NCBI GenBank assembly: GCA_938027685.1
Contig: CALJAM010000022.1
Coordinates: 62,001-126,000 of the forward strand
Direction of reading: 5' to 3'
Source: an uncultured Bryobacteraceae bacterium
GTDB lineage: Bacteria > Acidobacteriota > Terriglobia > Bryobacterales > Bryobacteraceae
Length of the DNA stretch: 64,000 nt
Every line of letters begins with the position of its first letter. Position 1 is the stretch's first letter. The position numbers and the translations under genes are program-made. The notes under the pieces are model-generated. The model made no database searches. It was not told where the DNA came from and worked only from the letters and a program-made list of their open reading frames with translations. This document shows positions 1-64,000 of the stretch, piece by piece.

Positions 1-1358
1 CAATTGTGGATCTGTTTGCCCCGGCGGCTCGTGAACCAGAACTGCCGTAACGGTTGCCAATCCAGGCCCGCGGCTCGCTCGCGGTTGAACTCGGTGAGAG
101 CCGAGTGCCCGCCGCTGAGCTCGATGCGCACGATCTCCGGCGGCGAGACAGCGCTTTCCCAGTTGGCGAAAAGCAGCGTCTGCGGCGCCTTGGCTGGAAC
201 GGCGAGTCGCGTGTAGCAGCCGTTGGTCACTCGGAATAGCGGCCGCACGGGGCCGCCCGCAGCGGAGACGGCGAACGGCTTTTCATGGCCGGCCTCCTCG
301 GCCAGCAGGTAGACCGTGGCGCCGTCCGGGCTGACGGCGAAAGAGGTCACCGAGCGGTCCCATCCCTCGGTGAGAATACGGGCCGGGCCCGAGAGGGGCC
401 AATCGAATCGCGCCAGCCGCACCAGGTTGTAGGTCTTGTCCGTGTGGGGCTCGTATAGCGCGTACAGCGCCTTGCCGTCGGGACTGAAGAGCGGGCGGCG
501 AAAGCTGTCGCGGCCGCTGGTGAGCGCGCGCGGCTCGCCACCCTCGAGCGGCACCTGGTAGAGGTGAGTCGGGACCCACGAGTAGGCAGCAGCGTGTGCC
601 TGGGTCGTGGCCACGAAGATCAGCGAGCGGCCGTCCGGCGCCCACGCAGCATCGAGTGACTCCCCACCCTCCGGCTCCCTGCGCCCGCGGAAACCGGTTT
701 CGGCCGCCAGCTTGGTGCCGGCCAGCAGATCGCGTGGCCTAGCCCCTGGGACGGCCTCCTGAACGAACAGGTGCGGCCGCGTATCCTCGATCCACCGATC
801 CCAGAAACGCACCGGGAACGTTTCGTAAATCCGCGCCCGCGCCTTCCGAGCCTTCCGCTCTGCCGCAATCTTGCGGTTGGACTCTTCATCCGTAGCGCCG
901 GGATAGACCAGCGAAGTGAACGCAAGCAGTTTACCGTCCGGGCTCCAGCGCGGCGCCGAGGCACCCATCGTGAGCGACGTCACACGAACGGCATCGCCTC
1001 CCGCCAAATCCAGCACGTAAATCTGGTTGGCCTCGTCGCCTTCGCGGCGCGCGGAGAAAGCCAGGCGACGACTGTCCGGGCTCCAGGCTGGGTCGCTCTC
1101 CGGACCGCGCGTGGCCGTCAGGCGGCGCGGCGGACTGCTGCCGTCGGCGGCCACGATCCAGAGGTCGGAGACCTGCTTGGCTTCATCGTAAGCCGGCTCC
1201 ACGAGCGTGAATACGACCCAGCGGCCGTCAGGACTGGGGACGGGAGCCCCGACCCGCTTCATCAACCATATGGCTTCGTGCGTAATTGGGGTCTTCTGCG
1301 CCGCCAGCGGCAGCGCCGCCGCTACAAACACGATGCCCAGCGTCGCGCGCCCGCGCAT
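1..1358 (-). CDS. S9-family peptidase (prolyl oligopeptidase-like), N-terminal part, cut by window edge
   Basis: The frame opens with ATG at 1358 and runs off the left end of the window without a stop (about 452 codons visible). It begins with a short signal peptide (MRGRATLGIVFVAAALPLAA-QK). The visible part is a TolB/DPP-type beta-propeller with repeated blade motifs such as SPDGRWVVF, AWSPDSRRLAF, RWSPDGKLLAF, SPDGKALYAL and VSPDGATVYLL. This is the N-terminal domain of secreted S9 peptidases, which cleave short peptides in the periplasm. The alpha/beta-hydrolase catalytic domain would lie outside the window, so the Ser-Asp-His triad cannot be checked. The start is only 9 bases after the stop of the M28 peptidase, which suggests a two-gene operon of secreted peptidases. 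Confidence 0.85.
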   Translation of the reverse strand, partial: MRGRATLGIVFVAAALPLAAQKTPITHEAIWLMKRVGAPVPSPDGRWVVFTLVEPAYDEAKQVSDLWIVAADGSSPPRRLTATRGPESDPAWSPDSRRLAFSARREGDEANQIYVLDLAGGDAVRVTSLTMGASAPRWSPDGKLLAFTSLVYPGATDEESNRKIAAERKARKARARIYETFPVRFWDRWIEDTRPHLFVQEAVPGARPRDLLAGTKLAAETGFRGRREPEGGESLDAAWAPDGRSLIFVATTQAHAAAYSWVPTHLYQVPLEGGEPRALTSGRDSFRRPLFSPDGKALYALYEPHTDKTYNLVRLARFDWPLSGPARILTEGWDRSVTSFAVSPDGATVYLLAEEAGHEKPFAVSAAGGPVRPLFRVTNGCYTRLAVPAKAPQTLLFANWESAVSPPEIVRIELSGGHSALTEFNRERAAGLDWQPLRQFWFTSRRGKQIHN

Positions 1359-1367
1359 GGCTCGGCC

Positions 1368-2966
1368 TCAGTTCGACGCCGTCGGTTTGGCGGGCTCGGT
1401 CCGTTTGGCCGGCGGAAGCGGCAGAGGCTTGCGCGGCATCAGATCGGGCCGCGTGGCCGCGTGATAAACGCAGGAGGCAATCACGGCCGAAGCCTGCATG
1501 AGATCGCCCCGCGGCAGCCGGTCGTAGACGTCCATGTTGGAGTGGTGTACCCGGCTCGAGTAATCGAGCGGGTCCTGCAGGAACTGGAAACCGGGCAGCC
1601 CTACGGCGTCGAAGGAAAGGTGATCGGTCCCGCCGGTGTTGGCGATGGTTACAGTCGTCACCCCGAGATCACGGAAGGGTGCGAGCCACGCCTCGAAGAT
1701 GGGGCGTGCCATGTCATTGCCCTGCAGGTAGACGCCGCGGATCTTGCCGCCGCCGTTGTCGAGGTTGAAGTAGACCGAGAACTTGGGGAAGTCTTTCTTG
1801 AGCGCCATCGTCTCGCGATCCGCGAGATATTCCTTGACGTAAGCTCGCGAACCGAGAAAGCCCAATTCTTCGCCGTCCCAAAGCGCCATGCGAACGGTGC
1901 GATCCATCTTGAGGCCCAGCACCTTCAGGATCCGCATGACTTCCATCATCACGGCGCAGCCGGCGGCGTTATCGGCGGCTCCCGTGCCCCCGTGCCACGA
2001 GTCCAGGTGGGCGCCGATCATCACCAACTCGTCCTTCTTGCGGGCGCCGGGTAGATCCGCCAGCACGTTGTAGCCTTCGACTTCCTTTTCCTCGATCTGA
2101 ACGCGTACGTCAAGCTCGAGCTTGACGGGGATCTTTTTCTCGAGCAGGCGCACCAGACGGTTGTAGTGCTCGCTCGCCAGCGCGATCGTGGGTGGCGGGA
2201 CCGGATCCTTGAGCTCTCGCGGTCCCCCGGAAGCCCCGAAGACGGTGCCATAATCGCCGCGCAGTCCCGGCGTGACCACAGCCACTGCGCCCTCTTCCCG
2301 CAGGAAACGCGCCAGCTTTGCACGCAGCTCGCGGGCTTGCATCATCTGGCGGAACTGAGGTGACGGCGGTTGGCCGCCCGGCCGAGGCACGGGAATGAAA
2401 AACTGCGGCGGCCCGGGTTCGGGCGCACGGGCGCGTTCGGCCAGCTCGGCGTCGGTGAGGCGGCGGAAGTCGGCGTTGGTGCGCGGCTCGAGCTGACGCG
2501 CAGCCTCCGTGAGCACGATCTTGCCCTTGAGCTGGCCCTTGAACCTATCGAAGTCGGCTTCGCTCTGAATGACGGCCAGCACGGCCTCGGCGGTGACAGG
2601 CCCTTCGGTACCGCCGCTCCAGGCCAGCGGAAAGCCGATCAGGGGCGCCTGCACGGGCTCGACGATATGCGCCGAAAAACGGCTGAACGACCAACCGCGC
2701 CCGATTGCGCCGATCTTTTCCATCCGCGGATTCTCCAAGCCGATCTCGCGCGCCGTGCGGACGATCCATTCCGCCGCCGCACGGTAGTTGGGCGAACCGG
2801 AAAGACGTGGGCCGTAGACGTCGGTGAGATAAAACGCGTAATCCATCACCTTCGAGTTCTGGAACGCCTCCGCCTTGATGCGGTGGACGACCGAGAGATC
2901 GACGTTCTCGGCCCGGAGCACGAGCGGCACTACGGCCGCAACAAGCAGGAAGACCCGTCGCTTCAT
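1368..2966 (-). CDS. Secreted M28-family zinc metallopeptidase with PA-domain insert
   Basis: The protein has 532 residues from the ATG at 2966, chosen because MKRRVFLLVAAVVPLVLRAE forms a clean signal peptide; an in-frame upstream start adds only eight residues. The C-terminal half carries the M28 co-catalytic zinc site: GAHLDSWHGGTGAADNAAG (His and bridging Asp), LWDGEELGFLGS (catalytic Glu and Glu ligand), YFNLDNGGG (Asp) and RVHHSNMDVYD (His). The central region with charged spacers (about residues 140-280) fits a protease-associated domain, as in the plasma glutamate carboxypeptidase-like group. The likely role is aminopeptidase or carboxypeptidase cleavage of peptides outside the cytoplasm. 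It is followed closely by the S9 peptidase. Confidence 0.92.
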   Translation of the reverse strand: MKRRVFLLVAAVVPLVLRAENVDLSVVHRIKAEAFQNSKVMDYAFYLTDVYGPRLSGSPNYRAAAEWIVRTAREIGLENPRMEKIGAIGRGWSFSRFSAHIVEPVQAPLIGFPLAWSGGTEGPVTAEAVLAVIQSEADFDRFKGQLKGKIVLTEAARQLEPRTNADFRRLTDAELAERARAPEPGPPQFFIPVPRPGGQPPSPQFRQMMQARELRAKLARFLREEGAVAVVTPGLRGDYGTVFGASGGPRELKDPVPPPTIALASEHYNRLVRLLEKKIPVKLELDVRVQIEEKEVEGYNVLADLPGARKKDELVMIGAHLDSWHGGTGAADNAAGCAVMMEVMRILKVLGLKMDRTVRMALWDGEELGFLGSRAYVKEYLADRETMALKKDFPKFSVYFNLDNGGGKIRGVYLQGNDMARPIFEAWLAPFRDLGVTTVTIANTGGTDHLSFDAVGLPGFQFLQDPLDYSSRVHHSNMDVYDRLPRGDLMQASAVIASCVYHAATRPDLMPRKPLPLPPAKRTEPAKPTASN

Positions 2967-2990
2967 GGTGGAAAGCACCGAGCATAACAC

Positions 2991-3017
2991 AGGCGGCGGG
3001 CGTCGGACCCGCCGCCT
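2991..3017. terminator. Strong GC hairpin between protoglobin and M28 genes
   Basis: AGGCGGCGGG (2991-3000) and CCCGCCGCCT (3008-3017) form a perfect 10-bp stem with a 7-base loop. On the minus strand it lies after the protoglobin stop and is followed by GTGTTAT rather than a clear T-tract, so it may be a weak terminator or an mRNA-stabilising hairpin separating two transcription units. Confidence 0.5.
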
Positions 3018-3027
3018 GGTCTCGGAC

Positions 3028-3639
3028 TCAGAAGTCTCCCTCTCTCACGTAGGGATAACTCCAGAGCGTGATTTGCAGGATGAGGGACTTCAGCCACGCC
3101 TGCCACATCTTTTCCACCTCCTCGGCGCTGTGGCCCTTGCGGGCGAGGAAGGGCTTCAGGGTGGCCGCGATGGGGTAAATCAGGGCGGGCACGTAACGGT
3201 AGTGGATGTGCTCGACCGCGGCCACGCCGTCGGTGCGGTTCTTGCCGCTGCGGTGGTGCCGCCGCCCGATCTCGATCTGGTAGTCGAGCCAGGCTTGATC
3301 GTAATGGGCCGCGGCCGTGTCCAGCACCCATTGCCCGAAGCGCTTGCGAACGGCCGCCAGGTAGGCTTCGTCGGGCTGGCCGTCGGAAATCCGCGTGAAG
3401 TAATGAAGCAGGTGCGGGTTCGAACCGACGAAGCCGTACCACACGTCCAGCAACTCCTCGACGTGCGGCGCCAGCACGTCGCGCGAGACCCGCAGCCAGT
3501 GCGCATCTTCGTCGGTGAACAGCAGCGTCTTCTTCAACAGATCCAGCTCTTCCAGCGTGATCGGCGCCCGCGGCACCGCAGCAGTGCCGTAGGTGTAGCC
3601 GGGAATGCCCTGCGGCTGAGCAGTAGCCGTTTGACTCAT
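3028..3639 (-). CDS. Protoglobin-family haem protein
   Basis: This 203-residue single-domain protein matches the protoglobin family (globin fold of about 190 residues as in archaeal protoglobin and globin-coupled sensors). Typical elements are TLEELDLLKKTLLFTDEDA near the N-terminus, the long helix LDVWYGFVGSNPHLLHYF, and YQIEIGRRHHRSGKNRTDG around residue 120-130, where the proximal haem-binding His of the family lies. There is no attached signalling domain, so it is a stand-alone haem protein that could bind O2, CO or NO. The ribosome-binding site AAGGAGG is ideal. It starts 12 bases after the MarR gene, indicating co-transcription and suggesting that the regulator controls it. Confidence 0.9.
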   Translation of the reverse strand: MSQTATAQPQGIPGYTYGTAAVPRAPITLEELDLLKKTLLFTDEDAHWLRVSRDVLAPHVEELLDVWYGFVGSNPHLLHYFTRISDGQPDEAYLAAVRKRFGQWVLDTAAAHYDQAWLDYQIEIGRRHHRSGKNRTDGVAAVEHIHYRYVPALIYPIAATLKPFLARKGHSAEEVEKMWQAWLKSLILQITLWSYPYVREGDF

Positions 3640-3651
3640 TCGTGAACCTCC

Positions 3652-4320
3652 TTAGCCTGGGAATGAAGACCGGGCCAGGTAGGCTTCCCAGTTGCGCGCC
3701 GCCAGCCCCTCTGGCGCAGCTTCGTGCTCGGGACAGTCTACCCGCAGGTATGCTTCGCCGAAAGGCGCGTCCACCAGATCGCAATGGTGGGGCCGCGCCG
3801 ATCCGGCGTGCGCGAACGGACGGAAATAAGTGCAGGTCACGCACATGCGAGCGACCGGAATCTGCCCGCGATCCTGCAAGGTCTTGATGATGCGTATGAG
3901 CGCCGTCAGCAAAAAGGCCTGCTCGGTTTCGGGCAACAGTTGCGCGGCCTCCCCCAGGAAGGCGGGCCAGGCCTCCGCCCGGGCCGCTTCCCGGCGGCCG
4001 CGCGCCGTCAGCGTCAGGCGCACGAGGCGGGCGTCCTGGGTCTCGCGCTGCTTGCGGACTAGCTTCTTGGCCACCAGGGCATCCACCGCGTCGCTGGCGG
4101 TGGCGGCAGTTACGGCCAAGCCGCGGGCGACCTCGCCCACGGTGGCCGATCCGTGGCTGCGCAGCCAGAGCAGGATCTCACCCTGCGTCGGGGTAAGTCC
4201 GCGCGCGGAGGCGCCGCGCTGGACATGGTGGCGCAAGGCAACCGAGATCCGGGCCAGGGCGTGGGCCAGCCTGTCGCTGACCGGCCCCGCTTCGCGTTCC
4301 AGACGGTCGGCTCGCTCCAT
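3652..4320 (-). CDS. MarR-family transcriptional regulator with cysteine-rich C-terminal extension
   Basis: The ATG at 4320 (MERADRLEREAGPV, 222 residues) is preferred over an upstream TTG at 4341 that would place the operator palindrome inside the coding region. Residues about 20-150 form the MarR winged helix: ARGLTPTQGEILLWLRSHG, TVGEVARGLAVTAATASDAV as recognition helix-turn-helix, and RETQDARLVRLTLTARGRRE as wing. After the dimerisation helices there is an unusual tail of about 60 residues with RMCVTCTYFRPFAH, PHHCDLVDAP and RVDCPEHE. These four cysteines and several histidines could bind a metal, Fe-S cluster or thiol-reactive signal. The neighbouring protoglobin suggests a response to a gaseous or redox signal, which is inference. 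Confidence 0.9.
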   Translation of the reverse strand: MERADRLEREAGPVSDRLAHALARISVALRHHVQRGASARGLTPTQGEILLWLRSHGSATVGEVARGLAVTAATASDAVDALVAKKLVRKQRETQDARLVRLTLTARGRREAARAEAWPAFLGEAAQLLPETEQAFLLTALIRIIKTLQDRGQIPVARMCVTCTYFRPFAHAGSARPHHCDLVDAPFGEAYLRVDCPEHEAAPEGLAARNWEAYLARSSFPG

Positions 4321-4321
4321 A

Positions 4322-4340
4322 TGATTAGGAGTCCTAATCA
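4322..4340. promoter_or_regulatory. Perfect MarR-type operator palindrome
   Basis: TGATTAGGAGTCCTAATCA is a perfect inverted repeat (9 + 1 + 9) ending one base before the MarR start codon on the minus strand. TTAGGA-N-TCCTAA palindromes are typical MarR-family sites. Its AGGA may also be the Shine-Dalgarno element, so bound regulator would block its own expression and that of the downstream protoglobin. Confidence 0.8.
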
Positions 4341-4420
4341 ATACTACCTCCGACCGCCGCGGCTGTCAAGCACCCGCGCGGCGCCCGTGGTACGCTGCTC
4401 GCGTCCGGCCATTTCGGAGC

Positions 4421-5390
4421 AGAGTGCCCGCGAAGTGGTTCGACTACGCCGCCTCCCGCACCGTCCAGGCCGCTCTCGAACCGCACGCCCGGGAGCCGCG
4501 CGCCCTCCCCTTGGCCGGTGGCGCCCATCTGCCGGTCCGGATGCGCTACGGCCGGCGCGAGGCCGCCCTGCTCGTAGACGTCAAACATAGCCCGGAGGCC
4601 AACGAGTTGGGCTGCGACGACTCGGGCACGCTGCGGCGCGGTGCGGCCGTGCCTTGCTGCGCCATTTACGAAAGCGAGCTGGTGCGAAGACGCTGGCCCG
4701 CTCGGGCGGAGGTCGCCGCCGTGATCGGCGGCATTCCCGCTGGGAGGCGTGGGAAGCTGCGCATGACGTTGTCCCCCAGATGAAGCAGCGTGCTGCCCTG
4801 CTCTGGAAAGTCGAACTGGGTGCGGTGAGCTTCGAGTGCGGCGTTTTCCGCGCCGGTGATCGCAGCATGACGTGCGCGGAGCTGGCCCAGCGGCTCGAGG
4901 AGACGGGCGGGCCGGTCATCCGGCGCCGGACGGTGAACCCGGCCGGCGCCGGGGGCTCTTTTGCCGGCGCCATTGTCGACGTCGAAGTGGATCCTGAGAC
5001 GGGCAAGGTGAGGATCGTGCGCTTCACGGCACTGCAGGATGCGGGCAGGGCCGTTTACCCCACCGCGGTCGGGGGTCAGATGCGAGGCGGCAGCGCACGG
5101 GGCATCGGCTGGGCGCTCCGCGAGGAATTCGCGTGGATGTCACCGGGGCATCATGGCGAACCCCAGCCTCCTGGATTCCCGTGGACCAACCGCGCAAGAT
5201 GTGCCGCCGCTCGAGACCGTTATCGTGGAGGTTGCCGAGCCTGACCTGCCGCTTGGCGATCGCGGCGCTAGGGAGGCCAACATTGTGGTCCCGCCGGCTG
5301 CGATGGCCAGCGCTATTGCTATGGTGCCGTGGGCGTGCGCTTGCGGCAGTCGCCCATCAAACCTTCCGTTCTATCTTGGAAGCGTGGTCC
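4421..5390 (+). pseudogene. Decayed chimera of molybdenum-hydroxylase subunits (coxM-like N-terminus joined to coxL-like C-terminus)
   Basis: From about 4424 to 4735 the frame resembles the start of the FAD subunit of CO/xanthine dehydrogenase-type enzymes: WFDYAASRTVQAALE, PLAGGAHLPVRMR, ESELVRRRWPARAEVAAVIG. From about 4780, in another frame, it resembles the C-terminal part of the large Mo-cofactor subunit: RAALLWKVELGAVSFECGVF, VDVEVDPETGKVRIVRF, GQMRGGSARGIGWALREEF. A further frame change then gives NPSLLDSRGPTAQDVPPLET and REANIVVPPAAMASAIA, and another gives GVRLRQSPIKPS near 5330-5365. At least three frameshifts and a deletion that fused two normally separate subunits make this a remnant, not a working gene. 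Confidence 0.8.
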
Positions 5391-5406
5391 CATGGAGGCG
5401 CGTCAA

Positions 5407-5670
5407 ATGCCGGTAGTTTATATCCCGCCGCCGCTGCAGGGGCTTACGGGCGGCAGAGCTTCGTTGGAAGTCGAAGGCGGCACGGTGCGCGAAATCATCG
5501 AGAACCTCGATCGCGCATGGCCTGGCCTGAAGGACAGGTTGCTCGAGGGGGAGCGTCTGAGGTCGCACATCCGTGTGGCAGTGGACGGCCGGATCAGCGC
5601 ACTTGGCGTCCTCGAACGAGTTTCCGCCGCGAGCGAGGTTCATTTCGTGGCCGTGGTCAGCGGGGGTTGA
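5407..5670 (+). CDS. MoaD/ThiS-family ubiquitin-like sulfur carrier
   Basis: The protein has 87 residues from ATG 5407, chosen because GGAGG lies 8 bases upstream; an in-frame ATG at 5392 is possible. The pattern VVYIPPPLQGLTGGRASLEV, TVREIIENLDRAWPGLKDRL, IRVAVDGR and a terminal VVSGG is the beta-grasp fold of MoaD/ThiS carriers, whose C-terminal Gly-Gly is adenylated and thiocarboxylated. Carriers of this type deliver sulfur for molybdopterin or other cofactors. It follows directly on the remnant of a molybdenum-hydroxylase gene, so it probably once belonged to that operon. The frame is intact and the Gly-Gly is kept, which suggests it still works elsewhere. Confidence 0.82.
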   Translation: MPVVYIPPPLQGLTGGRASLEVEGGTVREIIENLDRAWPGLKDRLLEGERLRSHIRVAVDGRISALGVLERVSAASEVHFVAVVSGG

Positions 5671-5823
5671 AAGGCTTTTTCCTGGGTTCCCCACTCCGTG
5701 GATTTGCTGCGAACAGCACCGAAGCTATGTTCTTGAAAGTACGAAAACTGCAGCGCTCGAACGGCTGGCGGTTGAATTGCTCCCTTCGCAGCCGGAGGTC
5801 ACCTGCCAGGTCTCAGCATTCGG

Positions 5824-6486
5824 GTGCTCCGCATCGCCTGGGTGTTGTGGTTGTTCGCCGCCATCGCTGCCCGGGGCGACATCCTCACATACAGTTTCCA
5901 GTGCATCACCAACAACAATCCTTCCAGTTGCGCAACCGGGGAAGCTCAGTTGTTCGTGGACGTGGTCGGGAACGGCCAAACGGTCCAGATCGGATCCAGT
6001 CCATACGGGCCGTCTTCGTCCGACCAGGTTTTGTTCCGGTTCCGCAATACGGGGCCCTCGGCCTCGGTCATCACTGGGGTCTATTTCGATGACGGCGCCC
6101 TGCTCTCCCTAGCCCAGTTGATCGGGATGACCGGGGTGCAATTCAGCGGCGGTGGATCACCGCCGAACCTGCCCGGCGGGAACTCGCTGAGCCCGCCATT
6201 CAACGCGACGTTTCACGCTACCGCGGACCCGCCTCCCTCGCATAACGGCGTCAACCCTTACGAGGCCCTGGGCGTCTTGTTCGCACTGCAAGGCGGCCTG
6301 AGCTGGGATGACGTGATCGGCGCCCTAAATAGCGGTGACCTCCGCATTGGCATCCACGTGCAAGCATTCCAGGGAGGGTACAGCGAGTCGTTCGTCAACA
6401 ACGGCGTCGTACCCGAGCCCGCCGCGATCCTGCTGGTAGGGTCGGTGCTATTGCTGCTGGGCCGCAGGCTTCGGGTGCGCGCCTGA
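5824..6486 (+). CDS. PEP-CTERM sorting domain protein
   Basis: This 220-residue protein (GTG start) begins with a signal peptide (LRIAWVLWLFAAIAARGD) and ends with the tripartite sorting signal VPEPAAILLVGSVLLLLGRR followed by basic residues. Such proteins are processed by exosortase and exported, usually with exopolysaccharide biosynthesis. The middle is a beta-rich domain without recognised catalytic residues (SCATGEAQLFVDV, QVLFRFRNTGPSAS). No exosortase gene is present nearby, so it must be processed by one encoded elsewhere. The ribosome-binding site is weak. Confidence 0.85.
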   Translation: MLRIAWVLWLFAAIAARGDILTYSFQCITNNNPSSCATGEAQLFVDVVGNGQTVQIGSSPYGPSSSDQVLFRFRNTGPSASVITGVYFDDGALLSLAQLIGMTGVQFSGGGSPPNLPGGNSLSPPFNATFHATADPPPSHNGVNPYEALGVLFALQGGLSWDDVIGALNSGDLRIGIHVQAFQGGYSESFVNNGVVPEPAAILLVGSVLLLLGRRLRVRA

Positions 6487-6816
6487 GGCGTCCTTTTTAT
6501 TGGGCAGGCCCGCGCCGAGCACGGGAGAAGAGGGCCGGCGAGTGCATTAGCCGCACGCTCTGCGCGGGCGGCCTCAGCCCGATCGCAGTTCGGTTTGTTG
6601 CGAAGCGCTGTAGAAGACCGGTTTCGGTCCGCCGCGCTGGAGCCCGCCGCAGCGGCCGGGCCCGACTTCCCGAAGTAGGGGCAGTCCCCAACGGCGCCAA
6701 CCATGAGGGTCGAAAAAGCCCCGGGCGCGGCATCGTCAACCTGCATGCGCGGCGAGGGCCGTTCCTCCAGCTGACCGGACTTGCGCCACTCGGCCCCGCG
6801 AAAGAGAATCAGGTTC
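6487..6816. other. Non-coding stretch after the PEP-CTERM gene
   Basis: About 330 bases with no convincing reading frame. Frames in this stretch are compositionally arginine- and alanine-rich shadows. No terminator with a T-tract was found. Confidence 0.5.
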
Positions 6817-7641
6817 ATGCGGCGTGTTTCCGGTGTTCTGTTAGCGCTCGCCCTGCTGGCGGGCGGGCAGGAGTTACGCGAACCCAAGCGTGTCGTGGTG
6901 CTCAGTTACAACATCCACCACGGTGAGGGGACAGACGGCCGGCTCGACCTGCACCGCATCGCGCAGGTGATTCTTCAGGCTGAGCCCGACCTGGCAGCCC
7001 TTCAGGAAGTTGACCGCTGCACCCGGCGCACCGGCCTTCTCGATCAGGCGCAGCAGTTGTCCTGCCTCACGGGCATGCAGTTCGTCTTCGGCCGCACCAT
7101 CGACTATCAGGGCGGCATGTACGGCAACGCCGTGCTTTCCCGTCTTCCGATCAACGGATACGCCAACCGCGCCCTGCCGTTCACGCCAGGCCGGGAACCT
7201 CGCGGCGTGATCCATCTCCACGTTTATTCGGGGCCCACCGAGACCGGTCATGCCATTTTTCGGTTTTTCGCCACCCACCTGGACGTGAGCGAGACCGACC
7301 GGTTGAAGGCTGCGCAGGCCCTGGTGGAATTCGCGCTCGAGGAGCCCGAGATGCCCAGCCTGTTGGCCGGTGACATGAACGCCCTGCCCGAGAGCCCGCC
7401 CATGGCAGCGCTGAGGCGGGCCTGGCAGGTCGCGGGAGCCGACCAGCCGCTGCCGACATTTCCCGCCTCGGCCCCGACCCGACAGATCGATTACGTGCTC
7501 TACCGTCCGCCGGAGCGGTGGCGCGTGCTGGAGGTCCGCGTGCTCGAGGAAAGCGTCGCCTCCGACCACCGGCCGATTCTTGCAGTGCTGGAGTTGCTCC
7601 CGCCCTCGAACGGCGCCGCCGCTACGCGAGGCGCACGGTAG
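6817..7641 (+). CDS. Secreted endonuclease/exonuclease/phosphatase-family protein
   Basis: The protein has 274 residues from ATG 6817 (MRRVSGVLLALALLAGGQE, signal peptide); an upstream TTG at 6781 would spoil the signal peptide. Family motifs are clear: VLSYNIHHGEG (Asn and metal site), DLAALQEVDR (metal-binding Glu), MYGNAVLSRLPI, FFATHLDV, LLAGDMNALPES (Asp-x-Asn), and the C-terminal SDHRPILAVLEL (catalytic Asp-His). The family cleaves phosphodiester or phosphomonoester bonds in nucleic acids, lipids or inositides; the substrate cannot be told. Its 3' end overlaps the convergent aminotransferase gene by 20 bases. Confidence 0.9.
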   Translation: MRRVSGVLLALALLAGGQELREPKRVVVLSYNIHHGEGTDGRLDLHRIAQVILQAEPDLAALQEVDRCTRRTGLLDQAQQLSCLTGMQFVFGRTIDYQGGMYGNAVLSRLPINGYANRALPFTPGREPRGVIHLHVYSGPTETGHAIFRFFATHLDVSETDRLKAAQALVEFALEEPEMPSLLAGDMNALPESPPMAALRRAWQVAGADQPLPTFPASAPTRQIDYVLYRPPERWRVLEVRVLEESVASDHRPILAVLELLPPSNGAAATRGAR

Positions 7642-8809
7642 AAGAAGGGACCGTCTCGAGGAACCTTTGAATGCGCTCGAGGGCTTCCATCAGGTTTTCG
7701 TAAGAATTGGCATAGCTGAAGCGCAGGTATCCCTCGCCAAAGGCGCCGAAGGCGGTCCCGCTCAGGCAGGCCACCCCCGCTTCTTCCAGCAGGCGATCGG
7801 CGAGCTCGGCCGAACTCAGCCCGGTCCCTTCGATGTTGGGAAATGCGTAAAAAGCGCCCTGCGGCAGGACGCATCGGAATCCCGGAAGCGAGTTGAGTCC
7901 TTCGCAGAAGGCATCACGGCGGCGACGGAATTCCGCTACCATGCGAGCGACCTCGTCCTGCGGTCCCCTTAGCGCGGCCATCGCCGCCCGTTGCGTGAAG
8001 CTGGCCGTACACGAGTTGGAGTTGACCATGAGTTTGGTCACAGCCGCTGCCAGCCATGCCGGCATCACGCCGTAGCCGATGCGCCACCCCGTCATCGCGT
8101 AGGTCTTCGAGAAGCCGTCCAGGATGATGGTCTTCTCGAGCATGCCGGGCAGGCCGGCGATGGAAGCGGGCGTCCCCTCGTAGCAAATCCGCGAGTAGAT
8201 TTCGTCGGAGAGGATCATCAGGTCACGGTCGCGGACCATCCCGGCAATCGCTTCCAGGTCCTCGCGCGAAAGTACGCCGCCGGTGGGGTTGTGCGGCGAG
8301 TTCAGGATCAGCAGCCGGGTCCGATCGCTCAAGCTGTCGCGCAGCCGGTCCAGATCGAGCGCGAAGCCGCGCTCTTCGATGAGCGGTATGGGCACCGGGA
8401 TCGCGCCCAGGTAGCGAATCATGGACTCGTAAATGGGAAAGCCCGGATTCGGGTAAAGCACTTCGTCACCCGGCTCCAGCAGCGCCAACATGGAAAAGAA
8501 AATGATGGGCTTGCCTCCGGGGACTATGGCCACGTTCTCGGCTCCGATGCTGACGCCTCGCGTGCGGCTGACGTAATCCGCCACCGCCTCGCGCAGGTCA
8601 GGATAGCCCTGGCTGGGACCGTAATGCGTCCAGCCCTCGTCGAGCGCGCGCTTGGCTGCGTCCACGATGTGGGAGGGCGTGGCGAAGTCGGGTTCGCCAA
8701 TTTCCAAATGGACGATCTTGCGGCCCCGGGCCTCGAGCTCCCTAGCACGCACCAGTACGTCAAAAGCGGTCTCGGTACCCAGGCGACTCATTCTTTCGGC
8801 CAGTTTCAT
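7622..8809 (-). CDS. PLP-dependent class I/II aminotransferase (aspartate/alanine aminotransferase group)
   Basis: The protein has 395 residues from ATG 8809 (MKLAERMSRLGTETAFDVL). It shows the fold-type I aminotransferase pattern: KIVHLEIGEPDFATPSHI, GWTHYGPSQGYPDLREAV (substrate and PLP-binding loop), LILNSPHNPTGG (Asn-Pro-x-Gly), ILSDEIYSRICYEG (Asp contacting the PLP nitrogen), ILDGFSKTYAMTGWRIGY (Schiff-base Lys) and a C-terminal Arg in LRFSYANSY. It transfers amino groups between amino acids and 2-oxo acids in the cytoplasm. The substrate is not deducible; aspartate or alanine/branched substrates are the usual choices for this subgroup. Confidence 0.92.
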   Translation of the reverse strand: MKLAERMSRLGTETAFDVLVRARELEARGRKIVHLEIGEPDFATPSHIVDAAKRALDEGWTHYGPSQGYPDLREAVADYVSRTRGVSIGAENVAIVPGGKPIIFFSMLALLEPGDEVLYPNPGFPIYESMIRYLGAIPVPIPLIEERGFALDLDRLRDSLSDRTRLLILNSPHNPTGGVLSREDLEAIAGMVRDRDLMILSDEIYSRICYEGTPASIAGLPGMLEKTIILDGFSKTYAMTGWRIGYGVMPAWLAAAVTKLMVNSNSCTASFTQRAAMAALRGPQDEVARMVAEFRRRRDAFCEGLNSLPGFRCVLPQGAFYAFPNIEGTGLSSAELADRLLEEAGVACLSGTAFGAFGEGYLRFSYANSYENLMEALERIQRFLETVPSSTVRLA

Positions 8810-9003
8810 GGGCAACCCTCCGGCGCCTGCGCCAATTCTATGCCATCGGACCTGCACTTCGCTCGCCGGACGCTGCGATGCGACGATTCGCGGCGGCGCG
8901 GGCCTATAATTTCAGTAGCGCCGCCCGTGCCGGGGTCTGCCCGCCGGAACCGGGAAAGGCTGCACGCTTCGGCCCGGCCCTGCGTCAACACTCATGAAGG
9001 CGC

Positions 9004-9564
9004 ATGGCGATGGCGGTAGCGGCCCGTATGAGCGAAGCACTCGAGCCCGCTTTGCAGGGCGCCTTGGAGTGGGAGAACCGGCTGATCGCCGACCACCTGC
9101 GGCGCATTTTCCTGCTCATCTACCGCATCGTCGGCAATGTCCCTGACGCGCAGGACCTCACGCAGGAGACCTTCATCAAGGCCTTGCAACGGCGCGAGCA
9201 GTTGCGCGATGCGGAACGCGCTGCTCAGTGGCTTTCGCGCATCGCCACCAACACGGCCATTGACTTCTTACGGCGGCACGGGCGCCTGAACTGGTCCGAG
9301 CTGGAGGAGGTAAGCGAGCCGCTGGTCAGCCCGCTGGAATCTCCCGAGCAGTTGCTCATCGAGGCTGAGCGGCGCGAATGGCTCGCGGAGGCCTTGCAGA
9401 CCCTGACCCCGCGGGAACGCGCGGCGCTCATCCTGCGTGATGTGGAAGACCTGCCGGCGGAAGAGGTGGCGCGCTGCCTGAACTGCTCCAAGGCCACTGT
9501 GCGCTCGCACATCGCCAACGCCAGGGTCAAGTTCCGCCGCTTTTTGGCCCGAAGGAGGCTCTGA
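9004..9564 (+). CDS. ECF-type RNA polymerase sigma factor
   Basis: This 186-residue protein contains sigma region 2 (LLIYRIVGNVPDAQDLTQET and FIKALQRREQLRDAERAAQW-LSRIATN) and region 4 (LTPRERAALILRDVEDLPAE, EVARCLNCSKATVRSHIANA). It has no regions 1 or 3, as in ECF sigma factors. The next gene, a zinc-finger anti-sigma factor, overlaps it as TGATG, which is the usual paired arrangement. A good -10-like TATAAT lies at 8905-8910, but its -35 region is poor. A weak AAGG precedes the start. It probably directs transcription for envelope stress, including its own operon. Confidence 0.93.
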   Translation: MAMAVAARMSEALEPALQGALEWENRLIADHLRRIFLLIYRIVGNVPDAQDLTQETFIKALQRREQLRDAERAAQWLSRIATNTAIDFLRRHGRLNWSELEEVSEPLVSPLESPEQLLIEAERREWLAEALQTLTPRERAALILRDVEDLPAEEVARCLNCSKATVRSHIANARVKFRRFLARRRL

Positions 9565-10115
9565 TGCATCCCTCCGAGACGGAGCTGGCGCTGTACGCGG
9601 GGCGCGAGCTGGGTTGGTGGGCCCGATCGCGCCTGCGCCGGCACCTGCGCCGTTGCGGGACCTGCCGCGGGCAGGTTCAGGAATTCCTCCGCTGGCGGAC
9701 TCTGTTGCGCGACCTGCATGACATGCCGCCGGGCGTGAACTGGGAACGGCTGGCCGCCGAGATGAGGGCTAACATCCGCGTCGGGTTGGCGGCGGGCGAA
9801 TGCGTGCGGCCGCTGCGCGGGGAGCGTGCCGGTTGGCGCCCAGCCGCGCTCGCTCTACCCGTGTTGGTTCTCCTGCTCGCCGGCTGGCTGCTCCAGGTCT
9901 GGCATCCGCCCTTGCGCCGGGCTGCGGGATGGCGCGGCGCCGTAGTGGCCGCTACGGCCTCGGGGGTCGAGCTGCGACAGGGTGGCGCTGTGCTTACGCT
10001 GCTGCATCCTCACGCCAGTGACGTCGGCCGGTTCGCCAGCGGCGATGGGGTGCGTGTGCGCTACGTGGACGCTGAGACCGGCCTGGTGATGATCAGCCAT
10101 GTCTACGCGCAATAA
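9564..10115 (+). CDS. Anti-sigma factor with zf-HC2 domain
   Basis: This 183-residue membrane protein starts inside the sigma factor stop codon (TGATG). The N-terminus has the zinc-binding anti-sigma motif RRHLRRCGTCRGQ (His-x3-Cys-x2-Cys) within about residues 20-40, and a single transmembrane segment follows at about residues 95-112 (ALALPVLVLLLAGWLLQVW). The extracytoplasmic part, about 65 residues, is rich in beta segments (ATASGVELRQGGAVLTLL). It should hold the sigma factor inactive at the membrane and release it on an envelope signal. Confidence 0.88.
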   Translation: MHPSETELALYAGRELGWWARSRLRRHLRRCGTCRGQVQEFLRWRTLLRDLHDMPPGVNWERLAAEMRANIRVGLAAGECVRPLRGERAGWRPAALALPVLVLLLAGWLLQVWHPPLRRAAGWRGAVVAATASGVELRQGGAVLTLLHPHASDVGRFASGDGVRVRYVDAETGLVMISHVYAQ

Positions 10116-11232
10116 GACGGTGCTGGGCTTGCTGGCGGCTGCTTGGATGGCGGTTCAGGCGGGCGCCCAGCGCTCACCGAGCACCTTGAAAGTCAACTTG
10201 CCTAAGGACGCGCCGGTCGCGCTCGCGGAGGCCGACTGGGGCGAATCGCGCGAACTGGCCCGCGGCAGCGCGCTCATTCTCGACCTGCACACTTCGCTGA
10301 CGTTGCGCAACCTGGGGCCGCGCAACATTCGGGGCATCACGTTGCTCGTCGTGGCGCAGGCGCCTACGCCGGGAGGCAAGGCCTCCGTCAGCGTTCCGGG
10401 TCTGGACGTCAAGCCGGGCGACACCTTCCCGGTCCGTGTCGACTTGCGCCTTTTGCGTCCTGCCACGATGGCCGGTCCGCTGGTCGAACTGGAATTGGAC
10501 GGAGTCCTCTTCGACGATCTCTCCTTTTACGGCCCAGACCGCTTGAACTCGCGCCGACTGATGACGGTGTGGGAGCTCGAAGCCCGACGCGATCGCCGCT
10601 ATCTGCGGCAAATCCTGGAGGCAGGCGGGCCGGAGCAGGTGCGGCGCTACCTGCTCGAGATCCTGGCCGAGCGGCCGCGGCTCGACGTACAGGTGAGCCG
10701 GGCGCTGGGAAGCGCCGGCCGCGCCAGTGCAGCGGTGGGCGCGCGCCCCGTGGAAATCGCCTGTCTGCAACTCCCGGGCGCCCCGCTCGAGTTGCTGCGC
10801 GGTGAGGCCGTGATTAGCGGCTCGGAGACCCGTTGGGCGCGCGTCGAGGTATGGAACCGCTCCTCGCGGCCGATCCGGTACTTCGAAATTGCCTGGCTGT
10901 TGCGCGATCGTCAGGGACGCGAGTACCTCGCAGGTACGATCCCCGGCAAGCCTGCGGGAGTGTTGGCGCCCGGCGCGCGCGCCTTGGCAACCGAGGATGC
11001 TGCGCTGCGATTCGCTTACAGCGGCGGGCAGCCCCTGGTCGTCGAGGGTCTCACCGGTCTGGTTACGCAGGCCGAATTCGCCGACGGCGAAATCTGGATT
11101 CCCGAAAGCCGGATCTTGGAGGACTCCAGGCTCCGTCGGCTGCTGCCGCCCTCGGCCGAAGAGCAGCGCCTGGCGGAAATTTACCGCCGGCACGGGCTCG
11201 CCGCGGTGATCGAAGAGCTCAAAAAGCGCTGA
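10099..11232 (+). CDS. Exported protein of unknown function in the ECF sigma operon
   Basis: This 377-residue protein overlaps the anti-sigma gene by 17 bases, so it is translationally coupled to it. It begins with a signal peptide (VLGLLAAAWMAVQAGAQ). Two beta-sandwich-like segments follow (about residues 50-150 with LHTSLTLRNLGPRNIRGITL, and about 230-335 with RWARVEVWNRSSRPIRYFEI), separated by a helical stretch (ARRDRRYLRQILEAGGPEQV). The segments look like domains that handle intra-protein contrasts such as main-chain strand pairing, but no catalytic motif is visible. I do not recognise a named family. As third gene of the operon it may be a sensor partner or a target. Confidence 0.8.
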   Translation: MSTRNKTVLGLLAAAWMAVQAGAQRSPSTLKVNLPKDAPVALAEADWGESRELARGSALILDLHTSLTLRNLGPRNIRGITLLVVAQAPTPGGKASVSVPGLDVKPGDTFPVRVDLRLLRPATMAGPLVELELDGVLFDDLSFYGPDRLNSRRLMTVWELEARRDRRYLRQILEAGGPEQVRRYLLEILAERPRLDVQVSRALGSAGRASAAVGARPVEIACLQLPGAPLELLRGEAVISGSETRWARVEVWNRSSRPIRYFEIAWLLRDRQGREYLAGTIPGKPAGVLAPGARALATEDAALRFAYSGGQPLVVEGLTGLVTQAEFADGEIWIPESRILEDSRLRRLLPPSAEEQRLAEIYRRHGLAAVIEELKKR

Positions 11233-11279
11233 GCCGCCGACGGGGTGCGCCCGCTCGCTGCGCTAGAATCGTTAGCCTT

Positions 11280-11525
11280 ATGGGTCTGGATTCGCGCTTC
11301 GATCCTGCCCGATTCATCGGGCGGTCCCCGGAAAGTCTTCGCGTGCGCGAGGCTGCCGCGCTCCAGGGGAAATGGATCGCGCTGGAAATCTACTCACCCG
11401 AACGGCTGCCGTTGCGCCGGATCGAAGCGGTGGGCGATTCGGTCGACGAGTGCATGCGGCAGCTTTCCGAGCGCGGCCTGGATCCGCGCCGGTTCGAGTT
11501 CGTGCCGTTCACGCTTCCGTTCTGA
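11280..11525 (+). CDS. Small conserved-looking protein, DUF5678-like
   Basis: The frame from ATG 11280 encodes 81 residues and is preceded by TAGAAT (11264-11269) only 10 bases from the start, which suggests a nearly leaderless transcript. The segment LQGKWIALEIYSPERLPLRR then SVDECMRQLSERGLDPRRFE resembles the short DUF5678 type of domain (a GKWVAL strand, a charged helix, then a terminal strand such as FEFVPF). The function is unknown. It sits just after the sigma operon but may be transcribed separately. Confidence 0.6.
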   Translation: MGLDSRFDPARFIGRSPESLRVREAAALQGKWIALEIYSPERLPLRRIEAVGDSVDECMRQLSERGLDPRRFEFVPFTLPF

Positions 11526-11539
11526 AAACCGCCCAGGCT

Positions 11540-12085
11540 TCAACGGAACGTCTTGTCGTCGACGCGGCTCAGGTCAGCGGCGTCGTTCAGGATCCCCAGC
11601 GTCACCACCGCGAAGGTGAAGACCTCGGTGCCGGGCTCCAGGTGCCCGCCGAAGGCCCGCTCGCCGTCGGCCAGCGTGACGTGAGCGTGGACGCGTCCCC
11701 CGATCACATAGCCGTTCATGCTCACCAGGTCTGCCGGCGCAGTCGGATCGCGCACGAACAGGTTCCTCGATGGAAACGTGCGGTTGCTCACCACGTGCAC
11801 GTGGTAGCCGCGCACTGAACCCGCTCCTGCCAGGATCACCGCGTTGCGTATGCGGAGTTCCTTCACCATGCGCTGTAGTCCGGCCAGCAAGTCCGTCTGG
11901 TACTTGAAACGCAGCACCACCACGCGCTCGAAGCGGGCGGGAACGGCGTAGACCTCGGGCACGCGGTCGCTGTTGGGTCGCGCATCCTCCTCGGGCGTTG
12001 TGGGGTTGACCACCTCGCGCTGCGTCTTCTGAGCGGGGGCTGCCAGGCAGGCGCTCGCCAGCAGCATGGCCAGTGTCCTTTGCAT
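11540..12085 (-). CDS. Exported PPC/DUF296-domain protein
   Basis: The protein has 181 residues from ATG 12085, which has the Shine-Dalgarno AGAGGTGA. A signal peptide (MQRTLAMLLASACLAAPAQ) is followed by a PPC-type fold: FERVVVLRFKYQTDLLAGLQ, RIRNAVILAGAGSVRGYHVH, NGYVIGGRVHAHVTLADGER, FGGHLEPGTEVFTFAVVTLG. PPC domains form trimers and are found in plant AT-hook proteins and free-standing in bacteria, where no general function is established. The conserved Gly-Gly-His-Leu is kept, as are several His that could bind metal. An exported form is unusual. Confidence 0.82.
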   Translation of the reverse strand: MQRTLAMLLASACLAAPAQKTQREVVNPTTPEEDARPNSDRVPEVYAVPARFERVVVLRFKYQTDLLAGLQRMVKELRIRNAVILAGAGSVRGYHVHVVSNRTFPSRNLFVRDPTAPADLVSMNGYVIGGRVHAHVTLADGERAFGGHLEPGTEVFTFAVVTLGILNDAADLSRVDDKTFR

Positions 12086-12185
12086 CGTAATCACCTCTCT
12101 CCCCAGAGCTAGCAGACTCATGCATTTGGCGCTTTACCGCCGGCCGGCAAACTTGGCTATTCTGACTTCCGTTGGGAGCTTCCCG

Positions 12186-13478
12186 ATGCGCTCCTTGGAG
12201 GGCAGGAAGATTTACATCCACGCCATGTTCCGGGGCGGCGCGCGCTTGATGGCGGCCGCCTTCCGGGCCGCGGGTTTGGAAGCTGAGGTCACGGGGCCCT
12301 CTGACGCCGCCACACTCGAGGTCGGCTCCCGCTACACCGGCGGCGACGAGTGTCTTCCGGCGCGCATCACCGTCGGCGATTACATGAAGGTGCTGCTCTA
12401 TGCGCGCGGCGAGGAGGCACGTCGGATCGTGCTGTTCATGCCCGGCGCCGACGGTCCCTGCCGCTTTGGCCAGTACGCAGTGCATCTGCGCCGGCTGCTC
12501 CGGGAGCACGGCTTCGAGGGCACGGCCGTCATGTCGCCTACCTGCGCCGATGGCTATCAGATGCCTTCGGCGTTGCATCGCACGGCGTGGCGCGCCGTTC
12601 TGGCTTCGGACATCCTGCTCAAGCTGCTGCTACAACACCGGCCCTACGAAATCGCCAAGGGTTCTGCGGACGGGCTCTACCGCGAGTGCGTAGAGGAAGT
12701 CGCACGCACGATCGAGAGCGCCCCCTTGGCGCCCGGCCCGCAGATGCGTGCGTTGCGCCGTGCCCTCATCACTTGCCGGGACCGCTTCCGCCAATTGCCT
12801 GTGCGGCGCGAACCGACAACGCCGCTCATCGGTGTGGTGGGCGAGATTTTCTGCCGCCTGAACAGTTTCTCCAACGCTGACCTGGTGCGCCGCCTGGAGG
12901 ACTATGGCGCCGAGGTGTGGCTGTCCGACGTGGCCGAGTGGGTCTGGTACAGCCACGCCGAACAGTTGCGCCTACTCAGGTTGACGGGACGCCGCTTCTC
13001 GCGCGAAGCATTCGCCGCCCGCCTGCGCGCCTGGATCCAGCGGCGCGACGAACAGCGGCTACTGAAGCCCTTCGCGCGCGATTTTGCCGGCTACGCCGAG
13101 CCTTCCATGAAAGAGATCCTCGAGGCGGCGCGGCCCTACTTGCCGCAGGAGGGCGCCATCGGCGAGATGGTCATCAACGTGGGCAAGGCCGCCTGCCTGG
13201 CGCGGCGGGGCGTGGACGGCATCGTGGACATAAGCCCTTTCACCTGCATGAACGGGGTCGTTTCGGAAGCGATTTATCCGCGGCTGAGCCGCGACCTGGG
13301 AGGTCTCCCGATCCGCAACTTTTACTTCGACGGCGTGGAGACGGATCTGGATGCCGACCTGGGAGTGTTTCTGGAACTGGTGCGTAGCTATCGGGGGCGC
13401 AAGCGCGTCCCCCGACCCTGGCCGTGGGCATGTCCGCCGCAACCCTCCCGGGCGCGCCTGGCCGACACTTATTCGTAG
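12186..13478 (+). CDS. DUF2229-type protein related to 2-hydroxyacyl-CoA dehydratase activator/BadF partner domain
   Basis: The start at ATG 12186 (MRSLEGRKIYIHAMFRGG, 430 residues) avoids overlapping the divergent PPC gene. Motifs GSRYTGGDECLPARITVGDY, LFMPGADGPCRFGQYAVHLR, MSPTCADGYQMPS and DISPFTCMNGVVSEAI carry conserved cysteines and match the DUF2229 region normally fused behind the ATPase part of 2-hydroxyglutaryl-CoA dehydratase activators. Here the ASKHA-type ATPase domain is missing, so this is a stand-alone module. It may bind an Fe-S cluster through the cysteines. The C-terminal tail of about 25 residues is rich in Pro and Arg and looks non-conserved. It converges with the permease gene, overlapping by 10 bases. 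Confidence 0.78.
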   Translation: MRSLEGRKIYIHAMFRGGARLMAAAFRAAGLEAEVTGPSDAATLEVGSRYTGGDECLPARITVGDYMKVLLYARGEEARRIVLFMPGADGPCRFGQYAVHLRRLLREHGFEGTAVMSPTCADGYQMPSALHRTAWRAVLASDILLKLLLQHRPYEIAKGSADGLYRECVEEVARTIESAPLAPGPQMRALRRALITCRDRFRQLPVRREPTTPLIGVVGEIFCRLNSFSNADLVRRLEDYGAEVWLSDVAEWVWYSHAEQLRLLRLTGRRFSREAFAARLRAWIQRRDEQRLLKPFARDFAGYAEPSMKEILEAARPYLPQEGAIGEMVINVGKAACLARRGVDGIVDISPFTCMNGVVSEAIYPRLSRDLGGLPIRNFYFDGVETDLDADLGVFLELVRSYRGRKRVPRPWPWACPPQPSRARLADTYS

Positions 13479-14719
13479 CGCAGGGCCTCGACTGGATCCA
13501 GGCGCGCCGCCTTGGCCGCCGGCCAGATGCCGAAGAACAGACCGACTCCCACCGAAACCAGCACCCCCGCGGCCGCCGCCCAAAGCGGCACCGATGTGGG
13601 GAGGTTTGGAAAGACCAGATGCGCTGCTTTGGAGATCAACCAACCCAACGCCATCCCGAAGAGACCTCCCAGCGAAGTGAGCACGACCGCTTCGGTCAGG
13701 AACTGCCAGATGATGTCGGCCCGGCGCGCGCCCACCGCCTTGCGCACGCCGATCTCGCGCGTGCGTTCGGTGACCGAAACCAGCATGATGTTCATGACGC
13801 CGATGCCGCCCACCAGCAGCCCGATCGAGCTCAACACCACCGTGACGATGGCCGTCACCGCCATGATGCGCCGGAAATCCTCCAGCATCTGCTGCGGGGT
13901 GGAAAGCGCGAAGTTGTCCGGCGCGTTGTGCGGCACGCGACGCTCGATACGGAGCACATGACGCACTTCGTCCATGGCCTGCGCGAGGCGCCCCTGCTTG
14001 GCGATGACCACCAGCAAATGCTCCTGCGCATTGGGGAACATCTTGCGCATGGTGAAGTAGGGCAGCAGGATGCGGCGGTCCTCCTCGCCGGGGAAGGATG
14101 TCGCCGGCCGCTTCATGGCGCCGATAATCTCCAGTTTCCGACCGTTGACCTCGATCCACTTGCCCACCGGATCCACGTTGGGGAACCACTGCTTCTGAAT
14201 GTCCTCGCCGATGACGCACACCGGCAGCCGGTACTGGTTGTCGTTGGCCGAAAGGAACCGGCCGTACTTCATCTCGGTGCCGCCCAAGGCGTAGGCTTCC
14301 TCGGTGCCTCCCAGCTCGAAGTTGTAGATCTCGTCACCCTTGTAGCGCGCACGGTCCATGCCGAACCGAGAGAAGACGTTGGGGCTCAGCAGATAAGGAC
14401 TCACGTGCTCGACCGAAGGGCAGCGTTCTGCGATGGCCCGAGCGTTTTCCAGCGTCAGCGGTTTACGATTGCGTTCCTCGGCGCTTAGCCGGCCGACCCG
14501 CGGACCGATGCTGAACTTGTACACCAGGATGGTGTTCGGCCCCAGAGAGTGAAAGATGTTGCCCACTGTGCTGTCCAGTCCGGTGATGATCGAACCCACC
14601 CCTATCACCGCTGCCGTGCCGATGATGACGCCCAGCACCGTGAGGAAGCTGCGCAGCTTGTGCGCCCGAATCGTCGCCAGCGCCATGGCCGCGCCGGAGT
14701 ACAGACTCTCCCAGGTCAT
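13469..14719 (-). CDS. MacB/FtsX-type ABC transporter permease
   Basis: This 416-residue protein has the MacB architecture: an N-terminal transmembrane helix (RSFLTVLGVIIGTAAVIGVG), a periplasmic domain of about 230 residues, then three helices near the C-terminus (VTAIVTVVLSSIGLLVGGIG, VVLTSLGGLFGMALGWLIS and AAAAGVLVSVGVGLFFGIWP). The cytoplasmic signature MLVSVTERTREIGVRKAVGA and the end LDPVEALRYE are typical. These permeases work with an ABC ATPase in mechanotransmission or export of proteins and lipids. No ATPase is encoded beside it. It overlaps the upstream homologous permease by ATGA. Confidence 0.93.
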   Translation of the reverse strand: MTWESLYSGAAMALATIRAHKLRSFLTVLGVIIGTAAVIGVGSIITGLDSTVGNIFHSLGPNTILVYKFSIGPRVGRLSAEERNRKPLTLENARAIAERCPSVEHVSPYLLSPNVFSRFGMDRARYKGDEIYNFELGGTEEAYALGGTEMKYGRFLSANDNQYRLPVCVIGEDIQKQWFPNVDPVGKWIEVNGRKLEIIGAMKRPATSFPGEEDRRILLPYFTMRKMFPNAQEHLLVVIAKQGRLAQAMDEVRHVLRIERRVPHNAPDNFALSTPQQMLEDFRRIMAVTAIVTVVLSSIGLLVGGIGVMNIMLVSVTERTREIGVRKAVGARRADIIWQFLTEAVVLTSLGGLFGMALGWLISKAAHLVFPNLPTSVPLWAAAAGVLVSVGVGLFFGIWPAAKAARLDPVEALRYE

Positions 14720-15957
14720 TTCTCGAACCTCAGCGCGGCGATAGGATCCATTTTGGCTGCCGTCCGGGCCGGGTACATGCCGAAGAAGAGCCCCACGCCG
14801 GCCGACAGGCCTACGCCCAGCAGCACCGCATGAGGAGGAATCGCACTGGGCACCGGCGTCAACCTGCTGACCAGCACGGAGACGACCCAGGCCAGCACTA
14901 CGCCGATCAAGCCTCCGGCGGCCGCCAGCATGGCCGATTCCACCAAGAACTGGTTCATGATGTCGCGCTGCCGCGCGCCCACAGATTTGCGGATGCCGAT
15001 CTCATGCGTGCGCTCGGTGACCACCGCCATCATGATGTTCATGATCACGACCCCGCCTACCACCATGAACACCGAGACCACTCCGATCGCCGTGGCCGCG
15101 ATCGCGCCCGTCAGTTGATTCCAACGCTCGACCAGCGTGTCCGAGGAGAAGATGCCGAAATTGTCCTCCTGGCCCGGTCGCAGGTGGCGCCAGGCGCGTA
15201 TCAGCATCCGGATTTCGTCCTGCGCCTGGTAAAGATACTCGGGACCGAGGGCCTTGGCCGCGTAGTTGATGCCGCGGCGCGATCCGTACATCTTGAAGTA
15301 CGTCTGGATGGGAATCATCACGAATGCGTCGCGCGATTGGCCGAAGACGCTGCCCTGCGCCTTGGCCACCCCCACCACCTCGAACGGGCGGCCCTCGATG
15401 CGCACGATCTTGCCGATGGGATCGACCGAAGGAAAACATTTTTCCTTGATATCGTTTCCGATAAAGGCCACCGCCAGCCGCCGGCGGTCGTCGCTGTCCG
15501 CCAGAAAACGTCCCAGCGCCGTGCGCGTGTTGGTGATGGCCCCGATGTTGGCGCTTACGCCGCTGATCATGACGTCATCGATCTGCTCGGAGCCGCAGGC
15601 CACCGAGGCGCGCCGCCCGGACTGCATCCCCATGGCGCTGACCAGCCGGGCCCGTGAGCGCAGGAATTCGAACTCCTCCGGACTCAGCTCGGGGTTCTTG
15701 CGCAACATTTCCACGAACTTCTTGGGATCGAACTGGCCTGAAACCGGAAAACGGGTCACGCGGAAGCCGTCCACTCCCATGTCGGAGACGGTGTCGGCGA
15801 TGTACACGTCCATGCCGTGAATCACCGACATGACGGCGATCAAGGTGGTCGTGGCCAGGATGATCCCCAGCAGGGTCAGGAAGCTGCGCAGCTTGCTCGA
15901 ACGCAGCGAGGCCGCAGCCACCGACACTGCTTCCCACCAGGAGGCGGTACCGGTCAT
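14716..15957 (-). CDS. MacB/FtsX-type ABC transporter permease, paralogue
   Basis: The protein has 413 residues from ATG 15957 (MTGTASWWEAVSVAAASLRS), 8 bases after the fliJ stop; the longer frame reading upstream would run through fliJ. It has the same layout as the next gene: first helix in RSFLTLLGIILATTTLIAVM, a periplasmic domain with NDIKEKCFPSVDPIGKIVRI, then VVSVFMVVGGVVIMNIMMAV, the signature VVTERTHEIGIRKSVGARQR, and the end AKMDPIAALRFE. The two permeases may form a heterodimer. Their place directly behind the flagellar operon is unusual. Confidence 0.92.
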   Translation of the reverse strand: MTGTASWWEAVSVAAASLRSSKLRSFLTLLGIILATTTLIAVMSVIHGMDVYIADTVSDMGVDGFRVTRFPVSGQFDPKKFVEMLRKNPELSPEEFEFLRSRARLVSAMGMQSGRRASVACGSEQIDDVMISGVSANIGAITNTRTALGRFLADSDDRRRLAVAFIGNDIKEKCFPSVDPIGKIVRIEGRPFEVVGVAKAQGSVFGQSRDAFVMIPIQTYFKMYGSRRGINYAAKALGPEYLYQAQDEIRMLIRAWRHLRPGQEDNFGIFSSDTLVERWNQLTGAIAATAIGVVSVFMVVGGVVIMNIMMAVVTERTHEIGIRKSVGARQRDIMNQFLVESAMLAAAGGLIGVVLAWVVSVLVSRLTPVPSAIPPHAVLLGVGLSAGVGLFFGMYPARTAAKMDPIAALRFEK

Positions 15958-15965
15958 TCTAGAAG

Positions 15966-16436
15966 CTAAGACGAGACCGGACCCTCTTTTGTTCCCCCGC
16001 CGGGCCCCCGTCGCAGGCGGGCGAGGTGGCATTCGGCGGCCAAAGCCTCCATCTCGCGGGTTGCTTCCGCCTCCCATTCCGCATAGCGGCGCTCTTTCAG
16101 CGTTTCCAGCAGGCGCAACTGCCTTCGGGCTTCGAGCATGCGCTCGCGTTGCTGTGCGAGGCCTCGTTCCAGTTCCCTCAGCGCCCGCCGGCAGCGCTCT
16201 CGCTCTGCCCTTTGGCGCAGCCGCCAGGCTTCGAGGGCGGCCAGCTCGGCCCCGCTCAGCACGCCTGAGCTAAGCAGCTCGCTTTCCTGCCTGTGCTGCT
16301 CCTCTTCCAGCGCGCGAAGCCGCAGGCGAATCCGATCGTGCTCGGCCGTCAGCTCCCGGAGGCGGTTTTGCTCGAGCTCGAACCGGCTGCGCCGCCAGCG
16401 CAACACCGACTCCAGCCGGAAGACGAAGCGCTTCAC
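15966..16436 (-). CDS. fliJ: Flagellar export chaperone FliJ
   Basis: This 156-residue protein is almost entirely charged coiled coil (RSRFELEQNRLRELTAEHDR through ERGLAQQRERMLEARRQLRL). The start MKRFVFRLESVLRWR is typical for FliJ, the stalk-like component that links the FliI ATPase ring to the FlhA export gate and escorts chaperones. It overlaps fliI by 4 bases. Identification rests on the starting motif, coiled coil and position; sequence conservation in this family is low. Confidence 0.85.
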   Translation of the reverse strand: MKRFVFRLESVLRWRRSRFELEQNRLRELTAEHDRIRLRLRALEEEQHRQESELLSSGVLSGAELAALEAWRLRQRAERERCRRALRELERGLAQQRERMLEARRQLRLLETLKERRYAEWEAEATREMEALAAECHLARLRRGPGGGTKEGPVSS

Positions 16437-17764
16437 GACGCCGTTGTCAGCATCGCGGCGAGCTGCTCGAGCCCGGCGCGCGTTTCATCCAGCGCACATT
16501 TCTCCTCGGCCGGCTGGCGCAGGAAGTCGAGCAACCTGGGCCGTGCGCGCAGGACTGCGTCCAGTTGCGGGTTGGCCCCGCTGACGTAGGCGCCGAGGTT
16601 GATCAGATCCTCCGCCTGATGGTAGGCGGCGAGGGCTTCGCGGATGCGCTGCGCTGCGCGCCAGTGCTCGGGCGGGGTGATCTCGGTAGCCAGCCGGCTG
16701 ACTGAGTTCAGCACGTCGATGGCCGGATAGTGCCCGGCGGCGGCCAGACGGCGCGAAAGCACGATGTGTCCGTCGAGGATGGCGCGCACGGCGTCCGCGA
16801 TCGGTTCGTTGAGGTCGTCGCCCTCCACCAGCACGGTGAAGAAGCCCGTGATCGAGCCGCGCCGGAAATTGCCCGCCCGTTCGAAGACGCGCGGCAGCAG
16901 GTTGAATACGGAGGGGGTGTAGCCCTTCTGACTGGGAGGCTCGCCGGCTGCCAGTCCGATCTCCCGTTGGGCCATGGCCAGTCGCGTGACCGAGTCCATC
17001 ACCAGCAGCACGTCCGCACCTCGATCCCGAAAGAACTCGGCCACGGCCAGCGCCACGAAACAGGCGCGCACGCGCAAGGGCGCGGGACGGTCCGAGGTGG
17101 CCACGACTACGACCGCACGCTTCATGCCCTCCGGCCCCAAATCCTGTTCGATGAAGGACCGCACTTCGCGATTGCGCTCGCCCACCAGCGCGATGACGCT
17201 GACGTCGGCGAAGTTGTGCCGCGACATGGCGCCCAGCAGTACGCTTTTGCCCACGCCGCTGCCCCCGAAGATGCCGATCCGTTGTCCCTTGCCGCAGGGC
17301 AGCAGGCTGTCGATGGCGCGAATCCCGGTGACCAGCGGCTCGCGGATCGGTTCGCGCTCCAGCGGTCCGGGCGGCGGTTTGTAAAGTTCGTAGTAATCCT
17401 CGGCCTCGACGGGCCCTTTTTCGTCCATCGGCTTGCCGAAACCGTCCAGCACGCGGCCCAGCAGGCTTTCGCCCACGGCCACCCGCGCCTCGTCCCTCCG
17501 TGCGACGATGGGATCACCCAGTTGCAGGCCCCCGGTTTCCTCGAGCGGCAGCGAAAGCACGCGCCCGTTGCGGAAGCCCACCACCTGGCTGCGGATCTTG
17601 CGTCCGTCCGAGCAACGGATCTCGCAGAAATCGCCTACCGCCGCGGCCGGCCCTTCGGATTCGATCAGCAGCCCGACCAGCTCGCGAACCGTGCCCGTCC
17701 AGCGGTAAGGATCCAGTCTTTGCAGCACCAGCTGATAGCGCCCCAGATCCAGCCTCTCGCTCAC
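16433..17764 (-). CDS. fliI: Flagellar type III export ATPase FliI
   Basis: This 443-residue protein has the F1-beta-like ATPase layout. The Walker A motif is GIFGGSGVGKSVLLGAM, the Walker B region is ADVLLVMDSVTRLAMAQREI (Asp), and LAAGEPPSQKGYTPSVFNLL is the export ATPase signature. The C-terminal domain contains AYHQAEDLINLGAYVSGANP. It energises unfolding and export of flagellar substrates at the base of the organelle, regulated by FliH. It overlaps fliH and fliJ by 4 bases each. Confidence 0.96.
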   Translation of the reverse strand: MSERLDLGRYQLVLQRLDPYRWTGTVRELVGLLIESEGPAAAVGDFCEIRCSDGRKIRSQVVGFRNGRVLSLPLEETGGLQLGDPIVARRDEARVAVGESLLGRVLDGFGKPMDEKGPVEAEDYYELYKPPPGPLEREPIREPLVTGIRAIDSLLPCGKGQRIGIFGGSGVGKSVLLGAMSRHNFADVSVIALVGERNREVRSFIEQDLGPEGMKRAVVVVATSDRPAPLRVRACFVALAVAEFFRDRGADVLLVMDSVTRLAMAQREIGLAAGEPPSQKGYTPSVFNLLPRVFERAGNFRRGSITGFFTVLVEGDDLNEPIADAVRAILDGHIVLSRRLAAAGHYPAIDVLNSVSRLATEITPPEHWRAAQRIREALAAYHQAEDLINLGAYVSGANPQLDAVLRARPRLLDFLRQPAEEKCALDETRAGLEQLAAMLTTAS

Positions 17765-18417
17765 GGCCTCGACTCCAAGCGATCCAGCAGCCCGTAGCGA
17801 ATCTCTTCGAGCTGCGTTTCCACGGAAGCATCGAGCGTGCCCTGTATGGTCTCGAGCAGCAGCGAACCGCGCGCCAGTTGCGGATCCGCGATCAGCCGCA
17901 CCTGTTTGAGACCGGCCTGCTCCAGATAGGATCCGACCAGCCCGGCATCGGCCGGATGCACGCGGATGCGATCCACCTCGCGCCCCTCCAGCCGCTCCAG
18001 CGCCGCTTTGACGATCCCCAGCAGCGCCTCCGGATCGACGCTGAGCTCGCGGTGCAGAACCCGGCGAGCGATGGCTATGGCCAGCTGCACCACGTCCCGT
18101 TCAGCCTCGCGCCGCAGCCGGCGCCGCGCCTGCTGCCATTCTCTGAGAGTCTGTCCTAGGCCTTCCAGAACGGGCTTGAGTTGCTGAGAAGCTTGCTGGA
18201 AGCCCTCCTCGACGCCCTTTCGGTGGCCGGCTTCGAAGGCCTGCCGTTCGCGGGCGGCAGCCTCGCGCTGGACTTCGTCCAGGCGCTGCTCAAGCGCACG
18301 CAGTCTCTCTTGCGAGACCGCTTCCGGGCACGGTTGTGCGGAGTCGGGCCTCACCAGCGGCCAGCGGGCCGGCTCCGCCGCTTCAGCCGCTTCGCCGCGC
18401 ACCACTCTCGACGCCAT
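17761..18417 (-). CDS. fliH: Flagellar assembly protein FliH
   Basis: The protein has 218 residues from ATG 18417, chosen for the strong GGAGG six bases upstream. The N-terminus is a charged, Ala/Pro-rich region, followed by an amphipathic coiled coil (RALEQRLDEVQREAAARERQ) and a C-terminal domain with DVVQLAIAIARRVLHRELSV, IRVHPADAGLVG and GSLLLETIQGTLDASVETQL. That end matches FliH/V-type ATP synthase E-like regulators. It binds FliI and tethers it to the C-ring. A gap of about 165 bases separates it from fliG. Confidence 0.92.
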   Translation of the reverse strand: MASRVVRGEAAEAAEPARWPLVRPDSAQPCPEAVSQERLRALEQRLDEVQREAAARERQAFEAGHRKGVEEGFQQASQQLKPVLEGLGQTLREWQQARRRLRREAERDVVQLAIAIARRVLHRELSVDPEALLGIVKAALERLEGREVDRIRVHPADAGLVGSYLEQAGLKQVRLIADPQLARGSLLLETIQGTLDASVETQLEEIRYGLLDRLESRP

Positions 18418-18581
18418 GTCGACCTCCTCGCCGCCCAGACCCAAGCCTCCGGCGCAGCCTGCGGATTTCGGTCCGGCATTCCCCAACTCCGCCCGGACGC
18501 CTCGGGAGCGGGCGAGTGCGGCCCCGCCCGCGTGCGGACCTCCGCTTCACAGCCCGAGTCGCTTTGCGCCACCGACGGCCC

Positions 18582-19610
18582 TCAGACCACGTACTGCTCA
18601 CCGACGGCCCCTTTCAGACTGAGCACGCCTTCGGCCTCGAGCTGCCGTACGATAGCGATAATCTGCTGCTGCGCCGCTTCCACCTCTTTGATCTTCACCG
18701 GCCCCAGCGCCTCCATGTCCTCGAGCAGCATTTCCGCGCCCCGCTTGGACATGTTCTGCAGAAAGTGCCGCTTGAGTTCCTCGCTGGTTCCCTTCAGGGC
18801 CAGCGTGAGCACCTTGCGGTCCACCCGCGCCAAAACCTCCTTGATGCCGTTGGCGTCGATCAGGAGCATGTCTTCGAACACGAACATCAGATGGCGGATG
18901 GTCTCGGCGAGGTTGGGTTCCTGCTGTTCGATCTTGTCCAGGATTTCTCTGCTGGTGGCCGAATCCAGCCGGTTGAACATCTCGGCCACTGCGCGCACGC
19001 CGCCGTAGGATTCGCGACTCATTTCACCCAGCGCCTTGAGCTTCTGGCCGATGATGCTGGCGATCTTGCCGATGATCTCGGGCGAGATCTGGTCCAGATT
19101 GGCCATGCGCAGAGCCACATCCGCCCGCAGTTCGGGCGGCAGCGAGACGAGCAAGGCCGCGGCCTGCGACGGATTCAGGTGGGAGAGCACCAGAGCGATC
19201 GTCTGCGGGTGCTCGTTGTGTATGAACTTAGCCAACTGCTGCGGATCGGCCTTCTGCAACGCGTCGAAGCTGGCCATCTCGCTGCCCAACGCCTTGACAA
19301 CCCGATCCAGGATCTTTTTGGCCTGCTCCGGACCGAACGCGTTGATCAGCAGCTTACGGGCGTATTCCAGCCCGCCCTTCAGCATGAAGTCGTGCGCCAG
19401 CGTCATCTGGTAGAACTCCTCGAGCACGGCTTCAGCCTGCTCGGAGTTCACCGAGCCCATGCGCGCGACCTCGCGCCCGATGGCCTGCACCTCCTCTTCG
19501 TCGAAGTGCTTGAGGATCTCCGCGCTGGTCTGCTCGCCGAGGGACACCAGCAGGATGGCGGCCTTACGGATGCCGGGTAACGGTTCGCTCTGAGCCGTGT
19601 TGACGATCAT
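18582..19610 (-). CDS. fliG: Flagellar motor switch protein FliG
   Basis: This 342-residue protein has the three FliG domains: N-terminal (RKAAILLVSLGEQTSAEILK) that binds FliF, middle with the hallmark NEHPQTIALVLSHLNPSQAA, and C-terminal with the charged torque helix (ANGIKEVLARVDRKVLTLAL and KGTSEELKRHFLQNMSKRGA). It forms the C-ring rim that interacts with the stator and controls rotation sense. Length is normal (about 335). The gap to fliF is 21 bases. Confidence 0.96.
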   Translation of the reverse strand: MIVNTAQSEPLPGIRKAAILLVSLGEQTSAEILKHFDEEEVQAIGREVARMGSVNSEQAEAVLEEFYQMTLAHDFMLKGGLEYARKLLINAFGPEQAKKILDRVVKALGSEMASFDALQKADPQQLAKFIHNEHPQTIALVLSHLNPSQAAALLVSLPPELRADVALRMANLDQISPEIIGKIASIIGQKLKALGEMSRESYGGVRAVAEMFNRLDSATSREILDKIEQQEPNLAETIRHLMFVFEDMLLIDANGIKEVLARVDRKVLTLALKGTSEELKRHFLQNMSKRGAEMLLEDMEALGPVKIKEVEAAQQQIIAIVRQLEAEGVLSLKGAVGEQYVV

Positions 19611-19631
19611 GACTCTGCTCCGTACGCCCCC

Positions 19632-21320
19632 TTACTTCTCGGTTTCATAAAGCCAGCTCCTGAGGATCTGCGCCGCCGAAGCCGGGTTCTTTTTCACCGT
19701 CTCGCTCAGGTGCTTGGTCAGCACCTCGGTCTTTTTCGTCGTCACCGGCGGCAGCTTCAGGGCGCTGAGCGCCTCGGCCTCCAGCTGCTGCTGGCGGGCC
19801 GCCTGCTCGGCCAGGCGGGACTCAAGATCCTCGGCGGGCGAAGCCTGGGGCGCTTCCAGCGCCCCCTGAGGAGCGGCGGCGGGCAGCGAGGCCTGTATCT
19901 CGACTGTCGCCCTTCGCCGGCCCTTGCGACGCAACAGGAACATCAGCGCGGCCAGAAGCAGAATCGGTACGGCCGTTGCGCCGGCCAGGACGGCTGGGTT
20001 GTCGGTGAGGAACTTCGGGATCCAAGGGGGCCATCGCGAGGGCGCGGCTGCGGGCGGAGCGGACGGCTCCGGCGGAGGCATGTTCAAGGTCGTTTCGAAG
20101 GGCAGGCTTTCGACGATGAGTTGATCGCCCCGCTCGGGAACCAGCCCGGTCGCGGCAGCGACCAGATCGCGGATGGCCTTGACCCGCTCGGGCGGGGGCG
20201 GCTCCAGGATCCTTTTCGCCTGTGGGCCGACGCCCTCCCAGCGGACGCTCTGATCGAGCAGGACCGCGATCGATATCCTCTTGACCGCGCCCTGCGGCAT
20301 CTTCGTCCGCCGGACCGTACGCGTCGCCTGGTAGGCGATGCTCTCGCTCCGGCGGGTCATGCCCACGCCGGTCTGCCCCGGCCGTGAGGTCGGCCGGGGC
20401 AGATTCGAGGCCGTCCCCGGCACACCCGAGGCCAACTGGGTCCCGCTGATATCTTCGGTCTTTTGCGAGGTGACCATGACCGAGCGCGAGGGATCGAAGA
20501 TCTCCTCGCTCTGCTCGCCGCTGGTCAGGTCGCATTCAACCGAAACCCCGGCACGGAAATGCTCCACACCCAGCAGGGGCTCCAGCGTGGCGTGAATCTT
20601 GGCCAGAAGGTCCCTCTCGAGCCTTTGTCGGAGTTCCAGGGCGACCTCGGAGGAATCTTCCGCCGTGGCCGATGAGCGCGCACGGTTGAGAAGGTTGCCG
20701 CGCATGTCGAGTACGGCGACCGCTTCCGGGGTCAGTCCCTCCACCGCGCTGGCCACCAGGTAGCAGATCGCCTGCACGCTGCTCGGAGCCAGCCGCCCGC
20801 CCGGCTTGAGCTTCACCAGCACGCTCGCTTTGGCCGGCTGTCGGGATTCCAGGAAGACCGAGTCCTTGGGAAAGGTCACGTGCACCCGAGCCTGCTCGAC
20901 CTCGGCCAGCGCCATCACGGACCGCTCCAGTTCGCCTTCGAGCGCACGGCGGTAGTTGACCTGCTCGGTGAAATCGCTCGCGCCGAAGTTGCTACGGTCA
21001 AACAGCTCGAAGCCGATGCGCCCGCTGCGCGGCAGGCCCGCCGCGGCCATCTGAAGCCGCAGTTCAGCCACGCGCGCCGAGGGCACCAATACGGCGCTGC
21101 CGTTTTCGGCCAGCCGGTATTCGATCCCGGCGGCCCGCAGCTTCTCCGTGACGGCCGCGGCATCCTCGGCGGCGAGGCCGGCAAACAGAAGGCGGAAGTC
21201 GCGCTCGCGCCGCCAACTGGTGAAAACCGCCAGACCTGCCGCCACCAGGGCCGCCACCGCCAGCAGGCTGACCTTCTGCCGCACGCTAAGGCTGGCCAGC
21301 AACTTGCGAATCTGGTTCAT
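19632..21320 (-). CDS. fliF: Flagellar MS-ring protein FliF
   Basis: This 562-residue protein has a first transmembrane helix (LLAVAALVAAGLAVFTSWRR), the YscJ/FliF ring-building motifs (LFAGLAAEDAAAVTEKLRAA and NYRRALEGELERSVMALAEV-EQARVHVTFP), a long periplasmic part and a second transmembrane helix near residue 455 (AVLAGATAVPILLLAALMFL). The cytoplasmic C-terminus ends NPASAAQILRSWLYETE, the FliG-binding helix. It forms the membrane ring on which the C-ring and export apparatus are built. Confidence 0.96.
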   Translation of the reverse strand: MNQIRKLLASLSVRQKVSLLAVAALVAAGLAVFTSWRRERDFRLLFAGLAAEDAAAVTEKLRAAGIEYRLAENGSAVLVPSARVAELRLQMAAAGLPRSGRIGFELFDRSNFGASDFTEQVNYRRALEGELERSVMALAEVEQARVHVTFPKDSVFLESRQPAKASVLVKLKPGGRLAPSSVQAICYLVASAVEGLTPEAVAVLDMRGNLLNRARSSATAEDSSEVALELRQRLERDLLAKIHATLEPLLGVEHFRAGVSVECDLTSGEQSEEIFDPSRSVMVTSQKTEDISGTQLASGVPGTASNLPRPTSRPGQTGVGMTRRSESIAYQATRTVRRTKMPQGAVKRISIAVLLDQSVRWEGVGPQAKRILEPPPPERVKAIRDLVAAATGLVPERGDQLIVESLPFETTLNMPPPEPSAPPAAAPSRWPPWIPKFLTDNPAVLAGATAVPILLLAALMFLLRRKGRRRATVEIQASLPAAAPQGALEAPQASPAEDLESRLAEQAARQQQLEAEALSALKLPPVTTKKTEVLTKHLSETVKKNPASAAQILRSWLYETEK

Positions 21321-21375
21321 GCTTCACGGCGCCGGCTCGGGACCCGGCCCGGGGTCTCAAAGCCCGCTCCCAGCC

Positions 21376-21669
21376 CTATATCGGCATGCGCATGATTTCC
21401 TGGTAGGCCTGCACGACCTTGTTGCGCACCTCGAGGAACAGCTCGAACGCCAGCTCGGCCTTCTGCACCGCCAGCACGGTCTGATGCACCTCTTCGTTCT
21501 CGCCTGCGAGCAGCTTCATCACGCTCTCGTCGGCCTGACGGCGCATGCCCTCCACCCGCTCGACGGCCTGCTTCAAAACCGCGCCGAAGTCCGCCGACGC
21601 CGTGCGGCGTGCCCCCGGCAACTCGGGCGGGGCCAGAGCGGAAGACACCGACCTTACGGCTTCGGGCAT
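21376..21669 (-). CDS. fliE: Flagellar hook-basal body protein FliE
   Basis: This 97-residue protein ends in the FliE pattern NEEVHQTVLAVQKAELAFEL followed by FLEVRNKVVQAYQEIMRMPI. It connects the MS ring to the rod and is an early export substrate. Its length matches the family (about 100). It starts 4 bases after flgC. Confidence 0.94.
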   Translation of the reverse strand: MPEAVRSVSSALAPPELPGARRTASADFGAVLKQAVERVEGMRRQADESVMKLLAGENEEVHQTVLAVQKAELAFELFLEVRNKVVQAYQEIMRMPI

Positions 21670-21673
21670 CGCG

Positions 21674-22108
21674 CTACCTCAACAGGTCGATCGAGCGGTG
21701 GATCATATCCTTGATCGCCGAGATCGCGGCCAGGTTGGCCTGATAGCCCCGGACCGCACCCATCAGGTCCACCATGTCCTCGGCCGGGTTGATCCGCGGG
21801 AAAGCCACGTAGCCCTCGGCGTCGGCATCGGGATGGCCGGGCAGATACCGCTTTTCCGGCTCCCGCGCATCCTCGACGATTTCGACCACCCGCACGCCCG
21901 TCAACCCGCCTAGTTCCGTGTGGAAGGCGTCGGCGAAGGCCGAAGCCGCCGGCTCGGCGGCGAAGACGGCGTCCTTGCGTCGATAGGGCCCGCCCGCGGG
22001 CGTGCGCGTGGTTTCGGCGTTGGCCAGGTTCTCAGCCAACAGCTCGGCCCGCGTCCGTTGTGCCGCCAGTCCCGAAGCACTCACTGAAAGCGCCACGAAC
22101 AAGCTCAT
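21674..22108 (-). CDS. flgC: Flagellar proximal rod protein FlgC
   Basis: The protein has 144 residues from ATG 22108, which overlaps the flgB stop as ATGA. It has the rod-protein N-terminus SVSASGLAAQRTRAELLAEN-LANAETT, a segment with YLPGHPDADAEGYVAFPRIN (Asp-Ala-x-Gly-Tyr-Val) and the C-terminus AEDMVDLMGAVRGYQANLAA, the paired heptad regions of axial proteins. It is a structural part of the proximal rod. Confidence 0.94.
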   Translation of the reverse strand: MSLFVALSVSASGLAAQRTRAELLAENLANAETTRTPAGGPYRRKDAVFAAEPAASAFADAFHTELGGLTGVRVVEIVEDAREPEKRYLPGHPDADAEGYVAFPRINPAEDMVDLMGAVRGYQANLAAISAIKDMIHRSIDLLR

Positions 22109-22443
22109 GTTTGCCTGCCTCCCTGAATCGCCGAGCGGACCATGCGGAGGTTGGAACGCAGCAGGTTCACGGCCAGGTTGAACCGCAGCGCGTTCTCCGC
22201 CAGCAGCCGCGCTTCGCGATCCACGCTGACGTTGTTGCCGTCGTTCTTGACCGGAAGCCCGACGACTTCGACCGGGCGCGGCGCTGCCGCCCCCGCCAGG
22301 CTCCGGAACTCCCTCTGGAAGTCCAGATCCAGCGTCCGGTAGCCGGGCGTGTCCGCGTTGGCCAGATTCGACGCCGCCAGTTTCTGGCGTGCGGCCAGCA
22401 GATCCATATAGCGCTCGAGCGCGCCGGCGATCGGATCCAGCAT
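22105..22443 (-). CDS. flgB: Flagellar proximal rod protein FlgB
   Basis: This 112-residue protein shows the rod signature AARQKLAASNLANADTPGYR near the N-terminus and the C-terminal helix AENALRFNLAVNLLRSNLRM. It is the first gene of the flagellar operon. Upstream lies a sigma-54-like -24/-12 element ending about 17 bases before the start. The ribosome-binding site GGGGGT is weak. Confidence 0.94.
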   Translation of the reverse strand: MLDPIAGALERYMDLLAARQKLAASNLANADTPGYRTLDLDFQREFRSLAGAAAPRPVEVVGLPVKNDGNNVSVDREARLLAENALRFNLAVNLLRSNLRMVRSAIQGGRQT

Positions 22444-22458
22444 CGCGAACTACCCCCA

Positions 22459-22475
22459 TGCACGGCAGCTGCCAG
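22459..22475 (-). promoter_or_regulatory. Candidate sigma-54 promoter for the flagellar operon
   Basis: The minus strand reads CTGGCAGCTGCCGTGCA, in which GG and GC are spaced by exactly 10 bases as in -24/-12 promoters (consensus TGGCAC-N5-TTGC). The -12 half (GTGC) deviates by one base. The predicted transcript start is only about 5 bases from the flgB start, which weakens the call. Confidence 0.4.
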
Positions 22476-22547
22476 GCGCAACTCTAGCCGGTGGAGCAGG
22501 TTGGCGGGCGCGCGCGCGACAAGAAACCGGCGGATGGCGGAAAACCG

Positions 22548-23339
22548 TCACTCCAGCCGCGGCCAGGCCGCCGACACGAAGCCCACTTCGGCCAGTTCGC
22601 GCGTCAGCGCCGCCGCGGCTCGACGGACCGCGGCGATGATTGCCTTCCGCCGGGCGCGCGTGACGCGCGGCTTGGGTGCGCTTACACTGATGGCAGCGCA
22701 GATGCGGCCTTCGGCATCGAAGACCGGCGCGCCGGCCAGAAACGCACCCTCGATGGTCTCCTCGTCGTTGAGGGAGTAGCCTGACCGACGCACCCGTTTC
22801 AGCTCCTGTTCCAGCCGCGCCCGACTGGTGATCGTGCGCCGAGTGAAACGGGGCAGCGGCCCCTCACCCAGCAGCTTCCGGCGCAGCCCCTCCGGCAGCC
22901 AGGCCGCCACTGCCTTGCCTAGAGCGCTTGCATGCAGCGGGCAGGTATCGCCCACATCGAGCGAGAGCCGGAGCTTTTGCGCACTCAGCACGCCCCCGCT
23001 GATCACGACGTTGCCGCGCCGAAACTCGGCCAGCCAGGCTGACTCGTCGAGCTCGTCCCGCAGGCGCAGCAGGTGCGGGCGCGCCAGCTCCCCCAGCACA
23101 CGATCGGTGCCGGCCCGGCGCGCCAGTTTGGCGATCTTCCAGGAAAGGCTGTAGGGAGCCGTGGGTCCCGGCTGCTCGACGTAGCCCAGCTCTCTCAGGG
23201 TGTACAGAAGGCGAAAGACCGTGCTCTTGCCCAGTCCCGTGCGGGCTGCGATCGCCCCCAGTTCCATCGGACCGTCACTGAGGGCTTCCAGCACCCGGAA
23301 GGCCCGGGCCACCACCTCGACATGGTTGCGTGCCGGCAT
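22548..23339 (-). CDS. IclR-family transcriptional regulator
   Basis: This 263-residue protein has the N-terminal winged helix (VARAFRVLEALSDGPMELGA, IAARTGLGKSTVFRLLYTLR-ELGYV) and the C-terminal effector domain with LRDELDESAWLAEFRRGNVV, CPLHASALGKAVAAWLPEGL and SLNDEETIEGAFLAGAPVFD. IclR proteins bind small metabolites such as organic or aromatic acids. It is divergent from the ACT-domain gene, and an 18-bp palindrome in the shared intergenic region is its most likely operator. It lies upstream of flgB on the same strand, but a 104-base gap suggests a separate transcript. Confidence 0.92.
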   Translation of the reverse strand: MPARNHVEVVARAFRVLEALSDGPMELGAIAARTGLGKSTVFRLLYTLRELGYVEQPGPTAPYSLSWKIAKLARRAGTDRVLGELARPHLLRLRDELDESAWLAEFRRGNVVISGGVLSAQKLRLSLDVGDTCPLHASALGKAVAAWLPEGLRRKLLGEGPLPRFTRRTITSRARLEQELKRVRRSGYSLNDEETIEGAFLAGAPVFDAEGRICAAISVSAPKPRVTRARRKAIIAAVRRAAAALTRELAEVGFVSAAWPRLE

Positions 23340-23403
23340 CGCTCGTTGACCTCGTACCTTACCATCGTCCCGCTCGCTTGAGAGCGGGTGCGCAAGAAAA
23401 TCG

Positions 23404-23433
23404 TTGACAGTGCGGGGCGGGCCGTTGTAGGGT
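23404..23433 (+). promoter_or_regulatory. Putative sigma-70 promoter of the ACT-domain gene
   Basis: A perfect -35 TTGACA (23404-23409) is followed after 18 bases by TAGGGT (23428-23433) as -10. It lies in the intergenic region between the IclR gene and the ACT-domain gene and directs transcription to the right. Confidence 0.55.
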
Positions 23434-23439
23434 AGGTTA

Positions 23440-23457
23440 GTAAAAACAAGTTTTTAC
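23440..23457. promoter_or_regulatory. 18-bp palindrome, likely operator in the IclR/ACT intergenic region
   Basis: GTAAAAACAAGTTTTTAC is a perfect inverted repeat (8 + 2 + 8), AT-rich in a GC-rich region. It overlaps the expected transcription start below the TTGACA promoter. Bound protein, probably the divergent IclR regulator, would block the ACT-domain gene. Confidence 0.6.
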
Positions 23458-23557
23458 CTTCATGTTTCGTTCGCCAGCTGCTTTCCGGAAGCCGGGCGAG
23501 CAAATGCGCAAGCGCCCGCCGGCCTCCGGAGCCGGCTCCGCGAAGGAGGAGATGGCA

Positions 23558-23968
23558 ATGGCGGAAGTGACACAAGTGGTTTACTACATCACGACGATCG
23601 CTGACAAGCCGGGCGAAGGCGCGCGCGTGCTCAACGCTTTCAGGGAGGCGGGCATCAACTTGATCGCTTTCCTGGGTTACCCGAAGGCGCGCAAGGCCGA
23701 GATCATCATCGCGGTCGAGGAAAAGGCCCCGGCTCTGGGGGCCGTGGCGCGCAAGGTCGGGCTCGCGCTGGGCAAGAAGCAGAAGGCGCTGCTGGTGACC
23801 GGCGAGGACCGTCCGGGGGCGCTGGCCGAGGTGATGGAAAAGCTGGCCGGAGCCGGCATCAACGTGGTCTCGGCTCACGCCGTCACCGGCGGGGCAGGGC
23901 GCTGGGGCGCCCTGATCTCGGTGCCGCCCGCAGCCCTGCGCAAGGCGCTTAAGGTGCTGGCAGGCTGA
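23558..23968 (+). CDS. Tandem ACT-domain protein
   Basis: The protein has 136 residues from ATG 23558, chosen because AAGGAGG lies 8 bases upstream; the frame extends further up but without a ribosome-binding site. Two ACT-type beta-alpha-beta units are seen: VVYYITTIADKPGEGARVLN-AFREAGINL and KALLVTGEDRPGALAEVMEK-LAGAGINVV. ACT domains bind amino acids or other small ligands and usually regulate enzymes. No catalytic domain is fused, so it may act as a free-standing sensor or carrier. Its neighbour is the divergent IclR regulator. Confidence 0.85.
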   Translation: MAEVTQVVYYITTIADKPGEGARVLNAFREAGINLIAFLGYPKARKAEIIIAVEEKAPALGAVARKVGLALGKKQKALLVTGEDRPGALAEVMEKLAGAGINVVSAHAVTGGAGRWGALISVPPAALRKALKVLAG

Positions 23969-23975
23969 GCGGACT

Positions 23976-24947
23976 TCAGCTCAGCAGGCGGGCCGCCTCC
24001 CGCGCGAAATAGGTGAGGATCAGGTCCGCGCCGGCGCGCCGGATGGCGAGGAGCGTCTCCATCATGGCGCGCTCGCGGTCGATCCATCCATTGCGGGCCG
24101 CGGCCACGATCATGCTGAATTCGCCCGATACCTGGTAAGCGGCCAGCGGGACATCGAACCGATCGCGCGCCTGCCGGATGATGTCCAGGTAGGGGAGGGC
24201 GGGCTTCACCATCACGATATCCGCCCCTTCCTCGATATCGAGTTCGATCTCGCGCAGGGCCTCCCGCGCGTTGGGCGGGTCCATCTGATAACTGCGTCGG
24301 TCACCGAAGCGGGGAGCCGATTCCGCGGCCTCCCGAAAAGGACCGTAGAAGACCGAGGCGTACTTGGCCGCATAGGAGAGGATGGGCGTGTGCGGAAAGC
24401 CTGCGGCATCGAGGGCTCGCCGGATCGCCGCCACCCGCCCATCCATCATGTCCGAGGGCGCCACGATGTCGGCGCCCGCGCGGGCGTGGGAGACGGCCGT
24501 CGCCGCCAGCCATTCCAGCGTGGCGTCGTTGTCCACCTCGCCGTTGACGACCTTCCCGCAGTGGCCGTGGCTGGTGTACTCGCAGTTGCAAACGTCGGTG
24601 ATGACGACCAGATCCGGCACTTCCTGCTTGACGGCCCGCACGGCCCGCTGGACGATGCCGTCGTCGGCGTAAGCGCCGGAAGCCATCTCGTCCTTGCTTT
24701 CCGGAATGCCGAACAGGATCACTCCCCCCAGGCCCAGCCGCCGAGCCTCGGCGCATTCCTTTACCAGCTCGTCCACCGAGAGCTGGTAGTTGCCCGGCAT
24801 GGCGCCGATCTCCCGACGCACTCCCTCGCCCGGGCAGACGAAGAGCGGAAGAATGAGCTGCGAGGGCTCCAGGTGCGTCTCGCGGACGAGGCGGCGCAGC
24901 GATTCGCGCGCGCGCAATCGACGCATGCGATGAACGGGAAAAGCCAT
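23976..24947 (-). CDS. hemB: Delta-aminolevulinic acid dehydratase (porphobilinogen synthase)
   Basis: This 323-residue enzyme condenses two 5-aminolevulinate molecules to porphobilinogen in haem and corrinoid synthesis. The active-site zinc-type cysteine motif [14 protein letters not shown] is complete, and both Schiff-base lysines are present in [17 protein letters not shown] and [29 protein letters not shown] and [20 protein letters not shown] are also typical. The gene converges with the ACT-domain gene with a gap of only 7 bases. Confidence 0.97.
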
Positions 24948-24978
24948 AACCGGATTGTAGCGCGCGCCGACGGCGAGC

Positions 24979-26106
24979 TCAGTCCGCCGGGACGAAACGT
25001 ACGCACACCGGCGAGCCGATCCGCAACGTGCGGCCGGCCGACCCGAGTTTGCCGCTCTTCGGGTCCACCCGGAAGAGCACGACCGTGTCGGATCGCTGGT
25101 TGGCTGCGAAAAGCCAACGACCGGTCGGATCGAGGGCGAAATTGCGGGGAAAACTCCCCTCAGTCGAGGTCAGGCCTATAAGCGAGAGCTTGCCCTCGCC
25201 ATCGATGGCGAAAGCGGCGATGCTATCGTGACCGCGATTGGAGCCGTACAGGAAGCGCCCGTTGGGATGCACCACGACCTCCGCCGTGTAGTTCTCGCCG
25301 GAGAAGTCCTGAGGCAGCGTCGAGACCGTCTGGATCTCGCTGAGCGTGCCGCGGGCGCCGTCCCAGCGGAAAGCCGTGATGGTCGAGGCCAGCTCGTTGA
25401 TGACGTAAGCGAAGCGACCCGAGGGATGGAAGGCGAAGTGTCGAGGGCCGGAGCCGGGCGCGACGCGCACGAAGGGCGGATCGTTCGGCTCCAGCGATCC
25501 GCGTGTCGCATCGAAGCGGTACACCAGCACCTGATCCAGCCCAAGGTCGGCGACCACGGCGAAGCGGTTGTCCGGCGAGAGGTTCACCGAGTGCGCGTGA
25601 GGCCCCTCTTGGCGCTTGGGGTTCACGCTGGAGCCCGCGTGCTGGACGAACGCCGTGGATTCGCCCAGGCTGCCATCCTCCCCCAGCGCAATCACCGCGG
25701 TACTGCCGCTCGAGTAGTTGACCACAAGGACGTAGCGGCCCGTGGCATCGACCGTCAGATGGCAGGGACCGCGCCCGCGGGAGGAAACCTGGTTGATCGA
25801 CTTCAGCAAACCGGACGGCCGCTCGATGGCGAAAGCGCTCACGGCACCCCCCTGCGGACCGCCGCTTTCGCCCACGGCGTAGAGAAAGCGCCGGTTCGGA
25901 TGAATGGCGAGGAAGGAGGGATTCGCAACCTCGGCGGCCAGTTCGGGGTCGCCCAGCGTCCCCGTGCGCGCGTCGAAGCGTGCAACGTAGATTCCCTTGC
26001 TGGAGCTCTTGCCGCCGGTGTAGGTCCCGAAATACACCAGGAAACGGCTCGGGGCGGCGCAAGAGGCGATAGCCGGAATGAGGCACAGAAACGGGCTCGC
26101 TCTCAT
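24979..26106 (-). CDS. Lactonase family protein (6-phosphogluconolactonase-like beta-propeller), exported
   Basis: The protein has 375 residues from ATG 26106 ([20 protein letters not shown]). The start resembles a signal peptide with a possible lipobox (Ile-Ala-Ser-Cys), so it may be a lipoprotein. The rest is a seven-bladed propeller of the YbhE type: [115 protein letters not shown]. Family members hydrolyse 6-phosphogluconolactone in the cytoplasm; this exported copy probably acts on another sugar lactone. Confidence 0.9.
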
Positions 26107-26185
26107 GCGTCTTATCAAACCGCAATTGCGGCGCCGCGCGCAAAGCCGCCCTGCCCATCGGCGGCCGCGTTAGCATAAAAAGGCG

Positions 26186-26485
26186 GTGAGCAGTCGTCGC
26201 AAGTCCGAGGGCGTCACGGCCCGGCGCTACTTCGTCGAGGGTCGCGTCCAGGGCGTGGGCTTCCGTTACTTCGTCGAACAAGCGGCGAACGAGCTCGGCC
26301 TGGCGGGCTACACGCGGAACCTCGCTGACGGGCGCGTCGAAGTGTACGCCATCGGGCCCCCCGATGCGCTCGACGATCTCGAGGCTCGCCTCTGGAAAGG
26401 TCCGCGCATGGCCTGGGTGCAACGCGTCGAACGCAAGGAGGCTCCCGTGCTGGATTACAGCGACTTCCGTATTCGATACTTCTGA
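26186..26485 (+). CDS. acyP: Acylphosphatase
   Basis: This 99-residue protein (GTG start) carries the acylphosphatase loop FVEGRVQGVGFRYFVEQAAN with the catalytic Arg and the Asn in YTRNLADGRVEVYA. It hydrolyses acyl phosphates. A TAGCAT at 26171-26176 only 9 bases from the start suggests a nearly leaderless transcript. The next gene follows after 31 bases. Confidence 0.93.
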   Translation: MSSRRKSEGVTARRYFVEGRVQGVGFRYFVEQAANELGLAGYTRNLADGRVEVYAIGPPDALDDLEARLWKGPRMAWVQRVERKEAPVLDYSDFRIRYF

Positions 26486-26516
26486 AGGACGTGTCGACTA
26501 ATTCCGAGGAGCGCGC

Positions 26517-27044
26517 GTGCGAGTTGAAGAACTGAAATCTCTCATCCGGCAGGTTCCCGACTTCCCCAAGCCGGGCATCCTTTTCTACGACATCACGACC
26601 CTGCTCAAGGATCCGGTGGGGCTGCGCACGGCTATTGACGCGCTGGCCCGGCAGTACCGGGATTCGCCCCCGGAATTGGTCGTGGGCATTGAGGCGCGCG
26701 GATTCATCTTCGCGCCCGCCGTCGCCTACGCCTTGGGCGCCGGCTTCGTTCCCGTCCGCAAGCCCAACAAGCTTCCGGCGGCGACTGAGCGGGTCGAGTA
26801 CGCCCTCGAATACGGCACCGACAGTCTCGAAATTCACCGCGACGCGGTGACGCCCGGTGCGCGCGTGCTGATCGTTGACGACGTGCTGGCGACCGGGGGA
26901 ACGGCTCAGGCCGTGGCCAAGCTGGTCGAACGGCTGGGAGGTGTCGTGCAAGGGATTGCTTTCGTGGTGGAATTGACCTTCCTCGGCGGGCGACGCAAGC
27001 TGCAGGGTTATCCCGTCTTCTCACTGCTCGAGTACGAGCGATGA
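26517..27044 (+). CDS. apt: Adenine phosphoribosyltransferase
   Basis: This 175-residue enzyme (GTG start) converts adenine and PRPP to AMP. The motifs [20 protein letters not shown] and [20 protein letters not shown] are characteristic, the PRPP-binding motif is [16 protein letters not shown], and the substrate loop is [20 protein letters not shown]. It overlaps ispE by 4 bases (ATGA), starting the apt-ispE-prs run. PRPP is both its substrate and the product of prs two genes later. Confidence 0.96.
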
Positions 27045-27997
27045 ACCCAGAAGAGCGCCGTGCCCGGGTGCGCGCGCTGGCCAAGATCAACCTGGACCTG
27101 CGGGTGCTCGGCCGGCGGGCGGACGGCTACCACGAGCTGCGCACGGTCTTTCAGACGATTTCGCTGGCCGACACGCTGGAGCTGTGTTACCGTCCCGGCC
27201 GGGCCGTCCGCATCGCGGTCGAAAGCGAGCCACCCATCGAGAACAATCTCGCGGAGCGCGCCGCCGAACTGCTGGTGCGGCGAGGCGGTCTTCGGGGCGA
27301 AGTCAGCCTGCGGTTGAGCAAACGCATCCCGACAGGCGCCGGACTGGGCGGCGGCTCCAGCGACGCGGCTGCGGTGCTGCTGGCGCTGCCGGTCCTGGCA
27401 GGCCTTCGCATGGAAACCGAACGGCTGATCGAGCTGGCCTCGGAGCTGGGCAGCGACGTTCCCTTTTTTCTTTGCGGGGGGCGAGCGCTGGGGCTGGGCC
27501 GCGGGGGCGAGGTGTACCCTTTGCCCGAAGGGCGGCAGGAGTGGGCGGTCGTAGTGGTCCCGGGCGAGGGCATCTCCACCGCCCAGGCCTACGCAGAACT
27601 GTCGCCGACGTTGACAGGAAGGTCCTGGGAGCGTAGCATAGTAGAGTTCCAGTCTTCGCTCTGGAGCCGGACCCTGAGCGCTGCCGAGGCTTCCGAGACC
27701 CCCTCGAATGACTTTGAGGCCGTGGTCTTCCGCCGGCGCCCGGCGTTGCGGCGGCTCAAGGCTCGGCTTGTAGCGGCGGGGGCGCAATTCGCTTTGCTTA
27801 CGGGGAGCGGATCCGCGCTCGCGGGGATCTTCCGGTCGCGTAGCGGGGCAGAGAGGGCCCGACACGTCCTCGGAGAGCGGGCCGTGGTGGCTTCGCTGGT
27901 GAGCCGAGCGCGCTACCAGAGCTGGTGGCGTCGCTGGCTGCGGCCGCACATACGAAGCGGGCGGTGGTGGCCGCCGCTAAGCCGGTATACGAGATGA
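27041..27997 (+). CDS. ispE: 4-diphosphocytidyl-2-C-methyl-D-erythritol kinase
   Basis: This 318-residue GHMP kinase carries out the ATP-dependent phosphorylation step of the MEP isoprenoid pathway. Motifs are [23 protein letters not shown], the ATP-binding glycine loop [20 protein letters not shown], and [14 protein letters not shown]. The C-terminus is extended by about 25 residues rich in Trp and Arg ([19 protein letters not shown]), reading into the start of prs, which it overlaps by 4 bases. The neighbourhood ispE-prs is a common bacterial arrangement, usually with a tRNA between them that is absent here. Confidence 0.95.
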
Positions 27998-28932
27998 ACG
28001 ACATCAAGGTTTTCACAGGCAGAGCCAATCCGGAATTGGCGAACGAGATTTGCCAGCACCTGGGCTGTCCGCTTGGCAAAGCGGAGATCAAGGAGTTCGC
28101 CGACGGCGAAATTAGCATCCAAATCCAGGAGAACGTGCGCGGGGCCGACGCCTTCGTGGTGCAGCCGACCTGCCGGCCCGTGCACCGCCACTTGATGGAG
28201 CTTCTGTTGATGCTCGACGCGCTGAAGCGGGCCTCAGCGGAGCGCATCACGGCGGTGCTACCCTATTATGGGTACGCCCGCCAGGATCGCAAGGATCGGC
28301 CTCGGGTCCCGATCTCGGCCAAGCTGGTCGCCAGCTTGCTGGAAAGGGCGGGAGCCAACCGGATTCTGGCGCTGGATCTGCACGCGGCGCAGATCCAGGG
28401 CTTCTTCGACATCCCGGTGGACCACCTGTTCGCCACGCCGGTGACGATCGAGTATCTGAAATCGGTCGTGACGCCGCAGACGGTGGTGGTTTCGCCCGAT
28501 GCGGGCGGAGCCGAGCGAGCGCGCGCCTACGCCCGCCGGCTCGGTACGCCGCTGGCCATCATCGACAAGCGGCGGTTGGACACCAACGTGACCAAGGTGA
28601 TGCACGTGGTCGGGGAGGTCGAGGGCCGGGACTGTCTCATGGTGGATGACCTGATCGATACGGGTGGCACGCTGGTCGACGGCACCGAGGCTCTGTTCAG
28701 GCGCGGGGCGCGCAGTGTCCGAGCCTGCGCCACCCACGGCGTGCTTTCGCGCGACGCGGTGACACGGATCGCAGAATCGCGCATCATCGAGGTGGTGTTG
28801 ACCAACTCGATCCCGCTGCCCGAGCAGGCCCGGAACTGCCCGAAGTTCCGGGTGCTTTCAGTGGCCCCGCTGCTGGCCCGAGCCATCCGGTCCATCCACG
28901 AGGGGACCAGTATCAGCGTGTTGTTTGTTTGA
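27994..28932 (+). CDS. prs: Ribose-phosphate pyrophosphokinase
   Basis: The protein has 312 residues from ATG 27994, which overlaps the ispE stop as ATGA; an in-frame upstream start at 27925 would add 23 residues and is less likely. It makes PRPP from ribose 5-phosphate and ATP. The flexible-loop and ATP motifs are YYGYARQDRKDRPRVPISAK, DLHAAQIQGFFDIPVDHL, VVSPDAGGAERARAYA, and the PRPP-binding DCLMVDDLIDTGGTLVDGTE. It completes apt-ispE-prs and feeds purine, pyrimidine, His and Trp pathways. Confidence 0.97.
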   Translation: MNDIKVFTGRANPELANEICQHLGCPLGKAEIKEFADGEISIQIQENVRGADAFVVQPTCRPVHRHLMELLLMLDALKRASAERITAVLPYYGYARQDRKDRPRVPISAKLVASLLERAGANRILALDLHAAQIQGFFDIPVDHLFATPVTIEYLKSVVTPQTVVVSPDAGGAERARAYARRLGTPLAIIDKRRLDTNVTKVMHVVGEVEGRDCLMVDDLIDTGGTLVDGTEALFRRGARSVRACATHGVLSRDAVTRIAESRIIEVVLTNSIPLPEQARNCPKFRVLSVAPLLARAIRSIHEGTSISVLFV

Positions 28933-29028
28933 CCGGCGCCCAGCCAACCGGCGCCGGCCGCGGGCGGCATGCCAGGAGCAGGCATTCGGCGTTCCTCGCC
29001 GGGTACCGCCCGCCGGTGAGGAGAGGGC

Positions 29029-29700
29029 ATGAGGAAGGACATTACGATCGAAGCAGAGATTCGCACCGCGCGAGGCAAGAACGAGGCGCGGCGGTTGCGA
29101 CAATCCGGCCGCATCCCCGCGGTGCTTTACGGCGCATACAAGGACAGCTTGGCGCTGTCGGTGGATCCCCGTGCGGTGGCTCGCATCCTGCATAGTCCCA
29201 GCGGACACAACACGATTTTCCAGTTGAACGTGCGGGGCGGGGAGGTCACGCCCGCCATGATCGTGGACTGGCAATACCACCCGGTCACGGACAAGCTGCT
29301 CCACGTGGACTTCAAGCGCATCGATCCCAGCAAGAAGATCCGGGTGCGCGTGCCGGTCCTCACGCAGGGCGATCCGCGCGGGGTCAAGCAGCAGGGCGGC
29401 CTGCTGGAGATCGTTACGCGTGAGATCGAAATCGAGTGCCTGCCCGAGGAGATCCCCGAGCATTTCACCGTGGACGTTACGCCCTTGTGGATCGGGCAGA
29501 ACCTCAGGGCCGGGGACATCCCGATGACGGGCTCCATGCGGCTGGTCACTTCCCCCGAGGCAGTGATCGCGCACGTGATCGCCCTCAGGGGCGCTGCGAC
29601 TGGCGAGCCGGCGGAAGCCGCGCAGGCTGCCGCCGAACCCGAAGTGATCAAGAAGGGCAAGAAGGAAGAGGAGGAAGAGGGCGAGGGCAAGAAAAAATAG
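29029..29700 (+). CDS. rplY: 50S ribosomal protein L25/general stress protein Ctc
   Basis: This 223-residue protein has the L25 N-terminal domain that binds 5S rRNA (TARGKNEARRLRQSGRIPAV-LYG, YHPVTDKLLHVDFKRI) and the C-terminal TL5-type domain (GVKQQGGLLEIVTREIEIEC). It ends in a highly charged tail of alternating Lys/Glu (KKGKKEEEEEGEGKKK). The ribosome-binding site GAGGAG is good. It stops with TAG. Confidence 0.95.
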   Translation: MRKDITIEAEIRTARGKNEARRLRQSGRIPAVLYGAYKDSLALSVDPRAVARILHSPSGHNTIFQLNVRGGEVTPAMIVDWQYHPVTDKLLHVDFKRIDPSKKIRVRVPVLTQGDPRGVKQQGGLLEIVTREIEIECLPEEIPEHFTVDVTPLWIGQNLRAGDIPMTGSMRLVTSPEAVIAHVIALRGAATGEPAEAAQAAAEPEVIKKGKKEEEEEGEGKKK

Positions 29701-29718
29701 CCCGAGCCGTCAGGCCAG

Positions 29719-30351
29719 ATGAGCGAGGCCGGCCCGGAAGCGGCGGGCGCGATCCCGCGGAAGTTTCTGATCGTGGGATTGGGCAATCCCGGTCGGCGCT
29801 ACGAACTCTCGCCGCATAACATGGGGTTCATGGTGGTGGATCGCCTGGCGGCGGGATGCGGCATCCCAGTCAACCGCGCTCTGGCGCGCTCGCTGGTGGG
29901 CGAGGGCCTGATCGCCGGAGTGCCCGTGATGCTGGCCAAGCCCCTGACCTATATGAATCTGAGCGGTGAGGCGGTTCAAGCTCTCATGCAGCGCAAGGGA
30001 TTTGCCCCGTCGGAGCTGATCGTCATCTACGACGATCACGATCTTCCCTGGGGCGCGCTGCGCATCCGGCCGCGGGGTTCGGCAGGCGGACATCACGGCA
30101 TGGAGTCCATCATCGAAGTGCTGGAGACCGAGGATTTCATACGGGTGCGGCTGGGCATCGATCCCGGCGGGGACAGCCGGGCCGACCCGGAGTTTCTGCT
30201 GTCGCCCATGGGACCGCGGCAGCGTGAACAATTGCCCGGCTTCCTGGACTACGCGGCCCAGGCGGTCGTGGCGATCATTTCCGAGGGCGTCGAGAAGGCC
30301 ATGACGAGGTTCAATCGTCGCGCCCCCGGTCAAACGGAAGAGGGAGAATGA
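29719..30351 (+). CDS. pth: Peptidyl-tRNA hydrolase
   Basis: This 210-residue enzyme releases peptidyl groups from tRNA. It has FLIVGLGNPGRRYELSPHNM-GFMVVDRLA (Asn and catalytic His), LAKPLTYMNLSGEAVQALM, VIYDDHDLPWGALRIRPRGS (Asp) and AGGHHGMESIIEVL. It follows rplY, as usual, and overlaps rpsF by 4 bases. Confidence 0.96.
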   Translation: MSEAGPEAAGAIPRKFLIVGLGNPGRRYELSPHNMGFMVVDRLAAGCGIPVNRALARSLVGEGLIAGVPVMLAKPLTYMNLSGEAVQALMQRKGFAPSELIVIYDDHDLPWGALRIRPRGSAGGHHGMESIIEVLETEDFIRVRLGIDPGGDSRADPEFLLSPMGPRQREQLPGFLDYAAQAVVAIISEGVEKAMTRFNRRAPGQTEEGE

Positions 30352-30740
30352 GAATTTACGAGCAACTGTTTATCGTGCGGCCGGACGCCGCGCAGGAGGA
30401 AATCGACTCCTTCCTGGAACAGATCACAGGCGTGATTGCCGCCGGCGGCGGCAACGTGCGCAAAGTGGAAAAGTGGGGCATCCGGAAGCTGGCCTATCCG
30501 GTCGAAAAGCGGCACGAGGGCTATTACGTGCTGCTGGAGTACGGCTCCGCGCCGGACGTGGTCAAAGAGATCGAGAGACGCTTCCGGGTCTCGGATCTGG
30601 TGTTGAAGTACCTGACCGTGCGCATCGATCAGAAGCTGAAGTGGCTGGAAAAGCGCAAACGGGAGCGCGAGCGGCGGGCGCAACAGAAGCCCGCTCCGCA
30701 GCCTGCGACTGTTCCCGGTGAACCGGTTCCTCAGGAGTGA
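30348..30740 (+). CDS. rpsF: 30S ribosomal protein S6
   Basis: This 130-residue protein (MRIYEQLFIVRPDAAQEEID) has the S6 fold with KWGIRKLAYPVEKRHEGYYV and ends in a charged, Gln/Pro-rich tail. S6 binds S18 at the ribosome platform. It overlaps pth and is followed 3 bases later by rpsR. The ssb gene usually found between rpsF and rpsR is missing here. Confidence 0.95.
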   Translation: MRIYEQLFIVRPDAAQEEIDSFLEQITGVIAAGGGNVRKVEKWGIRKLAYPVEKRHEGYYVLLEYGSAPDVVKEIERRFRVSDLVLKYLTVRIDQKLKWLEKRKRERERRAQQKPAPQPATVPGEPVPQE

Positions 30741-30743
30741 GCC

Positions 30744-31040
30744 ATGGCGGAAGGTAAGGGAGGCAAACCGATCAGCGCATCGCAGCAGACCACCGGCACC
30801 GACAAGGCGGTGGTCACCAAGCGGCAGTACTTCCGTCGCAAGAAGGTCTGCCGCTTCTGCGTCGAGAAGATTGACGACATCAACTACAAGGACGTCAAGC
30901 TGCTCAGCGCGTTCATCACCGAGCGAGGCCGCATCATCCCGCGGCGGCTTTCCGGCGTGTGCTCGCCGCACCAGCGGCGGCTGAGCAATGCCATCAAGCA
31001 GGCGCGCAACATCGCCCTGCTGCCCTTCACCACGCGCTAG
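30744..31040 (+). CDS. rpsR: 30S ribosomal protein S18
   Basis: This 98-residue protein has the S18 core [20 protein letters not shown] and [36 protein letters not shown]. The pair CRFC and the later single Cys are as in zinc-binding S18 forms. Start GTGAGCCATGG: ATG at 30744 follows the rpsF stop. It stops with TAG. Confidence 0.95.
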
Positions 31041-31054
31041 AACAGGAGGCTGCC

Positions 31055-31501
31055 ATGGAAGTCATCCTCAGGCAGGACATCGAAAAGCTGGGTTCACGCG
31101 GCCAGATCGTCAACGTGGCCGACGGCTATGCGCGCAACTACCTGCTGCCGCGCAAACTGGCGGTTCCGGCCACGGAGGCCAACAAGAAGATCGTCGAGCA
31201 GGAGCGGCTGGCGGCCCTGCGGCGCGAGGCGCGCGAGAAGGCAGAGGCCGAGGAGCTGGCGCGCATGCTGGCGGGCGTCACCGTGACGCTGCGCGAGAAG
31301 GCAGGCGAGCACGACCAGCTCTTCGGCTCGGTCACCGCGCTGCACATCGCGCAGGCCCTGGCCCAGCAGAACTTCCGCATCGACCGCCGCAAGATCCAGC
31401 TCGAACACCCCATCAAACAGCTGGGCGAATACAGGGTGCCCATCCGCCTGCACCGGGAGGTCACGGTCGAGATCACGGTGCAGGTGCTCAAGGAAGAGTA
31501 G
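31055..31501 (+). CDS. rplI: 50S ribosomal protein L9
   Basis: This 148-residue protein has the L9 N-terminal motif VILRQDIEKLGSRGQIVNVA followed by DGYARNYLLPRKLAVPATEA, the long connecting helix and the C-terminal RNA-binding domain. AGGAGG precedes ATG 31055 by 5 bases. It stops with TAG and ends the ribosomal run. Confidence 0.96.
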   Translation: MEVILRQDIEKLGSRGQIVNVADGYARNYLLPRKLAVPATEANKKIVEQERLAALRREAREKAEAEELARMLAGVTVTLREKAGEHDQLFGSVTALHIAQALAQQNFRIDRRKIQLEHPIKQLGEYRVPIRLHREVTVEITVQVLKEE

Positions 31502-31513
31502 CGGCCCGGCGGC

Positions 31514-32283
31514 GTGAGTCCCGCGGCGAAATATTTCGATTTGACAGGCCAGACCGCCCTGGTCACAGGGGCGGCTCGCGGCATCGGCGAGGCCATCGCA
31601 CGGCGATTGGCCGCGGCAGGCGCTCGTGTGGCGGTTTCCGACATCGATCTGGAGGGCGCCCGCCTGGTCGCCGCTTCCATCAACCTGCAGGCCGGACCGC
31701 AGGCCATGGCCGTCTACCTCGACGTCACCCACTACGGCTCCGTCACTGCGGCCGTGGCCGACGTGCTGGATCGCACGGGTCGCCTGGACATTCTGGTCAA
31801 CAACGCGGGCATCGCCGGCCGCGCTGCTCCTCTGTGGGAGCAGACCGACGAGGACTGGCACCGCGTGCTAGCCATCAACATGACCGGCGTCTTCTATTGC
31901 TGCCGGGCTGTCATTCCCCATATGCGCGAGCGCCGCTACGGGCGCATCGTCAATATCGCTTCCATCGCCGGTAAGGAAGGCAATCCCAACATGACGGCGT
32001 ACTCGGCCAGCAAGGCCGGCGTCATCGGCTTCACGAAGGCTCTGGCCAAGGAGGTGGCGCTGGACGGAATCTGCGTGAACGCGGTGACTCCGGCTGTGGT
32101 GCAGACGCCCATCCTCGAGCAGCTCACGCCCGCCCAGATCGAGTACATGACGTCCCGCATCCCCATGCGCCGGACCGGAACGCCGGAGGAAATCGCGGCC
32201 GTCGTTCACTTTCTGGCCAGTCCCGACTGCTCGTTCGTGACCGGACAGGTCTACGACGCCAGCGGAGGAAGGGCTACTTACTG

Positions 32284-32284
<1 letters not shown>
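31514..32284 (+). CDS. Short-chain dehydrogenase/reductase (SDR)
   Basis: This 256-residue protein (GTG start) is a classical SDR: cofactor loop [20 protein letters not shown], Asp in [13 protein letters not shown] indicating NAD preference, [17 protein letters not shown], catalytic Ser in [20 protein letters not shown], and Tyr-x3-Lys in [20 protein letters not shown]. Substrate unknown; sugar, steroid or 3-oxoacyl groups are usual in this subfamily. It starts 12 bases after rplI and overlaps the next gene by one base (TGATG). Confidence 0.93.
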
Positions 32285-33801
<1,517 letters not shown>

Positions 33802-34074
33802 GGGTGGAGTCCCGGGGGCGCTACAGGAACGCGGCCTGAGCAAGCCCAACCGCAGTGGCCGGCCTCGGCGAGTGCTGCTGCGAGATACACCTGGTTCCGG
33901 TACGCTCCTGATCGCTCCGGTTGATCGGCTGCCGCCTCCGACGGCCGGCCATTCCTACCGAGAACCGGCTCTCCTGCGCGGCCTCCATTTCACCTCGCCT
34001 ATCGAGCCTCTCATGCAAAGGACAACCCGGACGCAGGCCCGGTCCGACCTTGCGCCCCGGATAATGAGAACAGG

Positions 34075-35502
34075 ATGCTTGCACTGCTCGGCCTCGCGCT
34101 GCTTGCGACCGCTGCGGGTCAGGAACCGGAGAGCTCCGGCGACGTTCCTACCGCGCTGCGTCGCTTCACGGAGGTTTACGCCAAGGTCGAGGCCGTGGCT
34201 GCGGACCGGGTGGACCCGGACCAGGCAATCTACCGAGGGGCGATCCCGGGCATGCTGCGCCGCCTGGATCCCCACTCCGTCTTCTTCGATCCCGAGCAAT
34301 TCGAGCAGCTCAAGGAGCTGGAGCGTTCCACCCGCAAGGGGTTTGGAACGATCGTATCGGTTCTGCCCGGCCGCGTGATCGTGCTCCAGGCCTTGCCGGG
34401 AACCCCTTCGGCCCGCGCAGGCATCGCCCCGGGCGACGAGATCCTTGCCATCAACGACATTTCGCTCGACCGGTTGGACATGGAGCAGCTCATCGCACTG
34501 CTGGGGGAATCGCGACAACGCCCGGCTCGCCTCGAGGTTCGCCGGCCGGGAGCACCGAACATTCTCACGCTTACGCTGACGCCCGAGGAGTTGCAATCGC
34601 CGAGCGTGGATCGGGCTTTTCTGATCGCTCCCGGCGTGGGCTACCTGCGTGTGACGAGCTTCGACGCCAACACCGGCCGGCAGGTGCGGGAGGCCGTCGA
34701 GAAGCTGGGCGGCAGTTCGCTCAGGGCTCTGATACTCGACTTGAGGAATAACCCCGGCGGCGTGCTCCCGTCCGCGCTCGAAACCGCCGCTCTGTTTCTG
34801 CCTCCGGGCACTCGCCTGCTCACCGCCCGCGGGCGCGCCGTGGGCCCGCGAGAGGAAAAAGTCCCGGAGGACGCCCGTCCTTACGAATTTCCGCTCGCCG
34901 TGCTCATCAACGGCCGCACCGCCTCCGCGGCCGAAATCGTGGCCGGCGCACTCCAGGACCATCGTCGGGCGGTGATCGTCGGCGAACCCAGCTTCGGCAA
35001 GGGGCTCGTCGAGACCGTCTACCCGCTCTCCGACAACACCGGTCTTGCGTTGACCACGGCTTACTATTACACGCCGAAGGGGCGTTCGATCCAACGTCCG
35101 CTCCCCGATAGCGCCCTGCGGCCGGCCGGCCAAAGCGAAGCGCCGGCGACCGGCGGAATCCAGCCGGATCGCGTGGTTTACCCGGAGCCGTTGACGCCCT
35201 TCCGCACTGTGGTCGAGGCGAGCGGAGCGTTTACGTCCTTCGCAACGGAGTTCACTCGCCGGCACACGGTGACCGATTCTTTTGAGATTACGCCGGCGGT
35301 GCTCGATGAATTCCAGGCGTACCTGGCGGGGCGCAGAATCCAGCCTTCGGTGGCCGAGTGGACGCGGGAGCGGGAATGGATCTCGATGCGGCTGAAAACG
35401 GAGATCCTCAATCAGGCGCTGGGGGTCGACAAGGGCGATCAGGTCGAGCTCGCCTCGGATCCGGTGGTTCGCGCTGCGCTGCGGTCACTGGGCGAGATCT
35501 GA
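34075..35502 (+). CDS. S41-family C-terminal processing peptidase with PDZ domain
   Basis: This 475-residue protein starts with a short signal peptide (MLALLGLALLATAAGQ). An N-terminal helical domain (YRGAIPGMLRRLDPHSVFFD) is followed by a PDZ domain (IVLQALPGTPSARAGIAPGD-EILAINDI) and the S41 core: VGYLRVTSFDANTGRQVREA, ALILDLRNNPGGVLPSALET, catalytic Ser in NGRTASAAEIVAGALQDH and Lys in VGEPSFGKGLVETV. The enzymes trim C-termini of periplasmic proteins. GATAAT at 34060-34065 lies 9 bases before the start. Confidence 0.93.
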   Translation: MLALLGLALLATAAGQEPESSGDVPTALRRFTEVYAKVEAVAADRVDPDQAIYRGAIPGMLRRLDPHSVFFDPEQFEQLKELERSTRKGFGTIVSVLPGRVIVLQALPGTPSARAGIAPGDEILAINDISLDRLDMEQLIALLGESRQRPARLEVRRPGAPNILTLTLTPEELQSPSVDRAFLIAPGVGYLRVTSFDANTGRQVREAVEKLGGSSLRALILDLRNNPGGVLPSALETAALFLPPGTRLLTARGRAVGPREEKVPEDARPYEFPLAVLINGRTASAAEIVAGALQDHRRAVIVGEPSFGKGLVETVYPLSDNTGLALTTAYYYTPKGRSIQRPLPDSALRPAGQSEAPATGGIQPDRVVYPEPLTPFRTVVEASGAFTSFATEFTRRHTVTDSFEITPAVLDEFQAYLAGRRIQPSVAEWTREREWISMRLKTEILNQALGVDKGDQVELASDPVVRAALRSLGEI

Positions 35503-35677
35503 ACCCGGCGCATGCGGCCGCTCGCCCAGAGAACAGGGTGCCCACTTCATACCGGCGAAGCCGGAATGCCGCTGCGGGGACTGTGGGACCGCTCGGCGCC
35601 GCGCGGCGGCGAGCCCCATTTCCTCAGAACCGCCGATGGGGCTTGGCCGACTCGGGGCCCGGCCCGCCTCTGCCTGT

Positions 35678-36733
35678 TCAGCGGTTGACCAGGTAGAACA
35701 TCACCATGAAAACGGCGGAGAAGATCAGGCCGGTAAGCACGACCACGGTGAGATCACGCCACAGCGAACGCGCAGGAATTCCCGCAGCCGCGACCTCGCG
35801 CACGTCGTTGACTTCTTCTTCGGTGGGTACACCCGACTCGGCGGTCGCTTCTGCGGGCTGTGGGCCGGTCTCGGCGGGGGCCGGCGGCAGTCCGTGGAAG
35901 CGGATCCGGCGTTCGATGGCGGCGCGCAGTTGCTCGGCGTCCGCATGGAAGCGTCCGCGGAACTCCTCCGGCAACAATTCCTGAAGCTCGGAGACGGCAA
36001 GCGGCTTTGCAGGGGGCACCACCCAGAACCCGAGGGCATCGGCGAGCTGACAGGCGAGATATGCCAGGCCGCTGACGTCCCGCACCGGGCCGCCGGGCGG
36101 ATCGTGGTGCCGTCCGGCGACGATGCGGATGTCCTCCGGCAGATTCCAGCGCTCGGCCAGGATTCGTCCAGCCTCGCAGTGATCCACGCCGAATAACTTG
36201 CGCTCGAGATCCAGTACCTGGAGGCCGTTCTCGTCGGCGTGTTTCAGTAGCTGCGCATACTCGGAAGGGTGCGCGACGAGCAGGCCCAGCCGGCCCAGGT
36301 CATGCAGCAGGCCCGCCGTGTAAGCCACGTCTTGCGGCTGTGCGGTCAGGCGGGCCAGTTCCTCGCTGAGAAGCGCACAGGCCAGCGTGTGCCGCCAGCA
36401 GCGATACAGCTCCTGGATCCTCATCGCGGCCTGCATGTAGTTGGCGGCGGCCACGGTCATGGCCAGGCTGCGGATCCGTTTCAGGCCCAGGATGACGAGC
36501 GCGTGCTGGAGGCTTTCGATGCGGGAGTGGAAGCCGAACAGCGGCGAGTTGGCCAATCGGAGGATTTGCGCGGAGAAGGCCGGGTCTGCCATGAGCAGCT
36601 CGACGAGCTGCCGCACTTCCACCTCCTCGCTGGACAGCAGATCGAAAATTCGCAGCACGATCGGTGGGAAGGCCGGGATTTTCGACAGCGCGGGCAAATC
36701 CTTGATGGCGGTATCGGCTGCCGGCTCTCCCAC
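35678..36733 (-). CDS. HDOD-domain protein with C-terminal membrane anchor
   Basis: This 351-residue protein (GTG start, AGAGGAG upstream) has a complete HDOD domain in residues about 10-230: LPALSKIPAFPPIVLRIFDL, VEVRQLVELLMADPAFSAQI-LRLANS, AYTAGLLHDLGRLGLLVAHP, GVDHCEAGRILAERWNLPED. HDOD proteins act in signal transduction and are related to HD phosphohydrolases, mostly without activity. After an acidic Pro-rich linker the last 25 residues form a transmembrane segment (LTVVVLTGLIFSAVFMVMFY), so the protein is tail-anchored. This architecture is unusual, since HDOD proteins are normally soluble. Confidence 0.88.
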   Translation of the reverse strand: MGEPAADTAIKDLPALSKIPAFPPIVLRIFDLLSSEEVEVRQLVELLMADPAFSAQILRLANSPLFGFHSRIESLQHALVILGLKRIRSLAMTVAAANYMQAAMRIQELYRCWRHTLACALLSEELARLTAQPQDVAYTAGLLHDLGRLGLLVAHPSEYAQLLKHADENGLQVLDLERKLFGVDHCEAGRILAERWNLPEDIRIVAGRHHDPPGGPVRDVSGLAYLACQLADALGFWVVPPAKPLAVSELQELLPEEFRGRFHADAEQLRAAIERRIRFHGLPPAPAETGPQPAEATAESGVPTEEEVNDVREVAAAGIPARSLWRDLTVVVLTGLIFSAVFMVMFYLVNR

Positions 36734-36821
36734 GGCGGGCTCCTCTGAGCATAGATCGGGTTTCGGACGCCAAACTTTAGGGCCGGTATCGCCTGCCTCC
36801 CTTGGACCGGCCTCTTTTTTC

Positions 36822-36851
36822 TTGCCCGGCAGGGCCCCTAGGCGCTATACT
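36822..36851 (+). promoter_or_regulatory. Putative promoter of the DAHP synthase leader
   Basis: TTGCCC (36822-36827) and TATACT (36846-36851) are separated by 18 bases. The transcript would begin near 36858, only about 6 bases before the leader peptide start codon. Confidence 0.6.
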
Positions 36852-36863
36852 GACTGTTTCCTG

Positions 36864-36923
36864 ATGGTCACCGCCGGCGCCAACTTCTGGTTCCGATTTT
36901 GGCGCTTTAGCCGCTCCGGCTAG
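36864..36923 (+). CDS. Aromatic leader peptide of the DAHP synthase attenuator
   Basis: A 19-codon frame reads MVTAGANFWFRFWRFSRSG and ends with TAG at 36921-36923. Within codons 8 to 15 there are four Phe (8, 10, 12, 15) and two Trp (9, 13). That density of aromatic codons just upstream of the first enzyme of aromatic amino acid synthesis is the mark of an attenuation leader peptide. Stalling at these codons would leave segment 2 of the RNA free. No Shine-Dalgarno is visible; the short 5' end suggests leaderless translation. Confidence 0.8.
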   Translation: MVTAGANFWFRFWRFSRSG

Positions 36924-36998
36924 AGTGGCGTTGGCGGTCCGTCAGTAAACAGTTCAGACAAGCCAACCCACTCGAAAGAGTGGGTTTTTTATTTGGCT
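36878..36998 (+). promoter_or_regulatory. Transcription attenuator with competing hairpins upstream of DAHP synthase
   Basis: Segment 1 CGCCAAC (36878-36884, inside the leader peptide just before its Phe/Trp codons) can pair with segment 2 GTTGGCG (36930-36936). Segment 2 GTTGGC (36930-36935) can instead pair with segment 3 GCCAAC (36962-36967). Segment 3 AACCCACTC (36965-36973) pairs with segment 4 GAGTGGGTT (36978-36986) to make the terminator. A ribosome stalled at codons 8-15 would cover segment 1 and favour 2:3 (read-through); one at the stop codon would cover segment 2 and favour 3:4 (termination). AGCCAA and TTGGCT (36961-36966, 36993-36998) can extend the terminator base. Confidence 0.78.
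36965..36990 (+). terminator. Intrinsic terminator of the DAHP synthase leader
   Basis: A perfect 9-bp stem, AACCCACTC / GAGTGGGTT, is capped by a GAAA tetraloop (36974-36977) and followed by T residues to 36990. It lies 55 bases upstream of the DAHP synthase start and within its leader, so its role is regulatory. Confidence 0.88.
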
Positions 36999-37045
36999 GC
37001 GAGACTGGACCGGTTGGCCGGGTCCCGTCCTAAGGAGGCTCGAGC

Positions 37046-38080
37046 ATGATCGTCTCCATGAAACTCAACGCGACCAAGGAGGACGTCGAAGCCGTCTGTA
37101 ACCGCATCCGCGAGTTCGGATACCGGGTCCACACCATCCAGGGCGAAGAGCGCGTGGTCATCGGGGCTATCGGCGTCGGCGACGTCACCGCGTGCCTGGA
37201 ATCGCTGCAGGCCATGCCTTGCGTGGAGAATGCCGTGCGCATCTCCGCACCTTACAAGTTCGTCAGCCGCGAGTTCCGTCGCGAAAAGAGCGTCATCCGG
37301 GTCAACGGCGTCGAGATCGGCGGCGACGAGTTCGTCGTCATCGCCGGTCCCTGCGCGGTCGAGTCCGAACGGCAGATCCTGGAGACGGCGGAAGCCGTGG
37401 CGCGCGCGGGGGCGCGCCTGCTCCGCGGGGGAGCTTTCAAACCGCGCACCTCTCCTTATGACTTCCAGGGTCTGGAGCGCGAAGGCTTGCGGCTGCTGCG
37501 CAAGGCCAAGGAGGCGACCGGGCTGGACATCGTGACCGAGGTGCTCAGCGACGGCGACGTCGAACTGGTGGCCGAATACGCCGACGTACTCCAGATCGGC
37601 GCCCGCAACATGCAGAACTTCTCGCTGCTGAAGGCGGTCGGGCGGTGCGGCAAACCGGTGCTGCTCAAGCGCGGCATGAGCTCGACCCTGCACGAGCTGC
37701 TCATGTCGGCCGAGTATATCGTTGCGCACGGCAACCCCGACGTGATCCTTTGCGAACGCGGCATCCGCACCTTCGAGACGGCCACACGCAACACCTGCGA
37801 CATCACAGCCGTAGCCGTGCTGAACGAGCTGACTCACCTGCCGGTGATCGTGGATCCCAGCCACGCCACCGGCCGCCGCCACCTGGTTCCCCCGCTGGCG
37901 CGTGCGGCCGTGGCCATCGGCGCCGACGGCCTCATGGTGGAGGTGCATCCTGCGCCCGAAAAGGCAGCCAGCGACGGCGCTCAGTCCCTGACGTTTGCCG
38001 GTTTCGAGCAGATGATGCGGCAATTGCGCCCTTACGTCGAACTGTGGAAGCGGGAGCGCGTCGCAGCGGTTGCGGTTTGA
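37046..38080 (+). CDS. aroF: 3-deoxy-7-phosphoheptulonate (DAHP) synthase, type I-beta with N-terminal regulatory domain
   Basis: This 344-residue enzyme condenses phosphoenolpyruvate and erythrose 4-phosphate, the first step of the shikimate pathway. Residues about 1-70 are a ferredoxin-like regulatory domain ([39 protein letters not shown]) as in the Thermotoga enzyme, where it binds Tyr or Phe. The barrel carries [60 protein letters not shown] and [26 protein letters not shown] gives a strong ribosome-binding site. Both feedback inhibition and attenuation of its leader would therefore control this step. Confidence 0.95.
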
Positions 38081-38114
38081 GTGCGGCCCGTCCGACGCGT
38101 TGTAAGCTGACAGT

Positions 38115-39038
38115 GTGGAACGGCGCATCCCGCCCGCGCTGCTGATCCTGCTCGTGGCGTTGGCGTGTGCGGTGGCGGTGCTCACCGTCGCCCGCTTCCG
38201 AGCGCACGGGCGCGCCCTTGAGGACTGGCTCGCGCGGATGCCGGCGGGTGATACGATCCTGCTCTACTTCGACGTCGAAGGCCTTCGCCGCCTGGGGATC
38301 CTGGAATGGCTCGCGCTTTCACAGCTCGGCGAGGAGCCCGAATACCGAGCCTTCGTGGAGCAGACCGGTTTCGACCTGCGCCAGGATCTGCAGGAGGCGC
38401 TCGTCGGGCTCCATCCTGATGGAAATTTTTTCTTGCTGCGCGGCCGTTTCGACTGGGGGACCCTGGCGCGTTTCGTCCGGCGCAACGGGGGATCCTGTCG
38501 CAACAGCTTCTGCCGCGTGGCAGGAAGCAGGCCGGAGCGGCGGATTTCCTTCTTCCCGCTCAGACCCGACGTGATGGCGCTGGCCGTCAGTCGCGATTCT
38601 TCGGCGGCCGAACAGCTTCAGGTCCGGCACGCGGCATGGCTCCCGCGACCGGCCCCCAAGGCGCCGGTCTGGGCGGCTTTTCCGTCGCACCGGCTGGCGG
38701 CTGCAGGCGATCTGCCCACGGGCACGCGGTTGTTCGCGAAGGTCCTGGCGGAGACCGAGCACCTGGTTTTCGCGCTCCACCCGGTCGGCGATCGTTTGGA
38801 GTTGAGGCTCGAGGTCCACTGCAAGAGCCCCTCGCAGGCTCGTGCGGTCCTCGTTCAGCTGGAGGGCCTCACCGAGACGCTGCGCGAGATGATCGCGCGC
38901 GAGAGCAAGCAGCCTAACCCGCGCGATCTTAGCGGCGTGCTGACCCGCGGGGTGTTCGAACAGCACGAGGCTCGGGTGGCAGCCGTCTGGCCGCTGGAAC
39001 GCCCGTTCTTGGAGTCGCTGGCAGCGGGCGGTCCGTGA
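38115..39038 (+). CDS. Membrane-anchored protein of unknown function
   Basis: This 307-residue protein (GTG start) has one N-terminal membrane segment (PPALLILLVALACAVAVLTV) followed by a long extracytoplasmic domain. Visible elements are TILLYFDVEGLRRLGILEWL, FFLLRGRFDWGTLARFVRRN, a pair of cysteines in NGGSCRNSFCRVAG that may form a disulfide, and a C-terminal helical part (VQLEGLTETLREMIARES). I do not recognise the family. It lies between DAHP synthase and a PfkB kinase on the same strand, possibly co-transcribed. Confidence 0.8.
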   Translation: MERRIPPALLILLVALACAVAVLTVARFRAHGRALEDWLARMPAGDTILLYFDVEGLRRLGILEWLALSQLGEEPEYRAFVEQTGFDLRQDLQEALVGLHPDGNFFLLRGRFDWGTLARFVRRNGGSCRNSFCRVAGSRPERRISFFPLRPDVMALAVSRDSSAAEQLQVRHAAWLPRPAPKAPVWAAFPSHRLAAAGDLPTGTRLFAKVLAETEHLVFALHPVGDRLELRLEVHCKSPSQARAVLVQLEGLTETLREMIARESKQPNPRDLSGVLTRGVFEQHEARVAAVWPLERPFLESLAAGGP

Positions 39039-39073
39039 GCGCCGTGCGGTTGGTTTGACGAACGAGCGGAACC

Positions 39074-40042
39074 ATGGACGGCGTGCTTTGCCTGGGCAAC
39101 ATCGTCTTCGACGTTCTCGTGCGCCCGGTGTCGGAGCTGCGCTGGAACACCACGAGTTGGGTGGGGTCGATCCGCCACACGATGGGCGGCAACGGGGCCA
39201 ACACCGCCTTCACGCTCGCGGTGCTCGGGGCGCCGGTCCGTCTGCTGGGATGGATCGGAGCGGACCCGGCCGGGGCCGCCCTGCTCGAAAAGCTTTCGCG
39301 CGCCGGCGTCGATACCAGCTTCGTGCGCCGGGGAAGCGCGCCCACGGCTACGACCGTTTCCCTCGTCAATGAGCGCGGCGATCGGTTCCTGCTGCACGCA
39401 CCGGGCGTCAGCGGGGAAGCATTTCAGGAACCCCCCGAGTTGGCCGGCCCGTTGATCGAGGGCATGGGTCGCCTGCATTTGGCCAATCTGTTCGCCATCC
39501 CGGGCCTGCGCCGCCACGGCGCCCAGATCCTGCGGCAGGCGCGCCAGGCGGGTCTTTCCACCTCGCTCGATACGGGCTGGGACCAGCACGGCCGATGGAT
39601 GGAAGACCTCGGTCCCGCCCTGAAATGGACCGATCTGCTTTTCGTGAACCGCGAAGAAACCGTCGGGCTGACGCGATCCACCCACCTGCAAGAGGCCGCC
39701 CGCATCTTTGCCTCCTGCGGAGTCGGCGCAGTCGTCTTCAAGCTGGGGGAAGACGGCTGCGCCATTTGGCGGGAAGGCAGGTGGGTGCGGGTTCCCGCCT
39801 TCGAGGTCCCGGCCACAGACACCACCGGAGCCGGCGATTGCTTTGCCGGCGCATTCCTGGCCGCGCTGGGCCGCGGCCTGAGCTGGGAGGAGAGCGCTCG
39901 TTTCGCCAACGCGGTCGCGGCGCTTACGGTGGCCGAGCTTGGTTCCACCGAGGGCCTGCGGCCCTGGCACGAGGTCGAGCGTTGGATGCGCTCGGCACGC
40001 ATCCGCACCAGCGGACCCGCAGGAGGCACGATCCGTGGCTGA
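39074..40042 (+). CDS. PfkB-family carbohydrate kinase
   Basis: This 322-residue kinase has the N-terminal PfkB motif GSIRHTMGGNGANTAFTLAV-LGAPVRLLGWIG and the C-terminal ATP/catalytic motif VPATDTTGAGDCFAGAFLAA (catalytic Asp in GAGD). It phosphorylates a sugar or nucleoside hydroxyl. LLFVNREETVGLTR and VVFKLGEDGCAIW are typical. The substrate cannot be told; ribokinase-like sugars are the usual guess. The second PfkB gene of the window lies at 51072-51989. Confidence 0.93.
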   Translation: MDGVLCLGNIVFDVLVRPVSELRWNTTSWVGSIRHTMGGNGANTAFTLAVLGAPVRLLGWIGADPAGAALLEKLSRAGVDTSFVRRGSAPTATTVSLVNERGDRFLLHAPGVSGEAFQEPPELAGPLIEGMGRLHLANLFAIPGLRRHGAQILRQARQAGLSTSLDTGWDQHGRWMEDLGPALKWTDLLFVNREETVGLTRSTHLQEAARIFASCGVGAVVFKLGEDGCAIWREGRWVRVPAFEVPATDTTGAGDCFAGAFLAALGRGLSWEESARFANAVAALTVAELGSTEGLRPWHEVERWMRSARIRTSGPAGGTIRG

Positions 40043-40076
40043 GCCTATGCGTTTGGCAGGCGTGCGCAGGGGGTGA

Positions 40077-40796
40077 CTAGCCGCCTGCGTCGCGCAGTCG
40101 CTTCCACTCGAACAGCACGATTCCGGCGGCCACGGAAACGTTGAGCGAGGCGATGACGCCCGCGACCGGGATTCGCACGAGATAGTCGCACCGCTTGCGC
40201 GTGTGTTCGTGCAGACCGCGTCCCTCGCCGCCCAGCACGATCACCGTCGGCCTGCGCCACTCGAGCCGACAGTAGACTTCGGAACCGCGTTCGTCCAGCC
40301 CGTAGATCCAGTAGCCCAGCTGCTTGAGGTGGTCGAGGGCGCGATTGAGGTTGGTCACGCGGGCAACCTTCAGGTACTCGAGCGCACCGGAGGCCGCCTT
40401 GGCCACGGTCTCAGTCAGCCCCACGGCGCGCCGGGCGGGCACGATGACGCCGCCGGCGCCCGCCGCGTACGCGGTCCGGATGATGGCGCCCAGATTGTGG
40501 GGATCCTCCACGCCGTCCAGCGCGACCAGCAGTTCGGAGCCTGCCGCGACCTCCTCCAAATCGGCGTACCGACGGGCCGCTCCTACCGCCACGACTCCCT
40601 GGTGCGGCGCGCCTTCGGCTGCCCGATCCAGGGCTTCGCGCGGCTCGAAACGTACCGGGACCCCGCGCTCGCGGGCCGCGGCCAGGATCTCACGCAGACG
40701 GGCATGCGAAGAGCCGCGCGCCACTAAGATGCGGTCCAGCGGGCGCCCGGCGCGAAGGGCTTCCAACACGGGATGCACACCGGCGAGAATCTCCAC
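40077..40796 (-). CDS. rlmB: 23S rRNA (guanosine-2'-O-)-methyltransferase RlmB-type (TrmH/SPOUT family)
   Basis: This 239-residue protein has a short N-terminal substrate-binding domain (ILAGVHPVLEALRAGRPLDR, APHQGVVAV) and the SPOUT knot: LVALDGVEDPHNLGAIIRTA, VIVLGGEGRGLHEHTRKRCD and VRIPVAGVIASLNVSVAAGI-VLFEW. It transfers a methyl group from S-adenosylmethionine to a ribose hydroxyl of 23S rRNA; some members act on tRNA. It converges with the PfkB kinase, gap 34 bases. Confidence 0.93.
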   Translation of the reverse strand: MEILAGVHPVLEALRAGRPLDRILVARGSSHARLREILAAARERGVPVRFEPREALDRAAEGAPHQGVVAVGAARRYADLEEVAAGSELLVALDGVEDPHNLGAIIRTAYAAGAGGVIVPARRAVGLTETVAKAASGALEYLKVARVTNLNRALDHLKQLGYWIYGLDERGSEVYCRLEWRRPTVIVLGGEGRGLHEHTRKRCDYLVRIPVAGVIASLNVSVAAGIVLFEWKRLRDAGG

Positions 40797-41074
40797 GGGC
40801 GCTTCCTATGGTAGCGCTGCGAGGGACGGGTTCAGGTGAAGCGGCCGCAGGCTGCGGGGCTGGTGGCCACCAGCTTTGTCCTCCAGGGACTCTCGCGAGA
40901 GCGCCTCTCTGCCCGCACGATGCCACAGCTCTGCAGACGCGCGCGCGGCGGAGACTTACAACGCCTTGAAGAGACGTGCGAAATTTTCCGGATGCGCGTG
41001 TGAACGCGCTCGGCCGCAGCACGCCGAGGCCGGTGTTAAGATGGAAGTCGCATTTGAAACCAGGGACATAACAG

Positions 41075-42289
41075 ATGGATTCGCGCCGTAGCTTCATCGG
41101 ACGCATGGCGACGGGGCTGGCAGGCGGCATCGCTCCCGGACGGGTGCTTGGGGCCAACGACCGCATCCGACTGGGCGTGATCGGTCCGGGTGACCGGGGC
41201 ATGCAGTTGACCCGCGAGGCCCTGGCCTGCCCCAACACCGAGGTGGTCGCCTTCGCCGACGTTTACACGCGGCGGCTCGAAGAGGCGAAAAAGCTGGCGC
41301 CGGCGGCCAAGACCTTTCTCGATTACCGCTACCTGCTCGAGGAACCCGGCATCGACGCCGTGATTATCGCCACGCCGCAGCATCTGCACTGCGAGCACTT
41401 CGTGGCTTCGCTGGACGCAGGCAAACACGTCTACGTCGAGAAGACCATGGCGTTCACCGTCGAACACGCCAAGCGGATGCGCGCCGCCTACCGGCGGGCC
41501 AAGGGCCGCGTGGTGCAGGTGGGCCACCAGGGCTGTTCCTCCGGTCAGATCGTCGACGCGGTGAACTTCCTCAAAACCGGCTGGGTAGGAAAGATCACGG
41601 CCATCCATGCCCACATGTACCGCAACACGCCGCACGGCAAGCCGCAGTGGGCACGACCCGTCTATCCCGACATGACCCCGGAAAACATCATCTGGAAGGC
41701 CTTCCTGGGCGAAGCGCCGGAGCGCCCCTTCGACGCCAACCGCTACGTGAATTGGCGGTTTTTCTGGGACTACTCGGGCGGGAATTTCTACGAGAACATG
41801 TGCCACCAGCTCGCCTTCTGGTACAAGGTTCTGGGCCTGGAGATTCCGCGCGCGGTCACGGCCACCGGAGGCATTTACCTGTGGAAGGACGGGCGCGAAG
41901 TGCCGGACACCATGAACGTCTCCATGGAACATTCTGAGGAAATCCTGTTCACGTGGGATTCCGGCTTCGGCAACAACCACCTGGGCGTAACCGAGGACGT
42001 GCTGGGAACCGACGGGACCATCTCCCGGGGCCAGCAGATCCGCTACTACCCGCAAAAGGTCAATCGCCCGGATGGAAACGAAATGACCGGCACGACCCGT
42101 ACGCCGCCGCACGCGCACATGCAGGATTTCCTCGACGCCGTCCGCACCGGCAAGGAGCCCAATTGTCCGTTCGAGCTCGGGTTCCGCGTTTCCATCGCGA
42201 GCCGCATGGCGGTGGAAAGCTACCGCCAGGGGCGCACCGTGCGCTGGGACCCGGCACGCGAGGAGATCGTACCTGCGCCCTGCTCGTGA
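41075..42289 (+). CDS. Tat-exported Gfo/Idh/MocA-family oxidoreductase
   Basis: This 404-residue protein begins with a twin-arginine signal (DSRRSFIGRMATGLAGGIAP). A Rossmann domain follows (IRLGVIGPGDRGMQLTREAL), with the characteristic VIIATPQHLHCEHFVASLDA-GKHVYVEKTMAF (Glu-Lys motif), and a C-terminal alpha/beta domain with FFWDYSGGNFYENMCHQLAF. The family oxidises or reduces sugar derivatives with NAD(P). Exported members are frequent in Acidobacteria and Planctomycetes; their cofactor supply outside the cytoplasm is a puzzle. Confidence 0.93.
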   Translation: MDSRRSFIGRMATGLAGGIAPGRVLGANDRIRLGVIGPGDRGMQLTREALACPNTEVVAFADVYTRRLEEAKKLAPAAKTFLDYRYLLEEPGIDAVIIATPQHLHCEHFVASLDAGKHVYVEKTMAFTVEHAKRMRAAYRRAKGRVVQVGHQGCSSGQIVDAVNFLKTGWVGKITAIHAHMYRNTPHGKPQWARPVYPDMTPENIIWKAFLGEAPERPFDANRYVNWRFFWDYSGGNFYENMCHQLAFWYKVLGLEIPRAVTATGGIYLWKDGREVPDTMNVSMEHSEEILFTWDSGFGNNHLGVTEDVLGTDGTISRGQQIRYYPQKVNRPDGNEMTGTTRTPPHAHMQDFLDAVRTGKEPNCPFELGFRVSIASRMAVESYRQGRTVRWDPAREEIVPAPCS

Positions 42290-42345
42290 AGCCGGGCCGC
42301 CTACAGTTGACGCCGTTTTCTACCGAATGGGAGAGGTGAAGCCGC

Positions 42346-43230
42346 ATGCAGGCGCCGCCGGATGCGAAAGCTGAAATCGGAGTGGTCGGAGGCAGCGGGC
42401 TCTACACGATGCCCGGCTTCCAGGTCGAGCGCGAGCTGAGATTGGAGACGCCCTGGGGTGCGCCCTCGGACGCTTTCGTGGTGGGCGCCCTCTCCGGGCG
42501 CCGCGTGGCCTTTCTGGCGCGACATGGCCGGGGACACCGCCTCATGCCCTCGGAGATCAACTTCCGCGCCAACATTTACGGTTTCAAGATGCTGGGCGTG
42601 GAGCGGATCATTTCGCTGAGCGCCGTAGGGTCTCTCAAGGAGGAGCACCGGCCTCTGGATTTCGTGATCCCGGACCAGTTCGTGGACCGCACGCGCAGTC
42701 GGGCCTCCACGTTCTTCGGCGAAGGGCTGGTGGCGCACATCAGTTTCGCCGATCCGGTCTGCCCGCAATTGGCGCGTGTGCTCTACGAGGCCTGCACGGC
42801 CGAAGGCGTGCGCGCCAGTCTGGGGGGAACCTACCTCTGCATCGAGGGTCCTGCGTTCTCGACCAAGGCCGAGTCGAATCTATACCGAAGCTGGGGCCTG
42901 GACGTGATCGGCATGACCAACCTGCCCGAAGCCCGGCTGGCGCGCGAGGCAGAGATCTGTTACGCAACCGTGGCCATGGTCACCGATTACGACTGCTGGC
43001 ATCCTGAGCACGATGCCGTCACGGTGAATCAGATCCTCGAGAATCTGACGCGCAACGCGGCCAACGCCGTGCGCGTGGTGGCGCGGGCCGCGGCGCTGCT
43101 GCCGCGCAAACGCGAATGCACGTGCGGTTCGGCGCTGGCTCACGCCGTCATCACCGATCCCAAGGCGGTGCCCGAGGCCACGCGCAGGAAGTTGGAGCTG
43201 ATTGTTGGCAAGTACCTTGGCTCACGCTGA
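42346..43230 (+). CDS. mtnP: S-methyl-5'-thioadenosine phosphorylase
   Basis: This 294-residue enzyme cleaves methylthioadenosine with phosphate in methionine salvage. Motifs are [53 protein letters not shown] and [36 protein letters not shown]. The last part ([20 protein letters not shown]) is also typical. Length matches the family. Its end overlaps the next gene by 29 bases. Confidence 0.95.
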
Positions 43231-44344
43231 CGCCGAGCTGCTGCGCCGCGTCGAAGCCCTTTCGGACAGCTTCGACCCGGGCGCAGTGGCCGAGTACGTT
43301 CGGCTGTTCAGCAAGGTCATCGCCCAGCGAACCGGACTCTGGAGCGCGACCGAGCTGGAGCAGCGGTACGATCGCATCCGGCGCGTACGTCGGTTCGCGG
43401 GGCCGGTCGAAACAATTCGGACCGTTGTTGTTCTTTCCCGCGTCACCCTGGGCGCCGACATCGCCGTCACCAGCGTGGTGCTGCAGGCGGCCCTGCGCCG
43501 CTTTCCTCGCGCGGAGGTCCTGCTGGCGGGCCCGCGCCCGAACCGGGAGCTGTTCGCCCGCGAGCGCCGCGTCGGATGGCTTCCGGTCGAGTACGGGCGC
43601 ACGGCGTCACTGGACGAGCGCTTGAAAGCCGGACTTGCCCTGCGCGAGCGGCTGCGCGACAGTGGGGCGCTGGTGCTCGATCCTGACTCGCGGTTGACCC
43701 AGTTGGGCCTGCTTCCGGTCTGCGAGGACGACCGCTACTACTTTTTCGAGAGCCGAACCTATGGGGGTGACGGCGGGGAGCCGCTGGGCGTGCTGGCCTG
43801 CCGGTGGGCGCAGGAAACCCTCGCCGTCGACGGCCCCCGACCCTGGTTGGCGCCCGAAGGGCATTGCGACGAGACTCCCGGCATCGCGGTCAGCCTCGGC
43901 GTGGGCGAAAATCCCGCCAAGCGGCTGGATGGTGAGTTCGAAGCCGCTTTGTTGGCGGGTCTGGCGCGGCTGGCTTCACCCGTGCTGGTGGATACGGGCC
44001 CGGGCGGAGAGGAGGCTCGGCGGGTCGAGCGGGCCGTCGAGCGCGCCGGTCAAAGCCACGGAACCATCCGGCTTTTTCGGGGCAGCTTCGCAAGCTTTGC
44101 TTTGGCCATTGCGCGCAGCCGCTTGTACGTGGGCTACGATTCGGCCGGCCAACATGCGGCGGCGGCTCTGGGAGTGCCGGCCGTGACCATTTTCGCGGGT
44201 TTCCCCTGCGAGCGGTTCTTCGCCCGCTGGCAACCGTGGGGCCCCGGCCCCCGCCTCACCGTCCGCGTCGAAAACGACGCCGATCCGCGCGAAGTGCTCC
44301 TCCGGACCCTGGCGGCGGCGGAACAACTCCTGGCGCGCCCGTGA
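43202..44344 (+). CDS. Glycosyltransferase family 9-like protein
   Basis: This 380-residue protein starts with TTG inside the mtnP 3' end (a second in-frame TTG lies at 43217). It has the two-domain GT-B plan of ADP-heptose:LPS heptosyltransferases: [36 protein letters not shown] (nucleotide-sugar-independent acceptor half) and [50 protein letters not shown] (donor-binding half, Asp-Ser-x-Gly-x-His). It probably transfers a heptose or hexose to a lipopolysaccharide or exopolysaccharide core. Sequence similarity to classical GT9 is moderate. Confidence 0.78.
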
Positions 44345-44822
44345 AGGCCGCGGCAAATTGCTGACCGAATAGTCGACCGCCCGGATGGCGGACTCCGCGA
44401 TCGCCCAAAGGCAGTAACGGCGATGTGCAGAGCTTGCTTCTTGCAGCCCTAAGGCTGAGTTCGGCCGAGACTGCGAGCGCGTGAAGTCCATGCCGGGCTC
44501 CATCCCGGTCGATTACCAAGCAAGCCGTGAAAGAGCAAGCGCCCCGCGCCGGCGGCGGGAGGCTACGCGTTCGCGCGTCGCGTAAAGGTCGAAGTTGCGT
44601 CGGACTCCTAACCGGTTACGACCACGGCCCGGGCTTCAGACAAGCTCCAGGCGGCGGAGGATGGCGCACGGGAGGGAGCGGCCGTCAAGAGTCAGCACGG
44701 CGTCAAGGGCCGGCGCCGGAATCGTGCGTCCGGGGAGAGGCCGTGTCGCCGGAGTTGGCAGGCCTAGGGCGCCGCGGAGAGGAGCAGAGACGGGCAGAGG
44801 GCCGGATTGGGCAGGTAGGCTC
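44345..44822. other. Non-coding stretch between the GT9-like gene and the S24 peptidase gene
   Basis: About 480 bases between two convergent genes. No convincing reading frame, repeat or terminator with a T-tract is visible. A short tRNA-anticodon-like stem around 44605 does not extend to a cloverleaf. Confidence 0.5.
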
Positions 44823-45650
44823 TCAGGTCTCCTCGATCGGGATCACGCGGACGAACTCGGCGATCACTTCGAACTCGTCGGGACCGAGCTCGAGGATCGG
44901 ATACTCGGGGTTGATCGGCTCCAGCAGGATCCGCGCGTGCCGCCAGCCGCCTTCTTCGTCATAGGTTTTTTCGCTGCGGTAACGCTTGACGGTGAACTCG
45001 GCGCCTTCGGAGGCGCCGCGGTGGCGCACAAGCACGAGCTTCCCCTGGCGGGACCCCGCCGGGATTCTCCGGAACAGGCATAGACTGCCATCGGGAATGC
45101 GCGGCTCCATCGAGCGGCCGTAAACGTGACAGGCGAAGAAGTCCTCAGGGGGGCTCAGGCCCGGGGGCAGTGGGATCCAGCCTTCCGGTTCGGCATCCAC
45201 TTCTTGCTCGGGACCGAACTTGCCGGCCGCCGCACGGAGGGAGTAAACGGGCAAGTGGGTTTTGAACGGGATGACCGGCGCCGCCCTGTGACTGCCTTCC
45301 ACCTCGGCGGCGTAAAGCCGTTCCAGCGCGCGCTGGACATCTGACACGACGGCCGTGCGGCGCTCGGAAACGCGGAGGGCATTCGAGAGCCGATCCTCGA
45401 GCAAGGAGAGCAGGGCAGAAGCCCCCAGTTGGGCGGCCTGTGCGGCCAGGTCCGCAGCGACCAGGTTCAGAACCTCGACATCCGCCGGAGGCGCCCACTC
45501 GGCCCAGTCCGAACGGAGCTTCACGAAGAGCCGGTCCGCCACCCGATCGAGCAGAAGGATGCCTGCGGGCAACGCAGCCCGACCCGGCAGGGCCGCTTCC
45601 AGCACCACGTATTCGGCTCTTGTCGGCGGCGTCATCAGCGTGACCGCCAT
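44823..45650 (-). CDS. S24-family (LexA/CI-like) serine peptidase without helix-turn-helix
   Basis: The C-terminal third of this 275-residue protein is an S24 peptidase domain: catalytic Ser in ACHVYGRSMEPRIPDGSLC, VLVRHRG and catalytic Lys in AEFTVKRYRSEKTYDEEGG. The N-terminal 120 residues have no helix-turn-helix; they contain AEYVVLEAALPGRAALPAGI-LLLDRVADRLFVKLRSDW and an alpha-helical stretch (LLSLLEDRLSNALRVSERRT), somewhat like the DUF3037 type. A phage- or LexA-like protease-repressor role is therefore uncertain. A possible Ala-Gly cleavage site is seen in LRAAAGKFG. It sits alone between intergenic DNA and the VWFA gene. Confidence 0.82.
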   Translation of the reverse strand: MAVTLMTPPTRAEYVVLEAALPGRAALPAGILLLDRVADRLFVKLRSDWAEWAPPADVEVLNLVAADLAAQAAQLGASALLSLLEDRLSNALRVSERRTAVVSDVQRALERLYAAEVEGSHRAAPVIPFKTHLPVYSLRAAAGKFGPEQEVDAEPEGWIPLPPGLSPPEDFFACHVYGRSMEPRIPDGSLCLFRRIPAGSRQGKLVLVRHRGASEGAEFTVKRYRSEKTYDEEGGWRHARILLEPINPEYPILELGPDEFEVIAEFVRVIPIEET

Positions 45651-45690
45651 CTGGCCCCCCAGGTGAGATCGGACGGACGGGCGCTTCGCA

Positions 45691-46701
45691 TTAGGGGTTG
45701 AACCTATAGTAGCCCTTGCGGTGGCGCACCTTCACGTTGGGAAGGTTCACGCGCACCTCGATGGTTCGGAACGCCTTAGTCGAATCAGTGTCGTCCGGGA
45801 CGTAGCGCAAGACGTACTGGGTGGTGATCTCCCCCGCCACGGCCGCCACGCTTCTCACGATGCTGCTGGCAATGGCGGCCGCATAGCCGCCGGTCCCCAC
45901 GCGCAGGGCATAATTGCCCTCGTCGGAGGGAGTCGATAGGTAGCCGGATACGTCCTTGTACACACCTTGCAGCGGGTACTCGACGCGGCCTCCGGTTTCC
46001 TCGGCCAGTCGCCGCAGCGTCCTCTCGCCTTCGCTGGTGAACCCGAAGGCGACGGTCGAAACCCCGTAGATGGTCACCATGTTGCGCTGAGCGAGCTCGA
46101 GCACCTCCTCCAGCGTGTGCTTGCTCGAGTTGTCGTTGCCGTCACCCACGATGATGAGGATGCGGCGCGGCTCGATCGGCTCGCCCTCGATCAGGCTGCG
46201 GCGGGTGCACGCCATCCAGATGGCGTCGAACAGCGAGGAGCCGCCTCCCGGTTTCAGCTTACGGATCTTCTCGACGATTTTTTCGGAATCGTGCGTGGTA
46301 TCCACCAACAACTCGGGCTCGTTCGAGTAGGCGATGAGGTAGCCGGAGAACTTCTTGTCCCCGGGCAGCAGGGTCCAAACCAGCTCGAGGACCGCCTCCT
46401 GGAAGGTTTTCCAGTGGATGCGGGTCGTATTGCTCATATCGAGCAGGAAGCCAATCACCACCGGCTGGCCCTGCTCCCGGCTGAAGTAGACGATCTTCTG
46501 CGGCCGCCCCTCGTCCAGGACGAGGAAGTCACCCACTTCGAGGTTGGAAACGAAGGCGCCCTTTTCGTCGGTGACAGTTACGGGAACGATGACCTCGTTG
46601 ACCTGAACGCGGATAGGGGGCTGTTCGGGCTGAGCGGGTCTGGGCTGTTGAGCGAATAGGGCTGCAGCAAGCCACAGAGAAGGTAGGGCACGCACCGCCA
46701 T
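45691..46701 (-). CDS. VWFA-related protein of the acidobacterial type, exported
   Basis: The protein has 336 residues from ATG 46701 (MAVRALPSLWLAAALFAQ, signal peptide). The segment EVIVPVTVTDEKGAFVSNLE-VGDFLVLDEGRPQKIVYFS precedes the von Willebrand A domain, a pairing typical for Acidobacteria. The metal-site motif is altered to LLDMSNTTR (Asp-x-Ser-x-Thr instead of Asp-x-Ser-x-Ser). IVGDGNDNSSKHTLEEVLEL, LAEETGGRVEYPLQG and QYVLRYVPDDTDSTKAFRTI-EVRV complete the fold. Function unknown; such proteins are thought to mediate metal-dependent protein contacts outside the cytoplasm. Confidence 0.9.
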   Translation of the reverse strand: MAVRALPSLWLAAALFAQQPRPAQPEQPPIRVQVNEVIVPVTVTDEKGAFVSNLEVGDFLVLDEGRPQKIVYFSREQGQPVVIGFLLDMSNTTRIHWKTFQEAVLELVWTLLPGDKKFSGYLIAYSNEPELLVDTTHDSEKIVEKIRKLKPGGGSSLFDAIWMACTRRSLIEGEPIEPRRILIIVGDGNDNSSKHTLEEVLELAQRNMVTIYGVSTVAFGFTSEGERTLRRLAEETGGRVEYPLQGVYKDVSGYLSTPSDEGNYALRVGTGGYAAAIASSIVRSVAAVAGEITTQYVLRYVPDDTDSTKAFRTIEVRVNLPNVKVRHRKGYYRFNP

Positions 46702-46841
46702 CCGTGTCCGTTCCTGCCTCAATTATAAACCGGTCGTGCGCGATTGCCAGAGCCGCGGCCGGGCGGGGAAGCCTTTGCCTCGGAGCGTGAATCGTGGGTG
46801 TGAGCCAGCCGACATGGTTTAATTTTACTCACGCAGAAACC

Positions 46842-46870
46842 TTGACAATATCACGCGCATCATTTATCAT
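46842..46870 (+). promoter_or_regulatory. Sigma-70 promoter of hsp20
   Basis: TTGACA (46842-46847), a 17-base spacer and TATCAT (46865-46870, one mismatch to TATAAT) form a near-consensus promoter. The transcript would start near 46877 and AAGGAGG follows 8 bases before the ATG. No CIRCE inverted repeat is visible. Confidence 0.8.
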
Positions 46871-46894
46871 GGAAGTAGCAAGGAGGTCCAAACC

Positions 46895-47332
46895 ATGGCG
46901 ATCACCAAATACGATCCGTTGGCCAGTTTCGAGCTGCCGAGCCTGAGACTCTTCCAGGACGCCATCAACCGCCTTTTCAGCGAACCCGTCACCGCTCGTC
47001 CCTGGGCGCCACCCGTGGACATCATGGAAACCGATGAGGCCCTCATCGTAAAGGCCGATCTGCCCGATGTCGACCTCAAGGACATCGACATCCAGATCGA
47101 GAATGGTACGTTGACCCTCAAGGGTGAGCGGAAGTTTGAAAAAGAGGACAAGCGGGTCGGCTACCACAGGGTCGAGCGAGCCTACGGCTCCTTCGTGCGC
47201 TGCTTCTCCATCCCCGACACGGTGGATCCGGAGAAGGTCCGCGCCGAATACAAAAACGGGGTCCTCACCGTCACCCTGCCCAAAAAGGAAGTCGCCAAGC
47301 CGCGCTCCATTAAGGTGGAAGTGGCGAAGTGA
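46895..47332 (+). CDS. Small heat-shock protein Hsp20/alpha-crystallin family
   Basis: This 145-residue chaperone has the alpha-crystallin domain in residues about 45-140: ALIVKADLPDVDLKDIDIQI-ENGTLTLKGERKF, YHRVERAYGSFVRCFSIPDT and AEYKNGVLTVTLPKKE, and an Ile-x-Val motif near the end (RSIKVEV). It holds unfolding proteins in an ATP-independent way. A near-consensus promoter and strong ribosome-binding site suggest high expression, and a terminator follows. Confidence 0.95.
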   Translation: MAITKYDPLASFELPSLRLFQDAINRLFSEPVTARPWAPPVDIMETDEALIVKADLPDVDLKDIDIQIENGTLTLKGERKFEKEDKRVGYHRVERAYGSFVRCFSIPDTVDPEKVRAEYKNGVLTVTLPKKEVAKPRSIKVEVAK

Positions 47333-47349
47333 TCCGGCCTTCCCCTTTC

Positions 47350-47381
47350 GCCGGGCGGCCCGACTGCCGCCCGGCTTTTTT
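47350..47381 (+). terminator. Intrinsic terminator of hsp20
   Basis: GCCGGGCGGC (47350-47359) and GCCGCCCGGC (47366-47375) form a perfect 10-bp stem with a 6-base loop, followed by TTTTTT (47376-47381). The T-tract overlaps the stop codon of the convergent nucleotide-sugar dehydrogenase gene. Confidence 0.92.
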
Positions 47382-48705
47382 ATAGCTTCACGATCTTCTC
47401 GGAGACGATCCCGCGGGTCGCGTTGCGCGTGTCCACGATGAGCCGCGCACACTCCACCAACCGCCGGTAATCCACCGCTGAGTGATCGGTCACGATGACG
47501 ACGCAATCGGCGCGAGAGGCTGCCGGCTCCAGCTCCTCGGACCTCATTTCCTCCCCGTCGACCACCACGCGGGGGACGTACGGGTCCGTGTAGCTTAGGC
47601 GGGCCCCGCGTCGCTTGAGCAGGTGCATGATATCCAGCGCGGGCGATTCCCGCACGTCGTCGATGTCGCGCTTGTAAGCCACCCCAACGACGTGCACGTG
47701 CGAGCCGCGCACGGGCTTCGAGCGGTCGTTGAGCGCGTTCTGGATCTTGTCGACCACGAAGTGCGGCATCTGCCCGTTAATGTAGCCCGCCAGCTCGATG
47801 AAGCGCGCCTCGATCCCTGCCTGCCTCGTCTTCCAGGACAGGTAGAAGGGGTCGATGGGGATACAGTGCCCCCCGAGTCCCGGACCGGGGTAGAAAGGCA
47901 TGAACCCGAAGGGTTTGGTGGCCGCCGCGTCGATGACCTCCCAGACGTCTATGCCCATGCGATCGCACATGAGGGCTATTTCGTTCACCAGTCCGATGTT
48001 GATCATGCGGAAGGTATTCTCGAGCAGCTTGACCATCTCGGCCACGCGGGTCGAGCTGACCGGCACCACCCGTTCCAGCGCCTGGGAGTAAAACAGCGCG
48101 CCCAGCTCGGTGCAAGCCGCGGTGATGCCTCCCACGACTTTGGGAATGTTCCGCGTCTGGAACTGGCGGTTGCCCGGATCCACACGCTCCGGTGAAAAGC
48201 AAAGGAAGAAATCGCGCCCGACGCGAAGCTGATCACGTTCGAGCATGGGCAGTACGAACTCGTCGGTGGTGCCCGGGTAGGTCGTCGATTCCAGGATCAC
48301 CAGCATGCCCGGGTGCAGGTATCTGGCGATCTGCCGGCACGCGGCGTCGATGTAGCTCATGTCGGGATCCTTGGTCTTGCGCAGCGGCGTGGGGACGCAG
48401 ATGTTGACGGTATCGGCCTCCGCCAGGCAGGCGTATTCGGTGGTAGCCGAGAGGCGCCCCTCCGCCACCAGCGGCGCCAGCGCGGACGAAGGAACGTCGA
48501 GTACGTAGGAATCGGCCGCGTTCACGCGGCGCGCCTTTTCGGCGTCCACTTCGATTCCGGTCACTCGAAAACCCGCGCGCGCAAACTCCACGGCCAGCGG
48601 GAGGCCGACGTAGCCTAGGCCCACCACGCTGACCCGGGCCGTGCGCGTGCGGATTTTCTCGGCCAATTGGAGGGCGTGCGGGCTCCTATCGACAGGCATG
48701 GCCAA
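47380..48705 (-). CDS. Nucleotide-sugar dehydrogenase (UDP-N-acetylglucosamine/mannosamine 6-dehydrogenase type)
   Basis: This 441-residue enzyme oxidises the C6 hydroxyl of a UDP-sugar to a uronic acid with NAD. It has RVSVVGLGYVGLPLAVEFAR, NICVPTPLRKTKDPDMSYID, LESTTYPGTTDEFVLPML (Wbp-A type Thr instead of the UGD pattern), the region KLLENTFRMINIGLVNEIAL, the catalytic Cys in PGPGLGGHCIPIDPFYLSWK, and GVAYKRDIDDVRESPALDIM. The type fits WecC/WbpA, providing acid sugars for capsule or exopolysaccharide. It follows dapF by 6 bases. Confidence 0.92.
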   Translation of the reverse strand: MAMPVDRSPHALQLAEKIRTRTARVSVVGLGYVGLPLAVEFARAGFRVTGIEVDAEKARRVNAADSYVLDVPSSALAPLVAEGRLSATTEYACLAEADTVNICVPTPLRKTKDPDMSYIDAACRQIARYLHPGMLVILESTTYPGTTDEFVLPMLERDQLRVGRDFFLCFSPERVDPGNRQFQTRNIPKVVGGITAACTELGALFYSQALERVVPVSSTRVAEMVKLLENTFRMINIGLVNEIALMCDRMGIDVWEVIDAAATKPFGFMPFYPGPGLGGHCIPIDPFYLSWKTRQAGIEARFIELAGYINGQMPHFVVDKIQNALNDRSKPVRGSHVHVVGVAYKRDIDDVRESPALDIMHLLKRRGARLSYTDPYVPRVVVDGEEMRSEELEPAASRADCVVIVTDHSAVDYRRLVECARLIVDTRNATRGIVSEKIVKL

Positions 48706-48711
48706 TCGCTC

Positions 48712-49536
48712 CTAGGGTCGAAAGTAAAACTCTCCGCCGGCGACGATTTCCGCGGGACCCGTCAAGAGGATTTCCTCTCCCTCCCAGGTCAGCTCGAGCG
48801 GGCCGCCCAGCGTCAGCACCCGCACCGGGCTGATCACCAGGCCCTTGAGCAGGGCAGCGGCCGCCGCGCCGGTGGCCCCGGTACCCGAGCTTTGCGTCTG
48901 GCCGACCCCTCGCTCCCAGAAGCGAACGTCCAGCGTGTGCGCGTCCAGCCGCTTGACGAAAGAAACGTTGGTGCCCTTAGGGAAGGCGGGGTGGCGTTCA
49001 ATCTCGGCGCCCAGGCGGGGCCAGTCGAAGTCGAAATCCTCGACGAAAACCGCGCACTGTGGGTTGCCCACGTCGAGCGCCACGACGTCGCGGGCGCCCC
49101 CGGCCAGTTCGAGCTTCAGGGACCAACCGTTCGGGGGCCGTTGCGGCCTTCCCATGTTCATGCGGAAGCGGTAACTGAGGTTCCCGGCATCCACCAGCTC
49201 CAGTTCTTTCACACCCGCGCCGGTCAGCAGGCGGATCCACGACTTGCGCAGTCCGGAGTCGTAAAGAAAGGCGGCCGCGCAACGCGTCCCGTTGCCGGAG
49301 AGCTCGGCTTCGCTGCCATCGGCGTTGAACAGGCGGATGGCGGCGTCAAACTCGGCGGCGCTGTCGGTGTGGGCGCGCACGAGGATCCAGCCGTCGGCGC
49401 CGACGCCTCTGTGCCGCTCGCACAGTGCTCGCGCAGCTTCGGGCAGGCGCTCAAGCGGCGCCTCGTTGGCCCAGGTCAACAAGAAATCATTGCCGGCCCC
49501 GTGCGCTTTCGTGAAGGGTATGCGGATCATAGCCAA
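48712..49536 (-). CDS. dapF: Diaminopimelate epimerase homologue with the second catalytic Cys replaced by Ser
   Basis: This 274-residue protein has the two-lobed DapF fold. The first catalytic Cys is present (Cys86 in ELSGNGTRCAAAF), with Asn in KAHGAGNDFL. The second site, normally ACGTG in ERGVGET-ACGTGA, reads RGVGQTQSSGTGATGAA, so Ser217 (codon TCG) stands where Cys is expected. DapF interconverts LL- and meso-diaminopimelate by a two-base mechanism that normally needs both cysteines. It may be a modified epimerase or have another racemase-type substrate. Its start overlaps the upstream glycosyltransferase gene by 50 bases. Confidence 0.85.
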   Translation of the reverse strand: MAMIRIPFTKAHGAGNDFLLTWANEAPLERLPEAARALCERHRGVGADGWILVRAHTDSAAEFDAAIRLFNADGSEAELSGNGTRCAAAFLYDSGLRKSWIRLLTGAGVKELELVDAGNLSYRFRMNMGRPQRPPNGWSLKLELAGGARDVVALDVGNPQCAVFVEDFDFDWPRLGAEIERHPAFPKGTNVSFVKRLDAHTLDVRFWERGVGQTQSSGTGATGAAAAALLKGLVISPVRVLTLGGPLELTWEGEEILLTGPAEIVAGGEFYFRP

Positions 49537-51112
49537 CCGACCGGCGATAGATCTGGACCACCGGTCCTCCTTTCACCGCAACAGTATCGACAAGATGATA
49601 ACGCGCCCCTGCGGCTCTCATGCGCACCAGTGCCGTGGCCACCTGATCGCCCGTGATGACCAGCGCCCACGGTTCGCGCAGAAATAGGTCCGGACGTGCC
49701 ATGGCCGCAACCCACGCCGGCCCGTTGCCCTCGTGCAGCATGTGACGCAGCGGGATGCCGGCCTGCCGCAGCACGCCCGCCAGATCGCCGAAGCAGGCTG
49801 CGATGCCTTCGTCCGGATGACGGTTGCGCGCGAGCTTCTCCGCGGCTTGTCGAGTCCAGGCGCGCCGGGCCTCCGAGTTCACCTGGGACTCCTTCCAACA
49901 GATCCAGGCATCGGGCCGGGGATGGAGAGCCCACCATCCCGTCCCCGCCAGCACGGCCAGGCCCGCAGCCCAACCCCGCGCCCGTCGTGGAACCAGCGTG
50001 ACCGCCGCCGCCGCGCCCGCCGCCAGCAACGGCAGCGCGGCCAGTGCGTAACGCGTGTTGTAATAGCTGTGCGGCCAGAGGTGGGGCACAAAGATAGGCG
50101 TGCCTGCGCCGTACAGGCTTATCCAATAGAAGATCACGGGCAGGACCAGCAGCGTGAAAAGCCACACGCGGCGGCCGAGCAAGCCCAGAACAGCCCCCGC
50201 TGCACCGAGGACCGCCAGCGGCCATCCCGCGCACAGCCTCGCTGCTTCGCGCAGCTGCACCCAGGCCTGCCGCCAATCGTGATCGCCGGGATAACGCGCC
50301 ATGCCCTGTTCCAGGCTGCGCTGGTAGATGGCTCGCGCCGAGTAAGGGCCGCGGTAAAACTCGAGCGGGTCTCCGTGCAACCACCAGTTGTGGGCGAGCC
50401 AGTAGAGCGGTCCCGCCGAAGCGATTGCGCAGTAAAGCAGGGCCGCCGTCCAGCGTCTCCGGTCGCCCACCGCCGCCAGGTACGCCGCCACGAAGGGGAT
50501 CAGAAACCAGCCCTCGTAGCGCGTCAGCGTTCCCGCCAGCGAGGCCAGTCCCGCCAGCAAGGCGTTGCTCACAGACGGACTGCTGCGGTAGCGCACCGTG
50601 AAGTACAGCAACGCGGCCAGCGTGGCCAGCCAGACCGCTTCCGTCATGGGAGTGGATTTCAAATACGCCAGATTCGGATTGGTTGCCAGCAGAAGCAGTC
50701 CCGTCAGTGCCGCCGCCCGCGAGCCGAGGACGCGAACCAGGGCCGCGTAAAAGAAACAGCCGGCGACCACGAAGCAGAGCGAAGGCGGCAGGGCGCCGGC
50801 CAGCCCGTTGCGCCACAGCTCATCGCGCCCGACCAAAGGCAGCATCAGCAGATGCGGCAGCGGAAGCCACACCGTGCCGATCTGCTCGTAGCCGGGCGTG
50901 CGCGAATCCACGATGCGACGCGCGATATTGAGATGGGCCTCGGCATCGCCGTACCAGGTCGTCCAGCCCCGACTGGCCACCCAGGCGAGCGTGCCCGCAC
51001 TCCAGACGGCCAGCGCCGCCATGACAAGGGCGCTCTCGAGCCGTGCGCTTGCGCGTCCCCGGCGGGGGCGGTTAGAACTCCGTGAGCTCTTTGAACTCCT
51101 GGAAGCGGGCAT
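49487..51112 (-). CDS. Membrane glycosyltransferase, GT39/PMT-like
   Basis: This 541-residue protein has about nine to ten transmembrane segments. After a basic N-terminus the first loop contains WYGDAEAHLNIARRIVDSRT and VWLPLPHLLMLPLVGRDELW, which resemble the acidic motif of polyprenyl-phosphate-sugar mannosyltransferases. The last 150 residues are soluble and periplasmic (NRHPDEGIAACFGDLAGVLR). It should transfer a sugar from a lipid carrier to a protein or lipid. The start at 51112 overlaps the kinase gene by 41 bases; an in-frame ATG at 51022 is an alternative. Its 3' end overlaps dapF. Confidence 0.8.
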   Translation of the reverse strand: MPASRSSKSSRSSNRPRRGRASARLESALVMAALAVWSAGTLAWVASRGWTTWYGDAEAHLNIARRIVDSRTPGYEQIGTVWLPLPHLLMLPLVGRDELWRNGLAGALPPSLCFVVAGCFFYAALVRVLGSRAAALTGLLLLATNPNLAYLKSTPMTEAVWLATLAALLYFTVRYRSSPSVSNALLAGLASLAGTLTRYEGWFLIPFVAAYLAAVGDRRRWTAALLYCAIASAGPLYWLAHNWWLHGDPLEFYRGPYSARAIYQRSLEQGMARYPGDHDWRQAWVQLREAARLCAGWPLAVLGAAGAVLGLLGRRVWLFTLLVLPVIFYWISLYGAGTPIFVPHLWPHSYYNTRYALAALPLLAAGAAAAVTLVPRRARGWAAGLAVLAGTGWWALHPRPDAWICWKESQVNSEARRAWTRQAAEKLARNRHPDEGIAACFGDLAGVLRQAGIPLRHMLHEGNGPAWVAAMARPDLFLREPWALVITGDQVATALVRMRAAGARYHLVDTVAVKGGPVVQIYRRSVGYDPHTLHESARGRQ

Positions 51113-51989
51113 CGATCTCTGCGCGGGTCAGCGTTCGGAAGCGCTCCACGCCGAACCGCTCGCAGCAGAAGCTCCCCATCACCGAGCCGTAGATGACGGC
51201 GCGGCGCAGCAGGCGCGGCTCGATGCCGCCCGCGCTCGGGTCGGCGCCCTGTTCCGCGAGGTAGCCGAAGAAGCCTCCCGCGAAGCAGTCGCCCGCGCCG
51301 GTGGGATCCGATACTGTGTCGAGCGGGTAGGCCGGAGCCAGGAACGCGCCATGGTCGCAGAACAATGCGGCCCCGTACTCGCCGCGCTTGATCACCACGA
51401 CGCGCGGTCCAAGCCCCCGGATGCGCTCGGCGGCTCGCCTGAGGTTGCGCTCGCCCGAAAGCAGGCGGGCCTCACTGTCATTGATAAGCAGGACACCCCA
51501 GTCGGCTAGGGCCGCCAGCAGCTCCTCGCGGCGGTTCTCGATCCAGTAGTTCATGGTGTCGCCGCCCACCAGCCGGGGCGATTCCATTTGCCGGCGGACG
51601 CTGCGCTGCAACTCCGGCTGGATGTTGCCCAGAAAAAGGTAGGGGCGGCGGCGATATTCCGGGGGTAGTTCGGGCCGGAAGTCCGCGAAGACGTTCAGCT
51701 CCGTGCGCAGCGTCACGCGGTCGTTCATGTCCTCGGAGTAGACGCCGGACCAATAGAACGTTTTTCCCGGTTTCTGTTGCAGCCCGGCGAGGTCGATGCC
51801 GCGCTCCTCGAGGAAGCGGCGATCGGCAGGATCGAAGTCCTCCCCTACGACGCCGACCACGCCGACCTCGGTGAAATAGCTGGCGGCCAGCGCCACGTAC
51901 GTACAGGCGCCGCCCAGCATGCGCTCGCGCTGCCCGTGCGGCGTCTGAACGCCGTCGTAAGCCACCGAACCAACCACAACCAGCGACAT
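51072..51989 (-). CDS. PfkB-family sugar kinase
   Basis: The protein has 305 residues from ATG 51989 (MSLVVVGSVAYDGVQTPHG); the longer frame upstream would need an extra 63 residues without motif. It has GERMLGGACTYVALAASYFTE-type PfkB start, VIKRGEYGAALF and the catalytic SDPTGAGDCFAGGFFGYLAE (Asp in GAGD). The AVIYGSVMGSFCCERFGVER end is typical for a subset often annotated as sugar kinase. Its substrate is unknown. It is divergent from the fucose-isomerase-like gene. Confidence 0.92.
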   Translation of the reverse strand: MSLVVVGSVAYDGVQTPHGQRERMLGGACTYVALAASYFTEVGVVGVVGEDFDPADRRFLEERGIDLAGLQQKPGKTFYWSGVYSEDMNDRVTLRTELNVFADFRPELPPEYRRRPYLFLGNIQPELQRSVRRQMESPRLVGGDTMNYWIENRREELLAALADWGVLLINDSEARLLSGERNLRRAAERIRGLGPRVVVIKRGEYGAALFCDHGAFLAPAYPLDTVSDPTGAGDCFAGGFFGYLAEQGADPSAGGIEPRLLRRAVIYGSVMGSFCCERFGVERFRTLTRAEIDARFQEFKELTEF

Positions 51990-52047
51990 CCTATCGATTG
52001 TATAGCGGCCTGCGGTCCAGCCTGCGCTCCGAGCTATACTGGGCGCC

Positions 52048-53545
52048 CTGAAGCCCGCTGCCTGTTCACTCGATCGCCGTCGCTTCCTCCAAGGCGCGGC
52101 CGGCGCCCTGTTCGCCAGGCTCGCCGCGGGACTCGAAGCCCCCGCAGGTCCTTGGGACGGCCCCGCCTTGGTCCGCAAGCTGTACCTCGGCGGTCGACCC
52201 GGCTGGCCTCGCCCCGACGCCGATCTGGAGCAGGAGATTCGCCAGATCGAGGCGCGCCTGGCCGAACTCGAAGGCCGCTACCCCGGCCAGATCCGCTTTG
52301 CCGGGGGCGAGATGGTGCGCAACGCCGAGGAGGCCGCCGCATGGATCAAGCAGGCCGCCGACGCCGACGTCGTGCTGGCCTTCAACCTGGTCACCATCAT
52401 CCACCCCATGCTGCGCGCGCTCGTGGAATCCGGCAAGCCCACTCTGCTGTTCGCACGGCCCTATGCCGGGCACGACTGGACCCACGCCGCCAATCTACGT
52501 GCAGCGCGGCGCGGCGCTGGAGCTGGTGGCCTCGAGCGACTTCGCCGACCTGGATCCGTACGTGCCTTTGTTTCGCACCGTGCACCACATGCGATACAGC
52601 CGCGTGCTGCTGGTCTCGCCTCCCGCGGCGCGTCCGGCCGCCGAAGGGTTCACCCGGCGCTTCGGTACGCAGTTCGATTTCCCCAGCTACTTGGATCTGA
52701 AGGCGGCCTACGAGTCCGCCTCCCCGCAGGAAGCCGCCCGGATGGCGCAGGAATTCATCCGCGCCGCGGTGCGGGTGGTCGAACCTTCTCAGGATGAGAT
52801 CGTGCGTTCGCTCCGTCTGTACCTGGGCCTGCGCGAGGTGCTGCGCGCCCGTCGCGCGAACGCTATCGCCATCGATTGCCTGGGCGGCTTCGGGCGCGGA
52901 GAGCTGCCCGCCTATCCGTGCATCGCCTTCTCGAAATTCAACGACGCGGGGCTCTTGGGCGTCTGCGAGAACGATCTCGACTCCGCCATGACGCAACTGC
53001 TGGTGACGTCGTTCTCGGGCAAGCCGGGCTTCGTGACCGATCCGGTCTTCGACGTGAGCCGCAACGAGGTCATCCACGCCCACTGCATGTCCGCCACGCG
53101 TCTGCGCGGCATCCACGAGCCGCCTTCGCCCTACCTGGTGCGCTCGCATTTGGAGGATCACAAGGGGGCTTCGATGCAGGTCCTGGCGCCCGCAGGGGAT
53201 CGGGTCACAGTGGCCCGGTTCGCCGGACCGGAAAAGCTCCTCGTGTCGACGGGCGAAGCCGTCGGAAACGTGGATGACGAACGCGCCTGCCGCACCAAGA
53301 TCCGCACCAAGGTCGCCGACGCGCGCAAGCTTTTGCTGGGCTGGTCGGCGGCGCTCAACACCGGCGCCGGAATGCCCGGTACGCGCGACCTGCTGCATCG
53401 CGTGCTTTTCTACGGCGACCACGTCGATTCGATCGAACGCCTCGGCCGGCTGTGCGGTTTTCCGGGTGATTCACGAGGGTTGAGGCCGACCCTCACCGCC
53501 TTGGAGAGCCCCCGAAAGAAAGGCAGGCTCGCTTTGCCGGAGTAG
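52048..53545 (+). CDS. L-fucose/L-arabinose isomerase-like protein, frameshifted, with Tat signal
   Basis: Two frames together encode one protein of about 500 residues. The first (CTG start at 52048, giving KPAACSLDRRRFLQGAAGAL, a twin-arginine signal) reaches TLLFARPYAGHDWTHAAN near 52494. The second, starting with IYVQRGAALELVASSDFADL at 52493, continues to 53545. The shift by one base at 52483-52495 breaks the gene. The second half contains AIDCLGGFGRGELPAYPCIA-FSKFNDAGLLGVCENDLDSA and SRNEVIHAHCMSATRLRGIH, typical of the fucose isomerase C-terminal domain. TATACT at 52035-52040 lies 7 bases from the CTG. Whether this is a real mutation, assembly error or recoding is open. Confidence 0.75.
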
Positions 53546-53925
53546 GGATCGCGAGGCGCACGATCTGCCGTGCTCGCTCACGCGGCACGCGGCCGCCCTG
53601 AAAGCCGAGGCAGCGGGGACTCTCGCCTGGGACGTGCGCCTTCTCCGCCTAGCAATGCTCCTAAGCAGCGCCACGGGCATCACGGTAGTAAACAAGGCCG
53701 AATGTCCCGCGCGCAGGCTGAGGGGCTTGCCGGGCTGCGGCGGACCGGCGAAGTCAGCCAAGCCGTTCTTCCGCTCGGTGGGAACGGAAACGGCACTCGC
53801 TCGCTCGAAACTCCTCCGCGCAACGCCGCGGACCAAGCGCTGCGCACTAGGCGACGCGCTGCCCACCCGATTCTCATTCTTGACAGGCTCTAGGCAAGCC
53901 GTTACGATACGTGCGGCGGTGTTTG
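53546..53925. other. Intergenic region upstream of the TonB receptor, with promoter
   Basis: About 380 bases without a convincing gene. Near its end TTGACA (53880-53885), a 17-base spacer and TACGAT (53903-53908) form a good sigma-70 promoter leading to the receptor start at 53926. The rest shows no repeats. Confidence 0.55.
53880..53908 (+). promoter_or_regulatory. Sigma-70 promoter of the TonB-dependent receptor
   Basis: Consensus -35 TTGACA, 17-base spacer, -10 TACGAT. The start of transcription would be near 53915, giving a 5' leader of about 11 bases. Confidence 0.7.
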
Positions 53926-54948
53926 ATGCCGAATCCTGCCTGGCTGCGAGTCCTCTTGCTTGGCCTGCTCGTCCCGCTGCCGTGTCTGCCCCAGGCTTCC
54001 ACCGGGTCGGTCAGCGGCCTCGTGCGCGATCAGACCGGCGCCGTCATACCGAACGCCACCGTGTCCCTCACGAATACTGCGACCAACGTGACCCAGAAAA
54101 CTGCCACCAATGAAGCCGGCCTTTACCGATTCCCCGGCGTGCTGCCCGGTCAGTACCGGCTCACGGTCGAGGCGCCCGGGATGCAGAAGTTCGAGGCCAC
54201 GCTCACCGTGCAGGTGCAACAGAGCGACGTGGTGGACGTGGTGCTGCGGGTAGGAACGGCCGTGGCTCAGGTCGTCGTCGAAGACGTCACCCCTCTGGTT
54301 GCGGTCGACAGCCCCACGCTGGGACGCGTGCTCGAGCGCTTGCGCATCGAGCAGTTGCCCATCAACGGGCGCTTCGTGCAGACGCTGCTGCAAACGGTGC
54401 CCGGCATGGAGGGCACACGCGCCTGGGGTCTGAGGGAGGGTTCTCACGAGATGGTGCTGGACGGCGCACCCATGAGCGACCGTCTCTGGGGCGGCACGAT
54501 CCGGCGCCCGCCTGGTCTGGACACCATCCAGGAGTTCAAGGTCGAGAACAACGCCTCCTCGGCCAAGTTCACGCGCCCGACCACCATCGTGCTTTCCACG
54601 CGCAGCGGGAGCAACGAATTCCACGGCTCGCTCTTCGAAACGCACCGCAATAACGCGATCGGGAAGGCCCGTCGGCGACAGGATTTCTACCGCAAGCCGC
54701 CCCAGCTCATCCGCAACGAGTTCGGCGCGTCTGCGGGCGGACCGGTGCGGATCCCCAAGGTTTACGACGGCCGCAACCGCACGTTCTGGTTCCCTTCCTA
54801 CGAGGGTTACCGGAATGTCAACCCCTCGACTTGGAACGGTTCGGTGCCGACCGAGGCCATGCGCCGCGGCGATTTCCGCGGTCCGGTGGACGCCCAAGGG
54901 CGCCTGTACCGTATCTACGATCCTTACAGCACGAACCCGGTGACCTAG
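53926..54948 (+). CDS. TonB-dependent receptor, Oar-like, N-terminal half ending at an in-frame TAG
   Basis: The ATG at 53926 starts a signal peptide (PAWLRVLLLGLLVPLPCLPQ). Residues about 25-110 form a carboxypeptidase-regulatory-like beta-sandwich (TGSVSGLVRDQTGAVIPNAT, GLYRFPGVLPGQYRLTVEAP). The plug domain follows (LERLRIEQLPINGRFVQTLL, LDTIQEFKVENNASSAKFTR). After 340 residues the frame hits TAG at 54946-54948, inside NPVT-stop-ERQQVSYQGRLNVV where homologues normally carry Trp. The same frame continues for 880 codons, so the two halves belong to one gene. The product of this half alone would lack the beta-barrel and be inactive. Confidence 0.85.
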   Translation: MPNPAWLRVLLLGLLVPLPCLPQASTGSVSGLVRDQTGAVIPNATVSLTNTATNVTQKTATNEAGLYRFPGVLPGQYRLTVEAPGMQKFEATLTVQVQQSDVVDVVLRVGTAVAQVVVEDVTPLVAVDSPTLGRVLERLRIEQLPINGRFVQTLLQTVPGMEGTRAWGLREGSHEMVLDGAPMSDRLWGGTIRRPPGLDTIQEFKVENNASSAKFTRPTTIVLSTRSGSNEFHGSLFETHRNNAIGKARRRQDFYRKPPQLIRNEFGASAGGPVRIPKVYDGRNRTFWFPSYEGYRNVNPSTWNGSVPTEAMRRGDFRGPVDAQGRLYRIYDPYSTNPVT

Positions 54949-57591
54949 GAACGCCAGCAAGTCTCCTATCAGGGCCGGTTGAACGTCGTGGATCCCAACC
55001 GCATCAGCCCCCTCGCCAAGTACCTGTTCAGCATCACGCCGCTGCCCACTCATCCACAGATCAACCCGCTGGTGGACAGCAACTGGTGGGGCACCGCACC
55101 CGGATTCACGCGCCAGTGGACGACGAGCGTGCGGATCGATCACCGCTTCTCGGACCGGGATCAGTTCTACGCGCTCTACACCCAGGGCGACCTCTACACC
55201 TTCTCCCAGGACTGGAACCTGCCCATGCTGAACCGGGTTCCGGGCAGCGTGCGCCGGCTGACGCCCAACAAGAGCCTCGCCCTTTCCTGGGTGCGAACCT
55301 TCTCGCCGACGTTCTTCAACGAGTTGCTGGTCAGTGGATTCCGCGAGATCTGGTGGAAGGGAACCGGGGAGCCGGGCGTGAAGTACGCCGACCAGTTGGG
55401 ATTGCCCAACCCCCTGGACGTGCACGGCTGGCCGGGTTTGTACGACACCGGCCTCAGCGGCTACGTATTCGAAACCGACAACACGCAGTCCTCTCCCTTC
55501 ACCTACGTGATCCTCGACAACAATTCGACCAAGATCCTGGGCAGGCACGAACTCCGGTTCGGATTCCACTACCGCTATGACCAACTCAACGTCCTGCCCG
55601 ACCAGCAGCAGAACCAGGGCAGTCATAGCTGGGCCACGGGCGCCACGGCCCTTTACGATCCCACCAGCTCCCGTACCAACCCCCTGGCTGCTCCCTTTAC
55701 CGGCCACAACCTGGCGAATATGTTCTTCGGCGTGATGAATTACTCGAACCAGTTTGTGCGTGGTTACTTTTACATGCGCACTCGCGAGTACACCCTGTAC
55801 TTCCAGGATAACTACAAAGTTACGCCGCGCCTGACGCTTAACCTTGGCTTGCGCTGGGAATTTCGGCCGGCCTTTCGAGAAAAGAATAACGTCTTGACTA
55901 CCTTCGACCCCGCCCAGAAAGCCGTCGTCCTGGGGACCGACCTCGAAACCATGTATCGACTGGGCGCTACCCTGCCCTCTATCGTCAATCGCCTAACCTC
56001 GCTGGGCGCCAAGTTCATTACCTGGAAAGAGGCCGGGCTGCCGCGAACTCTCATGGATTCCACGGCCCGCGACTTCGGGCCTCGTCTGGGCTTCGCTTGG
56101 CGGCCCCTGGACGGCGCCCGATCCTTCGTGCTTCGAGGCGGCTACCGAATCTGTTACTTCCCGATCCCGCTTCGGCCGTGGACTGCGCGCATGCGCTCCA
56201 ACGCCCCGCTCACGGCGCGCTTCCGCACGAGCCTGACCGATGCGGCCCTGAGCCCGGACGGTCTGCCCAACTACGGCATGCGTTCGGTTCCCACGGTGGT
56301 TGCGGGGCAGAACAGCCGCGACGTCGTCCGCCTCGACAATCCGATGGGCCTGACCCGGGGCGCGGTCAACGCGAGTTACTTTGCCCGCCACCAGCCCGAC
56401 CCGCGCGTGCAGGACTGGAACCTAACTCTGGAAAAAGAAGTCATGCCCAATACCGTTTTCCGGGCGGGCTACGTGGGCAACCACGGCAGTCACTTGGAAC
56501 AGTTCTACCGATATAACGAGCAGACACCCGACTACATCTGGTACGTGACGACGGGAGAGCGGCTGCCGACCGGCGAGTACGCCAACGTGGCGCGCCGCGC
56601 CTTCGACCGCGTCGTGTACGGCACCATCGAGGAGTATCGCAAGACGGGCTGGTCCAACTTCCACGGCGCGCAGCTCGAGCTGGAGCGCCGGTATTCGGGC
56701 GGTCTCGCCTTCCAGGTGTTCTATGTGGTCGGTAACGCTCTGGCCGCCGGCGGTCAGGAGTGGGCTGGCACCTCGGTGATACCCGAGCTCAATCAATTCC
56801 TGCCGGGGCTAGTTCCCACGGACCTCGATAAACGGAACCGCTTCCTCAATTACCAACGCGACACCTCGATACCGAAGCACCGCGTCCGCTGGAATTGGGT
56901 GGCGGATCTGCCCTTCGGGCGCGGCAAGTGGTTGGGCCGCAATGCGGGCGCCCTGCTCGATCGCCTCATTGGAGGCTGGCAGATCGCCGGCATGGGCTCG
57001 CTGCGCTCGAATTACTTTGCGCTCCCCACCAGCATTTACCCGACCGGCGAGAAGATCGAAATTTACGGCTACAAGTACAAGATCGAGGATTGCACCAGCG
57101 GCGTGTGTTGGCCCGGCTATCTGTGGTGGAACGGATACATTCCGGCCAATCGCATCAACAGCTACGATCCGGTGACAGGCAAGCCCAACGGCATCATGGG
57201 CGTCCCGGAGAACTACAAGCCCGCCGGTCAGCCCTTGATCCCTTGGCCCAAATATCCGGATCGGAATGATCCCCTGTATCCTTACTACGGAACCAACACG
57301 GTGTGGGTGCGTCTGAAAGACGGCACGTTGCAGCGGACTACTTACAACGACGGGCTCCACCCGTGGCGGCAACAGTATCTGCCCGGCGTGAGGCAGTGGG
57401 GCCTCGATGCCTCGCTCTTCAAGACCATTCCCGTCACGGAGAAAGTGAAGCTCCGCTTCAACGCGGACTTTTTCAACGTGCTCAACATGCCGGGCAATCC
57501 GAACGCGATCGGCGCCAACGGCGTTCTTTCCACACGCACCTCGGGGCAGGCGGCCCGCGAACTTCAGCTCACTCTGCGCGTGAGTTGGTGA
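54949..57591 (+). CDS. TonB-dependent receptor, Oar-like, C-terminal beta-barrel half (same frame after TAG)
   Basis: The 880-codon continuation directly after the TAG codon has all the barrel features of the acidobacterial receptor family: DPNRISPLAKYLFSITPLPT, FSDRDQFYALYTQGDLY, LSWVRTFSPTFFNELLVSGF, LGRHELRFGFHYRYDQLNVL, YFQDNYKVTPRLTLNLGLRW, RDFGPRLGFAWRPLDGARSF and a final LQLTLRVSW with terminal aromatic residue as for outer-membrane proteins. It lacks a start signal of its own; the next in-frame ATG is at 55204. The receptor would take up large substrates, perhaps sulfated glycan fragments given the neighbours. Confidence 0.85.
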   Translation, partial: ERQQVSYQGRLNVVDPNRISPLAKYLFSITPLPTHPQINPLVDSNWWGTAPGFTRQWTTSVRIDHRFSDRDQFYALYTQGDLYTFSQDWNLPMLNRVPGSVRRLTPNKSLALSWVRTFSPTFFNELLVSGFREIWWKGTGEPGVKYADQLGLPNPLDVHGWPGLYDTGLSGYVFETDNTQSSPFTYVILDNNSTKILGRHELRFGFHYRYDQLNVLPDQQQNQGSHSWATGATALYDPTSSRTNPLAAPFTGHNLANMFFGVMNYSNQFVRGYFYMRTREYTLYFQDNYKVTPRLTLNLGLRWEFRPAFREKNNVLTTFDPAQKAVVLGTDLETMYRLGATLPSIVNRLTSLGAKFITWKEAGLPRTLMDSTARDFGPRLGFAWRPLDGARSFVLRGGYRICYFPIPLRPWTARMRSNAPLTARFRTSLTDAALSPDGLPNYGMRSVPTVVAGQNSRDVVRLDNPMGLTRGAVNASYFARHQPDPRVQDWNLTLEKEVMPNTVFRAGYVGNHGSHLEQFYRYNEQTPDYIWYVTTGERLPTGEYANVARRAFDRVVYGTIEEYRKTGWSNFHGAQLELERRYSGGLAFQVFYVVGNALAAGGQEWAGTSVIPELNQFLPGLVPTDLDKRNRFLNYQRDTSIPKHRVRWNWVADLPFGRGKWLGRNAGALLDRLIGGWQIAGMGSLRSNYFALPTSIYPTGEKIEIYGYKYKIEDCTSGVCWPGYLWWNGYIPANRINSYDPVTGKPNGIMGVPENYKPAGQPLIPWPKYPDRNDPLYPYYGTNTVWVRLKDGTLQRTTYNDGLHPWRQQYLPGVRQWGLDASLFKTIPVTEKVKLRFNADFFNVLNMPGNPNAIGANGVLSTRTSGQAARELQLTLRVSW

Positions 57592-57681
57592 GCAGGCGGG
57601 CCGCGCCCGGAGCGGCGCGTCGGCGCGGCTCGCTGTGCGAGAGTTGACGCGGCATCAGCTCGCGAGCTGCGTGCCGGCCCC

Positions 57682-59427
57682 TCAAGCCAGCCGCCGCAGC
57701 CACACGCGGTGCAGGGTCATCAGGCGGCGGCTGCGCAGCTCGAGCGGGCGGATCTCGAGCAAGGTCTCTCCCTTCTCGAGCGAAAGCACGCCGGCCGAAA
57801 AGGGTTCGAAGACCATGTCGCCCGCGGTTGGCTTGACCACGGATTCCAGGCGCGCACGGCCGGCCGTGATCGCGTAACGCGAGCCTGCCTCCGCGGGTGC
57901 GCAACCGTACTCCAGGACAACCTCGTAACGGCCCGAATTGACCGCCTCGATCCGCCAGCGTAGGAAGTCGCCCGGCTCGCTCCAGTCCTCGATCGTATCG
58001 CGGTGGTAGCGTCGGTTGAAGTGCCGCAGTTTCTTGCCGACCTGCTCGCTCCAGGCGATATCGAGCTCGACCGGGTTCTCATCCTCGCGCCCCACCTCGA
58101 TGGGCACGCGGCGGTATTGCTGCCCGGCAGTCACGTCGCGGAAGAACTCTTCGAAGCGGGCGCGCAGCCGGCTCGCGACCTCGGGATACGTCTTCGCGAC
58201 ATCGTGCTGCTCGCCGGGGTCGCGGTTGAGATCGAACAGCTCGCCCGTGGCGTGCAGCTTGAAGCCGCGGGCATCGTGAACGGCCCAGTTGGGCCGGAAC
58301 GCCTTGCGCTCGTCGAGCGGCGCCTCGGAAGGATCCTCGGGCGGCCCCAACAGCGGCCGCACGCGATTCCATTGGTGGAAGAGGTGTTCATGCAGGCCCG
58401 GCCCCTCGGCGCGGCGCAGGTGGAGCAGGAAACTGCGGCCGTCCAGCTTGCGATCGCCGGGCAGAGGCGCGCCGATCAGTTCGCATAGCGTGGGAAAGAC
58501 GTCCACGTGCTGGACGGGCGTGTCGACCACGGCCCCGGCGGGAACCTGCCCCGGCCAGCGCGCGAAGAACGGTACGCGGATGCCGCCTTCGTAGACCGAG
58601 CCCTTGCCGCTGCGCAGTCCGCAGCTATAAAAGCGGCTGACGCCCCCGTTGTCGCTCATGAAGATCAGCAACGTGGTCTGCGCCAGCTGCCAGCGCTCGA
58701 GCGCCTCGAGCAAGCGCCGCAGGTTGTCGTCGATGCAGGTGATCATGCCGTAGATGCGCGCCTCCTGAAGCGGCAGGCCCTTCTTAAGATAGCGCGCGAT
58801 GTAGGAATCGGGCACGAGATAGGGCGAATGAGGGGCGTTGTAGCTCAAATAAAGAAAGAACGGTTTCGAGCGGTTTTGTTCGATCCAGGCCAGGGCCTGA
58901 TCGGTCAGCACGTCGGTGACGTAGCCGGTCGTGATGACGCGCCGCTTGTCGTGCCAGAGTTCGTCGGAATCGTCGTAGCGGTTGATGAAGCCGTATTGCC
59001 AAAAGCCGAAGAAATGCTCGAAGCCGCGCTCGTTGGGGTGATATTTCATGTAACGGCCCAGATGCCATTTGCCGATGCAGGCCGTACGGTAGCCGCGGGC
59101 GCGGAAAACCTCGGCCAGCGTAATCTCACCGGCGGCCAGGGTGTCCCGGCCCTTGTAAGTATCGATGGCCCCGGTGCGCTGGTAGTGGCGGCCGGTCAAC
59201 AGGGAGGCCCGCGTGGGCGTGCAGACCGGCGAGCAATAGAAGCGCGTGAAGCGCACGCCCTCGCGCGCGATCCGATCCATAGCGGGTGTTTCGATGTGCG
59301 GGTTGCCGTGGATGCCCACATCCCACCAGCCCTGGTCGTCGGTGATCACGAGGATCACGTTGGGGGCCGGCGAGGCGCGCAGCACGGCGGGCGCGGCGCC
59401 CGTAGCGAGGAAGCTCCTCCGCGTCAT
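57682..59427 (-). CDS. Tat-exported sulfatase (arylsulfatase A type)
   Basis: The protein has 581 residues from ATG 59427 (MTRRSFLATGAAPAVLRASP, twin-arginine signal). The formylglycine motif Cys-x-Pro-x-Arg is in SPVCTPTRASLLTGRHYQ, the metal-binding Asp pair in ILVITDDQGWWD, and GKWHLGRYMKYHPNERGFEH and IFMSDNGG are further active-site elements. The C-terminal 120 residues form a beta-rich extension (RYEVVLEYGCAPAEAGSRYA). It removes sulfate esters, probably from glycans, in the periplasm. It starts 10 bases after the GH29 gene, in the same operon. Confidence 0.95.
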   Translation of the reverse strand: MTRRSFLATGAAPAVLRASPAPNVILVITDDQGWWDVGIHGNPHIETPAMDRIAREGVRFTRFYCSPVCTPTRASLLTGRHYQRTGAIDTYKGRDTLAAGEITLAEVFRARGYRTACIGKWHLGRYMKYHPNERGFEHFFGFWQYGFINRYDDSDELWHDKRRVITTGYVTDVLTDQALAWIEQNRSKPFFLYLSYNAPHSPYLVPDSYIARYLKKGLPLQEARIYGMITCIDDNLRRLLEALERWQLAQTTLLIFMSDNGGVSRFYSCGLRSGKGSVYEGGIRVPFFARWPGQVPAGAVVDTPVQHVDVFPTLCELIGAPLPGDRKLDGRSFLLHLRRAEGPGLHEHLFHQWNRVRPLLGPPEDPSEAPLDERKAFRPNWAVHDARGFKLHATGELFDLNRDPGEQHDVAKTYPEVASRLRARFEEFFRDVTAGQQYRRVPIEVGREDENPVELDIAWSEQVGKKLRHFNRRYHRDTIEDWSEPGDFLRWRIEAVNSGRYEVVLEYGCAPAEAGSRYAITAGRARLESVVKPTAGDMVFEPFSAGVLSLEKGETLLEIRPLELRSRRLMTLHRVWLRRLA

Positions 59428-59437
59428 TGCCCTGCCC

Positions 59438-60745
59438 TTACACCCCACGACGCGGGCGCTCGCGCCGGACGCGGTCCATGTTCTGCACCGGCTCGCGATC
59501 GCACTCGACGGCGATCACGGTGACAGGATCGTCCGGCGGCGTCTTGGGCAGTCCCGTGAAGCGCACGCGGAACTCATCCTGCTGGAAGCTGACGGGCTTG
59601 TTCGTGGCCGGCAGCCGGGCCGAGAGGACCTTGCATTCCAAGCCGGCCAGCGTCACCGTCTCGCCGGGCCAGAAGTAGACGTGCATGTAAAGCGTGTTGC
59701 CCTTGCGGGTGAAGTTGGCGTAATTGGACCGCGTTACACGGCAGCGGTCGGCCCCGTAGATCGTTTGTCCGTTGCGCTCCATCCAGCGGCCCACGGCCGT
59801 GAGGATGCGCACGGATTCCTCGGGGATGGAGCCGTCGCCGCGCGGGCCGATATTGAGCAGGTAGTTGCCTCCGTCGCGCGCGCACTGGATGAGCTGCCGC
59901 ACGCAGGTCTTGGGAGATTTCCAGTTGTCATCGGCCGCGTGGTAACCCCAGGAGTCGTTCATCGTCATGCAGGCCTCCCAGGCCCGGCCCGGCTGCTCGG
60001 CCTGAATGCGCTGCTCCGGCGTGGAGAAATCCCCGGGCAGCCGGTTACGGTTGTTGACGATGATATCCGGCTGCAACTTGAAAACCATTTCGTTCATGCG
60101 CACGGACTCCCAGCCTTCGGCGTCCAACGGCCAGGCCACGTCGTACCAGAGGATGTCGATCTTGCCGTAGTTGGTCAGCAGCTCGCGGATCTGCCCGTGG
60201 ATGTATTCGACGAAGCGCTTGCGGGCGGCTTCGTCGGTGGCGCAGCGCGCGCCGTCAGGATGGTGCCAGTCCATCAGCGAATAGTAGAAGCCCACGCGCA
60301 GACCCTCGGCGCGCGCGGCTTCCACGTATTCGGCCACCAGATCGCGCCCGGGCCCCTGCTTGGTGGCGCAATAGTCGGTGAGTTTGCTGTCGAACAGGCA
60401 GAAGCCGTCATGGTGCTTGGTGGTCATGACCATGTACTTCTGGCCGGCCCGGCGCGCCAGGCGGGCCCACTCGCGGGCGGCCCCGGGCGTGGGCTTGAAC
60501 TGTTTGGCCAGCTGCTCGTACTCGGCCACAGGGATGCCCTCGTTTTCCATCACCCACTCGTGCCGCCCGAGCAGGCTGTACAGACCCCAATGGATGAACA
60601 TTCCGAATTTGGCCTCGTGCCACCACTTCATGCGGCGTTCGCGGTCGGCATCGCCGGGCAGCGGCTTCGTCTGAAGCGCGCCGACCGCGGGTACGGCGCT
60701 CACCGCTTGCAACCAGTAACGTCGGGACATGACTCCGGTGAACAT
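59438..60745 (-). CDS. GH29 alpha-L-fucosidase
   Basis: The protein has 435 residues from ATG 60745, chosen because GAGGAGG lies six bases upstream; an internal ATG at 60730 begins the Tat-like SRRYWLQAVSAVPAVGAL. GH29 features are WWHEAKFGMFIHWGLYSLLG, KYMVMTTKHHDGFCLFDSKL, VGFYYSLMDWHHPD and the nucleophile Asp in KIDILWYDVAW. DNWKSPKTCVRQLIQCARDG and YLLNIGPRGDGSIPEESVRI follow. It removes L-fucose from glycans by a retaining mechanism. Co-located with the sulfatase, it suggests degradation of sulfated fucans. Confidence 0.95.
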   Translation of the reverse strand: MFTGVMSRRYWLQAVSAVPAVGALQTKPLPGDADRERRMKWWHEAKFGMFIHWGLYSLLGRHEWVMENEGIPVAEYEQLAKQFKPTPGAAREWARLARRAGQKYMVMTTKHHDGFCLFDSKLTDYCATKQGPGRDLVAEYVEAARAEGLRVGFYYSLMDWHHPDGARCATDEAARKRFVEYIHGQIRELLTNYGKIDILWYDVAWPLDAEGWESVRMNEMVFKLQPDIIVNNRNRLPGDFSTPEQRIQAEQPGRAWEACMTMNDSWGYHAADDNWKSPKTCVRQLIQCARDGGNYLLNIGPRGDGSIPEESVRILTAVGRWMERNGQTIYGADRCRVTRSNYANFTRKGNTLYMHVYFWPGETVTLAGLECKVLSARLPATNKPVSFQQDEFRVRFTGLPKTPPDDPVTVIAVECDREPVQNMDRVRRERPRRGV

Positions 60746-61241
60746 GACGACCTCCTCGTCGGTTTCGGACTCCAACAATGTACACCGAAGCCCCGGGCCG
60801 GAAGAGGCGGCCAAAAGGCTCGGCGATCCAGGCCGAGCCGAAGCAGCTCCGCGGCGGCTTCCAGGATCCCGGCAGCTTGCGCCGCCGGTCGCGTTTCAGC
60901 AGGTGACGGTGCGCCGGGGGGCTGCCGCCGTCGACGGCGGCCTCGACCGCGAGGACCAGTCGTCCCGCCGGGAGCTCCCGCCGGTCGAAGAGCCGAACCC
61001 CGTAATAGGCGGCGCAGAGGCAGTGCATATCGGCGATCGCCGGCGGGTTCGTCGTCTATCCCCGACGCGGGAGCGTTAGTGCGGGAACAGCGCGTTGTCG
61101 CCCGGCCTGACCGGGGCGCCAGCGTCCGGAACCCTTCTCATCCCCAAATCCATGAGCTGTTTCAAAATGCGCGATCAGACGGCATCCCTCGGCTCAGGGC
61201 GGGCCGGAACACCGTGTTGCTGGCCCGGCGCCCGCCGCGCT
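60746..61241. other. Non-coding stretch upstream of the GH29 gene
   Basis: About 500 bases between two minus-strand genes. A minus-strand frame near 60815-61028 has a short plausible-looking stretch (VRLFDRRELPAGRLVLAVEA) but no start, stop or family match. No terminator or repeat is visible. Confidence 0.45.
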
Positions 61242-62300
61242 TCAATCGGCAAAGGAAGACGGACGGCGCCGCGGGGGCACGCCCTTCGGGTGGCAATCGC
61301 CGCACTTGACGAAGTGGATGTTGTGGCGGCTGGAAGGATCGCGGAAGGTCGTGTCCATTTTCTCAACGTCCAGTCCGCAGTTGGACATGCGCGGATGGCA
61401 TTCGGCGCACGAGGCGCGCGTGTGCTGCGTGTGCCGTTCATGGCAGGCTAGGCAACTGATACCCTCGTGCACGCCGATGGGGGTACGGTCGTCGCCCGAG
61501 CCCACCTGAAAGCCGGCTAGGGGCGCGTGACATTGGTAACAGAGAGCTTGCCGCGGGTCAGGGCTCATGCGGACCCGCCGTTCGCCCTCGCGCATTTCGG
61601 GCAAGGGCAGCAGGCGCACGCTGACCGGCCGCAATAGACGCCGATCGAACAGAGCCAGCGAGGGCTTCGCCACAAGCTGCCGCGGCCCCGTCACAGCCCG
61701 CTCGACCCAGGGCCGGCGCAACGGCTCGCCCTCTCGGTGCACCTGGTGACAGGCCGTGCAGGGGATCACGGGATGCTCCGCCAACTCCGGACGCTTCAGC
61801 TTCCACGGACCTTTGGTATCGAGCGGTTCCACCAGATCGCTGATCGAGCCTTCGAAATGCATGCCGTGGCAGCGCAGACAGTCGTCCATCAGGGCCCGCT
61901 TGCGGTTGTGTTCCTTGTCCAGGAATATGCGTGCATAGGTCACGCTGTGCGGGCCCGACTGCCAGGCCGCGTACTCCTGGCGATGGCAGCGGGCGCAGCT
62001 TTGCACGACGCGGTCAAGGTTGGCGTGCGCAAGCCGCGGCTCGGCCCCGGTGCCGCGCAAGTGGTTCACCAGGCGGCGGAGATTCTTGAGATGGAAGTTC
62101 GCGTCCAGCGTCAGCAGCCCGCCGTGACAGGAGGCACATTCCTCGCCGCGGTGCGTCGAAACCCGCCACCGGTCGTAACTGGGCCGGATCTCGTGACAGC
62201 GGGCGCAGGAGGCGCCGCCCGCGCCGTGGTAGATCACGCCCGCCAGGGGCATCAGCAAGACCGCGGGGAGGAGCGCGAAAAACCATTTCTTGCCCCTCAT
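61242..62300 (-). CDS. Multihaem cytochrome c, nine CxxCH motifs
   Basis: The protein has 352 residues from ATG 62300 (MRGKKWFFALLPAVLLMPLA, membrane anchor or signal). Nine CxxCH sites are seen: CARCH, CASCH, CARCH, CLRCH, CTACH, CYQCH, CLACH, CAECH and CGDCH, some with distal His candidates as in NrfB/DmsE-type proteins. It is a periplasmic electron carrier. It starts 2 bases after the GMC dehydrogenase gene, so the two are translated together and may pass electrons from the dehydrogenase to the respiratory chain or to an external acceptor. Confidence 0.92.
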   Translation of the reverse strand: MRGKKWFFALLPAVLLMPLAGVIYHGAGGASCARCHEIRPSYDRWRVSTHRGEECASCHGGLLTLDANFHLKNLRRLVNHLRGTGAEPRLAHANLDRVVQSCARCHRQEYAAWQSGPHSVTYARIFLDKEHNRKRALMDDCLRCHGMHFEGSISDLVEPLDTKGPWKLKRPELAEHPVIPCTACHQVHREGEPLRRPWVERAVTGPRQLVAKPSLALFDRRLLRPVSVRLLPLPEMREGERRVRMSPDPRQALCYQCHAPLAGFQVGSGDDRTPIGVHEGISCLACHERHTQHTRASCAECHPRMSNCGLDVEKMDTTFRDPSSRHNIHFVKCGDCHPKGVPPRRRPSSFAD

Positions 62301-62302
62301 GT

Positions 62303-63955
62303 TCAACCTCTCGCGAGCCGGTCCCGCCAATCGCGCACCATCTGCGCCGAGGCCCAATACGCGACGGCCATGATGGTCAGCACCGGGTTGAAGCCGCCGT
62401 TGGTGACATGGACGCTGGCGTCGACGACATAGACGTTGTCCGTGTCGTGCACCCGGCAGTAGCGATCGACCACCGAAGTCTTGGGATCGTTGCCCATGCG
62501 GCAGGTGCCGGCCTGGTGCTGGCCGCCGCTCAGTCCCGGGCCCGGGATGCGCTTCCAGGTGCGGATGGCTCCGGCTTCCTTGAGCCAGCGCTCAGCCTGA
62601 TCGGCTATGTAGCGGCATATTTCCAGGGTGTGCGGATGCTTGCGGCCCGAAAGACGCGCCACCGGTATGCCCCAGTAGTCCTTGACCTTCGGATCCACCT
62701 GCACGCGGGCGTCAAAGACCGGCATTTCCTGCACCGGCCCCTGCACCATGATGCTGCGCCGGTACCAACGCCGCATGAAGTCCTTGTGCGCGCGTCCCCA
62801 GCGCGGCACGTCCGGCGGCATGCGGCCGATGAACTGGTAGGGGAGGCGGATGAATTCATTGGCCAGCATAGCCCCGCCGCGCAGACCGGGGATGCCGTGG
62901 TTGAAGTCGCAAATCGCGATCGAAGCCCCTGGTCCCAGATCATCGTAAGTGACCTGCTCGAACAATCCCACGGCGCCGCAGTAAGAATGCCCTTGCAGGT
63001 TGCGCCCCACCCAGTCGTAGCGGTTGCCGATGCCGTTGGGGAACAGCCGGCTTTTCGAGTTCAGCAACAGGCGGGCCGATTCGATCGCGCCGCAGCAGAC
63101 CACCACCAGGTCGGCCGTCTGCGTCTGCAGCCGGTCCTTGGCATCGTAGTACGCTACGCCACGCGCGCGTCCGCGATCGTCCACCAGGATCTCCTTGGCC
63201 ACGCACTCGGTTCGCAGCTCGCAGTTGCCGGTCGCCAGCGCCTTCGGGATCACCGTGTTCTGCGTGCCGTTCTTGGCGTCCACCTCGCAGATGAACCCCA
63301 CGCACCACCGGCAGCGCATGCACGCGGGGCGCCCGTTGTACGGCACGCTGTTGCGCAGCATGGGAATGTCGAAGGGATGCCAGCCGAGTCGCTTCGCGGC
63401 GGGCTCCAGGATCTCGTGCTCCCGCGGGCGCGGTTTCAAGGGGGGCATGGGCAGCGGCTTGCGGCGGGGAGCATGGAAGGGATCGGGCGAGACGTCGCCC
63501 GAGACGCCGATTTCGTATTCGGCTTTCTCGTAGTAGGGCTCCAGATCCTGGTACGTGATGGGCCAATCCTCGAGCGTAGAGCCCTCCGGGCAGCCGTAGA
63601 TGGAGCGCATCCGAAAGTCCTGCTCCATGAAACGCCAGGCCATAGCCCCGTAGGTGAGCGTGCCCCCGCCCACGCAGGCCGCGTTGTTGTGGTAGCCCGG
63701 CTCGGAGGCGCGAACGATGCGCTCGGTTCCGTCCGGCTCGACGACGACCCGCGGGTGCCGCTCGTCGTCGGGCCCCGTTCCATTGCCGAGCACGGTCGTG
63801 CGTTGGTTGCGGAGGTCGTCCTTGCGGCAGTCCCAGGCGGTGAGCCACTTGCCACGTTCCAGCAGCACCACGCTGAAGCCCGCCTCGGCCAGCTCCTTCG
63901 CCACGATGCCGCCGCCGGCGCCGGCCCCGACGATGACGGCGTTCACGTGTCTCAT
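62303..63955 (-). CDS. GMC-family oxidoreductase (gluconate 2-dehydrogenase flavoprotein type)
   Basis: This 550-residue FAD protein has the Rossmann loop AVIVGAGAGGGIVAKELAEA-GFSVVLLERG, the motif ACVGGGTLTYGAMAWRFMEQ, a cysteine cluster CMRCRWCVGFIC as in gluconate/sorbitol dehydrogenase large subunits, and the C-terminal GQHQAGTCRMGNDPKTSVVD with NVYVVDASVHVTNGGFNPVL (active-site His and Asn). It oxidises an alcohol group of a sugar or sugar acid and passes electrons to a cytochrome. AAGGAGG gives a strong ribosome-binding site. The upstream partial gene overlaps it as ATGA. Confidence 0.93.
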   Translation of the reverse strand: MRHVNAVIVGAGAGGGIVAKELAEAGFSVVLLERGKWLTAWDCRKDDLRNQRTTVLGNGTGPDDERHPRVVVEPDGTERIVRASEPGYHNNAACVGGGTLTYGAMAWRFMEQDFRMRSIYGCPEGSTLEDWPITYQDLEPYYEKAEYEIGVSGDVSPDPFHAPRRKPLPMPPLKPRPREHEILEPAAKRLGWHPFDIPMLRNSVPYNGRPACMRCRWCVGFICEVDAKNGTQNTVIPKALATGNCELRTECVAKEILVDDRGRARGVAYYDAKDRLQTQTADLVVVCCGAIESARLLLNSKSRLFPNGIGNRYDWVGRNLQGHSYCGAVGLFEQVTYDDLGPGASIAICDFNHGIPGLRGGAMLANEFIRLPYQFIGRMPPDVPRWGRAHKDFMRRWYRRSIMVQGPVQEMPVFDARVQVDPKVKDYWGIPVARLSGRKHPHTLEICRYIADQAERWLKEAGAIRTWKRIPGPGLSGGQHQAGTCRMGNDPKTSVVDRYCRVHDTDNVYVVDASVHVTNGGFNPVLTIMAVAYWASAQMVRDWRDRLARG

Positions 63956-64000
63956 GTTCGTTCCTCCTTGTGGGAACCGGCGCTCAGGTCATAGTGCTCG
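63952..64000 (-). CDS. C-terminal end of an upstream gene, cut by window edge
   Basis: The last 15 codons (EHYDLSAGSHKEERT) end in TGA at 63952, overlapping the GMC gene start as ATGA. From the arrangement of gluconate 2-dehydrogenase operons this is probably the small (subunit 3) protein, but the visible residues do not show it. Confidence 0.5.
   Translation of the reverse strand, partial: EHYDLSAGSHKEERT

Follow-up and report, generated by a model that had tools for sequence, protein, structure and literature searches.

In the 64,000-nucleotide stretch of Bryobacteraceae DNA analysed here (the window), a MarR-family regulator with a four-cysteine C-terminal domain lies directly upstream of a single-domain protoglobin gene, behind a promoter that abuts a perfect palindrome. 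The regulator, its cysteine domain, the palindrome and the partner genes recur together across phyla and, judged from their sequences, make up a widespread regulatory module. We posit that the regulator is an autorepressor whose Cys4 site reacts with NO or a related species, freeing haem-protein genes, and give this reading an even chance.

The gene pair and its promoter

The features of the locus are as follows.

3652..4320, minus strand: MarR-family regulator, 222 aa, ATG at 4320-4318 and TAA stop at 3654-3652
3655..3861, minus strand: C-terminal Cys-rich domain of the regulator, residues 154-222
3843-3841, 3834-3832, 3783-3781 and 3735-3733, minus strand: codons of Cys160, Cys163, Cys180 and Cys196
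4322..4340: putative operator, perfect 19-bp palindrome TGATTAGGAGTCCTAATCA (9+1+9), with the conserved core TTAGGAnTCCTAA at 4325-4337
4364..4369, minus strand: -35-like hexamer TTGACA (from sequence), 17-bp spacer before the -10
4341..4346, minus strand: -10-like hexamer TAGTAT (from sequence), abutting the palindrome without a gap
3028..3639, minus strand: single-domain protoglobin, 203 aa, behind a 12-nt gap after the regulator's stop

The original prediction of a MarR regulator with a Cys-rich, histidine-bearing tail beside a haem globin that lacks an output domain is borne out. The regulator has exactly four cysteines (160, 163, 180 and 196, in the motifs MCVTC, HHC and DCPEH), all of them in the tail together with four of its eight histidines, and PF11563 spans residues 30-202 of the 203 in the protoglobin (2.1e-34, 119.3 bits). 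Between the TAA and the protoglobin ATG lies GGAGGTTCACGA, with a Shine-Dalgarno-like GGAGG inside; an M28 peptidase gene comes after the protoglobin, as it does in the genus relatives L002 and L003.

On the minus strand the order is TTGACA, 17 bp, TAGTAT, the palindrome (4340-4322), one base and the ATG at 4320. The palindrome had been described as touching the start codon; its position stands, and the start is corrected. The TTG at 4341 was rejected: its first base is also the final one of the -10-like hexamer (4346-4341), so translation is unlikely to begin there if this promoter operates. The ATG at 4320-4318, one base past the palindrome, is the probable start and would place the palindrome outside the coding sequence, between the -10 box and the ATG and over the expected transcription start. 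In the window (4318-4340) and in other MarR-first loci (L003, L004, L047, L060, L091 and L098) a few bases separate the operator from the ATG, and no other Shine-Dalgarno sequence is seen; given this closeness, the operator's AGGA may serve as the ribosome site in these loci, or their mRNA may be nearly leaderless. The divergent neighbour (4424-5670, plus strand) consists of pieces of a FAD_binding_5 gene and of a MoCoBD_2 gene, then a ThiS-like ORF, and looks like a decayed molybdenum hydroxylase; at the same place L003 has an apparently complete FAD subunit (510-1382) and 2Fe-2S subunit (25-513).

The closest solved globin is the Methanosarcina acetivorans protoglobin (MaPgb; 2veb, 2.8e-81), which belongs to the same family over nearly the whole length. 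Trp67, Tyr68, Phe101 and His128 of the window protein align with MaPgb Trp60, Tyr61, Phe93 and His120, the first three of which are distal residues and the last of which we take to be the proximal haem ligand, and are kept in 20, 20, 20 and 21 of the 22 protoglobin ORFs of the loci, the rest being gaps. MaPgb CysE20 (position 101, Ser in 2veb), in contrast, is Ala109 here by alignment. PMC3680402 assigns roles to Trp60, Tyr61 and Phe93 and says of the biological role of MaPgb that it 'is still unknown'; in vitro the CysE20Ser mutant isomerises peroxynitrite and also reduces nitrite, giving NO (PMC4020757). In the window the gene is tied to a regulator.

A four-cysteine domain appended to a MarR fold

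The regulator matches two MarR families (PF12802, 7.2e-12, 45.7 bits against a cut-off of 27; PF01047, 1.2e-11, 44.7 bits against 24.6), and Rrf2 is absent among its 11 Pfam matches up to E 1. Its AlphaFold2 model has a pLDDT of 93.7, with block means of 92-98 over residues 151-210, and the tail alone folds at 88.8 overall. Residues 13-153 share the fold of MarR regulators of known structure (ST1710, MepR, SlyA and others), matching ST1710 (3gfj) with Z 16.7 and rmsd 2.1 over 140 aligned residues. The known structures differ in what follows: of the 50 listed rows, 49 do not extend past model residue 165 and the remaining one stops at 206, and none was seen with this Cys tail. The tail is also without a Pfam match up to E 1 in the search with the MarR protein, and PDB sequence homologues of it were limited to chance-level matches.

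The tail pattern C-x2-C-x16-C-x15-C recurs across many phyla with the four cysteines kept. Their expected conservation is confirmed: all four stand in every one of the 50 aligned homologues and of the 77 distinct rows of a wider set, and the 2-16-15 spacing holds in 45 of the 50. This alignment comprises the window protein and 49 chosen sequences and omits 21 Nitrospira rows, duplicates, L024, L030, L035, L037, L042, L069 and L094. Cys160 and Cys163 were partly selected, because the peptide patterns of the genome-collection scan contained both; Cys180 and Cys196 lay outside the patterns. Among 40 profile-drawn loci of two other phyla the quartet is kept in 39 by eye; a script check likewise passes 39, with L166 failing from a long insert and L181 passing with a doubtful fourth cysteine. 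L207, found via the operator and below the search threshold, lacks the fourth cysteine and retains the operator and a cytochrome P460 gene.

A small organic ligand could bind in the MarR pocket, as in classical MarR proteins, the Cys tail being only a structural zinc knob, and the complete MarR domain (residues 13-153) with its usual fold is consistent with such a mechanism. Yet the only invariant columns in the 50 homologues, which were found through the tail, are L82, R98, G108 and the four cysteines, the tail thus supplying four of the seven, and we regard a pocket ligand as very improbable.

Histidine ligation of the CxxC-H-C type is weakened by the Deinococcota, many of whose tails drop the HH pair yet retain all four cysteines, so that histidine appears dispensable. 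A Foldseek search of the tail at E up to 10 gave only 2y8n_B (entry titled glycyl radical enzyme, presumably HPAD gamma), the HiPIP 1b0y and a ribosomal chain, all far from significant. With the HiPIP-like chains the E-values are 2.8 and 3.7 and the TM score is 0.38, with a VIA Z of 2.8 to 2y8n_B over 40 aligned residues; because these E-values are at chance level, Fe-S in the tail is not established. A purple-bacterial HiPIP has a Cys spacing of 2-16-13. Small glycyl radical enzyme subunits (HPAD gamma, BSS beta/gamma, MASS beta/gamma) have a HiPIP-like fold according to PMC12358834 and PMC12590467; the tail's likeness to such [4Fe-4S] subunits lies in their being among its few, chance-level Foldseek matches, and no membership is claimed. 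Zn(Cys)4 would suit the tail sequence equally well.

Distribution of the tailed regulator

Some MarR match was found in 23 of 61 genomes (the own genome and 60 relatives) and the full-length regulator in four (100, 80, 71 and 57% identity), each time followed by a protoglobin; all four starts bear TTGACA, a -10-like box and also the palindrome. A scan of a genome collection yielded 62 tail loci under titles that include Bryobacteraceae, Vicinamibacteria, Nitrospira, Gemmatimonadetes, Planctomycetales, Proteobacteria, Chloroflexota, Calidithermus, Bipolaricaulota and Rubrobacter, among others. The tail profile matches in 16 of 297 Acidobacteriota genomes; tail genomes number 27 of 111 surveyed in the Deinococcota, a name used here for the phylum to which the Calidithermus roseus genome (L063, G368) belongs, and 12, beside 189 others, in the phylum of L098, that of G375 (titled Chloroflexota), which also includes L046 (titled Proteobacteria). 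Two annotated plasmid copies are labelled just MarR regulators. A simple gene caller recovered the tail gene in only 47 loci, compared with 82 tail ORFs; because it missed so many, neighbour tables rest mostly on HMM searches of all ORFs, and the neighbour-cluster counts for thioredoxin-like, AhpC/TSA, AhpD/CMD and 240-aa proteins rest on the gene caller.

A conserved operator at the promoter

From the window alone the palindrome could be due to chance, two such palindromes occurring there and Markov-1 shuffles averaging 1.0; its significance comes from conservation across loci, which rejects chance. The exact 13-mer TTAGGAnTCCTAA is present in 4 of the 61 genomes, the same four that encode the full-length regulator, and the exact core occurs once in the own 3.93-Mb genome, as the window copy. 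Outside the Nitrospira list, 41 of 47 loci have the palindrome with at most 2 mismatches of 12 within -800/+1000 of the MarR ORF (23 exact, nine with one mismatch, nine with two, six with none found), against 1.15 matches in all 47 in Markov shuffles. The count covers 78 loci; L038, L039 and L049 duplicate L002-L004 and were removed, and the Nitrospirae L040 and L042 are counted among the 47. Within the same limits the palindrome is absent from 31 of 31 loci of the Nitrospira list, and 11 of the Nitrospira loci inspected for another operator share no palindrome, only a TTGACG...ATAGACT-like promoter. In this Nitrospira branch (the L053-L094 group) about 24 loci place the tailed MarR behind two genes, one encoding a universal stress protein and the other a phosphofructokinase of PPi type.

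In most non-Nitrospira loci the palindrome sits just past the -10 box of the MarR or partner gene. Among 53 distinct operator contexts, 40 have at least 5 of the 6 bases of TTGACA within 38 bp upstream, against 13% in shuffles; 31 of these 40 boxes end 22-27 bp before the operator, and a consensus tatTA precedes it across loci. This promoter position fits a repressor site. MarR proteins bind palindromic sites, frequently in front of their own gene, and the conserved palindrome in the regulator's promoter is indirect evidence that this one would do likewise. Where a protoglobin or P460 gene leads (L063, L075, L077, L182-L187 and 13 P460-first loci) the operator stands before that first gene, and therefore follows the operon, not the MarR gene alone; separated genes bear their own copy (L044, L022).

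The site travels with the tailed regulator in two further genome surveys, for which the Fisher p values ignore shared descent. In the Deinococcota the exact site is present in 19 of 27 tail genomes and in 2 of 84 others (p 3e-13), a reversed control pattern occurring in 6 of 111. One of the two exceptions, G444, has the operator, a cytochrome P460 gene and a MarR with a damaged tail; in the other, G486, no family gene was found nearby. Of the 16 Acidobacteriota tail genomes 9 have the exact site, as do 8 of the 281 remaining genomes (p 5e-9), and since the reversed control is found in 41 of 297 (count of the listing), lone matches outside the tail genomes of this phylum mean little. No operator with up to two mismatches was found in L173, L175-L179 and L181 (phylum of L098) or in L152, L155, L158 and L159 (Deinococcota).

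A further regulon in the own genome is not claimed: near-copies with up to two mismatches occur at 19 places, fewer than the 46 of the reversed control. Two exact copies are present only in G002 and G214 among the genomes surveyed, with one in each other matching genome. The second palindrome of G002 (L104) lies within an unrelated ORF, TPR-like by eye, and is taken as chance. That of G214 (L105, 1501-1513), about 90 bp upstream of a 101-aa helix-hairpin-helix ORF (ComEA-like by eye), is a candidate extra target away from MarR.

Protoglobin linkage

The adjacency of MarR and protoglobin proved recurrent and not universal, with a protoglobin in 17 of 62 tail loci (L098 having only a fragment and L099 two ORFs between). 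A tree was built from 50 MarRs, among which 15 have a protoglobin, and requires at least seven changes of protoglobin state; it omits 25 of 31 Nitrospira rows, the duplicates L001-L004, the near-duplicates L048 and L077, the partial L087, and L037. Most protoglobin loci have MarR first, and the protoglobin leads in L063, L075, L077 and L087; the operator precedes the first gene in all except L087, which is cut by a contig end, with three mismatches in L062 and two in L058.

All six full-length protoglobins of the 111 Deinococcota genomes (a count that omits the weak partial match G440) sit with a tailed MarR and an operator at the start, exact in five and with one mismatch in one. In the phylum of L098 a protoglobin is encoded in 11 of 12 tail genomes (in G375 as a fragment) and 7 of 189 others (Fisher p 9e-13, ignoring shared descent); across the 12 it lies in the same locus in eight, about 7 kb off in two and on another contig in one, and is absent from the last. 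In L174 of this phylum it is in the locus on the other strand. The Acidobacteriota figures are 3 of 16 tail genomes and 4 of 281 others (Fisher p 0.004, ignoring shared descent), omitting G243 (a contig-end fragment) and G108 (weak). The three are adjacent in G000, divergent and about 1.2 kb away in G263, where the protoglobin has its own one-mismatch operator copy at its start, and on another contig in G142; thus one of the seven strong protoglobins of the phylum is directly adjacent to a tailed MarR. In L126 (986-1375, minus strand), one of the other six, a protoglobin without a tailed MarR is divergent to a regulator of HxlR type by eye, an arrangement which implies that protoglobins may pair with another regulator class elsewhere.

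Cytochrome P460/c'-beta, thiol proteins and other partners

The predicted two-gene switch is too narrow a description: the same operator and regulator also accompany cytochrome P460/c'-beta, thioredoxin-like and other genes. In the Deinococcota our own profile places a P460-family gene just before MarR in 17 of 27 tail loci, and in four of these (L150, L151, L161 and L168) a protoglobin precedes it, giving protoglobin, cytochrome P460 and MarR in a row. Two of the other ten loci have a protoglobin alone, four a 240-aa protein and four no recognised partner. Two P460 proteins tried in Pfam were confirmed (4.1e-30 and 3.3e-31), and the nearest PDB chain is 7ead ('Cytochrome_P460 domain-containing protein', 3.7e-79), which we take to be Thermus thermophilus cytochrome c'-beta. 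The latter protein is treated in PMC11928373, the pertinent part of which presents its role as only proposed. Behind the operator of L167 (526-1082 in MarR orientation), a 21-aa ORF precedes a P460 gene; its opening residues resemble those of a protoglobin (EIPGYAYG), so it may be what is left of a deleted one.

Elsewhere the company changes. Neighbour clusters comprise thioredoxin-like proteins (8 loci), AhpC/TSA-like redoxins (6), AhpD/CMD-like proteins (5, in two clusters) and the 240-aa protein (6), with Pfam matches to Thioredoxin_3 (1.3e-6, L044), AhpC/TSA (5e-11, L095), CMD/AhpD (2.7e-13, L141) and glutaredoxin (1.3e-14, L099); L062 and L099 combine a protoglobin with a thioredoxin-like or glutaredoxin gene. 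Alphaproteobacterial partners are a redoxin, an AhpD-like protein and a 240-aa protein, and in Rhizobium a catalase gene is found three genes upstream of a copy of the tailed MarR. Neighbours in the 16 Acidobacteriota tail genomes include five thioredoxin-like neighbours (L023, L025, L032, L034 and L036), four P460 neighbours (L024 and L026-L028, the last three divergent with the operator at the P460 start) and one adjacent protoglobin. The family of about 240 aa is found beside the tailed MarR in L022, L043, L050, L051, L088, L096, L144-L146 and L166, in some directly behind the operator; it has HPDFDD and WHSHWVVL-like motifs, several members have a signal-peptide-like start by eye, and no Pfam match was obtained in the members tried.

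These thiol and peroxide proteins, and the Rhizobium catalase gene, speak for a redox switch in which a Zn(Cys)4 or free-thiol tail is oxidised by peroxide, hypochlorite or electrophiles and the globin is one of several oxidative-stress proteins. A CxxC with two further cysteines suits zinc knuckles, and the Acidobacteriota favour this alternative because the thioredoxin-like neighbour is the commonest of the three kinds there. By itself, however, such a switch leaves unexplained why two NO-handling haem families are the commonest Deinococcota partners (P460 in 17 of 27 loci, protoglobin in six, both in four) and why a protoglobin shares the locus in 8 of 12 tail genomes of the phylum of L098; we consider it a real rival, though less likely than not.

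Fe-S clusters are often O2-labile, and a labile cluster in the tail could instead report O2, which the protoglobin would store, scavenge or use. O2 handling would hardly account for partners such as cytochrome P460/c'-beta and the thiol proteins, and many of the hosts are probably aerobes, in which an O2-triggered release would be constant; to an oxygen sensor we give little credence.

Proposed mechanism and relation to known systems

We posit that a MarR dimer would bind TTAGGAnTCCTAA, which directly follows the -10 box and covers the expected transcription start, blocking both its own promoter and that of the partner genes. The C-terminal domain would hold a four-Cys site, most likely an iron-sulfur cluster and possibly Zn, that reacts with NO or closely related reactive nitrogen/oxygen species; the reaction would weaken DNA binding and release the operon. 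Its products would be haem proteins that bind or convert NO, plausibly in detoxification: protoglobin here and cytochrome P460/c'-beta in many Deinococcota, accompanied or replaced in other lineages by thiol-repair proteins. Repression is suggested because the palindrome covers the expected transcription start, and NO or a related signal because, of three phyla surveyed, two have as their main partners a pair of unrelated haem families that handle NO. An Fe-S cluster is suggested by the four cysteines, the weak HiPIP-like structural matches and an analogy with ArnR (as described in part of PMC12343034). Counting against this reading, the Nitrospira copies are without the operator, many behind Usp and PFK genes, and six of the seven strong Acidobacteriota protoglobins are not directly beside a tailed MarR; Alphaproteobacterial and Acidobacteriota partners point as much to thiol/peroxide stress as to NO. 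The fullest version, a multi-phylum family of NO-responsive MarR repressors with a HiPIP-like [4Fe-4S] C-terminal domain and one operator, TTAGGAnTCCTAA, that together govern protoglobin, cytochrome c'-beta/P460 and thiol-repair genes, is doubtful.

In operation the module would resemble NsrR-hmp and ArnR-hmp, from which it differs in its targets and in the family or subfamily of its regulator. According to PMC12343034, the Corynebacterium glutamicum regulator ArnR, which controls narKGHJI and hmp, is a repressor of hmp, a flavohaemoglobin gene; it carries a [4Fe-4S] cluster and no longer binds DNA once exposed to NO. In Fe-S winged-helix regulators of the ArnR/SufR kind, C-terminal cysteines ligate the cluster, a role for which the four invariant ones here would be candidates. 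ArnR has three cysteines (179, 193 and 223) and perhaps a histidine, whereas the tail here has four in a CxxC..C..C arrangement; its homologues are placed almost only in Actinobacteria (both points again from PMC12343034), and its target is a flavohaemoglobin, not a protoglobin. NsrR resembles the switch proposed here as an Fe-S repressor with a globin gene, hmp, as main target and a response to NO (PMC12343034), but it belongs to the Rrf2 family, unlike the MarR here, and targets a different globin. In open-licence papers, searched mostly by title, we found no description of a MarR-protoglobin pair, the palindrome or the tail.

The operator is so specific that it can be used to find target genes elsewhere, including the 240-aa family without a Pfam match. 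Because regulator and operator are common to protoglobin and cytochrome c'-beta, and several Deinococcota hold both in one gene row, the question of their roles becomes testable. If the proposal is true, a NO-responsive MarR family would unite standalone protoglobins with cytochrome c'-beta of the Thermus type in one physiological role.
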